The position numbers and the translations under genes were made by a program. Positions 1 through 64,000 of a DNA stretch of 64,000 bases are shown one piece after another (position 1 is the stretch's first letter; the number at the start of each line of letters is the position of its first letter). The stretch covers positions 248,001 to 312,000 of the forward strand of contig JAKAGT010000001.1 of assembly GCA_021825585.1 (NCBI GenBank), given 5' to 3'. Source of the DNA: Bacteroidota bacterium. Its GTDB lineage: Bacteria; Bacteroidota; Ignavibacteria; Kryptoniales; JAKASW01. Under the pieces are notes generated by a model. It searched no databases and was not told the origin of the DNA. It saw only the letters and a program-made list of their open reading frames with translations.

Positions 1-1
1 C

Positions 2-454
2 GGAATTGTGGGGGGATACACCGGACCCGGCGTAAAGACGGTCGTCCCGCCGCGCGCTGAAGCGAAGATCAGCATGAGGCTCGTTCCCAATCAGAAACCC
101 GAAAAGATCGTCAGGCTCCTCGCCGCTTACGTGAAGAAGCTGAATCCCGATGTGAAGATTGCTCCCGCGAGCTCGCTCGGGCCTTTCCTCGGAGAGTTTT
201 CAGGCCGGTTTGCGGACGCCGCCTCCGACGCGCTTCAGTTTGCGTTCGGCAGGAGGCCGTCGTTCATTCGGGAAGGCGGCTCGATAGGCGCGGTCCTTTC
301 GATGAGGCAAATTCTGAAATCGCCGATCGTTTTCATCGGACTCAGCCTCTCGGAACACGGCTACCACGCGCCGAATGAGAATTTCGACTTCGGCCAGTTT
401 ACCGTCGGCGTGAAGACCTTTTCAAAGTTCTTCGACTCGGTAAGCAAGATATAA
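2..454 (+). CDS. M20-family metallopeptidase, C-terminal part (5' end outside window)
   Basis: The frame is open from the left edge, so this is the C-terminal part (about 150 residues) of a longer protein. It matches the end of M20 dipeptidases/deacylases: a GGYTGPG loop, the dimerisation-domain segment with ISMRLVPNQ, an EGGSIGAV stretch, and the closing metal-site region ending in GYHAPNEN, where the His is the expected zinc ligand. Such enzymes hydrolyse small peptides or N-acyl amino acids in the cytoplasm; the substrate cannot be told from this piece. It ends in KI then TAA. A strong hairpin about 95 bases downstream may end its transcript before the porin gene. Confidence 0.8.
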
Positions 455-548
455 ACGGCACGAAATTCCGGGTCGGAGGAGCGACCAGTCCGATCCGGCA
501 ATCCTGCTCGCCGCTGCTGGAAGCGTCCGGGCAATCCCTCCGCTTTTC

Positions 549-580
549 GGAAGGCTGACTTCATCCGTGGTCAGCCTTCC
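549..580 (+). terminator. perfect 11-bp hairpin after the peptidase gene
   Basis: GGAAGGCTGAC (549-559) is exactly complementary to GTCAGCCTTCC (570-580) with a 10-base loop. No T-run follows, so it is either a weak or factor-assisted terminator or an mRNA 3'-end stabiliser for the upstream peptidase gene. Confidence 0.45.
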
Positions 581-646
581 TGCTCCAGCTCGGATAACGA
601 TCCGGGCGCCGGCGACCATCCCGAAGACGAGTCCCCTCAAAACCGG

Positions 647-685
647 TTCACAAATCCTTAACACTCCTTTAATAGTCAGGTTACA
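647..685 (+). promoter_or_regulatory. Pho-box-like 11-bp direct repeats upstream of the porin
   Basis: Four hexamers start exactly 11 bases apart: TTCACA (647), TTAACA (658), TTAATA (669) and GTTACA (680). The TTAACA core and the 11-bp period are those of PhoB/PhoP-type binding sites. The same TTCACA-N5-TTAACA arrangement recurs upstream of the second pstS gene at 3001. It lies 42 bases before the porin start, so it probably drives porin-pstS under phosphate limitation. Function is inference; the repeat is seen directly. Confidence 0.6.
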
Positions 686-726
686 CCCTCCGAGTATTTT
701 TAAACAAAAAGGAGTGGAGAGGATAT

Positions 727-1770
727 ATGCGACCCATTTACGTTCTCGCGGCACTTCTGCTATTCGAGGGAGCTTCCTTCGGACAGAATCTGCCCAAATT
801 CTCAGGTTTGATGTTCGGCGACTATTACTACGTAGCGCAGAACCACGATCAGACACAGAAAAACATGCAGGCGATAGACTACAGAAGGATATATCTGACT
901 GCAGACTATACAATTGCCGACGGTTTCTGGGCAAGGTTCCGCCTGGAATCGGATCCTACCGGATCCAATCTGGGAAACGGAAAGCTGTCGACGTGGGTTA
1001 AGGATGCCTTCATAGACTGGAAGAATCCTCTCGGGAACAGCGACCTCGTGATCGGTCTGCAGGGCACATGGAATATCAACATGGCAGAGGGGATCTTCGG
1101 ATACCGCCCGCTTGAAAAGACGATCCAGGACCTGCACGGCATCAGCGCTTCGAGAGACCTTGGCATTTCGCTGACAGAGAGATTTTCAGATCAGTTTTCC
1201 GCGGGGCTTCTCGTGGGGAACAACAGCGGCAACAGCGGCGGCCTTTACCCTTCCAACGCGAACGGCCTGGGAACCAACGTGAATCTTGCTTACAGGTACA
1301 AGACCGGTTACCTTTTCCTGCAGTTTGTGCCGGTTAAAGGATTCACGATACTTCTGGACGGCCAATATTCCGGAGCGCCGAAGCAGCAGGACATCACGAC
1401 CGGCGACGTCATCGTGAACTACACCAACAAAGATTTCAGCCTCGGCGCGCAGGGATTCGTGAACTCAGTCAAGAACGGCGAGCCGGACGGCTCGACGCTC
1501 AGCAGGAACGGCATCAGCTTCAACGGCTGGGTTGCTCTCGCCAAAGACATCCACCTGGTCGGCAGATACGACTATTACGTCGGCGCGACGGATGCTGCTT
1601 TGAAGAACACCACCTATCCGTTCAGTACACAGAGCTTCGTCCTTGGCGCGCTCGATTTCGCCGTCAGAAACAACGTTCACTTCATGCCGAACGTGGAATA
1701 CACGTCCTACGGCGTGGCCGATTCCAAGCCGGATGTACTTTACAGAGTCACGTATTACTTCAGTTTCTAA
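727..1770 (+). CDS. outer-membrane beta-barrel porin, probably phosphate-related
   Basis: A 347-residue protein with a clear signal peptide (hydrophobic YVLAALLLF, cleavage near SFGQ at about residue 20). The mature part is rich in alternating aromatic and polar strands, contains the frequent FSGLMFGDYYY and RYDYYVG type strands, and ends in YYFSF with a C-terminal Phe, the usual signal for insertion of Gram-negative beta-barrels. It is followed after only 52 bases by a PstS gene and is preceded by Pho-box-like repeats, so a role in phosphate uptake across the outer membrane is likely. No specific porin family can be assigned by eye. RBS GGAGAGGA lies just ahead of the ATG. Confidence 0.75.
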   Translation: MRPIYVLAALLLFEGASFGQNLPKFSGLMFGDYYYVAQNHDQTQKNMQAIDYRRIYLTADYTIADGFWARFRLESDPTGSNLGNGKLSTWVKDAFIDWKNPLGNSDLVIGLQGTWNINMAEGIFGYRPLEKTIQDLHGISASRDLGISLTERFSDQFSAGLLVGNNSGNSGGLYPSNANGLGTNVNLAYRYKTGYLFLQFVPVKGFTILLDGQYSGAPKQQDITTGDVIVNYTNKDFSLGAQGFVNSVKNGEPDGSTLSRNGISFNGWVALAKDIHLVGRYDYYVGATDAALKNTTYPFSTQSFVLGALDFAVRNNVHFMPNVEYTSYGVADSKPDVLYRVTYYFSF

Positions 1771-1822
1771 TTACCAGTACAATATGTGCACACAATCATC
1801 AAAAGAAGAAAGGAGCACAGGG

Positions 1823-2866
1823 ATGCTTAAGAGAGTTTTCATAGCCATGATCGCTGTACTTATGTCGACCGCCCTCGTTCAGGCGCAGACGATCATCAAC
1901 GCAGCAGGTTCGACATTCATCTACCCGATGTTTTCAACATGGTCGAACACCTACCACAAGATGCACCCGGACATCGAAATCAACTACCAGTCGATAGGCA
2001 GCGGCGGCGGAATCAACCAGCTTCTGGCCGGGACAGTGGACATCGGCGCAAGCGACGCACCCTTGAATGACGAGCAGATTGCAGCCGCAGAAAAGGCTCA
2101 CGGTCCGGTGGTTCACCTTCCCGAAGCCATGGGCGCAGTGGCCGTAACGTATCATCTGCCGGGAGTGAAAGCCACGCTGAAATTCACGGGCAAGACCATC
2201 GCCGACATTTTCCTCGGCAAAATAAAGAAATGGGATGATCCTGCGATCAAGGCGTTGAACCCGGGTGTTGATCTTCCGAACAGACCCATCATTGTAGTTC
2301 ACCGTTCCGACGGCAGCGGCGACACGTACATCTTCGTCGACTTTCTCTGCAAAGTCTCACCCGAGTGGAACAGCAAAGTCGGAAGAGGCACGAGCGTCGA
2401 TTGGCCGGTCGGCATAGGTGCCAAAGGAAACGAAGGAGTCACCGGACAGGTAGAACAGACTCCATACACGATTGGGTACGTGACCCTCATCTACGCACTT
2501 CAGAACAACGTGCCTTTTGGCTCCGTCGAGAATGCAGCCGGTGAATTCATTCATCCGACCATCTCCAGCGTCAGCGCCGCCGCCGCGAACGCGGCGAAGA
2601 TCGTCCCCGCCGACCTCAGGTTCTCGATAACCAACGCACCCGGAAAGACCTCATACCCGATATCAAGTGCGACCTGGCTGATCGTGTACACCCACCAGAA
2701 CAATTACAAAGTCGGCAAGATTGTTGTGGACTTCCTGCACTGGGTCCTGACCGAAGGACAGAAGATGGAGCCGAAGCTCGATTACGCTCCGATACCCGGC
2801 CCAATCCAGAAGATGGAGCTCAATCTTCTCCGTAAAGTGAGCTACAAGGGAAAGAGTCTCTACTAA
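1823..2866 (+). CDS. pstS: phosphate ABC transporter substrate-binding protein PstS-like (copy 1)
   Basis: Periplasmic phosphate-binding protein of 347 residues. Signal peptide at residues 1-22 (hydrophobic core FIAMIAVLMSTALV, cleavage after AQA). Typical PstS segments are visible: AAGSTFIYPMF, NYQSIGSGGGINQLL, DIGASDAPL, VVHRSDGSGDTY and GAKGNEGVTGQV, which supply the phosphate-contacting Ser, Asp, Arg and Gly residues. The ATG at 1823 is chosen because it has AGGAG at 1811-1815 and begins a proper signal peptide; the frame is open further upstream inside the porin gene but that extension is not signal-like. It follows the porin by 52 bases and is closely similar to the second copy at 3142. 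No pstCAB permease genes are in the window. Confidence 0.93.
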   Translation: MLKRVFIAMIAVLMSTALVQAQTIINAAGSTFIYPMFSTWSNTYHKMHPDIEINYQSIGSGGGINQLLAGTVDIGASDAPLNDEQIAAAEKAHGPVVHLPEAMGAVAVTYHLPGVKATLKFTGKTIADIFLGKIKKWDDPAIKALNPGVDLPNRPIIVVHRSDGSGDTYIFVDFLCKVSPEWNSKVGRGTSVDWPVGIGAKGNEGVTGQVEQTPYTIGYVTLIYALQNNVPFGSVENAAGEFIHPTISSVSAAAANAAKIVPADLRFSITNAPGKTSYPISSATWLIVYTHQNNYKVGKIVVDFLHWVLTEGQKMEPKLDYAPIPGPIQKMELNLLRKVSYKGKSLY

Positions 2867-2902
2867 GAAAAAAGCGCCTCATGCTTTTCGGGGCAAGAGG
2901 AT

Positions 2903-2940
2903 ACGGGGCCAATGCGAAAGCTGCGGCCCCGTTTTTGTTT
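2903..2940 (+). terminator. intrinsic terminator of porin-pstS
   Basis: CGGGGCC (2904-2910) pairs with GGCCCCG (2925-2931), followed by TTTTTGTTT. A classical hairpin plus T-run about 35 bases after the first pstS stop codon. Confidence 0.9.
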
Positions 2941-3000
2941 CCCCACCCGCCGGATCTCTCCGCAGCAGGACGCGCCAATTCCTCCCTTTCCTGACAGGAC

Positions 3001-3050
3001 TTCACAATTCCTTAACACGGGCATCATTTATTTGTCATAATACCCAGTTA
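3001..3050 (+). promoter_or_regulatory. Pho-box-like 11-bp direct repeats upstream of second pstS
   Basis: Hexamers TTCACA (3001), TTAACA (3012), ATCATT (3023), GTCATA (3034) and CAGTTA (3045) are spaced exactly 11 bases apart. The first two are identical, including their spacing, to those upstream of the porin at 647. The position, about 90-140 bases before the ATG, suits an activator site. Confidence 0.6.
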
Positions 3051-3141
3051 ACTTGCATTCGAGCATAAGGGCAATTCGTGCGCAACATCTCGTTTGCAAG
3101 GTCAGGATAACTCATAAACACAAAACGTCAGGAGGTACAAT

Positions 3142-4188
3142 ATGTTGAAACACTTCGCAGCTGCGCTTGCGCTTCTTTTCACCTTTTCTTCGGGAACACA
3201 GGCACAGACAATCGTCAACGGAGCGGGGGCCACCTTCCCTTTTCCCTTGATCTCAAAATGGTCGAGCGAGTATCATAAGCTGAAGCCGGATGTTCAGATC
3301 AATTACCAGTCAATCGGCAGCGGAGGGGGAATCAGGCAGCTGCTGGCCGGCACAGTCAACTTCGGGGCAAGCGATGCTCCCCTAACCGATGAACAAATCG
3401 CGGACGCAAAAAAAGCTCACGGAGATGTCATTCACCTGCCGGAGACGCTCGGCGCCGTGGTTGTCGTGTACAATATCCCGGGCGTCAATGAGACTTTGAG
3501 ATTCGACGGCCCGACCATCGCCGATATTTTTCTCGGAAAAATCACCGCATGGAATGACCGGAGAATCAAGGACCTGAATCCGAAGGTGAAGCTGCCGAGC
3601 ACAAGAATTATCGTCGCTCATCGCGCGGACGGTAGCGGCACAACCTACATATTAGCCGATTACCTTTCCAAGGTGAGCCCCGAATGGGGAGACAAAGTCG
3701 GCAAGTCCACCAGCCTTAACTGGCCCGCGGGCATAGGGGCAAAGGGAAACGAGGGAGTATCGGGACAGGTCATGAGAACGCCCGGCGCAATCGGGTATGT
3801 GGAATTGATTTATGCGCTTCAGAATAACATCTCCTTTGCAGATTTGAAGAATCCCGCAGGCGTCTTTGTCCACCCTTCGATTTCCGGGGTTACCGAGGCG
3901 CTTTCGAATGCAGCTAAGACTCTCCCGGAGGATTTGAGATTCTCAATCACGAATGCGCCCGGGAAGGATTCGTACCCGATTTCAAGTGCGACGTGGTTGA
4001 TTGTGTACAGAGAACAGGCGAATTACCACCAGGGCAAGTCAGTAGTAGATTTCATCCGCTGGGTAGTCACGGAGGGACAGAAGTATTCGACCGACCTGGA
4101 CTTTGCTCCTCTTCCAAAGCAAATTCAACAGCTGAATATCGCGAAGTTGAAAGAGGTCACATATAACGGAAAGAGCCTGCTCGAGTAA
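3142..4188 (+). CDS. pstS: phosphate ABC transporter substrate-binding protein PstS-like (copy 2)
   Basis: A 348-residue paralogue of the protein at 1823. Signal peptide residues 1-22 (LALLFTFSSGTQAQ). The same binding motifs are present: GAGATFPFPL, NYQSIGSGGGIRQLL, FGASDAPL, AHRADGSGTTY and GNEGVSGQV. The start has a strong GGAGG RBS (3131-3135). It is a separate transcription unit: a terminator precedes it, its own Pho-box-like repeats lie at 3001-3050, and a terminator follows. Two nearly equivalent phosphate-binding proteins in tandem suggest high- and low-affinity versions or dosage; the sequence alone does not say which. Confidence 0.93.
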   Translation: MLKHFAAALALLFTFSSGTQAQTIVNGAGATFPFPLISKWSSEYHKLKPDVQINYQSIGSGGGIRQLLAGTVNFGASDAPLTDEQIADAKKAHGDVIHLPETLGAVVVVYNIPGVNETLRFDGPTIADIFLGKITAWNDRRIKDLNPKVKLPSTRIIVAHRADGSGTTYILADYLSKVSPEWGDKVGKSTSLNWPAGIGAKGNEGVSGQVMRTPGAIGYVELIYALQNNISFADLKNPAGVFVHPSISGVTEALSNAAKTLPEDLRFSITNAPGKDSYPISSATWLIVYREQANYHQGKSVVDFIRWVVTEGQKYSTDLDFAPLPKQIQQLNIAKLKEVTYNGKSLLE

Positions 4189-4208
4189 CAAAGCGTGGGA
4201 AATTCACG

Positions 4209-4246
4209 GGGGCGGAGCGCGGCGGCGGCTGTAGCTCCGCCTTTTG
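4209..4246 (+). terminator. intrinsic terminator after second pstS
   Basis: GGCGGAGC (4211-4218) pairs with GCTCCGCC (4234-4241), followed by TTTTG. It separates pstS from the convergent regulator gene. Confidence 0.85.
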
Positions 4247-4419
4247 TTTCCGGCGGAACGATTACTATCCGAGGCCTGCGTAGTTATCCGAAGGCAATCC
4301 GGAAACCAGTATATGCCGCTATACAGTCAGCCAGACAATCGCTGCCAACAAGGCAAGCATGCAGCGGGGTTCTTCAATATCGGGAGGAGCGGGATGCCGC
4401 GGATGACCTATCCGACGGA

Positions 4420-5775
4420 CTATCCTTTTCCAATCGGTGTGTCTATACTGTAGTGTTTTATCTTGAGGTAGAGCGTCTTGAGGCTGATTCCGAGCGCCTT
4501 CGCCGACTTCGTGCGATTGAAGCCGTTTGCCTTGAGGACATTTTCGATATGGATTTTTTCCAGCTCCGCCAGTGAGAGGCGCGTGGGTATTCTGCGAAGG
4601 TCCGGAGACCTCGACTTGCCCGTTAAGGCTATGAAGTCGGGCGTTATCTCGTCGCCCGTCGCCAGTATGGCTGCTCGTTCGATCACGTTCTCGAGCTCGC
4701 GTATATTTCCCGGCCAGTCGTATTCCATGAGGAGCTTTAAAGCCTCCTGTGAGATCCTTTTAGCGCGGCGTGTGCGCTGTTTCCTGGTAAGGAAATGCTC
4801 GACGAGAAGCGGTATGTCCTCCCTCCGCTGATGAAGTGAAGGTACTTCCACGTGTACCACGTTAAGCCTGTAGAGGAGATCCTCCCTGAATTTCCCTTCC
4901 TCGACCTCGCGGTCGATGTCCTTGTTGGTAGCCGAGACGATCCTCGCATTCACGCTCATCTCGACGGTTCCGCCTACTCTCCTGAACGTGCCGGTTTCAA
5001 TGAACCTAAGAAGCTTCGGCTGGACCAGGTAACTGATGTCGCCTACTTCGTCCAGGAAGAGCGTACCGCCGTCTGCGATTTCCGCAAGACCCTGCTTCAG
5101 CGAATGAGCGTCCGTGAAAGCTCCTTTCTCGTGGCCGAACAGCTCACTTTCTATCAGCGTATCCGGGATGGACGCGCAGTTAACGGCGACGAACGGTTTC
5201 TTCGACCGCTCACTGTTTTCGTGGATCAGATGGGCTATGAGCTCCTTACCCGACCCGCTCGGTCCAGTGATCAGCACGGACGCTTCGCTCGGGGCAACTT
5301 TCAACGCAATGTCGACAACGCTCTGAAGGGCGCCGGAATGCCCGACGATTTCATACTTCCTGTCGGCAAGCTGCATCTTCATGAACCTGTTGTCCATGAT
5401 AAGCCGCCGCATCTCGAGCGCATTATTAATCGAGACGATCAGTTCGTCGAAATTGTACGGTTTCGTGATAAAATCGAACGCCCCGATCTTGATAGTGTCG
5501 ACGGCGGTTTTTATGTCGCCGTAGCCGGTCAGGATGATAACCTGCGAATCAGGTTGGTTTTCCTTGGCAAACTTCAGGACTTCCAGTCCGTTTATCCGCG
5601 GCATCTTCAGATCGAGCAGAATCAGGTCGTATCTTTTCCCCTGGATTTTATTGATGCCAGCCGCGCCGTCGCCTGCAATATCAACGGCAAAACCGGTTTC
5701 CTCGAGCTGAAGTTTTAAAAGATCAGTTACGTTCTTTTCGTCGTCGACGATGAGTGCCTGTATAGTGTCTGCCAT
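4420..5775 (-). CDS. sigma-54-type response regulator, NtrC family
   Basis: 451 residues in three domains. Receiver, residues 5-120, with the acidic pair D11-D12, phospho-acceptor D55 in LLDLKMP and a conserved K105. AAA+ domain, about 143-370, with Walker A GPSGSGKE (171-178) and Walker B GGTLFLDEVGD (236-246). C-terminal Fis-type helix-turn-helix in the last 50 residues (SAKALGISLKTLYLKI). The sigma-54 contact loop reads GAFTDA (218-223) instead of GAFTGA, an unusual substitution in the residue just before the final Ala. It lies five bases downstream of the receiver-DHp gene and is presumably cotranscribed with it, and perhaps with the end of the dcw cluster. No cognate full histidine kinase is next to it. 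Confidence 0.93.
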   Translation of the reverse strand: MADTIQALIVDDEKNVTDLLKLQLEETGFAVDIAGDGAAGINKIQGKRYDLILLDLKMPRINGLEVLKFAKENQPDSQVIILTGYGDIKTAVDTIKIGAFDFITKPYNFDELIVSINNALEMRRLIMDNRFMKMQLADRKYEIVGHSGALQSVVDIALKVAPSEASVLITGPSGSGKELIAHLIHENSERSKKPFVAVNCASIPDTLIESELFGHEKGAFTDAHSLKQGLAEIADGGTLFLDEVGDISYLVQPKLLRFIETGTFRRVGGTVEMSVNARIVSATNKDIDREVEEGKFREDLLYRLNVVHVEVPSLHQRREDIPLLVEHFLTRKQRTRRAKRISQEALKLLMEYDWPGNIRELENVIERAAILATGDEITPDFIALTGKSRSPDLRRIPTRLSLAELEKIHIENVLKANGFNRTKSAKALGISLKTLYLKIKHYSIDTPIGKG

Positions 5776-5779
5776 TACC

Positions 5780-6469
5780 TCATTCAGAAAGGTCGATCAT
5801 TTTTATGTTTCCTATATAAGACGTTACTTTGTCGCCCTTCAGGTCACGAAGTTTGGAGACTACCCCCTCGATTCGCTCGGCGTTCTCCTTCATGATAGCA
5901 AGATAGCTCATGACGTCAGGAGACATCTGCTTTCGCTGGAGGACGTTGATCGCGAGCTTAAGCGCGGCAAGCGGGTTATTCAGCTCATGGGAGATCGTCA
6001 CGATCAGGCTCTTTATTCCGTCGATCCTCTCGCGCTGGGCAACCTTGTTCATTTCCGACTCGGCGAGTTTCTCGCGGAGCCTGACGCGCTCAACTACATT
6101 CAGCAGTATGCTCGGGAGGATCGATGTTATCGCCTCCTCCTTCAGGAGATAATCCTCGACGTCCAGCTTCATCGCGTCGATCGCAAGCTTGAAGTCGATT
6201 GCATTGGTAAGGAATACCACGGGGATTTTTATTTCCTTTTCCCTGATGGCGCGCGTGGTTTCAAGGCCGTTCATTCCCGGAAGCTGATAGTCGACCAGGA
6301 TCACGTCCAGATTCTGGCTGTCCTGAAGGAATCTCATGGCATCTTCGCCGGTCTCAACCCATACAAGGTTAAACTCCACATCCTTGTACGGCTTAAGGTA
6401 CAGACGGGCAAGTTTGGGAATGTCGGGATCGTCCTCGATCATCATTATGTTCAATTCGCGCTTTTCCAT
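5780..6469 (-). CDS. receiver domain fused to a HisKA/DHp domain without a kinase ATPase domain
   Basis: 229 residues from the chosen start. Residues 7-125 form a receiver domain with E12/D13/D14 and phospho-acceptor D60 (VILVDYQLPG), and the conserved K110. A helical linker (ILLNVVERVRLREKLAESEM) leads to a dimerisation/histidine-phosphotransfer segment with H161 in the H-box SHELNNPLAAL, followed by its second helix. The gene stops normally at residue 229: there is no N, G1, F or G2 box, so no ATP-binding domain. It could relay phosphate, act as a phosphatase, or form a platform for another kinase. Start: the ATG at 6469 has GGAAG nine bases upstream; an ATG at 6514 without RBS is the alternative. 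It follows ftsZ and precedes the NtrC-type regulator. Confidence 0.85.
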   Translation of the reverse strand: MEKRELNIMMIEDDPDIPKLARLYLKPYKDVEFNLVWVETGEDAMRFLQDSQNLDVILVDYQLPGMNGLETTRAIREKEIKIPVVFLTNAIDFKLAIDAMKLDVEDYLLKEEAITSILPSILLNVVERVRLREKLAESEMNKVAQRERIDGIKSLIVTISHELNNPLAALKLAINVLQRKQMSPDVMSYLAIMKENAERIEGVVSKLRDLKGDKVTSYIGNIKMIDLSE

Positions 6470-6536
6470 CGCAAACATCTTCCTTATCTCGGTAACAGAG
6501 TTTAAGGCTTCCATATGATTTTTCCAATTGTGGGTT

Positions 6537-7778
6537 TTAGTCCATCACTTTTCGCAGGAACGCGGGCCTCTCACCGGGTTTCGGTGTTTCCGGCTGCTCG
6601 TCTCCATTGCCGTCCTCGAGTTTGTTCAGATGTATATTTATGCCGCTTCGTTCAAAAGTCGGCTCGTCGAAGGAGCGCCAATCCTTTACGCTCCACGTCT
6701 GTTCCTTAACCTTGTCCTTATCTCTGAGGGTAAGCCTCTTCCGTGGATCCGGAGTAGATGGTTGCATCGGTTCCGGACGCTTGTTGAGACCTGCAGCGAT
6801 AACCGTGACAATTACTTCCTTCTCAAGTTTCTCGTCTATGGAAACGCCTACTATGACCTTGCTTTCATCGTCTCCGTTCTTCGCCACACCGCGCACAGTC
6901 TTGACTATCTCGTCGAACTCATGCAGGCTGAAGTTGTTGCCGGCCGTTATGCTGACGAGGATGCCCTCCACCCGTTCGAGCGACACTTCTTCCAGCAGCG
7001 GATTGGATATGGCCGCCGAGGCCGCTTCCGCAGCGCGTCGCTCGCCGTTTGCAACGCCTGTCCCTATGATCGCGTCGCCGCGCGAGGCAAGAACCGTCCT
7101 GACGTCCGCAAAGTCCACGTTGACGAATCCGGGCTTAGTGATGATCTCCGAGATCCCGCGGATCGCATCGTATAAGACGTCATAAATCCTCTGCAGCGAC
7201 GCGAGATATCCCGCCGTCTTGTCGGAGATGACGAGAAGCTTCTCGTTGGGAATCACGATGAGCGCATCGACGAATTTCTTAAGCTCATCGATTCCTCCGT
7301 CGGCATTTCTCATTCTCTCCTTCGCCTCGTTTATGAAGGGCCTTGTCACGACGGCGACTACCAGCGGGGAATGCTCCTCCTGGCTGTCGTTTTTCACGTC
7401 GTCGCGGTCAGCTCCCTTCAAAATGCTCGCGACAACCGGCGCCGCACCGGTCCCCGTCCCCCCGCCCATGCCGGCAGTCAGGAAAACCATGTCGCTGTCT
7501 TTCAAGACACGGAATATTTCGTCCCTGGCTTCGAGCGCCGCCCGTCTTCCGATGTCGGGATTCGATCCCGCGCCAAGTCCGCGGGTTGTGTTCTTTCCAA
7601 TCTGAATCTTGTTCGGAGCGACGCTCCGCTCCAGATCCTGCATGTCTGTGTTCATCGATATCAAATCCACGCCATGGATGCCTCTCTTGGCTATGCTGTT
7701 AATGGCGTTCCCGCCGCAGCCCCCGATTCCTACCACTCTTATTCGAGGGCCCTGCCTGTCTGTGTCTAATTCGAACAC
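6537..7778 (-). CDS. ftsZ: cell division protein FtsZ
   Basis: Tubulin-like GTPase that polymerises into the division ring. 413 residues starting with GTG, which has an ideal AAAGGAGG six bases upstream. N-terminal GTP-binding domain: VVGIGGCGGNAI (15-26), NTD motif (43-45) and the tubulin signature GGGTGTGAAP (105-114). T7 loop NVDFADVRTVL supplies the GTPase Asp. A flexible acidic linker leads to the conserved C-terminal peptide PAFLRKV near the end, the docking site for FtsA. An unusual hydrophilic insertion (residues about 121-138) sits between the tubulin signature and the strand VVAVVTRPF. Last gene of the dcw cluster, 15 bases after ftsA. Confidence 0.98.
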   Translation of the reverse strand: MFELDTDRQGPRIRVVGIGGCGGNAINSIAKRGIHGVDLISMNTDMQDLERSVAPNKIQIGKNTTRGLGAGSNPDIGRRAALEARDEIFRVLKDSDMVFLTAGMGGGTGTGAAPVVASILKGADRDDVKNDSQEEHSPLVVAVVTRPFINEAKERMRNADGGIDELKKFVDALIVIPNEKLLVISDKTAGYLASLQRIYDVLYDAIRGISEIITKPGFVNVDFADVRTVLASRGDAIIGTGVANGERRAAEAASAAISNPLLEEVSLERVEGILVSITAGNNFSLHEFDEIVKTVRGVAKNGDDESKVIVGVSIDEKLEKEVIVTVIAAGLNKRPEPMQPSTPDPRKRLTLRDKDKVKEQTWSVKDWRSFDEPTFERSGINIHLNKLEDGNGDEQPETPKPGERPAFLRKVMD

Positions 7779-7792
7779 GTTATGCCTCCTTT

Positions 7793-9088
7793 TTAGACAT
7801 TGTCGATATTCTTATTAATAAACTTTTTCAAGAACTGTATTCCTTTTCCCACAAAGCTCTTTTCGGGCTTGCGAACCACTTTCTGCTCTGCAGGCGGAGT
7901 CTCTTCCTTTTGTTCAACAAACTCGATCGTGGACTTTCCTGCGCCGCGTTTCAGGCCGTACTGGATCAGGCCAACCGCCGTCGCATATATCGGGTTTTCC
8001 ACCTCGCGTGCAAAGCCGCCGTCGAATGTCTGCGGTATGCCGATCTTCGCGGGTACGCCGAGGACGTACTCCACCAGTTCCGGCATGCCCTTCAGCAGTG
8101 CTCCGCCTCCCGTCAGGACGATTCCCGCCGACAGGTGCCGTGAATATCCGGACCGCTTGATCTCCATTGCCACGATGTCTAGCAGCTCCTCGACCCGTGG
8201 CTGGATTATTTGTGCAAGAAGTTTCTTGTTTATCTCTATCGGCTTTCGCCCGCCGATTCCCGGTATAATGATCGGCTCGTCTTCGACGACTTCCGACACC
8301 ATCGCATAACCGTGATGCACTTTGAGGTCTTCGGCCTGCTCAGGCAGTATGCCCAGACCCTTGCGTATGTCGGTCGTTATATGGTCTCCGGCAATCGGTA
8401 TGACTGCGGTATGACGAATCGTACGGTCCTCGAACACTGCCAGGTCCGTCGTCCCTCCGCCGATGTCCAGAAGCGCGACTCCGACTTCCTTCTCGTCCTC
8501 GGTGAGGACCGAATAGCTCGATGCAAGCGGCTGGAGGACGAGTTCCTCTACCTTCAGGCCCGCTCTCTCAACACACTTGTGAATATTCTGCGCGGCGGTA
8601 ACGAGCCCCGTTACCACGTGCATCGATGCCTCCACGCGGACACCCGCCATGCCGATCGGGTCATGTGTCACAGTCTGGCCGTCGATTATGAATTCCTGCG
8701 GAATTATGTGAATGATCTCCCTGTCCCGCGAGAGATGAACACGCTTCGCGTCCTCAATAAGGCGGTCGATGTCAGCTTCTGTAATTTCATGGTCCGGATT
8801 GCTGATCGTGATGATGCTGTTCGTCTTGAAACTGTCGATATGTTCGCCGGCAATTCCTACGGTGGCACTCTTTATCTTTGTGCCCGGTTTGGATTCGGCA
8901 ATCTGAATCGCCTCCTGTATCGATTTCACCGTTCTGTCGATGTTTGCAACGACGCCCCGGCTCATTCCACCCGATTTGCTCGTCCCGATCCCGAGCACGT
9001 TCAATCTGCTGTTCTGATCGGACTCGACCACCATCGCACATACTTTGGTCGTTCCGATGTCAAGCGCGACGATTATGTTGTTGTTCAT
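7793..9088 (-). CDS. ftsA: cell division protein FtsA
   Basis: Actin-like ATPase that tethers FtsZ to the membrane and recruits later division proteins. 431 residues from the ATG at 9088, which has AAGGTG five bases upstream; a GTG six bases earlier is possible but overlaps the RBS. Actin-fold signatures: ALDIGTTKVCAMV (phosphate 1), the 1C subdomain around residues 85-165, LLDIGGGTTDLAVF (phosphate 2) and GIVLTGGGALLKGM (adenosine). The C-terminus (FVGKGIQFLKKFINKNIDNV) is an amphipathic membrane-targeting helix. It lies between ftsQ and ftsZ, the usual order. Confidence 0.97.
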   Translation of the reverse strand: MNNNIIVALDIGTTKVCAMVVESDQNSRLNVLGIGTSKSGGMSRGVVANIDRTVKSIQEAIQIAESKPGTKIKSATVGIAGEHIDSFKTNSIITISNPDHEITEADIDRLIEDAKRVHLSRDREIIHIIPQEFIIDGQTVTHDPIGMAGVRVEASMHVVTGLVTAAQNIHKCVERAGLKVEELVLQPLASSYSVLTEDEKEVGVALLDIGGGTTDLAVFEDRTIRHTAVIPIAGDHITTDIRKGLGILPEQAEDLKVHHGYAMVSEVVEDEPIIIPGIGGRKPIEINKKLLAQIIQPRVEELLDIVAMEIKRSGYSRHLSAGIVLTGGGALLKGMPELVEYVLGVPAKIGIPQTFDGGFAREVENPIYATAVGLIQYGLKRGAGKSTIEFVEQKEETPPAEQKVVRKPEKSFVGKGIQFLKKFINKNIDNV

Positions 9089-9097
9089 ATACACACC

Positions 9098-9895
9098 TTA
9101 GTTTACTTTCTCAGAGACGCCCTCAGCCGAAGTTCCTGAAGAAGGCGACCTAAAACCCGACCCGGAAGATTCGGCGTCAGCGTTGCCAAGAACAATCTGA
9201 CCATCGTATCTCAGATCCACATAGCTGTAATCCGAACTCCCCGTATCCGCAACTTTTGTCAGGAATTCGTGCAGGTAGAGGAGTTTTCTTTCGAAGTCGC
9301 CCTTCCCGATGATAATCGGAAGAGATGACGACGTGGCATACGCCACAATATTGCCCTCCATCAGACGAACCTCCGCAATGCTCGCACTCAGCGACGGGCC
9401 GTATTTGCCGGCGTCGGTTATGAATTTTACGGCCTGCATGAGATTACCTTTTACCGTATCGCCCACCTGAAGTTGTGCTTTTACATTAGTGATGACCGGC
9501 AGATCGTTCTTGCGCTCCAGCGGCACGGGAAGCACTATGCCCCTGTCGTCGACCGAAAGCATCGAATTGACGGTCGAGACGAGTGCAATCGGATTGCGCT
9601 CATGGATGGTTATCGCCAGATCGTACGGCAGCGCGCGAACAACCACTGCTTCCTTGACAAAGGGGTTCCTTTCAAGCCGCTCGGATATCCTCAAGAGGCT
9701 CAATTGGTAAAGCGGACTTCCTTCCCTGACGTTTGCGAGCTCCTTGACCTGGGAATCGGTGAGAATGTGGGTGTCATAGACACTCACATTTTCCAGCAAG
9801 AGGCGGTTCTTCCAGCCCTGCGAAACCAGATAGAGGGCGGCCAAAGCCGAAATCACAAGCACCAGGTTCAAATATGTCCTTTCAATCTTCTTCAC
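9098..9895 (-). CDS. ftsQ: cell division protein FtsQ
   Basis: Bitopic division protein of 265 residues. A short cytoplasmic N-terminus is followed by one membrane helix (LNLVLVISALAALYLVSQ, about residues 9-26), then a POTRA domain (ENVSVYDTHILTDSQVKELANVREGSPLYQLSLLRISERLERNPFVKEA region, about 35-105) and the beta domain. It would link FtsA/FtsZ inside the cell to the FtsL and FtsI complex in the periplasm. It starts with a 4-base overlap with murB, so translation is probably coupled. The last 25 residues are Ser- and Gly-rich and likely disordered. Confidence 0.93.
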   Translation of the reverse strand: MKKIERTYLNLVLVISALAALYLVSQGWKNRLLLENVSVYDTHILTDSQVKELANVREGSPLYQLSLLRISERLERNPFVKEAVVVRALPYDLAITIHERNPIALVSTVNSMLSVDDRGIVLPVPLERKNDLPVITNVKAQLQVGDTVKGNLMQAVKFITDAGKYGPSLSASIAEVRLMEGNIVAYATSSSLPIIIGKGDFERKLLYLHEFLTKVADTGSSDYSYVDLRYDGQIVLGNADAESSGSGFRSPSSGTSAEGVSEKVN

Positions 9896-10830
9896 GCTAC
9901 CGAACTCACCAGGGTTTCCGCTTCATCCCTTAATCCCTCCGAGAACCCCAGCAGCTTCACTTCCAGCTCGAGGGTCACGCCGAATTTCTCCTGCACCTTT
10001 TCCCGTGCGGTCTTAATCAGCCTGATTACGTCGATCGAAGAAGCGCCTCCGAGATTAACGATGAAGTTGCCGTGTCTCGGGGAGATTTCAGCATTTCCGA
10101 TTCTGAGTCCCCTCAGACCGCAGTTCTCAATCAGCCTCCCGGCAGAATTCATGGCAGGATTCCTGAAAATCAAACCTGCGTTGGGCAATTCGGTTGGCTG
10201 TGATTCGCTTCTGCGCAGCAGAAGCTCCCGCCTCACCCGTTTCATTTCCGTCTTGTCGCCGTCCGGGAACCTGAATGTTCCGCTCACGATAATGTCGTCG
10301 GAAAGCGAACTGAACTGATATCCGAACACCGCCGCCTCCCGAGGAAAGATCTTCAGCTCACCCCTGCGGATGACCTCCACTTCGACGAGATAATCGGAAA
10401 TCGAACCGCCGTAGGCACCTGTGTTCTTTATGAGGGCGCCTCCCAGGGTACCCGGGAAGCCCGCGAGCATCTCCATTCCGTGCAGGCCGTTGTTTATGCA
10501 GAAGTCAACCAGGCTTGCAAGCTTGGTCCCGGCCCCGGCCTTCAGAAGATCGCCGCCGAATCCGATATCGCAAAGGCCCCGCTCAAGGTTGATGGCCGCT
10601 CCCCGGTAACCGTAGTCGTTGACGAGCACATTGCTCCCGTTCCCGATTATGTCGAACGGAAAGCCGTGCTCGATGAGTATGTTGATCAAGACTGCAAGAT
10701 CGCCCGAATCCATCGGTTCGAAATAGAAATCCGCCGCGCCTCCGAGCCTGAACGTAGTCAGATTGGCGAGCGGCTCTCCGATTCCGATATGACCGCGGAA
10801 ATATTTCTTCAGTTGCTCTACCGAAATCAT
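9892..10830 (-). CDS. murB: UDP-N-acetylenolpyruvoylglucosamine reductase MurB
   Basis: FAD enzyme that reduces UDP-GlcNAc-enolpyruvate to UDP-MurNAc with NADPH. 312 residues. FAD-binding motifs are clear: NLTTFRLGGAADF, IIGNGSNVLVNDYG, and AGFPGTLGGALIKNTGAYG. The catalytic Ser is in SQPTELPNAGLIFRNP (after the RRSESQP segment) and the late Glu in the LELEVKLLGF end region. Without the extra loops of the E. coli enzyme it looks like a type II MurB. It overlaps murC and ftsQ by 4 bases at each end. Confidence 0.96.
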   Translation of the reverse strand: MISVEQLKKYFRGHIGIGEPLANLTTFRLGGAADFYFEPMDSGDLAVLINILIEHGFPFDIIGNGSNVLVNDYGYRGAAINLERGLCDIGFGGDLLKAGAGTKLASLVDFCINNGLHGMEMLAGFPGTLGGALIKNTGAYGGSISDYLVEVEVIRRGELKIFPREAAVFGYQFSSLSDDIIVSGTFRFPDGDKTEMKRVRRELLLRRSESQPTELPNAGLIFRNPAMNSAGRLIENCGLRGLRIGNAEISPRHGNFIVNLGGASSIDVIRLIKTAREKVQEKFGVTLELEVKLLGFSEGLRDEAETLVSSVA

Positions 10831-12236
10831 GATTTCCTCTTTGCTCCGTGCTTGACGGTCGACGGTTTCAACATGTTCACGAACTCTTCGCCGAATTTCG
10901 ATATGTCGCCGGCGCCGAGGGTGACGACTATGTCGCCGGGCTTCTTGATTTTCATCAGGAATTCAGGAAGCTCCTTCTTATCGGGCACGTAATAAGCTTC
11001 CTTGTGTCCGAACGCCCTGGCATCGTTTACAATCAGTTCGCCTGTAATGCCCTGGATCGGCTCTTCACGTGCCGGATAGATTTCGGTCACGACGAGAATG
11101 TCCGCATTGAGAAAACTTCGGCCGAACTCGTCATGGAAGTCCCTCGTCCTCGAGAAAAGGTGCGGCTGAAACACGGCTACGACTCTCCTCTCGGGCCATC
11201 CGGACTTCAACGCGGACAACGTAGCCTGCACCTCGGTCGGGTGATGTGCATAGTCGTCGATGACCATCACACCGCCGACTTCCGCCTTCGTCTCGAGTCT
11301 CCGGTAGACACCGGTAAACGACTCGACGGCCCTCTTGATCTGCGCAAAGTCTATTCCGAGCTCCAGCCCGATGCCGATAGAGGCGAGAGAGTTCTTGACG
11401 TTGTGCAAGCCCGGGACGTTCAGCTGAATCTCGCCGAGGTCCTTGCCGTGCCGGAGGAGAGTGAAGCGGCTCCTGTTTGCCTGAAAAGAAATGTTGACTG
11501 CGCGCAAATCCGACTGCACGTTCAGACCGTAGGTAACGATCTTTTTCCTGATGAGCGGGAGTATTTCCTGTATCGAAGGCTCATCGAGGCATAGAATCAC
11601 AAATCCGTAAAACGGGACCTTGTTCGCGAATTCGACGAACGCCCGCTTTATGTCCTCCAGATCGGTGTATATATCAAGATGCTCCCGCTCGAGCGTCGTG
11701 ATTGCGGCTATTACGGGAGCAAGCTGCAGGAACGACCTGTCGAACTCATCGGCCTCGACGACTATATACTCGCCGTGACCGAGCCGCGCGTTCGTGCCGC
11801 CGAAGCTGGAGAGCTTTCCCCCGACTATGACCGTCGGATCCAGCCCGCCGTCCATCAGCACGAGGCTCGTCATGCTGGTCGTAGTAGTCTTGCCGTGAGT
11901 GCCGGCTATCGCGATACCGTATTTCATCCGCATTAGCTCGGCGAGCATTTCGGCCCTGCGAATGACCGGGATCTTCCTTTCCGCCGCCGCGACGAGCTCC
12001 GGATTATCCAGATGAACAGCTGAAGAGTAGACAACCACGTCCGCTTCGTTGAGATTCTTCGCCGAATGGCCCTTGTAGACTCTCGCGCCCAGTTTCGAGA
12101 GGCGTTCGGTTATTTCGCCGTGCTGTCTGTCGGAACCGCTGACCTCGAACCCCTGGTCCAGCAGAATTTCTGCTATTCCGCTCATACCGATTCCGCCGAT
12201 TCCGACCATATGGATTTTTCTTACACTCTTGAACAT
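10827..12236 (-). CDS. murC: UDP-N-acetylmuramate--L-alanine ligase MurC
   Basis: ATP-dependent Mur ligase that adds L-Ala to UDP-MurNAc in the cytoplasm. 469 residues. N-terminal Rossmann motif MVGIGGIGMSGIAEIL (10-25), ATP-binding GTHGKTTTTS (about 114-123), the central EADEFDRSF and the C-terminal DDYAHHPTE with the AHHP typical for MurC, then FQPHLFSRT. Start ATG at 12236. It overlaps murB by 4 bases and is two bases after the PH-like membrane protein gene. Confidence 0.98.
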   Translation of the reverse strand: MFKSVRKIHMVGIGGIGMSGIAEILLDQGFEVSGSDRQHGEITERLSKLGARVYKGHSAKNLNEADVVVYSSAVHLDNPELVAAAERKIPVIRRAEMLAELMRMKYGIAIAGTHGKTTTTSMTSLVLMDGGLDPTVIVGGKLSSFGGTNARLGHGEYIVVEADEFDRSFLQLAPVIAAITTLEREHLDIYTDLEDIKRAFVEFANKVPFYGFVILCLDEPSIQEILPLIRKKIVTYGLNVQSDLRAVNISFQANRSRFTLLRHGKDLGEIQLNVPGLHNVKNSLASIGIGLELGIDFAQIKRAVESFTGVYRRLETKAEVGGVMVIDDYAHHPTEVQATLSALKSGWPERRVVAVFQPHLFSRTRDFHDEFGRSFLNADILVVTEIYPAREEPIQGITGELIVNDARAFGHKEAYYVPDKKELPEFLMKIKKPGDIVVTLGAGDISKFGEEFVNMLKPSTVKHGAKRKS

Positions 12237-12237
12237 A

Positions 12238-12699
12238 TCAGCCCACCCTCTGGCTTAAACTCTTGAACGTCTCGATCATGTCCTTTTCTTCGTGGAAATG
12301 GACGGGATTTATGCGTACGGTCCTCCTCTGGTCCTTCAGCTTGATCCTTATTACTCTGAAACTTCCGCGAACCTTCATACGCTTCGCCCGGCCAACCCTG
12401 ATTTCCTCTATTTCCGACAGCTTGATCGTCTTGATGTCGAACCGGTTCCCGAGAATTATGGAATCGTCGGTTACGACTACGTCCCTCTGGTGAAGCATAT
12501 TGAAGACCAGGATGACGACCGAATAAAGGAGCACGATCACAAACGCATAGACGATCGGATCCCTGAAGACAATTCTGAATTCGCCTTCCGCGAACGTGCC
12601 TCTGATGACCGCGTAAACCAGCAGGGCAAGCGCGTACACGGCTACCGACTGATAATAGAATTCGAATCTCCGTTTGAAGTGCTTATGCATTTCCGGCAA
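12238..12699 (-). CDS. small PH-like membrane protein inside the dcw cluster
   Basis: 153 residues. Two closely spaced membrane helices (about residues 17-34, AVYALALLVYAVIRG, and 48-68, AFVIVLLYSVVILVFNML) are followed by a soluble beta-rich domain (RDVVVTDDSIILGNRFDIK, then IEEIRVGRAKRMKVRG) that resembles the bacterial PH-like domains of the YdbT/YvcR type. It overlaps the end of murG by 17 bases and is two bases from murC, so it is transcribed and probably translated with them. It is not a standard dcw member; its position suggests a role in envelope synthesis or division, but no function can be assigned. Confidence 0.75.
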   Translation of the reverse strand: MPEMHKHFKRRFEFYYQSVAVYALALLVYAVIRGTFAEGEFRIVFRDPIVYAFVIVLLYSVVILVFNMLHQRDVVVTDDSIILGNRFDIKTIKLSEIEEIRVGRAKRMKVRGSFRVIRIKLKDQRRTVRINPVHFHEEKDMIETFKSLSQRVG

Positions 12700-13771
12700 T
12701 CCTCAAAACAGATTTCGCAATGACATCGGCGGCATCCTGATGCGACAGGCTCCTTATCTTATCCCGCATATCCGAAAGACGCGGCATGTTATCGACCAGA
12801 TCGATGAGTGTTCGCTTGAACTTTTCCTTTATCTCGGACTCCTGTACCATGACAGCTGCGCCGCTCTCGACGAGCGAGCGCGCGTTTTCAACCTGGTGGT
12901 TCGCTGCCGCGTAAGGGAACGGCACTATAAGCGATGGGAGATTAAAGTAGATGAGTTCTGCAACCGTGGTGGCCCCGCCTCTGCAGACGGCGATATCGGC
13001 CGCCGCGTAGGCGAATTCCATTTTCTCTACAAACTTCTCAACGCGGACTGAGTCCGGATGATCCTTCTGGCTCTCCTTGATCCTCTCGAAATCAACAGAG
13101 CCCGTTTGCCATATCAACTGGTAATCGCGGCCTATTAAATCGTCAACGACATTCAATACTGCACTGTTAAGTCCTACGGCTCCAAGACTGCCGCCCGTGA
13201 CAAGGACTGTCTTCTTTCCGGAGCTCAGGCCGAAGTGGCTTCGTCCTTCCTCCTGACTCAGCCTCGGCATTTTTCTGAGCGGACTTCCCGTCAGATGCAG
13301 GTTACGGCGCTCTCGAAAATACTTTTTGGAAGACTCAAATGCAATGTGAACCTCCCTCGCGTATGGAGAGAACATCCTTGTCATGACTCCCGGATAACTG
13401 TTATGCTCCTGGAGTACGATAGGCACTCTTGCAACCACCGCCGCCGCACATACCGGGCCCGACACGTAGCCGCCTGTTCCAACGACAACCTTCGGCTTGT
13501 AAGTCATGAGAAGTTTCAGGGACTGCAGAATTGAGACAACGACTTTGACGGGAAGAAGGAAGTTCGACAGCCTGAACTTTCTCGAAAAGCCGCCGATCCA
13601 TATTGTGCGGAACTTGTAACCGAGCTGCGGCACAACCCGCGCTTCGATCCTGTTCCTGGTCCCCACGAACATTATATCCACATCTTTCGATTCAGCGAGC
13701 CTCTCCGCGATCGCAACCGCGGGGAACAGGTGTCCGCCGGTACCGCCGCCCGCAAACAGGATCCTCGTCAT
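12683..13771 (-). CDS. murG: MurG, undecaprenyl-PP-MurNAc-pentapeptide GlcNAc transferase
   Basis: Membrane-associated glycosyltransferase that converts lipid I to lipid II. 362 residues from the ATG at 13771, which overlaps the ftsW stop codon by one base (TGATG); the frame is open further upstream inside ftsW, but that part is out of family. GT-B fold signatures: FAGGGTGGHLFPA (5-17, acceptor loop), VVGTGGYVSGPV, LQEHNSYPG, VTGGSLGAVGLN and the UDP-GlcNAc motif CRGGATTVAEL. The length is normal for the family. Confidence 0.98.
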   Translation of the reverse strand: MTRILFAGGGTGGHLFPAVAIAERLAESKDVDIMFVGTRNRIEARVVPQLGYKFRTIWIGGFSRKFRLSNFLLPVKVVVSILQSLKLLMTYKPKVVVGTGGYVSGPVCAAAVVARVPIVLQEHNSYPGVMTRMFSPYAREVHIAFESSKKYFRERRNLHLTGSPLRKMPRLSQEEGRSHFGLSSGKKTVLVTGGSLGAVGLNSAVLNVVDDLIGRDYQLIWQTGSVDFERIKESQKDHPDSVRVEKFVEKMEFAYAAADIAVCRGGATTVAELIYFNLPSLIVPFPYAAANHQVENARSLVESGAAVMVQESEIKEKFKRTLIDLVDNMPRLSDMRDKIRSLSHQDAADVIAKSVLRIAGNA

Positions 13772-14997
13772 CAACTGTATATCCTCCCTACGACAGGATC
13801 GTTGTTCTTCACAACCGGTTTGCGGACTTCCTTCACCTTCCGGTCCGCAGCTTCGCTCTCTGCCGCATCGGGAATCTGCTTGGACACGTTCAGGAGAACT
13901 CCTACCGCTATGGAATTCACTATCATGGCAGTTCCGCCGTAGCTGATGAACGGCATGGGGAGCCCGGTTGCCGGGAAAAGCCCGATGGCTACGCCCGCAT
14001 TTATGAATGCATAGAGACAAATCGCGCTCGTAATCCCCGTGGTCAGGAGAAATCCGAAGCGGTCGGGCGCCCGTTTGGCGATGGCTGTCCCCCGGAAAGC
14101 AAGGAACAGGAAAATGAGCATCACGAGAACCGACCCCCATAGGCCGTATTCCTCACCGATGATGGAGTAAATGAAGTCTCCGTACGATTCAGGCAGGAAT
14201 AGATTTCTCTGCTTGCTGTTTCCGGGTCCTACTCCGAGTATGCCGCCGTTGCCGAAACCGATTATCGACTGATGAACCTGGTAGTTGCCGGAGCCGTGGT
14301 GAAGCCATGATTCAACTCTAGCCACGCGGTAGGATTGGAGCATCATGACTCCCCCGCCGATCACGACCGCGATCAGTACCAGAACCGCCAGATGCCTTTT
14401 CCTTACGCCGCCCGCCACAAACAGGACTCCCACAACTGCGAGTATCATTAAGGCAGTGCTGAAGTTAGGCTGCAAAACGATCAAAATTGTGATTATTCCG
14501 GTGGCGGCAATCGGATGGAAGAGACTCTTGTAATCGTCCAGTTTGCCGAAATTCTCAGCAAGATATGCCGCAACAAAGAACAAGATTGCGATTCTGGCGA
14601 TCTCGGAGGGTTCGAAGCTGAAAATTCCGAGGTGGATCCAGCGGGAAGCGCCCTTTATGATGACTCTCTGTCCCATCGCAACGATGAGGAGAAATCCGGA
14701 AATCACCAGCAGGTGAAGCGCATATTTCTGGTATTTGTGATAGTCGATTTTCGCGATCACGAAGATCAGGACAATTCCCGTAAGAACCTTGAACAAATGA
14801 CTCCTGAGAAGATAGGCAGGATTCTGGAACTTCAGCTCAGACCAGAAAGCGCTGGCACTGTAAACGACGACCAGGCTCATAAACATGAGCGAGAGTATCG
14901 CAAACAGAAACATTTTGTCCGCCGGCTTCATCTGAGACCTTTCGGAGCCCGATGCCCGGGAGACGATTTCGGATTCGTTCGTCGCTGCCCGACTCAC
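13771..14997 (-). CDS. ftsW: peptidoglycan glycosyltransferase FtsW (SEDS family)
   Basis: Polytopic SEDS glycosyltransferase that polymerises lipid II at the septum with FtsI. 408 residues, about ten membrane helices. Family signatures visible: SASAFW in the first helix region, RWIHLGIFSFEPSEIARI, LQPNFSTALM, and IIGEEYGLWGSVLVM, where the Glu pair belongs to the extracellular loop before helix 8, then GLPMPFISYGGTAMI. It overlaps murD by 4 bases and murG by 1. The N-terminal 22 residues and C-terminal 25 are charged and cytoplasmic. Confidence 0.97.
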   Translation of the reverse strand: MSRAATNESEIVSRASGSERSQMKPADKMFLFAILSLMFMSLVVVYSASAFWSELKFQNPAYLLRSHLFKVLTGIVLIFVIAKIDYHKYQKYALHLLVISGFLLIVAMGQRVIIKGASRWIHLGIFSFEPSEIARIAILFFVAAYLAENFGKLDDYKSLFHPIAATGIITILIVLQPNFSTALMILAVVGVLFVAGGVRKRHLAVLVLIAVVIGGGVMMLQSYRVARVESWLHHGSGNYQVHQSIIGFGNGGILGVGPGNSKQRNLFLPESYGDFIYSIIGEEYGLWGSVLVMLIFLFLAFRGTAIAKRAPDRFGFLLTTGITSAICLYAFINAGVAIGLFPATGLPMPFISYGGTAMIVNSIAVGVLLNVSKQIPDAAESEAADRKVKEVRKPVVKNNDPVVGRIYS

Positions 14998-16349
14998 AGT
15001 TCGTTCACCAGCCTTTTAAACTCTCTTCCTCTATGCTCATAATCCTGAAACATATCGAAGCTCGCACAGGCCGGCGAGAGGAGGACGACATCGCCCTTCA
15101 CCGCTTCCCGGCGCGCTTTGGCTACGGCGTCTTCCATCGATGCCGCCATGATGCATTTCGTCTTATCGGAAAACTCCTTCTGCATTTTTACAGCAGCCTG
15201 TCCGATGAGAATAATCGCCCGCACTTTGTTCTTCACGAGTTCGAACAACGGGGAATAATCGTTGCCCTTATCCTTCCCGCCTGCAATAAGGATTATCGGC
15301 GACTCGAAGCTTCCCAGCGCGTACCAGACCGCATCGACATTGGTGGCTTTCGAATCGTTGACGTATTTAACTCCGTCCAGTTCCCTCACCGGTTCAAGCC
15401 GGTGTTCGACTCCCGGAAACTCCCGAAGCGTATCCGCGATGACGTCGATGGTCACTCCCATCGACCGGGCGGCAAGAGCCGATGCGATTGAGTTGTAGAG
15501 ATTGTGTACGCCGCGGATCCTGATTTCTTTCGAGTCTATCAGGGGAATCCGCTTCCCGTCCTCTGCCAGATATACTTTTCCGTCTTCGACAAAAGCGCCG
15601 TTCGTCAGCTTATCTCTGACGCTGAACGGTAAACGCTTCGACGGCAGACCTTCGCAGTGCTTGCTCACCGGGCCGTCGTCGTGGTTGTAAATTGAAAAAT
15701 CATCCGGCGTCTGGTTCATGAACAATTTGAACTTGGCGTCCATGTAAGCCTGGTAATTTTCATACCGGTCGAGGTGATCCGGTGTAATATTGAGAAGCAC
15801 CGCCGTCTTCGGCTTGAACGTCGAGACGTTGTCCAATTGGAAGCTCGACACTTCAGCCACAACAACGGAATCCTCACCCGCATCCAGCACGTAGTCGGAT
15901 ATCGGCAGGCCGATATTGCCGGCCACAACGGTCTTCCGCCCGGCTTTCTCGAATATCCTGCCGGTCAGCGAAGTAGTGGTCGTCTTGCCGTTCGAACCGG
16001 TTATGGCAACTATCGGGGCACGGCAGAACCAGGAGGCGACCTCAATTTCGCTGCAGACGTTCAATCCGACTTTCAACGCGTGTTGAACCAGATTGGTATT
16101 AGACGGTACGCCGGGGCTTATCACGATAAAATCCGCATCGAACACCCTGTCCGAATGAGCTCCGAACTCGAAGGGCACTCCGAGCTTCTCGAGCGCCTGG
16201 ATCTGCTCACCCGCCTCTTCCCGCGGCTTCCGGTCGCTGACGAACACGCTTGCACCCTGCGCCTTGAGGAGCCTGGCAACTGCGATGCCGCTTCTGGCGG
16301 CGCCGAGCACCGACACTCTCGCGGACTGTATCTTAACAGGGGCGCTCAA
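14994..16349 (-). CDS. murD: UDP-N-acetylmuramoylalanine--D-glutamate ligase MurD
   Basis: Mur ligase adding D-Glu to UDP-MurNAc-L-Ala. 451 residues: N-terminal Rossmann VLGAARSGIAVARLL (14-28), ATP loop ITGSNGKTTTTSL, VVAEVSSFQLDNV, LNITPDHLDRY with the catalytic His, YVNDSKATN, IAGGKDKG, and LLSPACASFDMFQDYEHRG near the C-terminus. All are typical MurD. It sits between mraY (one base apart) and ftsW (4-base overlap). Confidence 0.98.
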   Translation of the reverse strand: MSAPVKIQSARVSVLGAARSGIAVARLLKAQGASVFVSDRKPREEAGEQIQALEKLGVPFEFGAHSDRVFDADFIVISPGVPSNTNLVQHALKVGLNVCSEIEVASWFCRAPIVAITGSNGKTTTTSLTGRIFEKAGRKTVVAGNIGLPISDYVLDAGEDSVVVAEVSSFQLDNVSTFKPKTAVLLNITPDHLDRYENYQAYMDAKFKLFMNQTPDDFSIYNHDDGPVSKHCEGLPSKRLPFSVRDKLTNGAFVEDGKVYLAEDGKRIPLIDSKEIRIRGVHNLYNSIASALAARSMGVTIDVIADTLREFPGVEHRLEPVRELDGVKYVNDSKATNVDAVWYALGSFESPIILIAGGKDKGNDYSPLFELVKNKVRAIILIGQAAVKMQKEFSDKTKCIMAASMEDAVAKARREAVKGDVVLLSPACASFDMFQDYEHRGREFKRLVNEL

Positions 16350-16350
16350 A

Positions 16351-17460
16351 TCATCTCACCTTGAAAGTTGTTAGACTCAGGATAGCCAGAAGTATTCCGA
16401 TTATGTAGAATCTCGTCACGATCTTCGGCTCCGAGATGCCGTCGAGTTCGAAATGATGATGAAGAGGAGCCATCTTGAAGACGCGTCGGCCCTCTCCATA
16501 TTTCTTCTTCGTATACTTGAAATACAACCGCTGAATAATCACAGACAGCGCCTCGGCGAGGAATATTCCCCCCAGAATCGGAAGGACAAGTTCCTTCTTG
16601 ATCATGAGGGAGACTCCCGCGATTGCGCCGCCAAGCGCAAGCGAACCCGTATCACCCATGAAAACCTGTGCCGGGTAAGCATTGTACCACAAAAATCCAA
16701 GAGAAGCCCCGACGAGTGCGGAGCAATAAACGGTGAGTTCGCCCGAGCCGCGGAGATATATAATGTTAAGATAGCGGCTGAAATCGATATTGCCCGAAAC
16801 GTAGCTCATCAACGCCAGAGTCAGCGCCGTGATGCCGACCGTCCCGATGGCAAGACCGTCGAGGCCGTCCGTCAGGTTTACCGCATTCGAGGTCGCGGTG
16901 ATTATGAACACGACTACCGGTATATAAAAGACCGAATAGTCGAAATTGAGATTCTTGAAAAACGGAACCGTCGTCAACGAGTTGAACGGCGCGAACTGCG
17001 GAGAAAAGAAAAGTATCGATCCGATTATGAGTCCGATAGTAATTTGGCCGATCAGCTTGTATCGCGCTATTAGCCCCTTCTTCTTTTTCTTGACGACCTT
17101 AAGGTAGTCGTCCGCGAAGCCGAGAAGTCCGAGCCATATGGTCATGAGAAGTATGAGGAGCACATAAGAATTTCCCAGATCTCCCCAGAGCAGGAGTGGA
17201 ATTACGACCGATCCTAAAATGATAAGCCCGCCCATCGTCGGTGTTCCGGCCTTGGAAAGATGAGACTTGGGACCTTCGACTTTTGCCTGCTCGCCTATCT
17301 GATGCTTGTGGAGCTTCCTGATGACCATCGGGCCGATGACGAAGCTGATAAGCAGCGCCGTTATGGCAGCAAGCGCGGAACGAAACGTGATATACCTGAA
17401 CAGGCCGAATCCCGGAGGATGAAATTGTCTTTCCAGCAGATCGAATAAGTAATAGAGCAT
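16351..17460 (-). CDS. mraY: phospho-N-acetylmuramoyl-pentapeptide transferase MraY
   Basis: Integral membrane enzyme forming lipid I from UDP-MurNAc-pentapeptide and undecaprenyl phosphate. 369 residues with about ten membrane helices. Signatures: GTPTMGGLIIL, GFADDYLKVVKKKKKGL (the Asp pair), NLTDGLDGLAIG (catalytic Asp region), NAYPAQVFMGDTGSLALGG, and the MAPLHHHFEL sequence of the HHH motif. The ATG overlaps the end of murF by one base. Confidence 0.98.
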   Translation of the reverse strand: MLYYLFDLLERQFHPPGFGLFRYITFRSALAAITALLISFVIGPMVIRKLHKHQIGEQAKVEGPKSHLSKAGTPTMGGLIILGSVVIPLLLWGDLGNSYVLLILLMTIWLGLLGFADDYLKVVKKKKKGLIARYKLIGQITIGLIIGSILFFSPQFAPFNSLTTVPFFKNLNFDYSVFYIPVVVFIITATSNAVNLTDGLDGLAIGTVGITALTLALMSYVSGNIDFSRYLNIIYLRGSGELTVYCSALVGASLGFLWYNAYPAQVFMGDTGSLALGGAIAGVSLMIKKELVLPILGGIFLAEALSVIIQRLYFKYTKKKYGEGRRVFKMAPLHHHFELDGISEPKIVTRFYIIGILLAILSLTTFKVR

Positions 17461-18857
17461 TAACGAACGCCTCCCGTCCGAAGTTCGCTTTGGAGTGCGG
17501 CTACTATTTCTTCCATCTTCATGCCGCGGGACCCTTTGACGAGCACGACATCTCCCGCGCTGATCGTTCCCGCAAGTCGTCCGGAAAGCTTCTTCTTCGA
17601 GTCGAACGACTCGGTCTTCAGCCGATCTCCGGCAGCCGCAGCTATATCACGCGCCATCTTACCGTAAGTGAAAAGAAAATCTATTCCTTCCTTCGCCGCC
17701 TGTTTCCCGACTCTCCGATGCTCCCGCCTCGAAGTGTCTCCCAACTCCAGCATATCAGCGAGAACGGCGATTCTCCTTCCGCTGGTCTTAACCATCGACA
17801 GCCATCTGAGAGCTTCAATTGCCGAATCGGGATTGGAGTTGTATGTGTCGTTTAGAATCGTCACTCCGCCGGCCTTTACAATCTGCATCCGCTTTTCATA
17901 TGACCTGTACGAGTCAAGAGCCCTCTTAATGCTCGCCCCGTCGACCCCGAAATGGAATCCGACCGCAGCGGCCGCCAGGGCGTTGATTGCGTTATGAACG
18001 CCTGGAACGTTCAGGTGTACAAGCTCGGTCCTGCCGCCGTAGTTCATCTCGAATAGGGCACAGCCCCTCCGGTCAAATCCGAAGAGACGAGCCTGCAGAT
18101 TCCGGCGTGCGCCGTTCAGGAAGCCGTAAGTAAACTTCAGCCTCGACTTTTTCGCGAGATGCGCCAAGTTCTTGTCGTCAAGGTTTGCAAACGCAAGCCC
18201 ACTCGTGCTCCGCAGGAACTCGAAGAGCCCGCCTTCTTCCTTCCTGACTCCGGTTATGCTCTTGAAGAATTCCAGGTGCTCGCTGCCGATATTTGTGATG
18301 AGACCCGCTGTCGGTTCGAGGATGGTGCAGAGTCTCTCGATCTCGCCAAAATGATTTGTGCCAATCTCCACGACCGCGATCTCGTGCGATTTCCTGAAAC
18401 CGAAAATTGTCTGCGGAACCCCGACCTGATTGTTGTGATTTCCCGGCGTTCTCGCGACCCTGAATCTTCTTCCGAGAACTCTGGCTATCATTTCCTTGGT
18501 CGTCGTCTTTCCGTTGGAGCCGCCGACGGCTATTACAGGCATATCGAACTTGCGCCTGTAAATCCTCGCCAGGTCGCCTAACGCGGTAGTCGTATCTTCC
18601 ACTGCAACAAGTGGGAGCTTGCCGGCGACCTGTTTGTTTTTCCGCAGCCACTTCCTGTCGACGACGGCGCACGTGGCCCCTTTTCTAACGACATCCGAAA
18701 CGAAATTATGTCCGTCGAATTTTTCCCCCCGCAACGCGAAGAAGACCTGTCCGGCCGAAACCATGCGCGAGTCTGTCGAGACAGATCTCGTTCCCCTGAA
18801 ATTCACATTCAGTACTTCTGCGTTCGGCAAGTCGCGTATGTCCTGCATTCCGATCAC
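17460..18857 (-). CDS. murF: UDP-MurNAc-tripeptide--D-alanyl-D-alanine ligase MurF
   Basis: Last cytoplasmic Mur ligase, adding D-Ala-D-Ala. 465 residues. Motifs: GTRSVSTDSRMV at the N-terminus, ATP loop VGGSNGKTTTKEMI, RTPGNHNNQVGVP, VEIGTNHFGEIERL, NIGSEHLEFF, and ILNDTYNSNPDSAIEAL with VLADMLELGD, all typical MurF. Translation is coupled to murE by a 4-base overlap. No ddl gene for its substrate lies in this window. Confidence 0.97.
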   Translation of the reverse strand: MIGMQDIRDLPNAEVLNVNFRGTRSVSTDSRMVSAGQVFFALRGEKFDGHNFVSDVVRKGATCAVVDRKWLRKNKQVAGKLPLVAVEDTTTALGDLARIYRRKFDMPVIAVGGSNGKTTTKEMIARVLGRRFRVARTPGNHNNQVGVPQTIFGFRKSHEIAVVEIGTNHFGEIERLCTILEPTAGLITNIGSEHLEFFKSITGVRKEEGGLFEFLRSTSGLAFANLDDKNLAHLAKKSRLKFTYGFLNGARRNLQARLFGFDRRGCALFEMNYGGRTELVHLNVPGVHNAINALAAAAVGFHFGVDGASIKRALDSYRSYEKRMQIVKAGGVTILNDTYNSNPDSAIEALRWLSMVKTSGRRIAVLADMLELGDTSRREHRRVGKQAAKEGIDFLFTYGKMARDIAAAAGDRLKTESFDSKKKLSGRLAGTISAGDVVLVKGSRGMKMEEIVAALQSELRTGGVR

Positions 18858-20347
18858 TTTCTCAGCCCCAGCGCCTTTTCTACTTCTTCCCTGTCGTCAA
18901 AATGATGCCTGACTCCTTTTATTTCCTGGTACTGTTCGTGTCCCTTTCCCGCCACGACGACGATGTCGTTCTCGCGGGCAAGTTTCAGACTCTCACGAAT
19001 CGCCTCGCCCCTGTCCACAATACGCCTGACCTTGTTGTCCTTTTGCGACATACCGGCAAGTATCTCGTCGACGATCGCACCCGGCTCTTCATCCCGCGGA
19101 TTGTCCGAGGTCACGATGATGAGGTCGCTTAAATCCTCCGCGATCTTTCCCATCTTCGGCCGTTTTCCGCGGTCCCGGTTTCCGCCACACCCGAAGACGG
19201 TTACGAGCCTCCCGTTCTTTCCGGTTTCCTTGAGGATTTCCTTCGCTGCCTGCAGCGTTTTCTGGAGCGAATCCGGGCTGTGTGCATAATCCACTACTAC
19301 CAGGAAGCCTTTTCCCGAATCGACGCGCTCGAACCTTCCTTTCACCATCTCGACGGAGCCGAGAGCGTCGGCAGCTTCTCCGGTGTCATATCCCATCACC
19401 ACGGCGGCTGCGAAGGAAGCCGCAAGATTGTATGCGTTGAATTTCCCCACCAGCCTGGAGTTTATGGAGAATTCTTTTCCCTGATAGCTAATTACGACCG
19501 AGGTCCCTCCATCACCGAAGCTCGATTTCACGATGCAGAAGTCGGCGCTTTTGTCGAAGCCGTAGAAGACCTTCCGGGCAACCGTGTCCGCTACGATCCT
19601 GCGGCCGTACTCGTCGTCTGAATTAGACACCGCAAAGGCACTGGACGGAAGCTCGTCGAAAAGTGTCTTCTTTGCCCTGAAGTACTCTTCCATCGTCTTG
19701 TGGAAATCCAGGTGGTCCTGAGTGAGATTTGTGAAGACCGCGACCCTGAACGGGACGCCGTATACCCTGTTCATGACGAGGGAATGAGAAGAAACCTCCA
19801 TCACTGCACAGGTTGCCTTTCGCTCGAGCGCCGTCGCCATCATATGGTTCAGATCGAGCGACTCGGGAGTAGTGTGCGTTGCCTCTTCGAACGGCTGATC
19901 GTCCAGAAGGTAATTGATGGTGCCGATGAGGAGCACTTTCTCACCGGCCGACTTCATTACCGACTTGACAAGATAAGTGCAGGTCGTCTTTCCATTAGTT
20001 CCTGTAATTCCTACGATCTTGAGGCAATCAGCCGGATGGTTGAATAGGTTTGCGGAAAGAAGCGCCAGAGCGCGGCGCGTATTGGGAACAACTAGTTTGG
20101 TGGTGTGGTGAGAGAGGAAGTAGTCGTCGTTGACGATACCGTTGTCCTCGACCGCGACCGCGCTCGCGCCGCTACCTATTGCATCCACTATGAAACGGTG
20201 CCCGTCGAATTGAGTGCCCCTCAACGCGACGAACAGCGAACCCCGAGTGACTTTCCGGGAGTCATACTGAATGTCGGCGATATCCGTCTCCGCCTCGCCG
20301 ACTAATTCAGTCACGGAAATATTCCTGATCAGTTCGCTGAGCTTCAT
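18854..20347 (-). CDS. murE: UDP-MurNAc-L-Ala-D-Glu--2,6-diaminopimelate ligase MurE
   Basis: 497 residues. N-terminal domain with DIQYDSRKV and FVALRGTQFDGH, ATP loop ITGTNGKTTCTYLV, the carbamylated-Lys region, FTNLTQDHLDFH, VVDYAHSPDSL, and TSDNPRDEEP about 90 residues from the end. The DNPR motif indicates meso-diaminopimelate as the third residue, so the organism has Gram-negative-type peptidoglycan. It overlaps ftsI and murF by 4 bases each. Confidence 0.98.
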   Translation of the reverse strand: MKLSELIRNISVTELVGEAETDIADIQYDSRKVTRGSLFVALRGTQFDGHRFIVDAIGSGASAVAVEDNGIVNDDYFLSHHTTKLVVPNTRRALALLSANLFNHPADCLKIVGITGTNGKTTCTYLVKSVMKSAGEKVLLIGTINYLLDDQPFEEATHTTPESLDLNHMMATALERKATCAVMEVSSHSLVMNRVYGVPFRVAVFTNLTQDHLDFHKTMEEYFRAKKTLFDELPSSAFAVSNSDDEYGRRIVADTVARKVFYGFDKSADFCIVKSSFGDGGTSVVISYQGKEFSINSRLVGKFNAYNLAASFAAAVVMGYDTGEAADALGSVEMVKGRFERVDSGKGFLVVVDYAHSPDSLQKTLQAAKEILKETGKNGRLVTVFGCGGNRDRGKRPKMGKIAEDLSDLIIVTSDNPRDEEPGAIVDEILAGMSQKDNKVRRIVDRGEAIRESLKLARENDIVVVAGKGHEQYQEIKGVRHHFDDREEVEKALGLRK

Positions 20348-22572
20348 TTGAAGAGCCCTGAGATGGCAAATTGTTTATCTTCACAATTAATGGTTGCCGT
20401 AATTTTCCTGTCTATCAAAGTCCCGGGACCGGGAACCTGGCCCACAATCTTCCCGCTGCCTACGACGTGGAACGGGATGCCCGCGGAAAGGAAGAACGTC
20501 GCGGCCTTCCTGACGTTCGCACCGATGAAATTCGGCATCCTGGAGATTTTTTTTGCATCTGTAAGCCCGAGAAGGACCGTCGTGCCCTTCTGTACCATCG
20601 TACCCGCTGACGGTTTTTCCGCCTGTACTATATACCGGTCGTCGCCGGCCGCGGAAACCGTCAGGTCGGTTCCCTTCAGTATGGCGATCGCGGAACGGCG
20701 GTCGAGGTAGGTCACATCCGGAACCCTGACCATATCGGACGGATCCAAAATTTTGTCGGGCCTTCGTTCCCCTTCAACGTTCTGCCCCGCAGGTGATGAA
20801 GGACTTGCGCCGCCGCTTGTCTGGTAAGCGAGCCTCTCATCCGCATTCGATATATTCACGCCCCTGCGCTGCATGATGCCGTAAATCCGGCTCGCGATCC
20901 TCTTGAAGATCGGTGCGGACACGATCCCTCCCGTGTAACCGTTCATCGGGGAGTCGACCATGATGTAACCGACAATCACCGGGTTAGGCACCGGGAAGTA
21001 ACCGACGAAGGAAGCGTGATAATACTCCTTCGAGTATTTGCCGTCTACCAGGAGCTGTGCGGTGCCGGTCTTCCCGGCGATAAGCATGTCTTGCACCCGC
21101 GCTTCCCGTCCGGTTCCGTGCTCCACCACGTCTACGAACATCCCGTTCAGCGTCTGATCGACGGCCGGAGTCACGACCCGCCTTATTTCCATCGGCTTAT
21201 TCTGAAAAATCACCTTGCCGTTCGCGTCGGTGATCTTATCCACTATGTAAGGCTTCATTAGGATGCCGCCGTTCGCGACGGCCGCGTATGCCTGCGCCAT
21301 CTGAAGCGTCGTCACCATCACTCCGTAACCGAACGACATAAACGGCAGGGCAACTTTCGACCATTCGTAAGGTTTCGGCAGTTCACCCGGGACTTCTCCG
21401 GGGAGCATGATACCCGTGGGGGCACCGAACCCGAAGTCCCTCGCATATCTGTAAAACTTGTCGGCCCCGATTTTCCTTCCGATCTTCGAGAAGGCCACGT
21501 TGCTCGACAACTCGAGTGCCCGCCTGAATGAAATCCAGCCCGACGGCTCGAAATCCCGGATTACCGTGCCGTAGTACGTATAACTTCCGTTATCGGCAAA
21601 GATCATGTCGTTCGGGCTTTCGATTCCCTCTTCGAGCGCCGCCGACGCGGTAACGACCTTGAAAGTCGAACCCGGCTCGTAAACGTCCGTTATCGCCCTG
21701 TTGCGCGAATCGTTGTACGGGAGCTTGTCGTAGTTCGACGGGTCGAAGGGCGGGTAGTTTGCCATCGCAAGGATTTCACCCGTGTAGGGATTCATGAATA
21801 CCGCCGTAGCAGATGCGGCCTTCGCCTTCTCTACCCCCGCTGCCAGCTCCTGCTCTACGATCTGCTGAATATTCATGTCGATCGTCAGCTGTACGTTGCA
21901 TCCGGGTATCGGATTTACTTTGGGATAGTCTACCGACGGGGTCTTCCGTCCGATGCCGTCGACCTGCATGATTTCGTAGCCGTTCTTGCCGGCTAGAAGA
22001 GGATCAAACTCCAGCTCCACCCCGCTGGCACCTTTTCCGTCGACGTTCGTGAACCCCAGTACCTGGCCGGCGGCGGACCCGTAGGGATACAGTCTCTGCT
22101 GGTCCTGGAGGCGAATGAGGCCGTAAATATTGAAATCCTGAAGCGCCGAGGCCTGGTCCGGGGTAATGTCCCTGGCAAGCCACACGAACTTCGAGTCGGT
22201 CCTCAGCTTGTCCATGAAGAATGAGACCGGCATTCCGAAAACGGCGCCAAACTTGTTCGCAATTCTGGCCTTCTCCTGGGAGTGAAGGAGTTCGGGATCG
22301 GCTGCGTATGAGTAGCCGTAAGTATTCGAGACTATGAGGTTGCCGTTCCTGTCATATATAAAACCCCTGTCCGCACGGAGGGTGACCCTGCTTTCGTACT
22401 GATCCTTGGCAACCCGGTGGTAGTATGCACCTTTCACGACCTGAATGAAAGCAAGCTTCACGACGACGGCGACGAACATCAGTGAAAACACCACGCGCAG
22501 GAAATTTATCCTGCCCTGGTAGCTTACACGCCTGCGTGTACCCGTCGAATTACTTCGTGCTGTCCCTTGCAT
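20344..22572 (-). CDS. ftsI: FtsI-type class B penicillin-binding protein with two PASTA domains
   Basis: Septal transpeptidase of 742 residues. Cytoplasmic N-terminus, one membrane helix (about 24-46, FLRVVFSLMFVAVVVKLAFIQ), the class B dimerisation domain starting at RADRGFIYDRNG, then the transpeptidase domain with S302-TFK, SSN at 356-358 and KTG at 501-503. The C-terminal 125 residues contain two PASTA repeats (PDVTYLDRRSAIAIL and PNFIGANVRKAATFF regions), as in SpoVD-type PBPs and many FCB-group FtsI proteins. It works with FtsW and FtsL. Its start overlaps the end of the ftsL gene by 23 bases. Confidence 0.96.
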   Translation of the reverse strand: MQGTARSNSTGTRRRVSYQGRINFLRVVFSLMFVAVVVKLAFIQVVKGAYYHRVAKDQYESRVTLRADRGFIYDRNGNLIVSNTYGYSYAADPELLHSQEKARIANKFGAVFGMPVSFFMDKLRTDSKFVWLARDITPDQASALQDFNIYGLIRLQDQQRLYPYGSAAGQVLGFTNVDGKGASGVELEFDPLLAGKNGYEIMQVDGIGRKTPSVDYPKVNPIPGCNVQLTIDMNIQQIVEQELAAGVEKAKAASATAVFMNPYTGEILAMANYPPFDPSNYDKLPYNDSRNRAITDVYEPGSTFKVVTASAALEEGIESPNDMIFADNGSYTYYGTVIRDFEPSGWISFRRALELSSNVAFSKIGRKIGADKFYRYARDFGFGAPTGIMLPGEVPGELPKPYEWSKVALPFMSFGYGVMVTTLQMAQAYAAVANGGILMKPYIVDKITDANGKVIFQNKPMEIRRVVTPAVDQTLNGMFVDVVEHGTGREARVQDMLIAGKTGTAQLLVDGKYSKEYYHASFVGYFPVPNPVIVGYIMVDSPMNGYTGGIVSAPIFKRIASRIYGIMQRRGVNISNADERLAYQTSGGASPSSPAGQNVEGERRPDKILDPSDMVRVPDVTYLDRRSAIAILKGTDLTVSAAGDDRYIVQAEKPSAGTMVQKGTTVLLGLTDAKKISRMPNFIGANVRKAATFFLSAGIPFHVVGSGKIVGQVPGPGTLIDRKITATINCEDKQFAISGLFK

Positions 22573-22954
22573 CTTCCTTTTCAGCCTGCTCCAGCTTGCT
22601 CTTGTCGACCTGAATCTGTTCCAGCGCCTGTGAACTGTATACGAACCCCAGTCTCTCCGAGGCTATCCGCGTGATCCTCTCTGCACTGGAGAGCCTGGTT
22701 AACTCGGCCTGGAGGGAGTCGTTTTCAATTTTCAAATCACTGTACGTCGAGTCGAGAGAACTTATCTCCGACACAAACCTGTCCACTGTGACGCTGTCAT
22801 TCACAATCAGTAAAAGCACTCCCACGATCCCGGCCAATATCATGATGAAATTGGAAACTCTGGGAACCGACGATTTCTTCCGGCGTTTTTGTTCGCCCTC
22901 CTCCTGCTTTTCGGGTTCCGGAATTGGTTGGTGCCTGTCCAGATCTTTACTCAT
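22550..22954 (-). CDS. ftsL: FtsL-like septum protein
   Basis: 134 residues. Charged, Lys- and Glu-rich cytoplasmic N-terminus, a single membrane helix (about 36-52, FIMILAGIVGVLLLIV), then a leucine-spaced coiled coil (LDSTYSDLKIENDSLQAEL region) and the end motif RIASERLGFVYSS, typical of FtsL/DivIC. The start at 22954 overlaps the rsmH stop by 4 bases (ATGA); the frame is open further upstream inside rsmH but has no reason to be used. Position between rsmH and ftsI is the standard ftsL place. The protein is poorly conserved as a family, so the call rests on topology, motif and position. Confidence 0.88.
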   Translation of the reverse strand: MSKDLDRHQPIPEPEKQEEGEQKRRKKSSVPRVSNFIMILAGIVGVLLLIVNDSVTVDRFVSEISSLDSTYSDLKIENDSLQAELTRLSSAERITRIASERLGFVYSSQALEQIQVDKSKLEQAEKEDARDSTK

Positions 22955-23868
22955 ACGATCTTCTCTGCAACCCTCAGCTTGGCGCTCCGCGCCCGACTGT
23001 TGAGCCGGGTCTCGTCCTGCCCCGGCACTATCGGCTTGCGAGTTACCTGCTTGAGCCTGGCGATCTTCCCGCAGGTACAGATTATCGTCCTCGGTGGACA
23101 AACGCACGTGGCGGCTTCGTACCTGAACTTTTCCTTCACGATTCTGTCTTCGAGAGAATGGTAGGATATAACCGCCACCCTTCCGCCACGTCCGGTCGAA
23201 TCAATTGCCGCATCGAGACCGGCACTCAGCGCGTCAAGTTCCTTGTTCACTTCGATACGAAGGGCCTGAAAAATCCTTGACAGGACTTTGGGGGAATTCC
23301 CGCAAACCGTTCCGATGACCTCGCCGAGCTGCAGGGTCGTCGTTATCCGTCCGCGATCCCTTTCCCTGACAATCGCCCTCGCCAAGGCGCGCGACCTCGA
23401 CTCCTCGCCGTATTTCCAGAAGACATCCGCAAGTTGATCTGCTTTATATGAGTTGACAACTTCATATGCCGACATTTCGAGGCGCTTGTCCAGCCTCATA
23501 TCCAGTTTCTCGTCGCGCCTGTAACTGAACCCCTCTTCGTGGTCGATCTGGAAAGATGAAACGCCGAGATCAAAAAGGACTCCGCTGACGGGGCCCGTTT
23601 TCATTCCGGCCAAAGATTCGGAGATTTCCGAGAAATTTCTGTTCTGGAACGAGAAGCGTTTGTCTGAAACGGAGAGATCTTCGGCAATCCCCCGGGAATT
23701 CTCGTCGACATCAAACCCTATTGCGCGCCCATCCCGGCCGAGCCTCGAAAGGAGCTCCCTGGTGTGCCCGCCTCCTCCGAAAGTTGCATCTACATAGGTT
23801 CCGTTTACATCGGTAACCAAGAAATCAATGCTCTCCTTCAATAGAACAGGTTCGTGGTAAACAGCCAT
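22951..23868 (-). CDS. rsmH: 16S rRNA (cytosine-1402-N4)-methyltransferase RsmH
   Basis: 305 residues. SAM-dependent methyltransferase acting on C1402 of 16S rRNA. Motifs: YHEPVLLKESIDFL at the N-terminus, VDATFGGGGHTRELL (SAM binding), IGFDVDENS, GVLFDLGVSSFQID, then ALRIEVNKELDAL and VISYHSLEDRIVKEKF. The usual second gene of dcw clusters; it overlaps mraZ by one base. Confidence 0.97.
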   Translation of the reverse strand: MAVYHEPVLLKESIDFLVTDVNGTYVDATFGGGGHTRELLSRLGRDGRAIGFDVDENSRGIAEDLSVSDKRFSFQNRNFSEISESLAGMKTGPVSGVLFDLGVSSFQIDHEEGFSYRRDEKLDMRLDKRLEMSAYEVVNSYKADQLADVFWKYGEESRSRALARAIVRERDRGRITTTLQLGEVIGTVCGNSPKVLSRIFQALRIEVNKELDALSAGLDAAIDSTGRGGRVAVISYHSLEDRIVKEKFRYEAATCVCPPRTIICTCGKIARLKQVTRKPIVPGQDETRLNSRARSAKLRVAEKIV

Positions 23869-24326
23869 TATTTAATGACATTCATTGCCATAATTTGTTC
23901 TACAACGCTAGCATAGCTTTCAGGCTGGGAATTCAGATATTCGTTGAAGGTCTTCGGGTCCCAAATTTCGATTCTTTCGAGTGCACCGATTATAACGACC
24001 TCTTTTCCGATTTCCGCAAATTCAAGCAGATTTTTGGGTATTGTAACACGGGATTGTGAGTCCAGAGGAAATTCTTCGGAAGCCCACATAAGGAGGGTTC
24101 TGATGAAGTATCTATGCTTCTCCAGAAACTGGTTGAGGGAGCGGAGCTTTTCTTCAAGCCGCCGCCATTCATCGAGGGGGTAAACGTAGAGACACTTCTC
24201 GACTCCGCGCGTTACAACGAACGTTTCATTCGCTTCAGCAGAGAGGCTCTTGCGCAATTTCGCGGGAATGCTGAGCCTTCCCTTGGAGTCTAAGACGTAT
24301 TCGTACCGTCCTTTAAATGAAGACAT
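23868..24326 (-). CDS. mraZ: transcriptional regulator MraZ
   Basis: 152 residues with two AbrB-like SpoVT repeats: first YEYVLDSKGRLSIPAKLR, second FPLDSQSRVTIPKNLL. MraZ forms a ring-shaped oligomer, binds TGGGN direct repeats in its own promoter and represses the dcw operon. First gene of the cluster here; two TGGGG repeats spaced 10 bases apart lie 54-68 bases upstream, so autoregulation is likely. GAGGAAG precedes the ATG closely. Confidence 0.97.
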   Translation of the reverse strand: MSSFKGRYEYVLDSKGRLSIPAKLRKSLSAEANETFVVTRGVEKCLYVYPLDEWRRLEEKLRSLNQFLEKHRYFIRTLLMWASEEFPLDSQSRVTIPKNLLEFAEIGKEVVIIGALERIEIWDPKTFNEYLNSQPESYASVVEQIMAMNVIK

Positions 24327-24379
24327 CTTCCTCTAAACTTCCACATTTTTTAGTAAACACCGGGAAAAGCTGGAAAGCT

Positions 24380-24394
24380 CCCCACTTTTCCCCA
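24380..24394 (-). promoter_or_regulatory. MraZ boxes (TGGGG direct repeats)
   Basis: On the minus strand TGGGG (24394-24390), spacer AAAAG, TGGGG (24384-24380): TGGGN units with a 5-base spacer, the known MraZ operator pattern. A third TGGGGAAAAA occurs at 24457-24453 and a TGGGC at 24424-24420. The pair lies just downstream of the predicted start of transcription, a repression position. Confidence 0.7.
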
Positions 24395-24404
24395 CCACGT
24401 TGGA

Positions 24405-24432
24405 AATTTAACCAACGGCGCCCAAAAGTCAA
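24405..24432 (-). promoter_or_regulatory. predicted dcw (mraZ) promoter
   Basis: Minus strand -35 TTGACT (24432-24427) and -10 TAAATT (24410-24405) with a 16-base spacer, about 80 bases before mraZ and immediately upstream of the MraZ boxes. Confidence 0.55.
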
Positions 24433-24561
24433 GCATTAATTTTTACCTTTTTCCCCACCGACGAAATACCGCAAAATCAGTGAAATTTGAGGCTACTTCC
24501 AACATCTGCTGCCGTTATAATCTTTTTGCTAAACAGAGTCGAGAAAAATGCCCCAGACATC

Positions 24562-24590
24562 TTGACCGCTAAACTTGTGTTGCGTAATTT
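24562..24590 (+). promoter_or_regulatory. predicted promoter of the lexA-like gene
   Basis: -35 TTGACC (24562-24567), exact 17-base spacer, -10 TAATTT (24585-24590). Transcription would begin at about 24597, practically at the ATG (24599); no Shine-Dalgarno sequence is present, so the mRNA is probably leaderless. Confidence 0.6.
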
Positions 24591-24598
24591 ACTGCGCG

Positions 24599-25225
24599 AT
24601 GGCTAGAGGTCTTACAAAACGGCAAGGCGAGGCGCTTGAATTCATCAGACGCTTCATGAAGGATCACTCCAAGCCGCCGACCTTCCGTGAACTCGGGGAA
24701 CAGATGGGAATCAAATCGACCCGCGCCGTCAGCGATCTCCTCAAGGCCCTGGAAAAGAAAGGCTACATCGAGCGGGAGGCCGGCCGATCCCGCGGCATCA
24801 ACCTCCCCAAAGCCGAACTCACCAATCCCGACATTCCTCCCTCTATCAGGACGATTCCCGTCGTCTCCAGGATCGAATCGCGCGAGATAATATTCTCAAA
24901 CATAATCGACGTACTTCACTTCGACGCGAAACTCCTCCCTGAAGGAGAGCTCTTTGCCGTCAGAGTCTCGGACGACGCGATGAATTATATGGGATTGTTC
25001 AAGGGTGATTACGTAGTGTGCAGAAGGGTCCTCGAACCGGAACAGAATTCACTCGTGCTCGGAAGCGCGGCCGGTATACTGATTGTCAGGCTGTATGAAT
25101 TAGTAAACGGCAAGATTCAGTTGAAACCTTCCAATAAATCCTACCAGGTCCTGAGCTTCGCCTCCGACGACAGGCAATTCTTCGTAGCAGGCGAAGTTGT
25201 ACTTACATTCCGGAAGACAAGATAG
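24599..25225 (+). CDS. LexA-like repressor lacking all self-cleavage residues
   Basis: 208 residues aligning with LexA over the full length: winged-helix N-terminus (LTKRQGEALEFI, PPTFRELGEQMGIKS, ALEKKGYIEREAGRSRGI) and a peptidase S24-type C-domain. The three hallmarks of autocleavage are gone. The scissile Ala-Gly (VAAGE in E. coli) is S94-R95 (RIESRE); the nucleophile Ser is A127 (RVSDDAM, normally RVxGxSM); the general-base Lys is V163 (ILIVRL, normally VTVKRL). So RecA-stimulated self-cleavage should be impossible. Cyanobacterial LexA proteins with similar losses are known to regulate non-SOS genes. It is divergent from mraZ and could control the dcw cluster (inference). ATG chosen at the start of the conserved domain; upstream in-frame codons lie across the promoter. 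Confidence 0.88.
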   Translation: MARGLTKRQGEALEFIRRFMKDHSKPPTFRELGEQMGIKSTRAVSDLLKALEKKGYIEREAGRSRGINLPKAELTNPDIPPSIRTIPVVSRIESREIIFSNIIDVLHFDAKLLPEGELFAVRVSDDAMNYMGLFKGDYVVCRRVLEPEQNSLVLGSAAGILIVRLYELVNGKIQLKPSNKSYQVLSFASDDRQFFVAGEVVLTFRKTR

Positions 25226-25313
25226 CAGCACCCGTTTCGGGCGATTCTTCAAATTCAGGCAAGATCGGGAATACGGCGAGAGGAAGGAATTGCCGGTAGA
25301 AGAGAAGTGTTTT

Positions 25314-25607
25314 TCAAACGCTGGAAGTCAAGCGCATCTTTATAGCGTGATCGAGCTCCCCAAAACCGGATTTAGGCTGCAGCTTGTTCCAGTCAATTAT
25401 GACGGCAGGGTACTTTCTGATGCCGTACCGGAGTGAGAGCAGAAAACCCTCGATTGAAACCGCATCGACGATTTGAAAGGTGACCTTGCCGTTGTATCGC
25501 CTCACGGCATGAGAGACCCAGTCCGAAAGGGATTTGTAAGCCTCAATCGCATTGGGCGGCATCGGGTTTTGCAGGGCCTCTTTGCTGGATCTTCCGACCG
25601 TCGTCAT
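25314..25607 (-). CDS. small thioredoxin-fold-like protein, unassigned
   Basis: 97 residues. The second half (FQIVDAVSIEGFLLSLRYGIRKYPAVIID, continuing into a helix DHAIKMRL) has the look of the beta-alpha-Pro-beta core of thioredoxin-like proteins, with a YP in the cis-Pro position. No CxxC motif is present: the first part of a thioredoxin fold is missing or very different. An in-frame stop lies 9 codons upstream of the ATG, so it is not simply mis-started. It may be a truncated remnant or a redox-inactive small protein. It is isolated between convergent and divergent genes. Confidence 0.45.
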   Translation of the reverse strand: MTTVGRSSKEALQNPMPPNAIEAYKSLSDWVSHAVRRYNGKVTFQIVDAVSIEGFLLSLRYGIRKYPAVIIDWNKLQPKSGFGELDHAIKMRLTSSV

Positions 25608-25888
25608 ACCGGCACCGTGCCACGCAACTTTCGATTAAACCCCTAAACAAGTTCGGGGTGACAATGTAAATTGAAAATGAGTCGCTGCCCATCGTGCACC
25701 ACGCTTGACATGGAAACAATATTGTGTTTAATTACGCAATGAATTGGGAGGCACACGGTCCATACTTTTTCCGACGCGAGAATTGCCGTTCATATCCAGA
25801 TGTTCCCTACCCGACAAGTTTCTTATGCTCCAAGGGACAGATTGAATAATCAATAGCGTTTTGTCGAACTGATAACCTGGAGGTCGGC

Positions 25889-26560
25889 ATGCATTTGACT
25901 CCTGAACTAACAATCTTCATAGCGGCTGTGGTCCTGATACTCGGGTGGTTCGCAATCGGGACGCAGTGGAATATCCGGAAAGGGGATTCGGTGTTGAAAT
26001 GGCTTCAGGATGGACTTCCCGTCATCGGCGAGCGTACTACGATGCAGTGGCTGGGATCGTCGGTGCTCAAGCTCAATATCGAAAAGGCAAACGAGCCTTT
26101 CCGGAGCGCCGAGACGCTTATAGTCTTCGAACCGCGGGATGTCGTGCTCCTCTGGGGTTGGGCAAGAATGAGAGGCCGCCGCGACCTGTTCATCTTCCGC
26201 TCAGAGTTGAGATCTCAACCACAGTTCGAAATCGAAGCGCTTGAGCCGGGTGCGTGGTCTACCGATGGCATTGAAAAGAGCGTGAAAAAAAACCGCTGGC
26301 AGCACGTGGAGACTGCCGGAGGGCCAGCCCCAAACCATCTATCGATTTACTGTCCTGGTGGCGACAGCGTAACCTCCGCCGCCGATCTGGTCAACAGGGC
26401 GTCGAAAAAGGTGAAAAAAGTGGTCGGAATTTCTGTCCGGCGCGACAGGCAAACGTTCGAGCTGCAGTATCCGCTCTCCCGGGTAAACGCCCTCCCCGCA
26501 AAGGAGCTCTTTTCCGAGATTAAGCAATTGGCCGACCGCCTCGCAGGGACCTCCCGATAG
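25889..26560 (+). CDS. single-pass membrane protein of unknown function
   Basis: 223 residues. One N-terminal membrane helix (about residues 7-25, LTIFIAAVVLILGWFAIG), then a soluble, basic, beta-rich domain with several Trp residues (WLQDGLPVIGERTTMQWLGSS, RDVVLLWGWARMRGRRD). No family recognised. It resembles other membrane-anchored hypothetical proteins with an N-out or N-in helix followed by a compact cytoplasmic domain. RBS GGAGGTCGGC before the ATG is good. It is monocistronic, closed by the bidirectional terminator at 26581. Confidence 0.7.
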   Translation: MHLTPELTIFIAAVVLILGWFAIGTQWNIRKGDSVLKWLQDGLPVIGERTTMQWLGSSVLKLNIEKANEPFRSAETLIVFEPRDVVLLWGWARMRGRRDLFIFRSELRSQPQFEIEALEPGAWSTDGIEKSVKKNRWQHVETAGGPAPNHLSIYCPGGDSVTSAADLVNRASKKVKKVVGISVRRDRQTFELQYPLSRVNALPAKELFSEIKQLADRLAGTSR

Positions 26561-26580
26561 TTTTTATCCCGCGCCCAAGA

Positions 26581-26608
26581 AAGAAGCGAGGCAAATGCCT
26601 CGCTTCTT
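26581..26608. terminator. bidirectional intrinsic terminator
   Basis: AAGAAGCGAGGCA (26581-26593) and TGCCTCGCTTCTT (26596-26608) form a perfect 13-bp stem in the space between the convergent membrane-protein gene (+) and cstA (-). A- and T-rich arms give U-runs in both directions. Confidence 0.85.
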
Positions 26609-26635
26609 ATAGAATTACCCGCAAAGATACAATTT

Positions 26636-28603
26636 TTATCGGGTTGCCGCAGTGGCCACGCTCGGTCCGGGAGCAGCGCCGTATTTTTGCCACGCTTTGA
26701 GCGCATCCCAGGCAATGAAGAGCGCTGCGATGAAGAGGAGTGCAGAGAGAAGTATCATCGCCCAGCCACCGACTTCCACTATTCCCCTGCCGGTAAAGGC
26801 CGGGGCGGTCAGAACCGAGACGTAAAGGTTGTGGGCCGTCACGAGTATCGAGAACATCGTTGTGATAAACATGAACAGCATCGGTATTCCGATGAAGCTC
26901 GTGTTCTTTCCGACAGAACGGAGCCAGACAGTCACAAGCAGCATGGAAAGCGCCGCCATCAGCTGGTTCGAGGCTCCGAACAGCTGCCAGAGGTACACCC
27001 ACGTACCGCTCAGGAGGAGAAGCACGGTGAGTAACATGGAGAAGATGCTCGTGACATGCATATTCTTGAACACGGGCACGGCTCCCCCAACCCACTCCGT
27101 CAGTGTGACCCTCATGACGCGGAAGACCAGCTGCGTCACCGTAAGCACTATTACCATGAAAGTTCCGAACCCGAGTGCGGTTCCGTAGCTTATGAATTCC
27201 TTCCCGAAAATAACTCCGAGCAGTTTTCCGATACCGGCCGCGAACGCTCCCGCGCCTGCTCCACCCGCTATGGCAACTGCTATCAGTGAGAGCAGCGCCA
27301 GCCAGTTTTCACTGAACATGCCGCCGCCGCCCACGGGGAGTGCGTCGGTTTCGTATTCCAACTGCCTCGATGTATTTGTTGAACCCACCAGCGAATGCCA
27401 GCCGGAGATCGAGCCACAGGCGATGGTCACAAACAGCATAGGCCAGAGAGGCTGCCATGGTTTTCCGGCCGCAAGATTGAAGCCGAAGTCCGGCATCTTG
27501 ATTGCCGGCATATTAAATGCCGCCGTTGCCGGCGAGATGAACGGAGCTAATATGGCTCCCAGGGACGATAGCCCGATCGCAATGAGCGTGATCCAGAATC
27601 CGATGTAGTTCACGGGCTGCGCGAACCTCCAGATCGGCAGAGTGGCACCCAGGTAGCTGAAGACAAAAATGAATAATGCCCAGAACAGGTAGTTCGGCAT
27701 TGTCTTTATAACCCCGGTAGCGGCGTCGAAGATAGCTGTAGTCGGACGTATGCCATTCGGACCCGGAGGCGGGACGCGCGGGTCTGCATAAGTAGGATCG
27801 ATCACTTCCATCACGGCTCTGCCGCCCGTTATCCCATCTATTGCCTTGTTGAAACCGGCGACTGCCTTTTGAATCGGTCCGGGGCCTGCGCTGCTCTGAC
27901 CCACGGGTCCAAGGGACATCGCGACAATCGTGATCAGGACCGTCACGACCGTGACGACTATGAGATCGAGTTTCCAGCGATAAAGCATTTGCCCTCCGAT
28001 CAGCGCCATTATGGCGAGAACCAGAATGCCGAGGGGGACATCGGGACGGGCCGCCATCAGGGCCGTCATTATCCCGACGAAAGCGCCCGCTATCAGGAGG
28101 AGATAAAAGAAAATAAATATGAACAAAATCGTCCGGGTTCTGGGCGCTATCAGGCGATAGGCAATTGCACTCAACGAGTTCCCATCGTTCCGGATGGAGA
28201 TGACGATCGCGCTGTAATCCGCGACCCAGCCTATGAACGTGACTCCCAGTGCCAGCCACAATATTGACGGGAACCAGCCCCACAACGTTGCGGCAGTTAT
28301 GACACCGACGATGGGGCCGGCGGCTGCTATCGACTTGAAATGATAACCGTAGAGCACGCCGCGGCTGGTGGGCATGAAATCAACCCCATCCATATACAGC
28401 TTGGCGGGGGTGGCCTTCTTCGCATCCGTCTGGATGACATCCCTGTCCAGGGTCTTTGCATAAAACCGATACGCAAGGTACGTTTCGACCGCACCTGCAA
28501 GGACCACAATCAGTGTATTCATCTTGATGCCAAAAGCAACGATCCCGCCGAAGACCACTATTGGTATCAGAAAGAGGAGTACTACTGTCGTGCTGGTTTT
28601 CAT
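26636..28603 (-). CDS. cstA: carbon starvation protein CstA-family transporter
   Basis: 655 residues, about 16 hydrophobic segments. The CstA/BtsT family takes up pyruvate and probably small peptides when carbon is scarce. Signatures: YMDGVDFMPTSRGVLYGYHF followed by SIAAAGPIVGV near residue 95, GWVADYSAIVISIRNDGNSLSAI, and GSISGWHSLVGSTNTSRQLE. It lies 15 bases downstream of the second ArsA-type ATPase gene, so it belongs to the same transcript. The C-terminus is a short soluble Ala-rich tail. Substrate is unproven; the neighbours (acetate transport and activation) fit a scavenging role. Confidence 0.92.
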   Translation of the reverse strand: MKTSTTVVLLFLIPIVVFGGIVAFGIKMNTLIVVLAGAVETYLAYRFYAKTLDRDVIQTDAKKATPAKLYMDGVDFMPTSRGVLYGYHFKSIAAAGPIVGVITAATLWGWFPSILWLALGVTFIGWVADYSAIVISIRNDGNSLSAIAYRLIAPRTRTILFIFIFFYLLLIAGAFVGIMTALMAARPDVPLGILVLAIMALIGGQMLYRWKLDLIVVTVVTVLITIVAMSLGPVGQSSAGPGPIQKAVAGFNKAIDGITGGRAVMEVIDPTYADPRVPPPGPNGIRPTTAIFDAATGVIKTMPNYLFWALFIFVFSYLGATLPIWRFAQPVNYIGFWITLIAIGLSSLGAILAPFISPATAAFNMPAIKMPDFGFNLAAGKPWQPLWPMLFVTIACGSISGWHSLVGSTNTSRQLEYETDALPVGGGGMFSENWLALLSLIAVAIAGGAGAGAFAAGIGKLLGVIFGKEFISYGTALGFGTFMVIVLTVTQLVFRVMRVTLTEWVGGAVPVFKNMHVTSIFSMLLTVLLLLSGTWVYLWQLFGASNQLMAALSMLLVTVWLRSVGKNTSFIGIPMLFMFITTMFSILVTAHNLYVSVLTAPAFTGRGIVEVGGWAMILLSALLFIAALFIAWDALKAWQKYGAAPGPSVATAATR

Positions 28604-28618
28604 GTGCTACCTCCTGGT

Positions 28619-29605
28619 TTAAGTTGAGAAAACATGTTCTGCCACTCTCTGTAGTGCTTCGGTACCTCGAACCTCGTTGTCAAAAAGAGGAATCAGGGAG
28701 CGGACGTTTCCATCAAAATCATTCCAGATCTGGTTCATGTACGAGTCTTGCATGGCGACGCGGTTCCGCACGAACTCCGGCGAGGATTCGGTAACCTGTT
28801 CCTTCTGTATGAGCATATTAACCAATACCCCTCCGACAGGTATCCCGAAGTCCTGGAACCACCCCATAAACCTCTTTATTACCGCGATAGGAAGAGCCTC
28901 CGGCAGGGTTACGAAGAAGAAGGAGGTCAGTTGCTCGTCGGTCAGGAGCTGCTGTGCGTGCGCCATCCGGTCGCGGAAATTGACAAGGTAATCCATCAAA
29001 GGGTCTTCCTGTTTCTTCTTCGAGAATGACAGCATCTCCCTCAGCGTCCGGGCCTCCTCGCGTGATTTCACCATCTTGTTGACCCAGAGCGAATACACCT
29101 TGCTCATTCCAAGGAGGCGGCGCGCGTTTGCGGTGGGCGCGGTATCGAACACATAGACATCATACTCGTTCTTGAACATGAGGTCTATCATGTTCTCGAA
29201 CATCGCCGATTCCTCAAACGCCGGATTCATCGTTGCCGACTCCACGAACTCGTCAGCCTTCGTGGATATTTCTGCAAACTTCAGGAACCACTGAATCCTC
29301 TCCTTTATGTCGACCTTCAGTCTCTCTATTGTGTCCTTCGTGTCTATCTCATAACCGAACAGATTCGGCACGCCTTTGACCTGGGTCGATTGGCCGAACA
29401 CATTCTGATCCAGAAGGCCGGACAGGCTGTGCACCGGATTGGTGGAAGCGAGCATTGTGCGTTTTCCCTGATCGGCAAACCATTTAGCTGCGGTACCCGC
29501 GAGGACAGTCTTGCCGACTCCGCCCTTTCCGCCGAAGAAGATGTACTTCAGGTTCTGGTGCTCCTGCAGATATTGGCTCATCGATTTCTCAATACTTTTG
29601 CTCAT
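28619..29605 (-). CDS. ArsA/Get3-type ATPase, degenerate partner
   Basis: 328 residues of the ArsA/Get3 class of deviant-Walker P-loop ATPases. P-loop GGKGGVGKTV (25-34) has Val after the Thr instead of the usual second Thr. The switch I motif, normally STDPAHN/S, reads STNPVHS: the Asp that activates water is N56. Switch II keeps D154-TAP but continues TAN where TGH is usual. The later helical region (SATMNPAFEESAMFENMIDLM) corresponds to the client-binding domain. The lost Asp predicts little or no ATP hydrolysis. It follows its paralogue at 29632 by 26 bases, and the two probably form a heterodimer with one active site, much as the halves of ArsA do. Confidence 0.88.
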   Translation of the reverse strand: MSKSIEKSMSQYLQEHQNLKYIFFGGKGGVGKTVLAGTAAKWFADQGKRTMLASTNPVHSLSGLLDQNVFGQSTQVKGVPNLFGYEIDTKDTIERLKVDIKERIQWFLKFAEISTKADEFVESATMNPAFEESAMFENMIDLMFKNEYDVYVFDTAPTANARRLLGMSKVYSLWVNKMVKSREEARTLREMLSFSKKKQEDPLMDYLVNFRDRMAHAQQLLTDEQLTSFFFVTLPEALPIAVIKRFMGWFQDFGIPVGGVLVNMLIQKEQVTESSPEFVRNRVAMQDSYMNQIWNDFDGNVRSLIPLFDNEVRGTEALQRVAEHVFST

Positions 29606-29631
29606 TCATTATCTCCTTGTGGTCTGAATGC

Positions 29632-30606
29632 TCAGGATCCGTACATTATTTCCGACAGCCTCGCGATCATCTGAATTCCCGTGACATCCCGCTCGAGCTC
29701 AGGCACCTGCGCGAGAACCCGCGATCCGAACGTGGCGTTTATCTCATTAATGTACTTCTTCTGCATGGTCAGTCTGTTCTGCAAATAGACCGGCACACCC
29801 TGAGTCAGGAGATTGTCGGGCAGAACCCGATTCACAACATATCCGAGGATTGGCACATCGAACTTCGAGAACAGGCCGGTTGCCTTCGCGGTGTCCATTA
29901 TGATCATCTCTTCAGGCACAATGACAAAGAAAAAGGCCGTCTTGGTCTTGCTGGTCAGAATACCGGAGGACGTGTTGATCCGCCCTTTGATGTACTGCAG
30001 CTCGGTAAGGATCTGATCTTCCTCCGTCTCCTTTTCCCGCTTGATCCTGGACACCATGGTTTCATACTCTCGCATTTCCTCCCGCAGCTTCGTGATTTTG
30101 TTTATCCATTCATCATACACCTTGGCCATCGAGAGGTAATACAGCGCGTGTCCGAGCGGAACAAGATCATATATATAATAGTCGTAATCGCCTTTTACCA
30201 CGATGTCCACGACGGCATCGAAAATGGCCGATTCTTCCATTGCCGGCTCGGCCGAAGCAGACGCTATGTAGTCCTCCACTTCGTCCGGCACTTTTTCAAA
30301 CCCGTACATATCGAGTATCTTCTGGCGAATCTCCTTTTGATACTCCTTGATATGGTTGTCGGCATCGATTTCCTGAGCCCAGAGATTGTCCACGATCTTG
30401 ACCGGTCCCTTGCCGAAGATGTCTTTTTGAAATATGTCGCTGAGGCTGGCTTGAGGGTCTACCGAGAAGACGAGCGTCTTCTTCCCCTGCCGGGCGAGCC
30501 AGTATGCGGTGGCGGCGGAGAAGGTGGTTTTTCCCAGACCTCCCTTTCCGCCGAACATGATATATCGTCTATCGGGGTTTTGGGCAAATACATCTCTCAA
30601 TGACAC
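29632..30606 (-). CDS. ArsA/Get3-type ATPase, likely active partner
   Basis: 324 residues, paralogous to the gene at 28619. Signature Lys and P-loop GGKGGLGKTT (19-28) and switch I SVDPQAS with D50 are intact. Switch II is D147-LVPLGH instead of DTAPTGH. The region SASAEPAMEESAIFDAVVDIV parallels the partner protein. Get3/ArsA proteins bind hydrophobic or metal clients and move them in an ATP-dependent way; no arsenite-binding cysteines are visible, so arsenite export is unlikely. It lies 24 bases after the second small gene (30631), and all four belong to one transcript. Confidence 0.9.
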   Translation of the reverse strand: MSLRDVFAQNPDRRYIMFGGKGGLGKTTFSAATAYWLARQGKKTLVFSVDPQASLSDIFQKDIFGKGPVKIVDNLWAQEIDADNHIKEYQKEIRQKILDMYGFEKVPDEVEDYIASASAEPAMEESAIFDAVVDIVVKGDYDYYIYDLVPLGHALYYLSMAKVYDEWINKITKLREEMREYETMVSRIKREKETEEDQILTELQYIKGRINTSSGILTSKTKTAFFFVIVPEEMIIMDTAKATGLFSKFDVPILGYVVNRVLPDNLLTQGVPVYLQNRLTMQKKYINEINATFGSRVLAQVPELERDVTGIQMIARLSEIMYGS

Positions 30607-30630
30607 GATGGGATCTCCTATTGTTGACGT

Positions 30631-30921
30631 TTAGAACATGGCGTCGCTGATATCCTTTTCACGAAGCATTCGGCGCTTCCAGGTAGCGACGTTCGGGACG
30701 ACATATGGAAGAAGCCGCAGTGAATAATACGGCGGGAGTATCGGTACGCCAATCAGGTCTCCCATCGTGATCAGGATGAAGAGGTGTTCCATGCTGGCCC
30801 GCGTGCGCACTGCATAGCGGCTCATATCGTGTGCAGCCATCCCGTAGAGTACTTCCTTCACTTTGTCGAAAAAACCCGCCTTGGGCGGGGTTTTCGGTGC
30901 CCCTCGTTTTTCTTCGCTCAT
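30631..30921 (-). CDS. small ArsA-associated protein B
   Basis: 96 residues, unrecognised family. Paralogous to the next gene upstream (30944): both share YGM near residue 26, then a hydrophobic stretch FIxxxxGDxxGVPIxPPYYSLRLLPY, VPNxxxWKRRxxREK and a final SD. The hydrophobic LFILITMGDLIGVPILPPYY stretch could be a re-entrant or single membrane segment; the two flanks are basic. Its tight linkage to the two ArsA/Get3-type ATPases suggests it is the client, membrane anchor or receptor for them. Confidence 0.8.
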   Translation of the reverse strand: MSEEKRGAPKTPPKAGFFDKVKEVLYGMAAHDMSRYAVRTRASMEHLFILITMGDLIGVPILPPYYSLRLLPYVVPNVATWKRRMLREKDISDAMF

Positions 30922-30943
30922 CTTTTCTTCCTTTCTGTTTTTC

Positions 30944-31228
30944 TTAAAGTCCGTGCAGGTCCAATTCTTCGTAGTCTGAGAATTCCTTTTCCCGCATTGC
31001 CCTCCTCTTCCATGAGGCGATATTCGGGACAGCGTAGGGGAGCAAGCGGAGAGAATAATAAGGCGGGATTATGGGTACACCGAGCATATCACCGTATAAA
31101 AGAGAGATGAAGACCATATCGACATCGGAACGCATTTCCACAAGCTGGCGCTCGAATTCGTATCCGGTCATTCCGTAGAGAAATCTTCTCGCGGAATCAA
31201 CCAAGCCATCTAATCCTGTTTTTCCCAT
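30944..31228 (-). CDS. small ArsA-associated protein A
   Basis: 94 residues from the ATG at 31228, first gene of the ArsA-type operon. Paralogue of the 30631 gene, with the same core GVPIIPPYYSLRLLPYAVPN followed by WKRRAMREKEFSD. The ATG is chosen because the promoter at 31243-31271 would place the start of transcription at about 31236, so a TTG at 31252 cannot be used. A weak AGGG is just upstream. The doubling of both the small protein and the ATPase points to an asymmetric two-plus-two complex. Confidence 0.8.
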   Translation of the reverse strand: MGKTGLDGLVDSARRFLYGMTGYEFERQLVEMRSDVDMVFISLLYGDMLGVPIIPPYYSLRLLPYAVPNIASWKRRAMREKEFSDYEELDLHGL

Positions 31229-31242
31229 CTTAGCCCTGTGCA

Positions 31243-31271
31243 AATTTATCAACGCTGCCGGCGATTGTCAA
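31243..31271 (-). promoter_or_regulatory. predicted promoter of the small-protein/ArsA/cstA operon
   Basis: Minus strand -35 TTGACA (31271-31266), exact 17-base spacer, -10 TAAATT (31248-31243). Start of transcription expected near 31236, eight bases before the ATG. Confidence 0.7.
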
Positions 31272-31346
31272 CACGGGCCTGCCGGGTTGATGAATGGACT
31301 GCGTGCCAAATGCCTCCTTCCTCTCTCTGCTGGACAGAAACAGCGT

Positions 31347-31386
31347 GAGGGTGAGAGCCGGAATGTTCCTGAAATTTCTCACCCTC
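31347..31386 (-). terminator. hairpin after the porin gene
   Basis: GAGGGTGAGA (31386-31377 on the minus strand) pairs with TCTCACCCTC (31356-31347), a perfect 10-bp stem with a 20-base loop. No T-run follows. It probably separates the satP-porin transcript from the ArsA operon. Confidence 0.5.
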
Positions 31387-31403
31387 TCCTTTTCAACATG
31401 AAA

Positions 31404-32651
31404 TCAAATCGGATGAATCCTCAAAACGAGATCCGGTTCCAGGCGCATATTACAGGAGGTATAGCATGCTAAGTGCGATCTGGTCTCCGACTGTGTGCTC
31501 CCGGCAAGCCCGGACTTCAACGCGGCGTGCAGCCATTCAAGTCCGAGCGCGTACGGTCCAATCTTATATCTGACAAGTCCGTCCACGATCTGGTTCTGCC
31601 ACCTTGCAGCGGCGCCCAGACTTCTCAGGGCGGAATTATTCTCGGGATGGTCGATCCCGTAGAAAAGGCAGGCTCCCCAATGAGGATTGAAGTCGTATCC
31701 GACCTGGGCCCAGCCTCCTCCCCCTCTCAGATCGCCGTTCTGAGTGAGGAGTCCGAACTGCTGTCCGATCGCCTCGCCATAATATCCATTGCCGGCTATC
31801 GAGAAGCCGTCCACATCGTACTTCGCGCCGATTTCTCCTGCCCAGCCGTTTAAGGTAGTACCGGCCCGCTCATTCAGACCAGAAAGATTCTTCCTGTCGT
31901 AATGGACCACTATGTAGCTCCCCCACCCGCTGGTCTTGCTTATCTTACCGTCCAGATTCAAACGGGCTTCGAGTTGAGGAACGCCTGATGCATTCCCCGC
32001 GGTCATACCGGAATTGAGGTCGGTGTTTCCGGCGCCGGGGGCCGTGAACCATGACGGCTTCATCGCGGCAAATTGCAGCTGGGCAGTAGTTGAAGCCCCC
32101 GGCTGGGTCAGAGTGTAATAGATGAATATGCCGGGGAACCTCCATCCGGGAAATCCGGCCGAGCCGTAACCGAGAGGGAAAGCGATGTGCGACATTGATA
32201 CCGGCACATATCCAAACAGCGGCGACCACCATTGTCCGATCCTGATCGTCAGTGAATTCCTGACGAGGTCTGCATACGCCATACGAAGCCTCGGTATGAG
32301 CTGTTCCGCACTGGCGAAGCTGTTGCCGTTATTTCCCCCGAAGAAATCGGCTTCAATATAAGCGTTTGCCTTCCAGCCGTCACCCACTTCCGGACCGGAG
32401 AAGTTCAGCCACAATCTTGTGTTTCTGACATCGTTGTCGTAGAACCACTTGCTGGTCTGGAATTGCGAGCCGGTGGGGAACTCCGCATTCTGCCCATTGC
32501 CGAAGCCGAAGGACTGGTCCTGGGCATAAAATGTCGTGCTTATGAACCCGCCGACGCTAAGAGATCCATTGTTGACCTTGACGTTCTGTGCGGACAGCGC
32601 AGGCGCAAACACAAGGACAAGAGCCATAAGAAATCCGAAATGGATCTTCAT
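31404..32651 (-). CDS. outer-membrane porin with an apparent C-terminal frameshift
   Basis: 415 residues as read. Signal peptide about 1-21 (FLMALVLVFAPALSA). The body is a beta-barrel rich in aromatic strands (FISTTFYAQDQ, RLWLNFSGPEVGDGWKANAYIEADFFGGNNG, IRIGQWWSPLFGY), like DcaP/alginate-type trimeric porins. The last 25 residues (from RSHLACYTSC) are not barrel-like. One base inserted near 31483 would instead give QIALSMLYLL then TAA at 31452-31450, a proper last strand. So either a real 1-base deletion or a sequence error has occurred. It follows the acetate-transporter gene by 29 bases and is probably its outer-membrane partner. Confidence 0.82.
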   Translation of the reverse strand: MKIHFGFLMALVLVFAPALSAQNVKVNNGSLSVGGFISTTFYAQDQSFGFGNGQNAEFPTGSQFQTSKWFYDNDVRNTRLWLNFSGPEVGDGWKANAYIEADFFGGNNGNSFASAEQLIPRLRMAYADLVRNSLTIRIGQWWSPLFGYVPVSMSHIAFPLGYGSAGFPGWRFPGIFIYYTLTQPGASTTAQLQFAAMKPSWFTAPGAGNTDLNSGMTAGNASGVPQLEARLNLDGKISKTSGWGSYIVVHYDRKNLSGLNERAGTTLNGWAGEIGAKYDVDGFSIAGNGYYGEAIGQQFGLLTQNGDLRGGGGWAQVGYDFNPHWGACLFYGIDHPENNSALRSLGAAARWQNQIVDGLVRYKIGPYALGLEWLHAALKSGLAGSTQSETRSHLACYTSCNMRLEPDLVLRIHPI

Positions 32652-32680
32652 AATCGCTATCTCCTTTCTGAGATGAATGT

Positions 32681-33238
32681 TTAAAGTGGCAGTACAGTTT
32701 TTGCCCTTTGCCCGTTAATGACTGTTCCCATGGCAACATACACAGCCGACAGCCCGCATATCAAACCTTCCCAGCCCGCAATCTTGCCGATTGCGTCTAT
32801 TCCGCTCCAAGCGTGCAAGGCGAGCAGGAGGAAGAGTATCCAGAGTGTAAGGAAAATAAACTGCAGCCCCTTGCCGGCCTTGCCGACGATCGCGACCCAC
32901 ATCATGAAAGTGAAGATTCCCCAGCCTAACAGGTACCACCCCATGAAAGCCGCCGATGGCGGATCGATCCACCCCAACTTCGGAGTTATGATTATTGTAA
33001 CAAGGGTTAGCCAGAAAAAGCCGTAGGATGTAAAGGCCGTCATTCCAAAGGTATTCCCGGTCTTGAACTCTGCTATGCCTGCGATCACCTGAGCGAGTCC
33101 GCCGTAGAAGACCCCCATCGCAAGTATAGCGCCGTTTACCGGGAAGAGACCGGCATTGGCCAGGTTCAGCAGGACAGTGGTAAAGCCGAATCCCATCAGC
33201 CCCAGTGGAGCGGGGTTGGACAGTTTCACTTGATCCAT
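32681..33238 (-). CDS. satP: acetate/succinate transporter, SatP (GPR1/FUN34/YaaH) family
   Basis: 185 residues with six membrane helices. The N-terminal family signature NPAPLGLMGFG (about 8-18) is present, followed by NAGLFPVNGAILAMGVFYGGLAQVIAGIAEFKTGNTFG, which contains the pore-lining FYGG and GNTF elements. SatP-type channels take up acetate and succinate through the inner membrane. RBS AAAGGAG before the ATG. Together with acs, the porin and cstA it forms an acetate or fermentation-product scavenging locus. Confidence 0.93.
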   Translation of the reverse strand: MDQVKLSNPAPLGLMGFGFTTVLLNLANAGLFPVNGAILAMGVFYGGLAQVIAGIAEFKTGNTFGMTAFTSYGFFWLTLVTIIITPKLGWIDPPSAAFMGWYLLGWGIFTFMMWVAIVGKAGKGLQFIFLTLWILFLLLALHAWSGIDAIGKIAGWEGLICGLSAVYVAMGTVINGQRAKTVLPL

Positions 33239-33598
33239 TTGGGTTGCTCCTTTTTTGTGGTTTGAGCCTCAGGCCTGCCGGCCTTTGGCTTAGTTGTTGT
33301 CCAGCGAATTATTTCGATCAAGGGCCCGACTCGAGCCCGGTTAATCTCACTATTTTGGCAACGACTTTATCTTCAATTGATCCAGATAACCACAAACCAC
33401 TTCCTGCCGCGCTGTCGCGCTCCCACGCGCCGACTGCGCGACAGGAAGAACGGGAGGGACTGACGTGAAATATTATGTGCTTCTATCGCTACAGGGCAGC
33501 CTCCCGAAGTAAGGAGTCGAGGCCCGTTCCACCAGCAACGCCGGAATTCTTCTTCATGAACCTCGCCAGTTTCTAATAATCGCCATCACACAAGAGAC
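33239..33598. other. 360-base intergenic region between satP and acs
   Basis: No convincing gene. It must hold the satP promoter and the acs 3' end. The only structure I see is an imperfect GC-rich inverted repeat at about 33400-33450 (TTCCTG and TGTCGCG against CGCGACAGGAA). No clear -35/-10 pair or sigma-54 site was found. Confidence 0.5.
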
Positions 33599-35698
33599 CT
33601 ACTCGTTTTGTCCGAATTTCTTGATGTCATCGGGGGTATCGCCGGCCGGCGCGCGCTTCGTTTGCGACTGCACCATTATCTTGATGTGTTCCACCACATC
33701 CGGATTGGCGAGCGTCGTGACATCTCCGACCGGCATGCTGTTCGAGACGGCAGCCAATACTCTTCTCATGATTTTGCCGGATCTCGTCTTGGGCATGTCC
33801 TCCGCCACCCAAACGTGGGATGGCCTTGCTATCTTCCCTATCATGTTCTCTATCGCGCCGACGACTTTCCTCTGAACTTCACCATGGTCCATCGACACTC
33901 CCGGTTTCAGCGCAATGTATACTTCGGGGACCCTTCCCTTAACCTGATCGACGACGGGTACAACCGCGGCTTCAGCCACTTCCGGAACCGTAAGGCAGGC
34001 TGATTCCAGCTCTTTCGTGCCGAGCCTGTGGCCGGCGACATTGATCACATCGTCTACCCGGCCGAGGATTCTGATGTATCTGTCCGCGGCATATAGCGCT
34101 CCGTCACCCGCAAAGTAGGGCCAGTCTTTCCAGTCCTTGCTCTGGCGGTTCTTGCAGTACTTCGCATAGTATGTCTGAACATAGCGTTCGGGATCCCCCC
34201 AGATTGTCTGCATTATGCCGGGCCATGGATTCCTGATGCAAATATTCCCTGCCCTTTGTGTTCCCGGGGGGAGCTCATTCCCGTTTTCGTCATAGATTAC
34301 CGGATGAATTCCGGGTACTCCGGGTCCCGCGCTCCCTGGCTTCATCGGGTTCAGAGCCGGCTTCGAGCTGCAGAGAAACCCGCCGTTTTCCGTCTGCCAC
34401 CATGTATCCACGATAACCGCCTCCTTCTTCCCGACCTCATTATAGTACCATCTCCACACATCCGGTTCGATCGGCTCGCCCACTGTGACCATGAGCTTGA
34501 AGTGGTAGTTGTACTTGCGGGGCTCCTCCGGGCCGAGTTTCCTGAGCTGACGAATTGAAGTTGGAGCGGTATGGAAAATGTTTACGTCGAGCTGCTCCGC
34601 GACCCGCCATGGCCGCCCGGCATCAGGGTAAGTAGGCACGCCCTCAAAAATCACGCTTGTTGTGCCGAGGGCCAGTGGGCCATAGACTATATATGAATGG
34701 CCCGTTATCCACCCTATATCAGCCATGCACCAGTAAATATCTTCAGGATGAATATCGAGTATGTTTTTTGCCGTCCCTGTCACATAAGCCAGGTATCCGC
34801 CGGTGCTGTGCTGTATTCCCTTCGGCTTACCGGTAGTGCCGCTCGTGTACATGAGAAACAGCGGATCTTCGGCTGCAACAGGAACCGGAGCGACTCTTTT
34901 TCCTCTGTAATCCTTCAGCAGCTCGTCCATGAAGAAGTCTCTCCCTTTTACCATCTGGGTGGCAGAGACATACTTCCCCTGGTACCGCCGCCAGACAAGG
35001 ACCTTGTCTACATCTGCGCCAAGTTCCTTCGCCCGGCCGACGGCCGTGTCGGCTTTCTCTTTGTGGTTCTGTATTTGACCGTTCCTGTAATATCCGTCCA
35101 TTGTGATCAGTATCCGGCTTCCGGAATCCGCGATTCTGTCGCCGCAAGCTATGCCGCTGAACCCGCCGAAGACAACCGAGTGGATTACTCCGAGGCGAGC
35201 GCACGCAAGCATAGTAACCGGCAGTTCCGGGACCATCGGCATGTGAATAGTCACCCTGTCCCCCTTCTTGAGTCCGGCAAAATCCCGGAGAAGCGCTGCC
35301 GTCTCGTTTACCCTGACGTACAATTCCTGATAGGTGATGGCAACATGAGGCTCTTCCTCAAGTTCGGGTACGAAGATTATCGCCGCTTTCCCCTTTTTCT
35401 TGTCAAGGTGCCTGTCAATGCAATTATGGCTGACGTTCAGCTGCCCGCCGGCAAACCAACGCCAGAACGGCGGATTGCTCGAATCAAGCGTTGTGTGCCA
35501 GTACTTGTACCAATCGAGCAAATCGGCGTATTCCTTGAAATTCTCGGGAAATTTTTCAAGGCTGAATCTCTCATCGACATTCGAATCGACCAGATTAGCC
35601 TGTGAGATGAATTTTGCGGAAGGATAGTAGTACTCCTCTTCTTTCCAATGAGCCGCAATCTGGGCTTCACTAACCTCAAGGGTATTGGAGTCCGCCAT
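33599..35698 (-). CDS. acs: acetyl-coenzyme A synthetase
   Basis: AMP-forming enzyme converting acetate, ATP and CoA to acetyl-CoA. 699 residues from the ATG at 35698, which has a perfect AAGGAGG seven bases ahead; an ATG nine codons upstream lacks one. Motifs: MYTSGTTGKPKGIQHSTGGY (P-loop), VDTWWQTENGG, GRVDDVINVAGHRLGTKELE (hinge and A8) and PKTRSGKIMRR, whose Lys (TRSGK) is the one acetylated in regulated Acs proteins. The divergent gene at 36300 encodes the probable lysine acetyltransferase. Somewhat longer than the usual 650 residues. Confidence 0.97.
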   Translation of the reverse strand: MADSNTLEVSEAQIAAHWKEEEYYYPSAKFISQANLVDSNVDERFSLEKFPENFKEYADLLDWYKYWHTTLDSSNPPFWRWFAGGQLNVSHNCIDRHLDKKKGKAAIIFVPELEEEPHVAITYQELYVRVNETAALLRDFAGLKKGDRVTIHMPMVPELPVTMLACARLGVIHSVVFGGFSGIACGDRIADSGSRILITMDGYYRNGQIQNHKEKADTAVGRAKELGADVDKVLVWRRYQGKYVSATQMVKGRDFFMDELLKDYRGKRVAPVPVAAEDPLFLMYTSGTTGKPKGIQHSTGGYLAYVTGTAKNILDIHPEDIYWCMADIGWITGHSYIVYGPLALGTTSVIFEGVPTYPDAGRPWRVAEQLDVNIFHTAPTSIRQLRKLGPEEPRKYNYHFKLMVTVGEPIEPDVWRWYYNEVGKKEAVIVDTWWQTENGGFLCSSKPALNPMKPGSAGPGVPGIHPVIYDENGNELPPGTQRAGNICIRNPWPGIMQTIWGDPERYVQTYYAKYCKNRQSKDWKDWPYFAGDGALYAADRYIRILGRVDDVINVAGHRLGTKELESACLTVPEVAEAAVVPVVDQVKGRVPEVYIALKPGVSMDHGEVQRKVVGAIENMIGKIARPSHVWVAEDMPKTRSGKIMRRVLAAVSNSMPVGDVTTLANPDVVEHIKIMVQSQTKRAPAGDTPDDIKKFGQNE

Positions 35699-35725
35699 GG
35701 TTTGTGCCTCCTTATGCTTGTTCAA

Positions 35726-36299
35726 ACACTTATTGGTTTAAAAGACTTTTCTTCCGGCAAATGTGGCAGCTGACCTCATCTCCCGGAGACTTCTCTATTC
35801 TCTAACTCGTTTGCGGCGTATAAAGTTTTCATGAGGCTGCCGCAAAAGTGACTCTAAGGATAGTGAATACACCACGACAAAAGCAATTAGAACGACGAAT
35901 AACCGGCTGTGTTCAAAGAGCGTACTTCCTTCTGACGTCATCTATATGAGAAAAGTATGCCGGGTAAATGACGTACGAATTGTCTTCGCTGAGCATATCG
36001 TCAAGAAGACTTGGTCTGAATACCAAAACAGTTTGGTGAACATACCAAAGGACGGACACACACCAATCGCAGAGGTCAACCTCGGAGGAGACTACGGTAG
36101 TCAGAAACATGAGCGCAAAACCAGCACATCCTTCTGGTCGAACTGGATTTGCCTTGGGCCGGGCAGATGATTTCGAGCCCCGGAACTTGTGTAGAGGCAC
36201 GAGGGACGGGCTCTTTCGCACACATATTGCGAAGTCTGCCATTTGGCGCTTTTAACATGAGGGTTCACCGATTAAATTCCTGCAAGAAGAGGCTAAGAA
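35726..36299. other. long divergent regulatory region between acs and the pat-like gene
   Basis: About 570 bases without a convincing gene; the open frames inside are short, unconserved-looking and lack RBS. The region contains a TGACGTCA palindrome (35935-35942) and the tandem operator-like palindromes described separately at 36011-36049. Confidence 0.5.
36011..36049. promoter_or_regulatory. tandem palindromic operators TTGGT-N6-ACCAA
   Basis: TTGGT-ctgaat-ACCAA (36011-36026) and TTTGGT-gaacat-ACCAAA (36032-36049) are two perfect inverted repeats with the same half-site and same 6-base centre. Their centres are 22 bases apart, two helical turns, on one face of the DNA. This is the signature of a dimeric regulator binding cooperatively between acs and the Pat-like gene. 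The regulator is unknown. Confidence 0.65.
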
Positions 36300-38762
36300 A
36301 TGTTCAGAATAATTCGAGAGTGGGAGAATTATCACGAGCATGTGCTGCTGCGTGACGGCTCGGGAATAACACTGCGTTTGGCGACGACCGACGACGCGGC
36401 CGCAGTCGAGGAACTCGTACTCAAAGTATCCGCCGAGAGCCGCTATTTCCGCTTCATGGCCGGAGTAAATTACGTCCCGAAATCGACAATTGACGATATG
36501 TGCACAACCGAGCCGCGTGAACGGGCAAGTATGCTGGCGGTCCAGGGTGGCGAATCGGTTGAGCGTGTCATCGGCATCGGGAACTACACCAGCCTGGCCG
36601 TAAGGAACGCCGCGGAAGTCTCGTTCCTCGTAGACGACGAATACCAGGGGAAAGGGATCGGGACTCTATTCCTCGAACGACTTGCGGGAATTGCTGCCGC
36701 AAATGGTTTCGTCGGTTTCGAGGCAGAAGTGATGTCGACCAACGACAAAATGATGACCGTGTTCAAAGATGCCGGCTTCGAGGTAATCCAGGCGATCGGC
36801 GGAAGCACAGTCCACATCGAGTTCCCTGTCGGTGGGAACGCAGCTGTCCGTGACCGGGCGGAACTTAGAGACCGGATAGCCTCGGCAAATTCGCTTACTC
36901 CTCTTCTGAAACCTTCGACGATTGCAGTCGTCGGTGCATCGCGAGATACCCGCGCGGTGGGGAGCCTCGTATTCAGGCACATCCTCGAATCGAATTTCAC
37001 CGGCACGGTTTACCCTGTGAACAACCAAGCGGCATCGATCCAGGGAGTCAGGGCTTACCCATCCATTCTGAAGCTGCCGGAACATCCGGATCTTGTAGTC
37101 GTCGCAGTGCCTGCGGCAAATGTCCTGCAGGTCGTTAATGAAGCCGCAGAGGTCGGGGCCAAGGGTATCATTATATTAAGTGCGGGTTTTGCGGACCAGG
37201 GAGAAGAGGGCACCAGACTTCAGAAGGAGCTTGTGGAAATTGTCAGGTCAAACGGCATGCGCCTCATCGGCCCCAATTGTCTCGGCGTCATCAACACTCA
37301 AAGCGGAATTGGATTAAACGCGAGCCTTGCCGAAGTAATGCCTCCTCACGGCAAGGTGGGGTTTTACTCTCACACCGAAGCGCTCGGTGTCGTGATCCTC
37401 GACTATGCCGTCGAGCGCGGAATAGGTTTTTCGACTTTCGTTTCGAGCGGGAATCGCGCAGACGTATCCGGCAACGACCTTCTGCAATACTGGGAGGAAG
37501 ATCCGTCGACAGACATTGCCCTTCTCTACCTCGAGAGTTTCGGAAACCCGCGCCGGTTCGCAAGGGTCGCCAGGAGGATTTCCTACAAGAAGCCTGTGCT
37601 CTGTGTCAAAAGTGCCCGGAGTAAAGCAGGCCGCGAGACGGCACAAGTGCGGAGCACAGCGGCTGAAAGCGATGTCGATGTGGACGCGCTCTTTCAACAG
37701 GCCGGGGTAATCAGGGCCGAGACCCTCGAGGAGATGTTCGACATAACGATGTTGTTAGCCCACCAGCCGCTGCCGAAGGGCGATCGGGTGGCCATCATAA
37801 GCAATGCAGGCGGAGCCCTTACAATATGTGCCGACGCCTGCGAAGCCAACGGGCTTGCGGTGGCAAAGGCTGATGCGGTGAACCTCGGCCCGCTCGCCAC
37901 TGCCGAAGATTATGAGCGTTCCGTAACTGCGCTGTTGAAGAGGGAAGATGTTGACTCGCTTATCGCGATTTTCGCCTGCATCGGTGGCTGCGATCCCGAT
38001 CCGATCGGCAGAGCCATAAGAAGAGGCGTCATCTTCTCGGATAAAGTCGCTCAGATGAACAAACCGGTACTTCTGTGCCTGATGGGAACTGCAAAGGCCG
38101 TCCGAACGGCGGCGTCTGCCTCGTTCCAAAACGGGAATTCACAGTCGACAGCATCCTCTGAAGGCGGCGACAGGCAATTGCAGGGACGGGCGGTTTTCCC
38201 GTCTTACCGATTCCCCGAGTCTGCTGCACTCGCGTTGGCAAGGGTAACCGAATATGCGGAGAATCGCAGGCAAGCACAGGGCAGATTACTGTGGTATGAA
38301 GATGTCGATATCAGCTCTGCCCGTTCAAGTCTAGATGAAGTACTCAAAAATTATTTGGAGCGGGACGCGTCGGGACAGGAATCCGTAAAGGTAACGGCGA
38401 ATAAGTCTGCTGAACTTCTTACTTTCTTCGGCCTGAAGGTTGGGAGCCCGGGCTATCCCGGACAGCTGGCGGGCGATTGCCGTCTCAGAATAAAATCGGA
38501 TCCTCATTTTGGCCCGCTCATTGTCCTTAGCATTCCCGGCAAACAAGACATTCAGAGGATCACGCCGTTGACAGACCGCGACGCAAGGGCGATGCTGGAA
38601 AGTGTCGGTATTCCCGAATCGGAGAAGTGCGTCGAATTCCTCGGAAGGATCTCCCAGCTGGTGGAAGAGCTGCCGTGGCTTTGGGGAATGAGCTCAATAG
38701 TCCGTTTGGACGACGAAGGACACCCGATGCTCACTGATGTGGAAATTACATTTAAGCCTTGA
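36300..38762 (+). CDS. GNAT acetyltransferase fused to a degenerate ADP-forming acyl-CoA synthetase (Pat-like)
   Basis: 820 residues. GNAT domain at about 15-175 with acetyl-CoA loop YQGKGIG; then CoA-binding Rossmann (STIAVVGASRD, about 205), two ligase-CoA domains, and a shortened ATP-grasp-like C-terminus. Where active ADP-forming synthetases carry the phospho-His motif SHTGS after KSGR, this protein has KSARSKAGRETAQVRSTAAES: no His. The synthetase half is therefore probably a regulatory acyl-CoA sensor, as in Pat protein lysine acetyltransferases that switch off Acs. Most known enterobacterial Pat proteins have GNAT at the C-terminus; here it is N-terminal. Divergent position to acs supports the role. 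Its 3' end overlaps the convergent regulator gene by 11 bases. Confidence 0.88.
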   Translation: MFRIIREWENYHEHVLLRDGSGITLRLATTDDAAAVEELVLKVSAESRYFRFMAGVNYVPKSTIDDMCTTEPRERASMLAVQGGESVERVIGIGNYTSLAVRNAAEVSFLVDDEYQGKGIGTLFLERLAGIAAANGFVGFEAEVMSTNDKMMTVFKDAGFEVIQAIGGSTVHIEFPVGGNAAVRDRAELRDRIASANSLTPLLKPSTIAVVGASRDTRAVGSLVFRHILESNFTGTVYPVNNQAASIQGVRAYPSILKLPEHPDLVVVAVPAANVLQVVNEAAEVGAKGIIILSAGFADQGEEGTRLQKELVEIVRSNGMRLIGPNCLGVINTQSGIGLNASLAEVMPPHGKVGFYSHTEALGVVILDYAVERGIGFSTFVSSGNRADVSGNDLLQYWEEDPSTDIALLYLESFGNPRRFARVARRISYKKPVLCVKSARSKAGRETAQVRSTAAESDVDVDALFQQAGVIRAETLEEMFDITMLLAHQPLPKGDRVAIISNAGGALTICADACEANGLAVAKADAVNLGPLATAEDYERSVTALLKREDVDSLIAIFACIGGCDPDPIGRAIRRGVIFSDKVAQMNKPVLLCLMGTAKAVRTAASASFQNGNSQSTASSEGGDRQLQGRAVFPSYRFPESAALALARVTEYAENRRQAQGRLLWYEDVDISSARSSLDEVLKNYLERDASGQESVKVTANKSAELLTFFGLKVGSPGYPGQLAGDCRLRIKSDPHFGPLIVLSIPGKQDIQRITPLTDRDARAMLESVGIPESEKCVEFLGRISQLVEELPWLWGMSSIVRLDDEGHPMLTDVEITFKP

Positions 38763-40128
38763 ACTCTTTCAGGCTTATCCCATACAGCTTCAGTTTTTCG
38801 GAAAGGTTTTTTATGTTCATCCCCGCCCTGTTTGAGGCTTCCGTAAGGTTTCCTTTTGTCTCCTTCAGGAGAGTGCTGAAGTAGCGAATTTCGAAACCGG
38901 CGATTACTTCTTTCTTGACCTCCTGAAATGGCCTGCTAAGATCTAAACTCCCTTCGAGAGAAGCCATGCCGAGTTCTACTCGTTCAATTAAGTCCGAATT
39001 GCTCATTATTATGCTTCTTTCAACTACATTTCTCAGCTCCCTTACATTGCCCGGCCAGCTGTAGCTCTTCATCTGCCGCAACGCTTCATTCGCAAACCTC
39101 ACATTCGGGTTACCCCATTTCTTGGATGACTGCCGTGCAAAATAAGCGACGAGGTCAGAGATGTCGTCCACCCTCTCACGAAGCGGCGGCAAGTTTATGA
39201 CGACGGTGTTCAATCTATAAAACAACTCGCTTCGCAGTCTGCCGGACGCCACTTCGCGTTCCAGAGGCTTTGAAGTCGCAGCTACTATTCTCGTGTCGAT
39301 AACCTTTGGAGCCGTCGCACCGAGTCTCGTCACTCTCTTCTCCTCGATCACTTTCAACAGCTTGGGTTGAACCGATATCGGCATGTCTGCTATTTCGTCA
39401 AGGAAAAGCGTACCGCCGTCTGCTGCGATGAAGAACCCCTTGTTGTCGTTTGTCGCGTTGGTATAAGCTCCCTTCACGTGCCCGAATAACTCGCTCTCGA
39501 AAAGCTGCTCGGGCAGCGCCGAACAGTTGACTTCGACAAACGGATTGTTGCTCCGGTTACCGCTGTAGTGAATGGCCTTCGCGACCAACTCCTTCCCGGT
39601 CCCCGTCTCTCCCTGTATGACAACCGTCGCATCGAGGTCCCTGACTCTTGCGATTTTCTCAAGTGCATCTTCCATTCGCCTGCTCTTTCCGGAGATGAAA
39701 AGGATGTCGGCCGATTGCCTCCCCTTTTCTATGGTCAGCTTCCTCTCCAGTCTGAGGGATTGAAACTCTACAAGCCGCCTGACGCTGAAGAGGAGAGATT
39801 CGTTGCTGAACGGTTTGAAGAGATAGTCGTCGCACCCAGCCTTGACCGCAGCCATGGCATCATCTTCGTTGCCAAGTCCGGTAACTACAATAATCATCGT
39901 GTTGGGCTTTTGCCCCTTCAGTGCGGCAGCAAGCTTGATCCCGTCATAATCGGGGAGGCCCTTATCCACAATCACTATATCGAACTCGCCTGTCGAAAAC
40001 AAACTTCCGCCCTCGCCGCCGCTCAGTGCGACCGTCACGCTGCTCCCTGCTCTCGTCAACGCTCCTCTCACCGCCTCCGCAAATTGAGGGTCGTCGTCAA
40101 TCACTAAGATGTTTAGATTGGTATTCAT
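38752..40128 (-). CDS. NtrC/CbrB-type sigma-54 response regulator
   Basis: 458 residues from the ATG at 40128, preceded by GGAGG; it starts two bases after the kinase stop. Receiver domain 6-120 with D11-D13 and phospho-acceptor D55 (IVIVDKGLPD). AAA+ domain with Walker A GETGTGKE (173-180) and Walker B GGTLFLDEIAD. The sigma-54 loop is GAYTNA (220-225), unlike the usual GAFTGA. Fis-type HTH at the C-terminus (LTEASNRAGMNIKNLSEKLKLY), which is somewhat atypical. Paired with the transporter-type sensor kinase upstream as in CbrA-CbrB systems of carbon-nitrogen control. Confidence 0.92.
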   Translation of the reverse strand: MNTNLNILVIDDDPQFAEAVRGALTRAGSSVTVALSGGEGGSLFSTGEFDIVIVDKGLPDYDGIKLAAALKGQKPNTMIIVVTGLGNEDDAMAAVKAGCDDYLFKPFSNESLLFSVRRLVEFQSLRLERKLTIEKGRQSADILFISGKSRRMEDALEKIARVRDLDATVVIQGETGTGKELVAKAIHYSGNRSNNPFVEVNCSALPEQLFESELFGHVKGAYTNATNDNKGFFIAADGGTLFLDEIADMPISVQPKLLKVIEEKRVTRLGATAPKVIDTRIVAATSKPLEREVASGRLRSELFYRLNTVVINLPPLRERVDDISDLVAYFARQSSKKWGNPNVRFANEALRQMKSYSWPGNVRELRNVVERSIIMSNSDLIERVELGMASLEGSLDLSRPFQEVKKEVIAGFEIRYFSTLLKETKGNLTEASNRAGMNIKNLSEKLKLYGISLKEFKA

Positions 40129-40129
40129 T

Positions 40130-42601
40130 TCAATCCTCCAGCCCTCCGGATATAGGTTCAACGGTCTGCCGGAAAAAATCCGTCCGCGGGAAAACCAATA
40201 TCACCCGCGTTCCCGCTCCTTCATCGGATTCGATCCTTACATCTCCTCCGTGTGCGTTTACGAGTCTCTTCACAATCGGGAGCCCCAGCCCTGTTCCGCT
40301 CGATTTAGTGGTGTAGAACGGCGTAAATACTTTGCCGAGCGCCTGCGGATTTATTCCTTTCCCGTTGTCCGCAATTTCAAACGTGAGGTTCTGATCGTCG
40401 GTCGTTGCCGAGACAGAGATGCTTCCCACTTTCTCTTCGACCGCCTCGATTGCATTCGAAATGAGATTCGTGAGGACCTCACCTATCCTCGTTGCGTCGG
40501 CCCAAAACACGACAGAATCTTCGCAATAGACATGAACGGAAATCCGCTTGATCTCGATTTCCTTTCGCAGCAACTCGATCGTGTCGTCGATGGCGTCTTT
40601 CGCGCAAATTCGGACTTTATTCAGCACATCAGCCTTCGAATACCACAGGATATCGTTGACAAGCTTCTCGATCCGTGTCATCGCTGCCTTCGCGTTGTTT
40701 ATCGTCGTCATCCCCTCAGGATTATCCTTTGCAAGCTCTTCGAGCGTGCCCATTGAAAGCCTGATGGCGCCTATGGGACTTCGAAGATCATGTGCGATGC
40801 TCGCCGACAATTCTCCTATCGATGCCAGCCTCTTCTCTTTCTCAAGGGCAGCCCCAAACTCCTCGAGCATTCTGGAGAGTTTTGACGAGTCTAATGTGAA
40901 AGCTTCGGCTACGATCGATTTTGCAGTGGCAGGGCCGACAGACGGGGTAAGCAATCTGCCGAGTTCAGATTGTATTTTCACGAGTTCTGCCGCCAAAGGC
41001 TCTTCGGGCTCACCGGAGATATTGAAGAACCTGGCAGCGGCGTGGCTCTCACTCCCGGCTCTCCTTGTGAACGCAGACACAAGAAGATATGCCATGACAT
41101 TCAAGAACAGGGACCAGAACAGCGCGTTCGTTATCGGGTCAGAATTGAAAACGCCGAACATATCCAAAGGACTCAGAAGCCGAATGCCGAATGGTCCTCT
41201 CGCGGCGATTCCCGCGGGGAGGATCTCAGCCTTCGACAATGCCGGAATGATCATAGTATAGAGCCATACGACGGTTCCTGTGACTGTTCCGGCCAGCGCC
41301 CCCTTTTTGTTCCCGTCCTTATAGAACAGCCCGATAAGGAAAGACGGGGCAAGCTGTGCCACCCCGACAAACGACGTCAGCCCGATTTCGACCAACATGA
41401 AATAGCTGTAGAAGAATCCCAACAGTATGATGAGGGGGATTGCTATCCTTGTGGAATAAAGAACGAGCTTGTAAAGGTCAACCTGTTTCTCCCGCCGCCT
41501 GAATATTGACATCAGGCCGGGGACCCCGATATCAGTTACGAGCATCTTCGACACGGCTATGCTCTCAACGAGTATCATAGACGCCGCTGCCGAAAATCCG
41601 CCGAGGAACACGACCAATGCTATTATGTTATAGCCGGTCTTCAGGGGAATCGTGAGTATGAAGTCGTCTGCCTTTGCGACTGGCAGACCAAACAAGTTAC
41701 CCGACAGCGCAATTGGGATTACAAACAGATTTATCATGAGAAGATATAGAGGGCTGAACCACGCAAGCGTCTTCAGATCCTTCTCATCCCGGTTCTGTAC
41801 GAATATCGTGTGGAACTGTCGCGGCAGGAGAATGTACGCTATTGCGGAAGAGATATTGATGGAGGCCCACATAAGGTAAGGGTGATCTGCAAACCCGGTG
41901 AACATAAGGGGTTTCAAATCCGGATTGGCTACCGAAAGATGAAAGATATTGAGCGGGCCGCCGCTGATTACAAAAACTATGAAGACGCTCGCAATGAGAA
42001 AGAACACGAGCTTGTCCAACGACTGAAAGGCCACAGTGGACATCAACCCGTACTGTGGTCTTGTGAAATCTATGTATCTTCCCCCATACAATATTGCCAC
42101 AACTGCAAGGAAGATAAGAACTATAAGAGTGGCTTCGATGTATGCCCGGCCGCCCCCGCTCGCCAGGGTCGAAAACGAATTTGAAAGTGCCTGAACCTGC
42201 AACCCGATGTAAGGAATTATACTCATGAAAAGGACCATGGACGTAACGACTGCAATGGATCTCGATCCGCCGTATCTGCTGCTCAAGAAATCAGAAACTG
42301 TAGTCACCCCTTCCCTTTTCACGTGCCTCAAAATCGGCATCAGAAGAACTTCAGTCAGCAGGAGGATGAGGACAGGTCCGGTATAGACCGCCAGATATTC
42401 GATTCCATAATGCGAGGCAAAACCTATGCTCCCGTAGAAAGTCCATGACGTGCAGTAGACCTGCGCTGAAAGGATGTAGAGAAGCTGCCATCGATTCCGG
42501 TTCAGCCACTCGACATGTCTCTCGCCCCAATAAGCTATCAGGAAGAGTATGCCCAGATAAACCAGAAGAACAGCCAGAAGGATAAATGGATAGTCTGTCA
42601 A
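40130..42601 (-). CDS. CbrA-like sensor kinase with sodium/solute symporter domain
   Basis: 823 residues from a TTG start at 42601, four bases after the preceding stop codon and 9-10 bases after GAGGGGG. Residues 1 to about 500 form a 12-13 helix SSS-family symporter module (LYILSAQVYCTSWTFYGSIG, TTVSDFLSSRYGGS, GGFSAAASMILVESIAVSKMLVTD). A short linker is followed by HisKA with H604 (SIAHDLRSPIG) and a complete HATPase domain: N box NLISNAIEAV, G1 ADNGKGI, F box FTPFYTT and G2 GTGLGLPI. It probably senses an organic or amino acid while binding or transporting it, then phosphorylates the regulator encoded directly downstream. Confidence 0.9.
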   Translation of the reverse strand: MTDYPFILLAVLLVYLGILFLIAYWGERHVEWLNRNRWQLLYILSAQVYCTSWTFYGSIGFASHYGIEYLAVYTGPVLILLLTEVLLMPILRHVKREGVTTVSDFLSSRYGGSRSIAVVTSMVLFMSIIPYIGLQVQALSNSFSTLASGGGRAYIEATLIVLIFLAVVAILYGGRYIDFTRPQYGLMSTVAFQSLDKLVFFLIASVFIVFVISGGPLNIFHLSVANPDLKPLMFTGFADHPYLMWASINISSAIAYILLPRQFHTIFVQNRDEKDLKTLAWFSPLYLLMINLFVIPIALSGNLFGLPVAKADDFILTIPLKTGYNIIALVVFLGGFSAAASMILVESIAVSKMLVTDIGVPGLMSIFRRREKQVDLYKLVLYSTRIAIPLIILLGFFYSYFMLVEIGLTSFVGVAQLAPSFLIGLFYKDGNKKGALAGTVTGTVVWLYTMIIPALSKAEILPAGIAARGPFGIRLLSPLDMFGVFNSDPITNALFWSLFLNVMAYLLVSAFTRRAGSESHAAARFFNISGEPEEPLAAELVKIQSELGRLLTPSVGPATAKSIVAEAFTLDSSKLSRMLEEFGAALEKEKRLASIGELSASIAHDLRSPIGAIRLSMGTLEELAKDNPEGMTTINNAKAAMTRIEKLVNDILWYSKADVLNKVRICAKDAIDDTIELLRKEIEIKRISVHVYCEDSVVFWADATRIGEVLTNLISNAIEAVEEKVGSISVSATTDDQNLTFEIADNGKGINPQALGKVFTPFYTTKSSGTGLGLPIVKRLVNAHGGDVRIESDEGAGTRVILVFPRTDFFRQTVEPISGGLED

Positions 42602-42605
42602 TCCC

Positions 42606-42785
42606 CTACTTTCCCCCTCTATATGCGACGACCGCGGATAATCCCCACACCGTGAAAAGATAGACGATCGGAAGCGGCACGCCCAGTACGAACACCTCCG
42701 TGTCGAAGATTTCGAACACCGGCCATACAAACAGTGTCAGAAAAAGGACGAATACCACAATGCCCTTCGACCTCATCATAGGCAT
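42606..42785 (-). CDS. small two-helix membrane protein linked to the symporter kinase
   Basis: 59 residues, two hydrophobic segments (IVVFVLFLTLFVWPVFEIF and VLGVPLPIVYLFTVWGLSAVV). Short proteins of this topology (DUF997/DUF3311-like) are often encoded next to SSS symporters. It is four bases ahead of the kinase start, so translational coupling is likely. The start is uncertain (ATG codons at 42785, 42779 and 42776). Confidence 0.7.
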   Translation of the reverse strand: MPMMRSKGIVVFVLFLTLFVWPVFEIFDTEVFVLGVPLPIVYLFTVWGLSAVVAYRGGK

Positions 42786-43028
42786 CAATTAAAGGCATTG
42801 AAACTGTGGTTCAACATGAAGGTTTTTCGGATCGTGTCCCGTCCCTCCGCAAAAAGACCTCTTTAGTCCACAATGTACTCGCGTGTAGAGGAATTAAACA
42901 GCCGCCGCATTCCCCTGGCAAAAATGCAAGCAGTCATTATCGGACTCCGGTGTCTATTTGTGCCACATGAGTCTCACATCCGCAGACAGGCGATGTGCCT
43001 GCAGAGCGATTTGACGCTGCACATTATA

Positions 43029-43044
43029 TGGCACAGCCATTGCA
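43029..43044 (+). promoter_or_regulatory. sigma-54 (-24/-12) promoter of the hydrogenase operon
   Basis: TGGCAC (43029-43034), five bases, TTGCA (43040-43044). The GG and GC dinucleotides are exactly 12 bases apart, matching the -24/-12 consensus. Transcription would start near 43055, 25 bases before the hydB ATG. NtrC-type activators are encoded just upstream on the other strand. Confidence 0.7.
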
Positions 43045-43079
43045 GAGTCTGGAGAGACAAAAACGATTTCCTTCATATC

Positions 43080-44210
43080 ATGAATAACACTTCGAAATTA
43101 GAAGCGAGCAACCTTCAACAGCTCCTCACTGCACTCCAGCGGAGCGGTTACACGACGGTCGGTCCCATACTGAGAGACGACGCCATCGTTTACGATAAAT
43201 TAGATTCTGTAAACGACCTCCCCGTCGGCTGGTCGGATGAACAATCGCCCGCAAATTACCGGCTCACGAAACAAAGCGGAGCATCCTACTTCAACTTCAA
43301 CGCCGCTCCGCAATCATGGAAAAGATTTCTCTACCCTCCCGTACGAAAGCTGTTCACAATCAGGAAGGACGGGAAGTCCCTTGGGATATCAAACGAGAAT
43401 ACGGACGATATGAAGTACGCTTTCGTTGGTGTCCGTCCATGCGAGCTCAGCGCTATTCTCATTCAGGATGAAGTCTTCCAGGCCGGAAAATACAGGGACG
43501 ACGCATACTCTGCGGCAAGACGAAATCTGTTCATCGTCGCCGTAAACTGCACTACTGCGGGGGGCACCTGTTTTTGCAGCTCCATGAAGACAGGTCCAGA
43601 AGCGAAGAATAATTTTGATATATCGTTGACGGAGGTGCTGCGCGATGGCCGGCATTTCTTCATAGTAAAGGCAGGGACTGAACTTGGAGCTTCCGTTATG
43701 GATCTCGTTGAGACAAGCGCAGCGAGTCCGCAGGAGGTGGCAACGGCAGACGCCATCATGCGTCAAACCGAGTCCAGAATAACCAAAAAGATGGAGACAG
43801 ACGGTCTTCCGGCACTCCTAGCCGAGAACCTTGAACACCCGCACTGGGACGATGTCGCCAAGAGATGCCTTACTTGTGGAAACTGCACAATGGTGTGTCC
43901 GACCTGCTTTTGTTCGACTGTCGAAGATACAACGGATCTTTCCGGCCAGAATGCCGAAAGGTTCAGAAGGTGGGACTCGTGCTTCACCGTAGACTTTTCA
44001 AAGGTCGCAGGCGGAAATTTCCGGATGTCCACCAAGTCCCGTTACAGGCAATGGCTGACGCACAAGCTCTCTTCGTGGGTGGATCAATTCGGAGTCTCCG
44101 GATGTGTCGGATGCGGCAGATGCATTACATGGTGCCCGGTCGGGATCGACCTGACCGCAGAAGTACAGGCAATAAGAGGTACTGAGACACAACAGCGAAA
44201 AGGAGATTAG
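43080..44210 (+). CDS. hydB: group 3b-type [NiFe] hydrogenase, HydB-like iron-sulfur subunit
   Basis: 376 residues. Electron-transfer subunit of cytoplasmic NADP-linked sulfhydrogenases. C-terminal dicluster region with CLTCGNCTMVCPTCFC and CVGCGRCITWCPVGID, two ferredoxin-type [4Fe-4S] motifs, and extra Cys in the middle (AGGTCFCSSM; GVRPCELSA), as in HydB/SHI beta. The ATG at 43080 is chosen because the sigma-54 promoter ends upstream at 43044 and its predicted start excludes earlier codons, although no strong RBS is seen. First gene of a six-gene operon. Confidence 0.9.
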   Translation: MNNTSKLEASNLQQLLTALQRSGYTTVGPILRDDAIVYDKLDSVNDLPVGWSDEQSPANYRLTKQSGASYFNFNAAPQSWKRFLYPPVRKLFTIRKDGKSLGISNENTDDMKYAFVGVRPCELSAILIQDEVFQAGKYRDDAYSAARRNLFIVAVNCTTAGGTCFCSSMKTGPEAKNNFDISLTEVLRDGRHFFIVKAGTELGASVMDLVETSAASPQEVATADAIMRQTESRITKKMETDGLPALLAENLEHPHWDDVAKRCLTCGNCTMVCPTCFCSTVEDTTDLSGQNAERFRRWDSCFTVDFSKVAGGNFRMSTKSRYRQWLTHKLSSWVDQFGVSGCVGCGRCITWCPVGIDLTAEVQAIRGTETQQRKGD

Positions 44211-44212
44211 TC

Positions 44213-44701
44213 ATGGAACCGCAAGACTTGACGGAATCGCTACACAAGCATCCTTTCCTGAATAACATGAACGAAGAGCTCCTGAAGACGCTCACCTCGT
44301 GCGCTTCGAACATCGTATTACCCGAAGGTGAACGGCTGTTCAAGGAGGGAGAGGACGCAAAAACTTTCTATCTGATTCGCAGTGGGAGAATTGCACTCGA
44401 ACTGCCCGGCGGGGAGAGGGGCATGATTAGAATCCAGACCGTCGGTCCGGGCGAGGTATTGGGCTGGTCATGGATTATTTCCCCGTATCGGTGGCATTTC
44501 GACGCATACGCACTGGAGCGCGTGCACGCATTTGCGATTGACGCAACCTGCCTCCGGACGAAGTGCGAGACCGATTATCACTTCGGGTACGAGATGCTGC
44601 GCCGGTTTTCCGAAGTTCTCGAGAGGCGTCTCGAAGCCACGCGTTTACAGCTCCTCGACGTGTACGGGAACGCACCGGGCGGAAGAGGCGAAAACTATTG
44701 A
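44213..44701 (+). CDS. cyclic-nucleotide-binding-domain protein without DNA-binding domain
   Basis: 162 residues, beginning two bases after hydB. One cNMP-binding domain (VLPEGERLFKEGEDAKTFYLIRSGRIAL, then GPGEVLGWSWI) with the beta-roll pattern. There is no C-terminal helix-turn-helix, so it is not a Crp/Fnr regulator. The typical phosphate-cassette Arg-Ala is replaced by the sequence around YRWHFDAYALE, so nucleotide binding is not certain. Such proteins recur in group 3b hydrogenase operons, presumably as a regulatory subunit. Confidence 0.82.
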   Translation: MEPQDLTESLHKHPFLNNMNEELLKTLTSCASNIVLPEGERLFKEGEDAKTFYLIRSGRIALELPGGERGMIRIQTVGPGEVLGWSWIISPYRWHFDAYALERVHAFAIDATCLRTKCETDYHFGYEMLRRFSEVLERRLEATRLQLLDVYGNAPGGRGENY

Positions 44702-44737
44702 CAAGTTTCATCCCTGTAATCCTTTGGAGTCTTTAGA

Positions 44738-45601
44738 ATGACAGAATTTGCCCCACAGACCGAAGAACTGCTGCACGGTTACATGATCCCTTCCCTTGCA
44801 ACCGTCCGCAGGATCGTGTGGGAGACCGACGACACGTTTACACTCTTGTTAGATACGACGCAAATGAACGATTCCCCGTATTCATTCATGCCGGGGCAGT
44901 TCAACATGATCTACGCCTTCGGTACCGGCGAATCCGCAGTCTCCATCAGTTCAGATCCGGCGAAGCCCGGCCTGCTGGGGCACACAATTCACCGCGTCGG
45001 TTCGGTCACCTCGTCACTTTCCAGGCTGAAGCGCGGCAGCCTCGTCGGCCTCCGCGGCCCGTTCGGGTCCGCCTGGCCGCTTGAAGAGGCGGTCGGAAAA
45101 GATATTTGCATAGCCGCGGGCGGAATCGGCCTCGCACCTCTCAGACCGATAATCTACTCGCTCGTCAGAAAGAGAGAATTGTACGGAAGAATTGTGATTC
45201 TCTACGGAGCGAGAAGCCCGCTCGATCTTCTGTACAGGGTCGAGCTGGAACAGTGGAACAAACTCCCCAACACGGAGGTAATTGTCACCGTCGACCGCGG
45301 TGATTCGACATGGAAGGGACATATAGGTGTAGTGACAAACCTGTTCTCGTACATCAAGCTTGATTCCGAATCTACGATAGCGATGGTTTGCGGGCCGGAG
45401 GTGATGATGAAATATACGGTCGAGGAACTTCAGCGCAGGGGACTCTCCCAGGAACGGATATTCGTCTCGATGGAACGAAATATGAAATGCGGAATCGGGC
45501 TTTGCGGGCACTGCCAGTTCGGACCGAAGTTCATCTGTAAGGACGGTCCCGTTTTCCGGCTGAACGAAGTTTATCAACTTACCGAGAAAAAGGAGTTGTA
45601 A
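44738..45601 (+). CDS. hydG: hydrogenase FAD/NAD(P)-binding subunit, HydG-like
   Basis: 287 residues of the ferredoxin-NADP reductase/dihydroorotate-dehydrogenase electron-transfer type. FAD domain with [24 protein letters not shown](P) domain with [18 protein letters not shown] and [15 protein letters not shown], and a C-terminal [2Fe-2S] site with Cys in [13 protein letters not shown] and a later FICKDG. It passes electrons between HydB and NAD(P)H. Second-last position before the catalytic subunits is the usual HydBGDA order. Confidence 0.93.
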
Positions 45602-45602
45602 C

Positions 45603-46391
45603 ATGCCTGCCCGCAACAAAGGGAGCAAGCCCAAGGTGGCAGTCTTCAAATTCGCGTCGTGCGACGGCTGCCAGCTTTCGCTACTCGATGCAGAAGAAGA
45701 ACTCCTGGCGGTTGCCGACGCAATCGACATCGCTTTCTTCCCGGAGGCAACGCGGAGAATGCTCAAGGGACCCTACGATATCGGAATTGTCGAAGGGAGC
45801 ATTACGACGCCTCACGATGTGGAGCACATAAGGGAAATCCGCAAATCGTGCGGATCGCTTATCACGATAGGTGCATGTGCAACGGCAGGGGGGATCCAGG
45901 CATTGAGGAATTGGAAGGACATCAAGGAGTTTGTACGCATCGTCTATGCTTCCCCCGAACATATTTCGACGCTCGACAGGTCGCTCCCAATAGGTTCCTT
46001 CGTGCACGTCGATTTCGAGCTGCGCGGATGCCCGATTAATAAGTACCAGCTCATCGAGGTGATCGGGGCGCTGCTTCACAAGAGGAAGCCCAACATACAT
46101 ACTCACAGCGTCTGCATCGACTGCAAGCTGAAGGGAAACGTCTGCGTCATGGTCGCACACGGCACTCCCTGTCTCGGTCCGGTGACCCAGTCCGGGTGCG
46201 GTTCGATCTGTCCCTCGTTCAACAGAGGTTGCTATGGCTGCTATGGCCCGATGGAATCACCGAACACCTCCGCACTTGCGGGCCAATTCTCCGAGCTAGG
46301 CGAGACCCGGCACGACATATCTCTCGCCTTCCGCGGATTCAACGCCTACGCCGAAGCCTTCAGAAGAGAAAGTGAAGCTCATGAAAAATAA
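45603..46391 (+). CDS. hydD: [NiFe] hydrogenase small subunit, HydD-like
   Basis: 262 residues. Proximal-cluster Cys in [12 protein letters not shown] (about 19-30), [10 protein letters not shown], a [12 protein letters not shown], then additional cluster ligands ([33 protein letters not shown]). No Tat signal, so the enzyme is cytoplasmic. It overlaps the start of hydA by 11 bases. Confidence 0.95.
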
Positions 46392-47673
46392 ACAGGCCAG
46401 AACGATAAAGGTCGACTATCTTGCCCGTGTCGAGGGAGAAGGCGCTCTGAAAGTGAAGATGAAGGACGGTCGGGTCGATGACGTAAAATTCAGGATATTC
46501 GAGCCTCCCCGATTCTTCGAGGCTTTTCTTCGCGGCAGAAAATACTCAGAAGCGCCGGACATCACCGCACGTATCTGCGGCATTTGCCCGATTGCATACC
46601 AGATGAGTTCGGTTCACGCCATGGAAAACGCATTCGGAGTCAGAGTCGATGGACAGCTCCGCGAGTTGAGGCGACTGATCTACTGCGGCGAATGGATCGA
46701 GAGCCATGCGCTCCACGTCTACATGCTTCACGCACCTGATTTTCTGGGATATGAGGATGCGATCCAGCTTGCAAAAGACCATCCGGATGCGGTGCAGCGA
46801 GGACTCAGGCTCAAGAAAACGGGCAATGACCTGGTGACAATCCTCGCCGGCAGAGAAATTCACCCGATCAACGTGAAGGTAGGCGGGTTCTATAAGTTAC
46901 CCGCGAAGAAGGATTTCGTTGAAATTCTCGAACGGTTGAAGCGCGCCCGGGACGAAGCTTACGAGACCGTGCTCTGGACCGCCTCGCTGCCGTTCCCTGA
47001 GTTCGAATATGACTACGAGTTTGTCTCGTTAAGTCATCCCGGCGAGTATCCGTTCAACGAAGGGAGGCTTATTTCGAATAAAGGCCTCAACATCGACATT
47101 CGCGAATATGAGCTGATCTTCCATGAAACCCATGCGTATTACACGAACGCACTTCAGTCGGAGATGAAAGGAAAAGGAGCCTACCTTGTCGGTCCGTTGG
47201 CCAGGTTTAATCTGAATTTCGAGAAGCTCTCGCCGCTTGCGCAGAAGGCTGCAAGAGAGGCGAATGCGGTGCCGCCAATCAAAAACCCGTTCAAGAGCAT
47301 AGTAGCCCGCGCGGTGGAAGCCCTTTATGCCTGCGACGAGGCAATCCGCATAATTGAAAACTATGAACAGCCCGAAAAGGCGGCAGTGGATTACTCCGTC
47401 CGCCCCGGTTTTGGGTTCGGCTGCACAGAGGCACCGCGAGGTATCCTTTACCACCGGTATCTGGTCGGGGAGGACGGTGCCATAAGGGACGCCAAGATTG
47501 TGCCGCCCACATCTCAGAATCAAAAAATGATCGAGACAGACCTGAGAAATTTTGTCACCGCCAACATTGAAATGCCAAAGCAGGAGCTGACGCTCAGATG
47601 TGAACAGGTCGTGCGGAACTACGATCCATGTATCTCGTGCGCCACCCATTTTCTGAAACTGGAAATCTCCTAG
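46381..47673 (+). CDS. hydA: [NiFe] hydrogenase large subunit, HydA-like
   Basis: 430 residues from the ATG at 46381; a GTG at 46372 in frame is possible. Catalytic subunit with the NiFe ligands in [11 protein letters not shown] (L1) and [11 protein letters not shown] (L2) close to the C-terminus. The seven residues after the His would be removed by the maturation protease encoded next. Family features such as [11 protein letters not shown] and [10 protein letters not shown] are present. Groups with group 3b, bidirectional NADP-linked enzymes, by operon and subunit set (inference). Confidence 0.96.
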
Positions 47674-47691
47674 CCCGGCGCAGCGAATAAA

Positions 47692-48240
47692 ATGAAGAGT
47701 GAAAGCACACCGACCCGAAAAGCTCCGACCGCTCCCCTGAAAAACGAGAAGAGCGTAAACATCACTATCGTCGGAGTAGGGAATGAATTCAGGGGCGATG
47801 ACGGTGCAGGTATACTGGCTGTGAGAATGCTGAAAGAGAAAGTGCCGGCGGATGTGAGGACGGCCGAACTCGCGGGCGATCAGTCCGGCCTCCTTGAGTT
47901 AATGCGGTCCAGCGACGCATTGGTAATAATAGATGCTGTCAGGTCGTCCGCTGCCGCCGGCACAATCTTCCGGGTTGATGCGAGCGAGGACCCCATGCCG
48001 GAACATTTCTTCTCCTTCTCGACGCACGCTTTTGATTCCGCACATGCTGTGGAGCTCGCGCGCACATTGAAACTGCTGCCGAGGAGAGTAATTTTCTACG
48101 GGATAGTCGGGAAGGAGTTCTCCTACTCTTCCGGTCTCACCCAGGAAGTGACGGAGTCAGTCAATCTGATTCAGACGAATATTCAGAACGAGATTAAGGC
48201 CGCACTCCAGCGGGAGGCACCGGTCGAAGATGACGCCTGA
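47692..48240 (+). CDS. hydrogenase maturation endopeptidase
   Basis: 182 residues of the HyaD/HycI/HoxW family. VGVGNEFRGDDGAGILAVRML contains the Glu/Asp that bind nickel in the precursor; the second Asp is in LVIIDAV; the His in STHAFD is the third ligand. It trims the C-terminus of HydA after nickel insertion. The first 23 residues are a Lys/Pro-rich extension. Last gene of the operon. Confidence 0.93.
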   Translation: MKSESTPTRKAPTAPLKNEKSVNITIVGVGNEFRGDDGAGILAVRMLKEKVPADVRTAELAGDQSGLLELMRSSDALVIIDAVRSSAAAGTIFRVDASEDPMPEHFFSFSTHAFDSAHAVELARTLKLLPRRVIFYGIVGKEFSYSSGLTQEVTESVNLIQTNIQNEIKAALQREAPVEDDA

Positions 48241-48394
48241 CGGCGTCGAACGGAAGAGTTTCGTTCCGGGTAGCAATGCACGGCCTTGCTATTTCCGTCC
48301 ATAATGGAGTGATAATTAATCATGAAATCAGCCGGACCGTGTCAGGACCCGGTTTTCACCGGATCTAAGCTCTGAATAAAAGATGTAGCTCCTG

Positions 48395-49087
48395 CTACTC
48401 TACTTTTGCCTGCGCCATGTAGTAAGCCAGATTACCCGCATACGGCGAATTTGGAAAGTCCTTTTGCACTCTCGTGAGGAGGCCGATTGCCCTGTCTTTT
48501 TTCCCGACCTTGATGTAGTTTCTCGCGGCTCCGACCAGGTACTGAGGCGTCATGAAATTCTTCGAATCGCGGGAGGCCGCTCTCTCGTAATACTCCGCCG
48601 CCTTCTTGTGATCGCCTTGAATCTCGTAAACTTCCGCGACTCCTGCATCGGCACTGGCTTTCAGAAACTTGTCACTTCCGTCGTAGTCCTTGAAATACTT
48701 CATGGCATCGGTGTAATCACCGAGGTAGTAATAACAATCGGCGAGGTAAACCTTTGCCGCTTCGCCCGTCTCAGAATTGCCGTAGTTGTCGACAATCGAT
48801 TTCAATCCCGGAATGTTGTGTGCAGGATCTCCGTTAATCGCGACCTGATAAGCGCCGCCATCGAAGTAGTTGAGAACCTGGGAGAGGTCCGTCGCAGCCT
48901 TCCGGTTGTTGGCGTCCACATTGTTCAGATATGCCACCACGACCACCACGGCTATTACCAGTCCGGTTATTAAACCGCTTACGATCTTCCTGTTGTTGCG
49001 AAGAAGATCCATCGTCTTGAAATAGGTGGTGACCAGCTTGTCTTGCTTGAGTTCCTTTTTGGTAATCTTTTTTCTGGGCTTGAGCAT
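48395..49087 (-). CDS. membrane-anchored TPR protein
   Basis: 230 residues. Basic N-terminus, one membrane helix (about 35-53, IVSGLITGLVIAVVVVVAYL), then four to five tetratricopeptide-like repeats (SETGEAAKVYLADCYYYLGDYTDAMKYF, ASADAGVAEVYEIQGDHKKAAEYYERA). Topology like YfgM, an ancillary protein of the Sec translocon and outer-membrane biogenesis. Convergent with the hydrogenase operon. No more specific role is visible. Confidence 0.8.
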   Translation of the reverse strand: MLKPRKKITKKELKQDKLVTTYFKTMDLLRNNRKIVSGLITGLVIAVVVVVAYLNNVDANNRKAATDLSQVLNYFDGGAYQVAINGDPAHNIPGLKSIVDNYGNSETGEAAKVYLADCYYYLGDYTDAMKYFKDYDGSDKFLKASADAGVAEVYEIQGDHKKAAEYYERAASRDSKNFMTPQYLVGAARNYIKVGKKDRAIGLLTRVQKDFPNSPYAGNLAYYMAQAKVE

Positions 49088-49333
49088 GCAACATTCCTCT
49101 TGATTTCTAATAATTTAGCAAAACCGACCTTTCTAGAAAAGGAATTTCTTGGCGCATCGAAGCATTCGAAAATACCGGGGAAAAGCGCGAATATTGGTGT
49201 TTCAATTCAGTCTCGCGTGAATCCAGCCGCTTTGGAATTTCAACACAAGCTGTGCATCTTTCTTCCGCAGAGACGAGGAAACCTTCTTCGCTCCCCTGCA
49301 TCATATAGACTGAACAAACAATTGGAGGAAATC

Positions 49334-49534
49334 ATGGACAAAAATATCGGATCGGCTGACAAATGGATCAGGATAATTGTCGGACTTTTCCTGATAAGCC
49401 TGGATTTCTGGGGACCACGTACCGCCTGGGGCTGGATCGGTTTGATTCCTCTTGCGACAGCCTTGATCGGTTTTTGCCCTCTTTACGCGCCGTTCAAATT
49501 TTCCACCCGTAAACAAGAACAAAAAACGGCATAG
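49334..49534 (+). CDS. DUF2892-type small membrane protein
   Basis: 66 residues with two hydrophobic segments and the family signature: KNIGSADKWIRIIVGLFLIS, then WGWIGLIPLATALIGFCPLY. Similar to the membrane tail of YgaP. The ATG at 49334 has GGAGGAA upstream. Such proteins often stand near rhodanese and thiol genes; here a disulfide oxidoreductase follows 160 bases later. Confidence 0.88.
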   Translation: MDKNIGSADKWIRIIVGLFLISLDFWGPRTAWGWIGLIPLATALIGFCPLYAPFKFSTRKQEQKTA

Positions 49535-49696
49535 AAACCGCGATCCGTATCGGGTCGGACCCCAATGTCCGCCGGCCCTCGGATTGAAACAAGCTGAGAG
49601 GCGAAACTCCGGGGCAGTCAAGTTTGAGGCGGAAGCTGTTTTGAGCGCTTCATAGTAGAAAGTTCAGATTGCGGCCCGGCCGCGTTAGGAGCAATA

Positions 49697-50350
49697 ATGT
49701 TTCTAGACCAACAAGCCCAGAACGAGATCAAGAAGAGATTCGCGAACCTCGTGAATCCCGTTAAGATCATTAACTTCACACAGTCGCTGGAATGCCAGTA
49801 TTGCAGGGAGACGAGGCAGATATTGGAAGAGCTGACAGCTCTTTCCGACAAACTCAGTCTGGAGGTCCTCAACTTCATCAGTGACAAAGAGCAGGTCGAG
49901 AAATACAATATCGACAAGATCCCCGCGACGGTGATTGCCTCCCCGGATGTCGATTACGGGATAAGGTATTACGGGATTCCATCCGGATATGAATTCGCGT
50001 CGCTGCTCGAGAGCATCGAGATGGTCTCGACTCAAACCCATGAACTGAGCGACGAAGTTGCCGAACAGGTGAAAATGATCAGCGAGCCCGTTCACATCCA
50101 GGTCTTCGTCACGCCGACCTGTCCTTACTGCCCCAGAGCTGTCTACACCGGCCACCAACTCGCCTTTCTGAACAAGAACATCAGGGCCGACATGGTGGAA
50201 GCCACGGAATTCCCCCACCTGTCGATGAAGTACAACGTCCGCGGCGTGCCGAGAGTCGTGATTAACGAGACTCACCACTTCGAAGGTGCGCTTCCCGACG
50301 AGGCGTTCGTCGATGAGATTCTGAAGGCTCTGGGCAAGAAACAGAACTGA
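49697..50350 (+). CDS. two-domain thioredoxin-fold protein disulfide oxidoreductase (PDO)
   Basis: 217 residues, two thioredoxin folds in tandem. The first has C33-QY-C36 (SLECQYCRETRQ), the second C142-PY-C145 (TPTCPYCPRAVY) followed by the cis-Pro GVPRVVI. Both domains have an IPAT/VPRV segment. It resembles archaeal and bacterial PDO/AhpF-N-type glutaredoxin-like proteins that reduce or shuffle cytoplasmic disulfides. TAGGAG RBS nine bases before the ATG. Confidence 0.9.
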   Translation: MFLDQQAQNEIKKRFANLVNPVKIINFTQSLECQYCRETRQILEELTALSDKLSLEVLNFISDKEQVEKYNIDKIPATVIASPDVDYGIRYYGIPSGYEFASLLESIEMVSTQTHELSDEVAEQVKMISEPVHIQVFVTPTCPYCPRAVYTGHQLAFLNKNIRADMVEATEFPHLSMKYNVRGVPRVVINETHHFEGALPDEAFVDEILKALGKKQN

Positions 50351-50442
50351 CCGACAAGCTGATCCCCGTGCCCGGAGTTTGCCGGGACGACAAATCCCGG
50401 GCGATCTAATATCCACTTCGGGCTATCGGCAGATTCGGGTTT

Positions 50443-50553
50443 TCATCCTTTCGAGTCCAGGATGTCACCGATGGCTTTGAGGACCGCCGAAGCCGAAAAC
50501 TTTCGGGAAGAATCCCCGTCTTTAATTACGAGGATCCTTCCTTTTCTCGCCAT
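50443..50553 (-). CDS. possible small ORF after the DEAD-box helicase
   Basis: 36 codons from ATG (KGRILVIKDGDSSRKF...), in the same reading frame as the helicase and separated from it by its TAG stop and 14 further sense codons. No RBS. It might be a decayed helicase tail, a readthrough extension or chance. Codon look is coding-like but no family is recognised. Confidence 0.25.
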   Translation of the reverse strand: MARKGRILVIKDGDSSRKFSASAVLKAIGDILDSKG

Positions 50554-50595
50554 AACTTCCCCGGTCTCACTCACAGCGGTTACACAATCTTCATT

Positions 50596-51792
50596 CTACC
50601 GTCGATGACGCCTGCCCTTTGGGACTTCGCCGCCCCTTCTTTGCTCTTTCCCCTGCATCGGAGCAGGAGCCGGCCTGGGTGTCCGTACAAGCACATCTCC
50701 CGATTCCTTGAGAGTGATTTCTCCCTGGTACTTGAATAGAATCTGCTTGAAAAACTTTCTCTCTTCTTCAGTAGCAACGAGAGAGACCGCTTCGCCCTTT
50801 TGTCCGGCGCGGGCCGTCCTTCCGACGCGGTGGGTGTATGACTCGACGTCCTTCGGTATTTCGTAATTGTAAACATGCGAGACATCATCTATGTGCAATC
50901 CGCGGGCTGCGACATCGGTCGCGACTAGAACGGTGAACTTCTCCCTCCGGAAATCATCCGTTACTTTCTCGCGCTGGGGCTGGGACATGTTCCCGTTTAG
51001 CGCGCGTGCCTGTATCCCCATTTCCGTCAGCTTCTTGGAGACCTTCACCGTAATATGCTTCCTGTTGCAAAAAATGATTGCCAGCTGTCTTTCCTGTCCC
51101 AGCAAGGCTGCGAGAAGATCGAGCTTCGCTTCCGGAGTAACCCGGTAATAGACCTGGCGGAGGAATATCGGCTTCACCGTCGACGCGAACCGTACGTTCT
51201 TCGGATTGTGAAGATACTTTGCCGCCAGCTTTTCGATTTCCTTCGGGACTGTTGCGCTGAAGAGGAGAGTCTGATGCTGTGCCGGAAGCTGCGCGGCGAT
51301 TCGCTCCACGTCGCGTATGAATCCCATATCCAGCATACGGTCCGCCTCATCGCAGACGAAATATCTTATCGAGTTGAGTCTGACGGCGTTCCTGTTGATC
51401 AGATCAATCAGCCGGCCGGGCGTCGCGACGATTATATTCGCCTGCCTCAGCTTCGCGGCCTGGGTGTTTATCGAGACTCCGCCGTAGACGGGCACGATTC
51501 CCAGGTGCTTACCTGCAGAAAATTTTACGAATTCCCCCGCGACCTGGGTGGCAAGCTCTCTTGTCGGAACCAGGACGAGGGCCTTCAGCCCGTCGCGTTT
51601 CTTCAATTGTTCAATTATAGGTATCGCAAAGCTCAACGTCTTCCCCGAACCTGTCTCAGACTGGGCGAGGACATCCTGCCCGTTTGCAATGGCCGGAATA
51701 ATTTCCTCCTGGACCGGCGTCGCCACCGTTATTCCCTGTGCTTCAAGCAATCTTGTTATTTCTTCGCTCAGCACAAATGACTGTGATTTCAT
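50596..51792 (-). CDS. DEAD-box RNA helicase, RhlE-like
   Basis: 398 residues. All helicase motifs: Q motif (GITVATPVQEEIIPAI), I SETGSGKT, Ia PTRELA, Ib TPGRL, II DEAD (VCDEADRMLD), III SAT, V ATDVAARGLH and VI HRVGRTARAG. The short basic C-terminal tail is Pro- and Arg-rich, as in RhlE. It unwinds RNA in ribosome assembly or mRNA decay. The 5' region upstream is 285 bases long and A/T-rich, without recognised element. Confidence 0.95.
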   Translation of the reverse strand: MKSQSFVLSEEITRLLEAQGITVATPVQEEIIPAIANGQDVLAQSETGSGKTLSFAIPIIEQLKKRDGLKALVLVPTRELATQVAGEFVKFSAGKHLGIVPVYGGVSINTQAAKLRQANIIVATPGRLIDLINRNAVRLNSIRYFVCDEADRMLDMGFIRDVERIAAQLPAQHQTLLFSATVPKEIEKLAAKYLHNPKNVRFASTVKPIFLRQVYYRVTPEAKLDLLAALLGQERQLAIIFCNRKHITVKVSKKLTEMGIQARALNGNMSQPQREKVTDDFRREKFTVLVATDVAARGLHIDDVSHVYNYEIPKDVESYTHRVGRTARAGQKGEAVSLVATEEERKFFKQILFKYQGEITLKESGDVLVRTPRPAPAPMQGKEQRRGGEVPKGRRHRR

Positions 51793-52077
51793 TAAAACCT
51801 TTCACTTATATATATGATTGTAATTGGGAATCAGTTACTGAGAAGGAGTACGGGTCCTTTGCTATCAGAAGTATCCTTAGAAGAAGACCAAATCCCGGCT
51901 TCTGAACACCGTCGCCCGTTCTTCTATTCAGGTGGGGAGAAGATGTTTCTGTTACTTGGTATAATATAGTGAATGCGGAAGGATAGTTATGCAACCTTTA
52001 TTTGCGGGCCTGCAATATCCGTCTGAACGGGCCGGATTCGCCGTTGTTTCGAAGAGCGTCACGACGCAAGCAGCATC

Positions 52078-53118
52078 TTATTGCCTGGGCGCCTCTTCGC
52101 TCACCTTCCCCGACAGGTTCCGATAGACGAAGACGAAGTAGAACACCACGAGTATCATGCCGATGATCCACCATACGAGTCCGACCTGCAAACCATACGG
52201 GCCTGTCGACGCACTATAAGCGGTAAGGGTGTACGAAGGATCGAGGGTCGATACGATAAGGTTGGGGAAGAGTGTGCCAGCCATGGCGGCAAGCGACCCG
52301 ACGATAAACGTGACCGATCCGAGAAAGGGGCGCAGGTCAGCGGTCCCCTTGAGGGCTGTCGGGACATAGAAGAATCCTGCCAGTGACACAATGACGAGCA
52401 CAATCGGCCACACTCTATCGACGAGCGGGGAAAAGAAGCCGGGCTGCACAAACATGGTCAGGACAATGGTTATCAATGCCATCACGAGAACCGCCCACCA
52501 TAACCGACGCGCGACGAGGATGCTGCGCGCGCGCAGCGATCCATCCGTCTTCCATACAAGGAAGAGCGCCCCGTGTAATCCAAGAATCGCCAGGCAGAAG
52601 ATTCCGGCCGAAATAGTGTAATAATCGAGAACGCCGATCCAGGGTTTCGGAAGCAAGTCCGTGAACAACGGTATCGAGAAGTAGCCGGCATCGTTCAAAG
52701 GTACCCCGCGGACAAGATTGCCGAAGCCGGCGCCGAGGATTACCGCTATGAGCACGGACGAAAACTGCAGAGTGCCGTCCCAGAAATCGTGCCAGAGCTT
52801 GTACGGTTCGTGTGACCGGAGTTCGATCGCGAGCCCGCGCAGGATGAGAAGCCATAAAAGAATTACCAGCGGCATGTACAGCCCGCTGAACCCTGCGGCG
52901 TAAGCCTTCGGAAACGCGAAGAAGAGAGTCCCGCCTGCCGCGAGAAGCCAAACCTCGTTGCCGTCCCACACCGGACCGATTGCCGACAGAAGCTGGCGGC
53001 GTTCCGCATCGGTCCTGGCAACGAACCTGTATACGATGCCGGCGCCGAAGTCAAACCCGTCCAGCACCACGTAAACAATAAGCATCGCCGAGAGCAGCGC
53101 GTACCATAGTGTCTGCAT
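52078..53118 (-). CDS. cydB: cytochrome bd quinol oxidase subunit II
   Basis: 346 residues, eight to nine membrane helices. MQTLWYALLSAMLIVYVVLDGFDFGAGI and IGPVWDGNEVWLLAAGGTLFFAFP are family signatures. The start at 53118 has AAAGGAGGGG upstream; an open frame reaching into cydA is not used. Four bases after cydA. Confidence 0.97.
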   Translation of the reverse strand: MQTLWYALLSAMLIVYVVLDGFDFGAGIVYRFVARTDAERRQLLSAIGPVWDGNEVWLLAAGGTLFFAFPKAYAAGFSGLYMPLVILLWLLILRGLAIELRSHEPYKLWHDFWDGTLQFSSVLIAVILGAGFGNLVRGVPLNDAGYFSIPLFTDLLPKPWIGVLDYYTISAGIFCLAILGLHGALFLVWKTDGSLRARSILVARRLWWAVLVMALITIVLTMFVQPGFFSPLVDRVWPIVLVIVSLAGFFYVPTALKGTADLRPFLGSVTFIVGSLAAMAGTLFPNLIVSTLDPSYTLTAYSASTGPYGLQVGLVWWIIGMILVVFYFVFVYRNLSGKVSEEAPRQ

Positions 53119-53122
53119 GTTA

Positions 53123-54445
53123 TCATCCCCTCCTTTCAGCGTGCACGGGGCCGTGAGCGATCTCCCGGCCGACCAGGTAGAGGAAGCATACGCCAATGAC
53201 GAAATAGAGGCCGACGAAACCGATCGTGGTGAAAACAACGTCGCCGGTATTCACCATGGGCGAGGCGGCATCCGTTGTCCTGAACAGGTTGTACACTATC
53301 CAGGGCTGCCTGCCGAGCTCGGCAGTCAGCCAGCCTGCAATGGTCGCGATATACGGAAATGGAAACGCGAGCATTAGGAGCCACAGTACGGGTCTAGATT
53401 TGTCGAGCCGTCGTAGCCACAACAGCAGCGCGCCGATTGCCATCAGTGCGAGTATGAGTGTGCCAAGCCCCACCATGATGTGATAACTGTAGTATAATAG
53501 GGGAATATTGTCGGGCCAGTCCGTCTTGGGAAACGCATCCAGTCCCTTCACCGTCGCCCCAAATGAGCCGTAAGCAAGGAAACTCAACATGCCTGGCACG
53601 ACAACCGGGTTCTCGAGTGTCTGCTCATCAACATTCGGCTGGCCAATGATCGCGAGGGGAGCCCTGCTCCCGCTCTTGAACACTCCTTCGAGTGCCGCAA
53701 GCGATGCCGGCTGATAGTCGGCGACGAGCTTGCCGTTCTGGTCGCCCGTCGGGAATATCTGGAGGACGCTTGCAACGAGCGCTGTTATGATACCGACGCG
53801 AAGGAACATGCCTGACTCCTCATTGTACTTGCCGAGGAGTTTCCAGAGCGCGCCCACGGATGCCACTACGGTTGCCGCGGTAACCACCGACGCACTCATG
53901 TTATGGGCGTATTCCCAGATTGCCCATGGATTGAGAACAAATTCCCAGAAACTCGCCAGCTGAAGCGTGCCGTTTTGACCGACGGCGTATCCCGTGGGAT
54001 GCTGCATGAATGCATTGGTAGCGATTATGAAATAGCCTGAAAGCCAGCTCCCCGCGCAGAGGCCCGCGGCCACGGCGAAATGGCCGCGCCGGCTGAGCTT
54101 CTTCTCTCCGAACAGGAAAAGACCGAGCAACGAAGATTCGAGAAAGAATGCGAAGACCCCTTCCATTGCAAGCGTCTGCCCGATGACACCGCCGGCATAA
54201 TTGGAAAAACCGGCCCAGTTAGTGCCGAATTGAAACTCAAGCGGAATTCCGGTTACGACTCCGACCGCAAAGTTTATTGCAAATATCCGCGCCCAGAACC
54301 TTGCCGCCGCGTTCCAGCTGTCGTTGTTCGTCTTCAGATAGCGCCACTTCATGAATACTATGATGAGCGCCAGTCCCATTGTAAGCTGCGGAAAAAGATA
54401 ATGGTAGGTTACCGTGAATGCGAATTGTAGGCGATCCCAAAGCAT
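53123..54445 (-). CDS. cydA: cytochrome bd quinol oxidase subunit I
   Basis: 440 residues, about nine helices. Heme ligands: His15 region (TVTYHYLFPQLTMG, heme d or b595) and later His and Met in WAIWEYAHNMSAS; the quinol-binding Q loop contains the Lys/Glu area after MLSFLAYG and is short, like the cyanide-insensitive CIO type. GWLTAELGRQPWIVYN is the classic end-region motif. Terminal oxidase for low-oxygen respiration. Confidence 0.97.
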   Translation of the reverse strand: MLWDRLQFAFTVTYHYLFPQLTMGLALIIVFMKWRYLKTNNDSWNAAARFWARIFAINFAVGVVTGIPLEFQFGTNWAGFSNYAGGVIGQTLAMEGVFAFFLESSLLGLFLFGEKKLSRRGHFAVAAGLCAGSWLSGYFIIATNAFMQHPTGYAVGQNGTLQLASFWEFVLNPWAIWEYAHNMSASVVTAATVVASVGALWKLLGKYNEESGMFLRVGIITALVASVLQIFPTGDQNGKLVADYQPASLAALEGVFKSGSRAPLAIIGQPNVDEQTLENPVVVPGMLSFLAYGSFGATVKGLDAFPKTDWPDNIPLLYYSYHIMVGLGTLILALMAIGALLLWLRRLDKSRPVLWLLMLAFPFPYIATIAGWLTAELGRQPWIVYNLFRTTDAASPMVNTGDVVFTTIGFVGLYFVIGVCFLYLVGREIAHGPVHAERRG

Positions 54446-54574
54446 CCCTTATCTCCTTATTGCCCAGCCAAGGTAATACCCCGCTCTAGTCTTTTCAAGA
54501 CAAGATGGAACACCCTTTTCTACAAGGAGTCGTAATTTCGAATAATGCGAGTCGCCTGCTCTTCGGCCAGGCAG

Positions 54575-54865
54575 TCAACAGGCCCCGCGCTCGACAACTA
54601 CCTCGCAAACCGAAGCAGGCATAACCTCGACACTTCCCGCCATCGTGAAAGGCTCCATGAACTTCTTTACTTTATTCTCATCGTCGGCTTCGATAATAAG
54701 GTACAGCGTGTGCGCGCCGTCCACGACGGCCTCGGCATTTATCTTCAGTCCATTGCGTCCGGCGTTTTCGTCGGAGAGATGCATAAGCAGCATCTCCCCC
54801 ATTTCCTTGCTCCGTGCCGGGCATGTCTCGCTTGAATGTTTGTGCTTAACCACATAAAGTCCCAT
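54575..54865 (-). CDS. conserved small protein (ferredoxin-fold-like), last gene of the sulfur operon
   Basis: 96 residues. YVVKHKHSSETCPARSKEMGEMLL, then AEAVVDGAHTLYLIIEADDENKVKKFMEPFTMAGSVEVMPASVCE. The alternation of two beta-alpha-beta units is typical of a ferredoxin-like alpha/beta sandwich (dimeric alpha-beta-barrel type). Conserved-looking Cys at CPA, VCEVVV and the final residue. It lies 30 bases downstream of the CysO-MoeB fusion. The family is widespread under uninformative names; no function assigned. Confidence 0.75.
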   Translation of the reverse strand: MGLYVVKHKHSSETCPARSKEMGEMLLMHLSDENAGRNGLKINAEAVVDGAHTLYLIIEADDENKVKKFMEPFTMAGSVEVMPASVCEVVVERGAC

Positions 54866-54895
54866 TTTATTCCCCTCACTTGTTTCTTTAGAATA

Positions 54896-56347
54896 TCAAT
54901 AACGGGGCAAACCGGGATCTACTTTCTCGACCCAGGCGTCAATCCCCCCTAGAAGGTTCTTAACTTTCTTGAAACCGTGCTGCCTCAGGAATGTTGCCGC
55001 CTTCGCGCTTCTCCCACCCATCTTGCAGTGGACCACGATCTCCTTCGACGGGTCGAGTTCGCCGTATCTCTTCGCGAGTTCAGAAAGAGGTATGAGGGGT
55101 GCTCCGAGATTGACTATCTCATATTCCCGCGGCTCACGGACATCCAATATGAAGAGATCATCCCCCCGGTCGAGGCGCAGCTTGAGCTGTTCCACGGTTA
55201 TCTCGGTGTTTTCGTCGACCTTTTCCGAGGCGGGTGCCGGCTTCACTATCCCGCAGAACTGCTCGTAGTCGATAAGAGCATGTATGGACGGGTCGTCGCC
55301 GCATATCGGGCAGTCCGGGTCCTTCCTCAGCTTCATCTCGCGGAATTTGAACTTGAGCGCGTCGAAAAGGACAAGCCTCCCGATGAGCGGTTCGCCCTCG
55401 CCGAGCAGGAGCTTGATAACTTCGAGAGCCTGGAGCGTACCGATTATTCCGGGAAGCACTCCGAGCACGCCGCCTTCTGCGCAGCTCGGGACGAGTCCCG
55501 GAGGAGGCGGAGCAGGATACAGACACCTGTAACACGGACCGCGCTTCGCGTCGAAGACGCTTACCTGACCGTCAAATCGCAAAATAGACCCGTAAACATT
55601 CGGTTTACCCAGAAGAACACAGGCATCATTCACGAGGTACCTCGTGGGAAAGTTGTCCGTGCCGTCGACGATGACATCATAACCGGCAAACAGGTCGAGG
55701 GCGTTCTCGGATAAAAGGCGGGTCTCGTATGTCTCTATCACGATGTGCGGGTTGATGCCCTCGAGGGTCTCGCGCGCGGAATCGAGTTTGGACCTCCCGA
55801 TGTCCACCGTCGAGTGCATTATCTGCCGCTGGAGGTTTGTCTTGTCGACGACGTCAAAATCGACGATGCCGAGTTTCCCCACCCCCGCCGCGGCGAGATA
55901 CATTCCAAGCGGCGAGCCGAGTCCGCCCGCACCGATCATCAGCACTTTCCCCGCCTTCAGCTTCTTCTGCCCTTCCATACCGACCTCCGGAATGATCAGG
56001 TGCCTGCTGTATCGCAGCACCTCGTCATTCGACAGCTGGACCTCGCTGGCGACATCCTGCACATCGACATCCACCCCTCCGGCTATCGACGGGATAATGC
56101 TTACCGTGTCGGTCCCCCTGACAGCAGTCTTATCCTTCTCGAGGTACCTTATATCCTCATCGTTGACATAAATGTTAACGTAGCTTCTGAAGCTGCCGTC
56201 TTCGGCATATAAATGTTGTTTTATCTGGCCATACCTAGCGGTGAGGTTGCCGAGAACCTCGCCTACGGTCGAACCATCTACCTCCACCGTGTCCTGCCTG
56301 TCGGTAAACGGGCGAAGCGGTGTCGGTATGAATATTTTTATCGCCAT
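54896..56347 (-). CDS. CysO-like ubiquitin fold fused to MoeB-type E1 and rhodanese
   Basis: 483 residues, three domains. 1-91: a sulfur-carrier ubiquitin fold strikingly like mycobacterial CysO (IPTPLRPFT, YVNIYVNDEDIRY, VSIIPSIAGG) ending in an internal Gly90-Gly91. 105-365: MoeB/ThiF adenylyltransferase with GAGGLGSP (139-146), NLQRQ, the zinc pairs CYRC (272-275) and CPIC (346-349), and C289 as candidate catalytic Cys. 385-483: rhodanese with active-site C441 (VVHCKMGGRS). The E1 would adenylate and the rhodanese thiolate the carrier C-terminus, giving CysO-thiocarboxylate. The diglycine must first be freed from the fusion; the JAMM protease encoded just upstream could do this. Confidence 0.93.
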   Translation of the reverse strand: MAIKIFIPTPLRPFTDRQDTVEVDGSTVGEVLGNLTARYGQIKQHLYAEDGSFRSYVNIYVNDEDIRYLEKDKTAVRGTDTVSIIPSIAGGVDVDVQDVASEVQLSNDEVLRYSRHLIIPEVGMEGQKKLKAGKVLMIGAGGLGSPLGMYLAAAGVGKLGIVDFDVVDKTNLQRQIMHSTVDIGRSKLDSARETLEGINPHIVIETYETRLLSENALDLFAGYDVIVDGTDNFPTRYLVNDACVLLGKPNVYGSILRFDGQVSVFDAKRGPCYRCLYPAPPPPGLVPSCAEGGVLGVLPGIIGTLQALEVIKLLLGEGEPLIGRLVLFDALKFKFREMKLRKDPDCPICGDDPSIHALIDYEQFCGIVKPAPASEKVDENTEITVEQLKLRLDRGDDLFILDVREPREYEIVNLGAPLIPLSELAKRYGELDPSKEIVVHCKMGGRSAKAATFLRQHGFKKVKNLLGGIDAWVEKVDPGLPRY

Positions 56348-56387
56348 TTTTTCTCCTTGTGGTTCATTTAGAAACTCGCGGACGTTT

Positions 56388-56852
56388 CTAGCGCCCGCTT
56401 CCTCTCTCCTCTTCTATTTTGACCGGCCTCGTTGTCTCGATCGACAGAGGGGTCTCGTTAAACCGGTCCCTGGATTCGGAAAGGAACCAGGCTGTCATCA
56501 CCTTGGCCTCTCCACATGCGACCGAAAGAACGATATATGTAAACCATGGGAGCGCGTGTTCTCTGTCGAACTCGGAAGGAATTGCGGGATGGTCCGGATG
56601 CGAATGGTAAAAACCGAGCAGTTGCAGGTTCCTCTCCGACGCTGCGCGCTCCGCCTGGAGATACTGCTTCGGGGTGATCAGAAATCTCCTGCGCCGATTG
56701 TCTTCCTGCAAATTATCAATCTCGACAACGTCCAGAATTACCGTTTCATCGCCATCGGTCGAACCGAGAAGTATCCCGCAGCATTCTTCCGGATATGTCT
56801 TCTGGCCGTGTTCTTCCATTCTCCGGGCCAGTTCCCTCGAAGTCCTAACCAT
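56388..56852 (-). CDS. mec: JAMM/MPN metalloprotease, Mec-like
   Basis: 154 residues. Zinc-protease motif E22 (YPEECCG), H83-S-H85-P, S93 and D96 (HSHPDHPAIPSEFD): a complete JAMM site. In mycobacteria Mec hydrolyses CysO-cysteine, releasing cysteine. Here it is transcribed between cysM and the CysO-E1 fusion and begins directly at the cysM stop codon. It may in addition cut the Gly-Gly bond inside the fusion protein (inference). Confidence 0.93.
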   Translation of the reverse strand: MVRTSRELARRMEEHGQKTYPEECCGILLGSTDGDETVILDVVEIDNLQEDNRRRRFLITPKQYLQAERAASERNLQLLGFYHSHPDHPAIPSEFDREHALPWFTYIVLSVACGEAKVMTAWFLSESRDRFNETPLSIETTRPVKIEEERGSGR

Positions 56853-57884
56853 TCAGAATCTCCCTCCGTTTCTCCTGCTCACTCCGCCTGAGGCCGGCCG
56901 CGCCTCATCCTTAAGAAAATGTTCAGACGCATATCTTGCTCCGCTATCGGGGAAAACCGTGACTATCACTCCCCCCTCGACCTTCGACGCAAGCTTCAGG
57001 CTTGCCGCCATCGCCGCGCCGCTGGAAATTCCGACAAACAATCCCTCTTGGCGCGCAAGCCGGTCGACCATCTCATATGCCTCCTCGGTGGAGACAGTCA
57101 GCCTCCCATCCTCAACTTTCCTGTCATATATCCCGGGAACGATCGATGTATCGAGGTGCTTCAGTCCTTCGAGGCCGTGCAGCGGTGAATCGGGCTGAAA
57201 CGTAATGCAGCGTATCCCAGGATTGAATTCCTTGAGCCGCCTCGATGTTCCGATGAAAGTCCCGCTCGTTCCAAGCCCCGCCACAAAGTGAGTTACCCTA
57301 TGCTCAGACTGTTCCCATATCTCAACCGCGGTTGTGTTGAAATGGGCCTTCCAGTTCGCCGGATTATTGTACTGGTCCGGGTAGAAATACTTGTCCGGCT
57401 TCGCCGCAACCAGTTCCTTCACCTTCTGCTGAGCGCCGTCTGTCCCGCTCAGCGGGTCGGTCATGATAATCTCCGCACCGTACGCGCGGAGCGCCGCCTT
57501 CCTCTCGATACTCGCGTTTGACGGAAGAGCAAGGACAACCCTGTACCCGAGGACACTCCCAATCATCGCATATGCGATCCCGGTGTTCCCGCTGGTCGCA
57601 TCTATGATCGTCTTGTCACGCGTCAGCGCGCCCGAGTGTTCGGCATCGAGGATCATATTCAATGCGGCGCGGTCTTTTACCGAGCCGCCCGGATTGAACC
57701 ACTCTGCCTTGGCATAAATTTCCATTTCGCCGATTTCCCCCGGCAATTTCCCAATGCGGATAAGCGGAGTATTGCCGATCGTTGCCAGGATAGAATTCCG
57801 ATCGCCCTGCCAGTATCCCTCGCCTCGCTCCGCTATTCCCGGCTCAGCAGGCATCAATCCGCTCTCATATTTGTAAGTCGACAT
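56853..57884 (-). CDS. cysM: cysteine synthase, CysM type (CysO-dependent candidate)
   Basis: 343 residues, fold type II PLP enzyme. PLP Lys is K70 in NPGGSVKDR; TSGNTG (97-102) binds the substrate carboxylate; GLGTSGTFIGTSRRL binds phosphate; a Ser-containing SSGAA is near the end. CysM in mycobacteria uses O-phosphoserine and CysO-thiocarboxylate; the mec and cysO neighbours here suggest the same, but O-acetylserine and sulfide cannot be excluded. The first 25 residues are an unusual extension. It follows the zinc-finger gene by 16 bases. Confidence 0.93.
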   Translation of the reverse strand: MSTYKYESGLMPAEPGIAERGEGYWQGDRNSILATIGNTPLIRIGKLPGEIGEMEIYAKAEWFNPGGSVKDRAALNMILDAEHSGALTRDKTIIDATSGNTGIAYAMIGSVLGYRVVLALPSNASIERKAALRAYGAEIIMTDPLSGTDGAQQKVKELVAAKPDKYFYPDQYNNPANWKAHFNTTAVEIWEQSEHRVTHFVAGLGTSGTFIGTSRRLKEFNPGIRCITFQPDSPLHGLEGLKHLDTSIVPGIYDRKVEDGRLTVSTEEAYEMVDRLARQEGLFVGISSGAAMAASLKLASKVEGGVIVTVFPDSGARYASEHFLKDEARPASGGVSRRNGGRF

Positions 57885-57900
57885 ATCTCTATCTTTCCAG

Positions 57901-58179
57901 TTAAATGGAAGTCGCGGGCGTGTCTTCGCCGTGACTGCTCATCCTTTGACTTATGGCCTTTAATTTCTTGCAGCGTTTGCAGACGCTCTTGTATTGATGA
58001 TAGAAAGCGTCCGGGCTCCGGGTACCACAATAACGGCACTTCGGCGGCTTGCCATAACGGCGCTTCTGGAAGCTGGCATTTCCATATCTCCTCACGCGCA
58101 TGTAGTGCTTCCAGCAAAGCCCGCGGGCCACACTTTGTCCCGGACACCCTTCTATGTTGCAAATGCAATTATTCTGCAT
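57901..58179 (-). CDS. small double zinc-finger protein in the sulfur operon
   Basis: 92 residues. First site C7/C12 with C22 and H25 (CNIEGC, ARGLCWKHY), a treble-clef-like knuckle of the kind seen before HNH-type nucleases; second site C48-x2-C51 and C67-x2-C70 (CRYC, CKRC). Very basic. The ATG at 58179 is preferred; an earlier in-frame ATG lies inside cysG. It overlaps cysG by 11 bases. Nucleic-acid binding is likely; why it sits in a cysteine operon is unknown. It may be a regulator. Confidence 0.75.
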   Translation of the reverse strand: MQNNCICNIEGCPGQSVARGLCWKHYMRVRRYGNASFQKRRYGKPPKCRYCGTRSPDAFYHQYKSVCKRCKKLKAISQRMSSHGEDTPATSI

Positions 58180-59611
58180 ATGAAACCCTTTCCTCTCCGA
58201 AGACCGAGACTCTCTCCGGTGAAAACGTCGATGCATTCCCCGCGAGACTTCTGACCGTCTCGCCTACAACGATTAATCCCGGAAGACCCGACGGCATCTC
58301 GGCCGCCCTTTCGCAAATGTCGTCAAGCGTCCCGACAAAGACCTTCTCATGTCGGGTGGTCCCCCCGAAAATGACGGCCACGGGTCTGGAGGAGGGAACG
58401 CCGTTGGCGAGCAGTCTCTCCACTGTCGGAACAAGATTCCGTGTTCCCATGTAAATCACGACCGTGTCGACGCGCGATGCCGATTCCCAGTCGGCGTGTC
58501 CGGCGTGCTTCGAGGGATCTTCATGGCCGGTCAGGAACAGCACGCTCGATGCTTCCCTTCGGTGAGTCAGCGGTAAACCCAACATAGTGGGCACCCCAAT
58601 CCCCGCCGTTATCCCGGGGACGACCTCCGCTTCTATTCCCGCCTCGCGCAGCGCTTCGACTTCCTCGCCGCCGCGCCCGAAGATAAACGGGTCACCGCCT
58701 TTCAGCCTCACTACGCGCTTTCCCTGAGAGGCCTTCTCGACCAGGAGCCGGTTGATCTCTTCCTGTTTCATACAGTGAGCGCCCGCCCTTTTCCCGACGT
58801 ATATCTTCTCCGAGTCAACAGGAGCTTCGGCAAGAACCTCCGCGCTCACAAGCGCGTCGTAAAGGACAACCCCGGCCGAGCGAAGAATTCTCAGGCCCTT
58901 GAGTGTGATGAGTTCGGGGTCACCAGGTCCCGCACCAACGAGGAAGACTTTCCCTTCACTTTCTCCCTCTGCCTGCCCCTCCGTCTCTGCCTGGTCAATC
59001 GTCATGAAATTCTGTTTCTTGCCGGCGGTTTCACCTTCTACCATTCGAAGTTCATCCTTTACATATTGCTCCAGAATTTTCTTCCTGCTTTCATAGTCAC
59101 TGAAACTCCTTCGGACGTCGTCCCTGATTCTGCCCATCCTCTCAATAACCGAAGGGTAGTTTCCCGAGAATTCGGCGGCAATCTTATCGCGGATAATTTT
59201 TCCGACTGTCGGACTCTTGCCGTTTGTCGAGACGGCAACTTTTAATTCTCCTTCCCGGAATACCGAACCAAGGTAGAACGAGCACAGTTCCGGCTTGTCG
59301 ACCACGTTCACCGGCATCCGCCGCTCACAGGCCTCGGCATATATCTCCTCCTGAACGACGGGATCGTCGGTTGCACCTATTACGATTGAACAACCATCCA
59401 TGTCACCATAGCGGTACTCGCGCCTGATAAGAAGAATCTCGCGCTTAGAAGAGAAGCCGGCAATCAAGGGCGTAACCTGAGGCGCAATAACGACCACATC
59501 GGCGCCGCATCCGAGCAGGCTTTTTATCTTCTCTTCGGCGACATTCCCTCCGCCGACGACAAGCGCTCGCTTGTCCGTAAGCTTCAGGAATGCAGGATAA
59601 AGGCTGTTCAT
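58169..59611 (-). CDS. cysG: siroheme synthase CysG (dehydrogenase/ferrochelatase plus methyltransferase)
   Basis: 480 residues, two halves. 1-205: precorrin-2 dehydrogenase/sirohydrochlorin ferrochelatase, with NAD motif [12 protein letters not shown], and [17 protein letters not shown] charged, Glu/Gly-rich linker. 225-480: uroporphyrinogen-III C-methyltransferase with [47 protein letters not shown] and VVIYMGTRN. It makes the siroheme needed by the sulfite reductase two genes upstream. Overlaps the preceding gene by 4 bases. Confidence 0.97.
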
Positions 59612-60132
59612 CCCTGACCTCTCACTTCGGCCTCCGCGGCCGGCAGGCCCGGGACAGAAAAAACTCTCGTCGAAGGAATGCTGCCTCCGATTCCGTTCTC
59701 AATCCTGATTATGTCAATGTCACCCGCAACGGCGACATCGTCTGCGTTTATCCGAAATTTTTCTCTGAGATGCAGCAGGGCAATATTTTTTCCATCGGTA
59801 TCCCTCAGAATCACGTCATCCGGAATGTCGACTTCGTCCGCATCTTCCCATTCGACTGCGAGGAGAGGAAGAGCTCTCGATGAAACGCTCCCGGAAAACA
59901 GGGACTCTGCCAGGAAGTCTCTGTAATCGAATTCACCTGCAAATCCTTCGAACGGCAGGCACGCGCCTGCGGCAAGCCGTTCGATGTCAGACCATCCGCG
60001 TGATGAAATCGTGAGGGATGGGAATTCCTCGATCCTGTCGATAATCGCATTTCTATCGCTTTCACGCATAAATCGGGTGCGATATCTGGCAGCGGAGCGT
60101 TCTTTGGGTCCGGCAATTTTCTTCGAATTCAT
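59608..60132 (-). CDS. ATP-sulfurylase N-terminal-like (PUA-like) domain protein
   Basis: 174 residues. The segment LTISSRGWSDIERLAAGACLPFEGF, then GEFDYRDFLAESLF, parallels the N-terminal domain of Sat-type ATP sulfurylase (Leu-xx-Leu, GxFxPLxGFxxxxDY), and LAVEWEDADEV with DVILRDTDGKNIALLHL continues the fold. The catalytic domain with QTRNP and the HxGH motif is absent, and the stop is normal. So it is a stand-alone domain, not an enzyme. Start at 60132 overlaps the sir stop by 4 bases. No ATP sulfurylase or APS reductase is in the window. Confidence 0.75.
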   Translation of the reverse strand: MNSKKIAGPKERSAARYRTRFMRESDRNAIIDRIEEFPSLTISSRGWSDIERLAAGACLPFEGFAGEFDYRDFLAESLFSGSVSSRALPLLAVEWEDADEVDIPDDVILRDTDGKNIALLHLREKFRINADDVAVAGDIDIIRIENGIGGSIPSTRVFSVPGLPAAEAEVRGQG

Positions 60133-61898
60133 GCGGCACATTCCCCTTCGCCCGTTACGGCGATGAACGCAGTTTCCTGGCCGATGTCGACAAACAACTC
60201 CTTTGTAAGTTTCGCGGGAGCCAGGTCCGACAAGTCTTTGATGTCCTCACGAAATGAGCGAATGCCGACGCGTTCCGCAAATTCCCGGAAATTTTCCTCT
60301 CCGAGCTTCTGAGAGAGGTATCTCTTCAGTAACCTGGAAGCCGCTTCGGCTGCGTGTCTTGCGGGCACTCTTCCGAGAGTTGCCCCAAAAGTATGTTTGC
60401 CGGAATTCAAGCCTCCGCCTATCGATATGATATATGACGGTATCTCGCCTCCGTCGACTTTCTTCGTCGCTCCGTGAAAGCCGATCGCAGCGACGTGATG
60501 TTGTCCGCACGAATTCGGGCAGCCGCTTATCTTTATCCTGAGCCCGCCGAGCAATTCACTCCAGTCGGGCTGCCGCTGGAGCATTTGAGTCAGCTCTCTT
60601 CCGAGCGCGCGGGAATGGGTAATCCCAAGGTTGCAGGTATCCGCTCCCGGGCAGGATGTGACATTCGAGATCTCCAGTGGGCCTGCCTGGTCTAAACCTG
60701 CCGCATTCAGTTCACGATAAACCGGTGTAATTTCAGAAGACCGAATCCATCTCAGAACTATATCCTGCTGGGCCGTCGTTCTCGCCTCGCCTCTCGAGTA
60801 TTCGTCGACAATCCTGCTTATTGCCAGGAGCTGATCCACGGTAAGGTCGCCTATCGTCGTGGTGATATAGACGATGTTGTAGCCTTCCTGCTTCTGTGGG
60901 AAAACATTCGAGCTCCGCCACCTGTCGAAGTCGGCGTCTCCTGTTGCCTCGCTCGGAACCGTTGAATCGACCGGTGTGTAATAGTCCTCGGGATCGGTTT
61001 CAGGTTCCGGGAATCTTCTCCCGGATTCCACGATCTTCTGTCTTCCCTCGAACACTCGCCGTCTGAACTCGTCCGCGCCGAGTTTCCAGAGGACGTACTT
61101 CATTCTCGCCTTGTTCCGGTTCTCCCTGTTCCCCGTCTCATTGAAGATGGCGATGATCGCTTCCGCGGTAGGGACTATTAGTTCAGCCGGCATGAACTCT
61201 TCAAGTATATCTGCCACGCGCGGCTGGCCACCGAGGCCGCCCCCGACGAGAACCCTGAACCCCCGCCTGGGTTCTCCTTCGACTTCTCGTATCTCAGCGA
61301 CGAATCCTATGTCGTGAATCCACGGGATTATTCCGTCACTCTCATCCGAACTCCCCGAAAACGATATCTTGAACTTCCGGGGCAGGGTCTGACTTAGAGA
61401 ATTCCGCAGGAGGTGTTTGGCAAGGAGGTGCGAGTAGGGTGTAACGTCGAACAATTCATTTCTGGAAACGCCCGCAGCAGGCGAACCGACGACGTTGCGG
61501 ACGCTGTTGCCGCAGGCTTCCCGCGTTGTGAGCCCGACTGCGTTAAGTCTCTCCATAACATCAGGAACCGTTTCGAGCTTTACCCAGTGGAGTTGGATAT
61601 CCTGCCTTGTGGTGACATGGGCGATTCCATCTGAATAATCGCGCGCTATGCAGGCGAGCTCTGCAAACTGCGCGGACGTCAACAATCCGTACGGCACCTT
61701 GACGCGAACCATATTGAAACCCTTCTGGTCGGCCCGCTGGCCGTATATCCCCCGGTGAAGCCTGAATTTTTTGAACTCCTCATCGGAAATGTCACCCGAC
61801 AAATAAGCGCTTATCTTCTCGCGCATCTCCCTTATATCTGCGGCGTACGCCTCCCTCGTTTCAATCGACGCAGCCGCTGCTCTGGTTTCCAAAAGCAT
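60129..61898 (-). CDS. sir: siroheme- and [4Fe-4S]-dependent sulfite (or nitrite) reductase, ferredoxin type
   Basis: 589 residues. Two repeated ferrodoxin-like/siroheme domains. HRGIYGQRADQKGFNMVRVKVPYG, THVTTRQDIQLHW-like and NVVGSPAAGVSRNE in the first half; SNVTSCPGADTCNLG (CX5C) and ISGCPNSCGQHHVAAIGF (CX3C) hold the cluster. Its linkage to siroheme and cysteine genes argues for sulfite over nitrite. AGGAGG lies only two bases before the ATG, whereas a TTG two codons on has ideal spacing, so the start could be at 61892. Confidence 0.93.
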   Translation of the reverse strand: MLLETRAAAASIETREAYAADIREMREKISAYLSGDISDEEFKKFRLHRGIYGQRADQKGFNMVRVKVPYGLLTSAQFAELACIARDYSDGIAHVTTRQDIQLHWVKLETVPDVMERLNAVGLTTREACGNSVRNVVGSPAAGVSRNELFDVTPYSHLLAKHLLRNSLSQTLPRKFKISFSGSSDESDGIIPWIHDIGFVAEIREVEGEPRRGFRVLVGGGLGGQPRVADILEEFMPAELIVPTAEAIIAIFNETGNRENRNKARMKYVLWKLGADEFRRRVFEGRQKIVESGRRFPEPETDPEDYYTPVDSTVPSEATGDADFDRWRSSNVFPQKQEGYNIVYITTTIGDLTVDQLLAISRIVDEYSRGEARTTAQQDIVLRWIRSSEITPVYRELNAAGLDQAGPLEISNVTSCPGADTCNLGITHSRALGRELTQMLQRQPDWSELLGGLRIKISGCPNSCGQHHVAAIGFHGATKKVDGGEIPSYIISIGGGLNSGKHTFGATLGRVPARHAAEAASRLLKRYLSQKLGEENFREFAERVGIRSFREDIKDLSDLAPAKLTKELFVDIGQETAFIAVTGEGECAA

Positions 61899-61913
61899 CT
61901 CCTCCTATTTGAA

Positions 61914-61950
61914 TTCCCGGCATTCGAGCTATTTCACGAACTGCCGGGAA
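61914..61950 (-). promoter_or_regulatory. hairpin just before the sir ribosome-binding site
   Basis: TTCCCGGCA (61950-61942) pairs with TGCCGGGAA (61922-61914), and TTCG inside with CGAA (61940-61937 with 61926-61923). No T-run follows. It lies 7 bases before AGGAGG and may modulate translation or protect the mRNA left after antitermination. Confidence 0.6.
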
Positions 61951-61962
61951 AATGTATATAAG

Positions 61963-61996
61963 AAAAGCCCTTCGTCGGTTTTCAACGAAGGGCTTC
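61963..61996 (-). terminator. intrinsic attenuator terminator of the sir operon
   Basis: On the minus strand AAGCCCTTCGT (61995-61985) pairs perfectly with ACGAAGGGCTT (61975-61965), loop nine bases, followed by TTTTCTT. It lies 27 bases after the leader-peptide stop and 65 bases before sir. An upstream CGAAGG (62046-62041) can pair with CCTTCG (61991-61986) of its left arm as an antiterminator. Confidence 0.9.
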
Positions 61997-62022
61997 AAAT
62001 TTTTGGTCTATCGATTCTTAGG

Positions 62023-62136
62023 TCAACCCAAAGATTCACACCTTCGCGAAACCGAGGCGGTCATCATACAGATACAACAGCAACAGGCGCATGTCATTTG
62101 AATCCCGGGCTTTCGCAACAGCGTGAATTTGTTCAT
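62023..62136 (-). CDS. cysteine-rich leader peptide (attenuator)
   Basis: 37 codons, ATG to TGA, between metB and sir. The peptide contains M-T-C-A-C-C-C-C-I-C-M-M at residues 14-25: six Cys in eight codons (16-23) followed by two Met. A further Cys is at 33. Codons TGC and TGT are both used. The promoter at 62146-62174 places the transcription start near 62139, so the message is probably leaderless; no RBS is present. Slow decoding at scarce Cys-tRNA would hold a ribosome at 62091-62068, leaving CGAAGG at 62046 free to block the terminator. With ample cysteine the ribosome would continue to the stop, cover CGAAGG and allow termination. Confidence 0.85.
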   Translation of the reverse strand: MNKFTLLRKPGIQMTCACCCCICMMTASVSRRCESLG

Positions 62137-62145
62137 CGTTGATAA

Positions 62146-62174
62146 AAGTTATTAATACTTAATTATTTTGTCAA
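62146..62174 (-). promoter_or_regulatory. predicted promoter of the Cys leader/sir operon
   Basis: -35 TTGACA (62174-62169), 17-base spacer, -10 TAACTT (62151-62146). Predicted start of transcription about 62139, three bases before the leader ATG. Confidence 0.65.
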
Positions 62175-62276
62175 GTTTTATGGTTCCGGAAAATTCTAAA
62201 TTGACAAATAATTTAGTGCGATTCCGGGCGCATTTCCGGGTTTTGTCGGAGTTTGGCTTTTTCCTGTGTCGGGTCA

Positions 62277-63467
62277 TCAGCACAGCGCGCCTGCCTTCGG
62301 CTTCGGTCTTCTCATGCCGGCGTCCCGCACAAACGCCAGTGCGTTGCCGAGATCCTCCGTCAGGTCCTCAACCGCTTCAATTCCAACAGACAGCCTGATT
62401 ACCCTCTCGTTTATCCCCGCTTTCTCACGCTGCTCGGGCGCCATCGACGCGTGGCTCATTGTTGCCGGGTGCTCGATCAGCGATTCGACACCACCCAGGG
62501 ATTCCGCAAGCGCGAATAGTTTCGTGGAACGAAGAACATGTTTCACCTCTTCGATTCCGCCGTCTACTTCGAACGAGACCATCCCTCCAAACCCTTTCTG
62601 CTGTTTCGCTGCCAGCTCATGATTCGGATGAGTTTCAAGGCCGGGATAGTAGACCTTCCTGACGTTCGGATGCTTTGAAAGGAATTCGGCGACGGCCCTG
62701 GCATTTTTTTCGTGTTCCTTCATTCGGGGCACGAGCGTCTTTATTCCGCGAAGCACAAGCCAGCAGTCGAACGGTGAAGCGCCCTGCCCGACAGCGTTGG
62801 CAAGAAACTGAAGCCTCTCCGCATTTTTCCGGTCCTTTGCAACCACTGCCCCTCCGACTACGTCGCTGTGCCCGTTGAGGTATTTCGTCGTCGAATGAAT
62901 AATGAAATCTGCGCCGAGCTCGAACGGCTTCTGATTGACCGGCGAGAGGAATGTGTTGTCGACAATCGACAGCGCTCCGTGGGCGTGGGCAATATCCGAC
63001 AGTTTCCGGATGTCGACAATATTCAGGAGAGGGTTGCTCGGAGTCTCAATCCAAAACGCCTTGGTGTCGGCTCTGACGGCTTCCTCCACCGCCGTCAAAT
63101 CGGTCATGTCCACATAAGAAATTTGCAGGCCAAACAGTTCGCGATAGGTCCTGAGAAGGCGTTCGGTGCCGCCGTAACAATCATGCGTACAAATGATGTG
63201 GTCACCGGCCCTGAAGAAGTGGAGCATGAGGGCGACAGCTGCCATCCCGGTTGCTACAGCAGCTGCACCCGCACCCTCTTCGAGAGCAGTTATGTTCTCT
63301 TCGAGCGATCTGCGGGTCGGGTTGCCGCTCCGGGTGTAGTCGTAACCCTTGGTTGTTCCGACATCTTCGAACCGGAATGTTGAAGTCTGGTAGATTGGGG
63401 TGGTTACGCTGTTGTAAGCGGAATCTTTATCCACACCTGTGTGGACTGTTTTTGTCTGAAGACGCAT
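62277..63467 (-). CDS. metB: cystathionine gamma-synthase/lyase family PLP enzyme (MetB-like)
   Basis: 396 residues of the Cys/Met metabolism PLP family. PYQTSTF-like PIYQTSTFRF, YDYTRSGNPTRRSLEENIA region, GMAAVALML, the PLP Asp in SIVDNTFLSP and Lys in HSTTKYLNGHSDVVGG, and LGGVESLIEHPATMSH. The family contains synthase, lyase and O-acylhomoserine sulfhydrylase activities that cannot be told apart by eye; SAM-riboswitch control favours a methionine-biosynthetic role. The ATG at 63467 has GGGAGGAG eight bases upstream. Confidence 0.93.
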   Translation of the reverse strand: MRLQTKTVHTGVDKDSAYNSVTTPIYQTSTFRFEDVGTTKGYDYTRSGNPTRRSLEENITALEEGAGAAAVATGMAAVALMLHFFRAGDHIICTHDCYGGTERLLRTYRELFGLQISYVDMTDLTAVEEAVRADTKAFWIETPSNPLLNIVDIRKLSDIAHAHGALSIVDNTFLSPVNQKPFELGADFIIHSTTKYLNGHSDVVGGAVVAKDRKNAERLQFLANAVGQGASPFDCWLVLRGIKTLVPRMKEHEKNARAVAEFLSKHPNVRKVYYPGLETHPNHELAAKQQKGFGGMVSFEVDGGIEEVKHVLRSTKLFALAESLGGVESLIEHPATMSHASMAPEQREKAGINERVIRLSVGIEAVEDLTEDLGNALAFVRDAGMRRPKPKAGALC

Positions 63468-63602
63468 TTGGTACTCCTCCCTTTTCAAATTCTAAACACT
63501 AAACCCTTTGAAGACTCGGAACTCGACCCGGAAGACGATCAGCTTCCCAACTTCAAATGCCTTTCGGAGTTCCGTGTTTCGGACTTAGAATTCCCTTAAA
63601 AC

Positions 63603-63631
63603 AAAAAACCTCTTCCGATGATCAGAAGAGG
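63603..63631 (-). terminator. expression-platform terminator of the SAM riboswitch
   Basis: CCTCTTC (63631-63625) pairs with GAAGAGG (63615-63609), then TTTTTT (63608-63603). It lies directly downstream of the aptamer and 136 bases before metB. Confidence 0.9.
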
Positions 63632-63642
63632 CAGGATACCAG

Positions 63643-63782
63643 CGTCTTCCTCTCATCTTTCTCCGCAAGGGCGGAGCAGGAATTAGCACCTCAACGTCCG
63701 GGTCAAATCAAATCCGACTTGACCCGAGCTGGTTGCTACGGCGTCACAGGGCCTGTTCCCTCGGCCGTTCTAGATAAGAATG
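63643..63782 (-). promoter_or_regulatory. SAM-I riboswitch (S-box) aptamer
   Basis: Read on the minus strand: CTTATCTAGAACGGCCGAGGGA, split as CTTATC, AGA, GG, GAGGGA; then CAGGCCC-TGTGACGCC, AGCAACC, a long P3-like arm GGGTCAAG with TTTGACCC, GGTGCTAATTCC-TGC, GAAAGATGAGAGG. These are the conserved core elements of the S-box in order. High SAM should favour the terminator and switch off metB. Confidence 0.95.
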
Positions 63783-63810
63783 AGGTTTTCAAAGAGACTT
63801 TCGACTCTTT

Positions 63811-63839
63811 AAAATAGACGAAATTTCACCGCGTGTCAA
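63811..63839 (-). promoter_or_regulatory. predicted promoter of the S-box/metB transcript
   Basis: -35 TTGACA (63839-63834), exact 17-base spacer, -10 TATTTT (63816-63811). Start of transcription would fall near 63804, about 20 bases before the aptamer. Confidence 0.75.
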
Positions 63840-63873
63840 GCGGTTTGATCGAGAATTCCTCATAAAACCCGGT

Positions 63874-63999
63874 TCACCGCCTGGACCCGGTAACGGGAGC
63901 AAGCGACGATCGAAGAAGCCGCCGCGCAACGGACGGCAGCTCACTCCTGATGGCTGACGCGATGCTAAAAGCTACAACGCCACCAGCGGAAGACTCACC
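63874..63999 (-). CDS. possible C-terminal end of a gene continuing beyond the right edge
   Basis: Forty-one codons open from the window edge to TGA (ending GSRR), Ala-, Ser- and Arg-rich with one hydrophobic stretch (GGVVAFSIASAI). Too short to assign; it could be chance or the tail of a minus-strand gene. Confidence 0.3.
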   Translation of the reverse strand, partial: GESSAGGVVAFSIASAIRSELPSVARRLLRSSLAPVTGSRR

Positions 64000-64000
64000 T

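Follow-up and report, generated by a model that had tools for sequence, protein, structure and literature searches.

A predicted cysteine-responsive leader-peptide attenuator before a sulfur operon of the Ignavibacteria

A short cysteine-rich open reading frame (ORF) followed by an intrinsic terminator precedes the sir...cysM-mec-cysO/moeZ operon of this Bacteroidota genome. Judged from sequence and from RNA folding, the leader is very probably a cysteine-responsive, ribosome-mediated transcription attenuator of this operon that senses Cys-tRNA. The parts of the attenuator and their conservation are seen in the sequence and in the comparison with relatives, and its mutually exclusive RNA pairings are predictions. 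Two facts are the strongest: a Cys-Ala-Cys-Cys-Cys (CACCC) core of the leader is kept through synonymous change, and the adjoining element UUCGCGAAGG is retained as RNA whichever of two frames it is read in. Most of what is known about leader-peptide attenuation comes from Proteobacteria, Actinobacteria and some Firmicutes.

The leader and its operon

Coordinates refer to the window, that is, the whole 64-kb stretch of DNA analysed, and all features described lie on its minus strand. The leader ORF (62136-62023; ATG at 62136-62134, stop codon TGA at 62025-62023) has 37 codons and encodes MNKFTLLRKPGIQMTCACCCCICMMTASVSRRCESLG, with seven Cys in all. Six of these are found within the eight codons Cys-Ala-Cys-Cys-Cys-Cys-Ile-Cys (62091-62068), and two Met codons (62067-62062) follow directly 3' of the run. 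Translation of the minus strand thus bears out the leader of the earlier note in its length, its Cys run and its Met codons. The run is the sole stretch with at least five Cys per eight codons in the six frames of the window, and provides the short ORF with codons for the pathway amino acid that is expected of an attenuator. Two other matches to the Cys-run pattern in the same genome, C73 and C75, were rejected as leaders. No Rfam match over the leader reached the gathering score, and at a relaxed threshold the leader gave sub-cutoff matches only.

The first structural gene is sir (61898-60129), coding for a sulfite/nitrite reductase-type hemoprotein (PF01077/PF03460), with its ribosome-binding site AGGAGGAG directly 5' of the start. 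It is followed by genes for a protein with a PUA-like domain, similar to the N-terminal part of ATP sulfurylase (60141-59608; PF14306, sub-cutoff sopT), a siroheme synthase of the CysG type (59611-58169; PF00590, PF13241, PF14824), a cysteine synthase of the CysM type (57884-56853; PF00291; TIGR01138 at 369 bits, just below cutoff), a JAMM/Mec-like metalloprotease (56852-56388; PF14464) and a ThiS(CysO-like)-ThiF/MoeZ-rhodanese fusion (56347-54896; PF02597, PF00899, PF00581). The resemblance of these products to known families suggests that the operon makes sulfide and cysteine, apparently by the CysO-CysM-Mec route. All genes from sir to the fusion are on one strand and no strong terminator-like site was found on the minus strand from 61.9 to 54.9 kb, so that control of the whole operon, as the earlier note had it, is plausible.

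Contig C79 of the same assembly (G000) carries another metB-sir-cysG-cysM-mec-moeZ cluster (L175), which also has a Cys leader. We rejected it as a paralogue: its GC content (47.4% versus 53.6% in the window) and the small size of the contig make a contaminating relative the more likely source. At 60141-59608 only the PUA-like N-terminal part of ATP sulfurylase is encoded, and C79 has an ORF of 609 aa at the equivalent place in its cluster.

The metB-like gene upstream (63488-62277; Cys/Met metabolism PLP enzyme, PF01053) forms a separate unit. It is preceded by a SAM riboswitch (63780-63650; RF00162, 81.4 bits), the sole Rfam match at gathering score, and by a terminator-like hairpin 3' of the riboswitch (63632-63608). 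The two adjoining sulfur units therefore use different RNA sensors.

Conservation of the leader and its promoter

A search with the sir protein returned eight relatives of 63-69% identity in MAGs titled Bacteroidetes, Ignavibacteriales and Ignavibacteria, and by a genome search sir was located within the same genus as well as in two other families of the class. Removal of duplicates left 11 distinct leaders (that of the window, WIN, together with L002, L006, L031 and L033-L039). Leader, promoter and terminator are kept in all 11 of these close relatives, in a common order: promoter, leader of 34-38 codons with the Cys run starting at codon 14-17, stop codon (TGA, TAA or TAG), 27-33 nt, terminator, sir. 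According to the earlier note, relatives retaining the hairpin and lacking a Cys-rich ORF would have spoken against attenuation; the opposite was seen, both being kept in 11 of 11. Neither the distant sir homologues, 37-40% identical (L040-L045), nor the remoter matches (L013-L030) have such a leader.

The CACCC core is invariant in the 11 leaders as an amino acid sequence, and its codons vary (TGC/TGT for Cys; GCA, GCC, GCG or GCT for Ala). The next element after the core, UUCGCGAAGG, is almost invariant as nucleotides and is read as S-R-R in WIN, L031, L006 and L033 and as F-R-E-G in L034-L037 and L002; even two genomes of the same genus, G076 and G241, carry it in different frames. What is conserved is thus the coding in the first block and the RNA sequence in the second. 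Retention of an RNA element while the reading frame drifts could serve as a signature for finding further leaders of this kind. At least one Met codon is found within a few codons 3' of the Cys cluster in every sir leader, and Met-tRNA supply is perhaps sensed as well.

The promoter consists of a -35 element, TTGACA (62174-62169), perfect in 10 of the 11 sir leaders, and, 17 nt further on, a -7/-10 element TAACTTTT (62151-62144) of the Bacteroidota-like form TAnnTTTG. Bacterial promoters are expected to start transcription a few bases past a -10-type element. The ATG lies 7 nt past the end of this element in the window, and the corresponding distance is 6-7 nt in nine of the sir leaders and 11 nt in the other two; a start a few bases past the element would therefore make the 5' UTR absent or too short to hold a Shine-Dalgarno sequence. 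On this spacing, which is kept across relatives, the sir leader is probably leaderless, in agreement with the earlier proposal. A leaderless start is not universal in the wider set of leaders described below, since the gap is longer in several cysK and many metY leaders.

Upstream of the promoter lies a conserved box, TTGTCAATTTAGAAT (62207-62193), which may be a regulator site or an UP-like element. The main control of sir could lie with a DNA-binding regulator at this TTGNCAATTTAGAAT box, leaving mere fine-tuning to the leader, and the distribution of the box fits such a role in part: the form TTGNCAATTTAGAA(T) is present before eight of the 11 sir leaders, and in the whole assembly the box occurs only before the two sir copies. 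The leader, however, is kept by all relatives, including the three from which the box is absent, and a regulator at the box would be compatible with attenuation. We consider it rather improbable that the box is the main control.

Terminator, alternative pairings and proposed mechanism

The intrinsic terminator (61996-61964) is a hairpin of 14 pairs, counting G-U, with the U-rich tail UUUUCUU. Its core, AAGCCCTTCGT/ACGAAGGGCTT, is a perfect 11-bp stem beginning 27 nt past the leader stop codon, as described in the earlier note; the U-run is interrupted by one C. An intrinsic terminator thus lies between leader and structural gene, as expected of an attenuator. The fold of the 201-nt leader region has a z-score of -3.96, and none of 200 shuffles was equally stable. 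A second hairpin, CCCGGCA...TGCCGGG (61948-61916), follows the terminator and precedes the sir ribosome-binding site, and L031 has a similar inverted repeat.

Three regions of the leader RNA are predicted to take part in alternative pairings. Region 1 (62127-62111, TTCACGCTGTTGCGAAA) is the 5' arm of a protector hairpin and pairs with 62051-62035 in the minimum free energy (MFE) fold; region 2 (62055-62041, TCGGTTTCGCGAAGG) is the 5' arm of an antiterminator; region 3 (61991-61975) comprises the left arm and loop of the terminator and is the 3' arm of the antiterminator. The complementarity between CGAAGG (62046-62041) and CCTTCG (61991-61986) pointed out earlier is correctly placed but too short: the predicted helix joins 62055-62041 to 61991-61975 over some 15-17 pairs, not just six. 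When a ribosome was set on the Cys run of the sir leaders, and the free RNA was folded as far as the right arm of the terminator, its MFE structure was the antiterminator, in which region 2 pairs with region 3. The linking pairs number 15-17 in 10 of the 11 leaders and 11 in L039. This last leader carries an A at a column where the others have a G, and both alternative partners have changed along with it, from C to U.

On the alignment of sir leaders the terminator helix is 97.4% paired, with double changes at three pairs, and for the antiterminator helix the paired share of the alignment cells is 88.8%, as against at most 57% when it is slid. Their covariation scores were reached by 2 and 4 of 500 shuffles, respectively, figures that overstate significance and are not probabilities, because the relatives are not independent and the shuffle tests ignore relatedness. 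In single sequences the antiterminator energy is mostly just moderately better than with a shuffled region 2; pooled over leaders, again with relatedness ignored, the linking pairs exceed those of shuffles (Fisher p = 2e-8 for sir, 5e-4 for cysK and 0.02 for metY leaders). Folding of both alternative structures, which the earlier note had suggested, and covariation thus predict a mutually exclusive antiterminator that would be free to form when a ribosome stalls on the control codons.

In the absence of a ribosome, the MFE folds of WIN, L036-L039 and L002 contain the terminator and a long-range hairpin in which region 2 pairs with a 5' portion of the ORF; other pairings were seen in L033-L035. 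We are least sure of the protector hairpin, because shuffled 5' arms do as well as region 1 in most single leaders.

The spacing of these elements allows predictions about the ribosome. The extended region 2 begins 12 nt past the last codon of the Cys run, and a stall anywhere in the run should therefore leave it free; a ribosome halted at the two Met codons would mask the 5' end of region 2 yet leave CGCGAAGG exposed. GAAGG ends 15 nt before the stop codon in the window, 10 nt before it in most sir relatives and 8 nt before it in many cysK and metY leaders, so that a ribosome at the stop codon should block this sequence, in the window only marginally. The geometry claimed earlier accordingly holds, as a prediction, for the stall that leaves CGAAGG free, whereas a ribosome at the stop codon would cover CGAAGG only at its edge.

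From this arrangement we infer a leaderless start, stalling, read-through and Cys-tRNA as the signal, perhaps with a contribution of methionine. Transcription would begin at the leader ATG or a few bases from it, and a ribosome would initiate at the 5' end of the nascent RNA. Under a shortage of charged Cys-tRNA, this ribosome would stall in the CACCCCIC run and leave region 2 available for pairing with region 3; formation of the antiterminator would preclude the terminator, and RNA polymerase would read into sir. When Cys-tRNA is ample, the ribosome would reach the stop codon and block the 3' end of region 2, so that the terminator would form and transcription would stop. If the leader is not translated at all, region 1 could capture region 2, and the terminator would again form.

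Control might instead be exerted on translation, a stall on the Cys run exposing the ribosome-binding site of sir. Known polycysteine leaders, those of M. smegmatis, are described as acting on translation (PMC13236596 and PMC9031893). Such control is very unlikely here: in every relative the leader is separated from the gene by a GC-rich hairpin with a U-run, whose covariation is that of a terminator, and AGGAGGAG lies more than 50 nt past the terminator, outside the conserved alternative pairings.

Sulfur leaders of the class and known systems

In 391 genomes of the class, a loose pattern search for Cys runs led to loci in which a Cys-run ORF and its terminator stand immediately before cysK or metY. 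The pattern gave mostly noise, with counts similar to those of a reversed control, and only loci with ORF, terminator and sulfur gene were retained. An unselected, gene-first survey covered the regions upstream of cysK (22 usable) and metY (58); it required a GCCC...GGGC-T terminator and an ATG ORF ending 10-60 nt before it, and set the cluster cut-offs at no fewer than three Cys in five codons for cysK and three Met/Cys in six for metY. All four cysK regions with such a terminator have a Cys-cluster leader (antisense control, 0 of 2), and all 12 metY regions a Met/Cys-cluster leader (antisense control, 0 of 10). The metY runs, among them AMMIMC, MCMCCMC, VMMCMM and TMCMMM, are dominated by Met, which by analogy makes a role of methionine in the sir leader plausible.

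Four further leaders (L228-L231) are placed directly before cysM-mec-cysO/moeZ with no sir between, one of them in a genome of the same genus that has no close match to sir; in these the TAnnTTTG-like element ends 7, 7, 9 and 23 nt before the ATG. Eight metY loci (L053, L057, L114, L115, L117, L118, L128 and L132) have a SAM riboswitch according to Rfam, and in L115, which was read in detail, it lies between the leader terminator and metY. These eight loci apparently combine a predicted Met/Cys leader attenuator and a SAM riboswitch in series. The folding method used found no good antiterminator for the metY leaders L114 and L132. In the metY leaders L151 and L155-L158, T/S-K-G stands at or near the end of the peptide, and GAAGG-containing or AAAGGG codons near the stop codon complement a terminator arm. 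A strict pattern gave no family-like match outside the class in a sample of 395 genomes of the phylum, which is weak negative evidence because the pattern is narrow.

Taken together, we are inclined to believe, with some reserve, in a class-wide sulfur regulon in Bacteroidota of the Ignavibacteria type, with leaders that are often leaderless, codons tuned to the gene (Cys at cysK, Cys followed by Met at the sir operons, Met with Cys at metY) and leader and SAM riboswitch in series at metY. If so, metY would have two termination checkpoints, one reading charged tRNA and the other SAM, and would offer a testable case of two RNA checkpoints that read two stages of one pathway. Such leaders would represent a coherent sulfur regulon governed by leader-peptide attenuation in Bacteroidota, with Cys and Met codons predicted to be mixed gene by gene. 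They would also be a testable case of dual-amino-acid leaders and of apparently leaderless leaders acting through intrinsic terminators.

The wider set of leaders bears on two further explanations. The small ORF might encode a functional Cys-rich peptide for metal binding or redox reactions, the hairpin being merely its terminator; Cys and Met clusters can bind metals, and the ORF is short and has its own promoter and terminator. This seems to us highly improbable: the C-terminal half is not conserved as protein, because its frame differs among relatives, the sir leader is unlike the cysK and metY leaders save for the control codons, and the ORF always stands before sulfur genes with its region 2 complementary to the terminator. 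That the Cys run is functionless and kept by shared ancestry alone is scarcely credible, even with relatives drawn from few families, given the synonymous change within CACCC, the RNA element retained in shifted frames and the recurrence before different genes in several families with matching codon content.

Cysteine attenuation by the sir leader can thus be set beside known systems. In the classical trp, his and leu attenuators of Proteobacteria, a leader with control codons is followed by the alternative hairpins 1:2, 2:3 and 3:4 and an intrinsic terminator. The sir leader has the same layout of control codons, predicted alternative hairpins (1:2 being the least certain) and terminator, and differs in amino acid, lineage and apparently leaderless start; moreover, its control codons lie between the arms of the putative hairpin 1:2, whereas the classical ones are in the 5' arm. 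The Rfam His_leader model scores only 23.8 bits on it, far below the cutoff of 49.

The mycobacterial polycysteine leaderless short ORFs (Canestrari et al. 2020, cited in PMC13236596 and PMC9031893), which act on translation as far as these citing accounts go, likewise have a run of Cys codons before cysteine genes, with the speed of the ribosome on these codons as the sensor; for the sir leader this sensor is proposed and a leaderless start is suggested by the promoter-ATG spacing. Unlike them, the sir leader, in Bacteroidota, has a conserved intrinsic terminator and a predicted antiterminator of 15-17 pairs, and actinobacterial Cys leaders were also predicted without conserved intrinsic terminators (PMC1262725). 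Absence of a conserved terminator with control of translation, the mycobacterial trait, is not what we find, and an independent system here is plausible. The uORFC-8-2 motif before cysS of Rhodobacterales (PMC8632094) likewise combines Cys codons with an intrinsic terminator and is predicted to act as a ribosome-mediated attenuator; it differs in having two tandem Cys codons, a cysteinyl-tRNA synthetase gene as its target, an alphaproteobacterial host and a two-stem consensus. The leaderless metL leader before metNIQ of Streptomyces lividans (PMC8079986) shares with the sir leader the mixed Cys and Met codons (CMCRRMC) and probably the leaderless start; it belongs to a transporter operon in Actinobacteria, and no typical Rho-independent terminator is reported for it.

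For Bacteroidota, the papers found (PMC9723704 and PMC7366714) refer to leader-peptide attenuation no more than generally, and PMC2965389 (2010) knew of none outside Proteobacteria and Actinobacteria, to which Firmicutes were then added. Our literature search, which reached few subscription papers, found no description of the present case. The kind of mechanism is known; the lineage, the predicted gene-tuned Cys/Met codons and the predicted tandem control with SAM riboswitches are most likely new.
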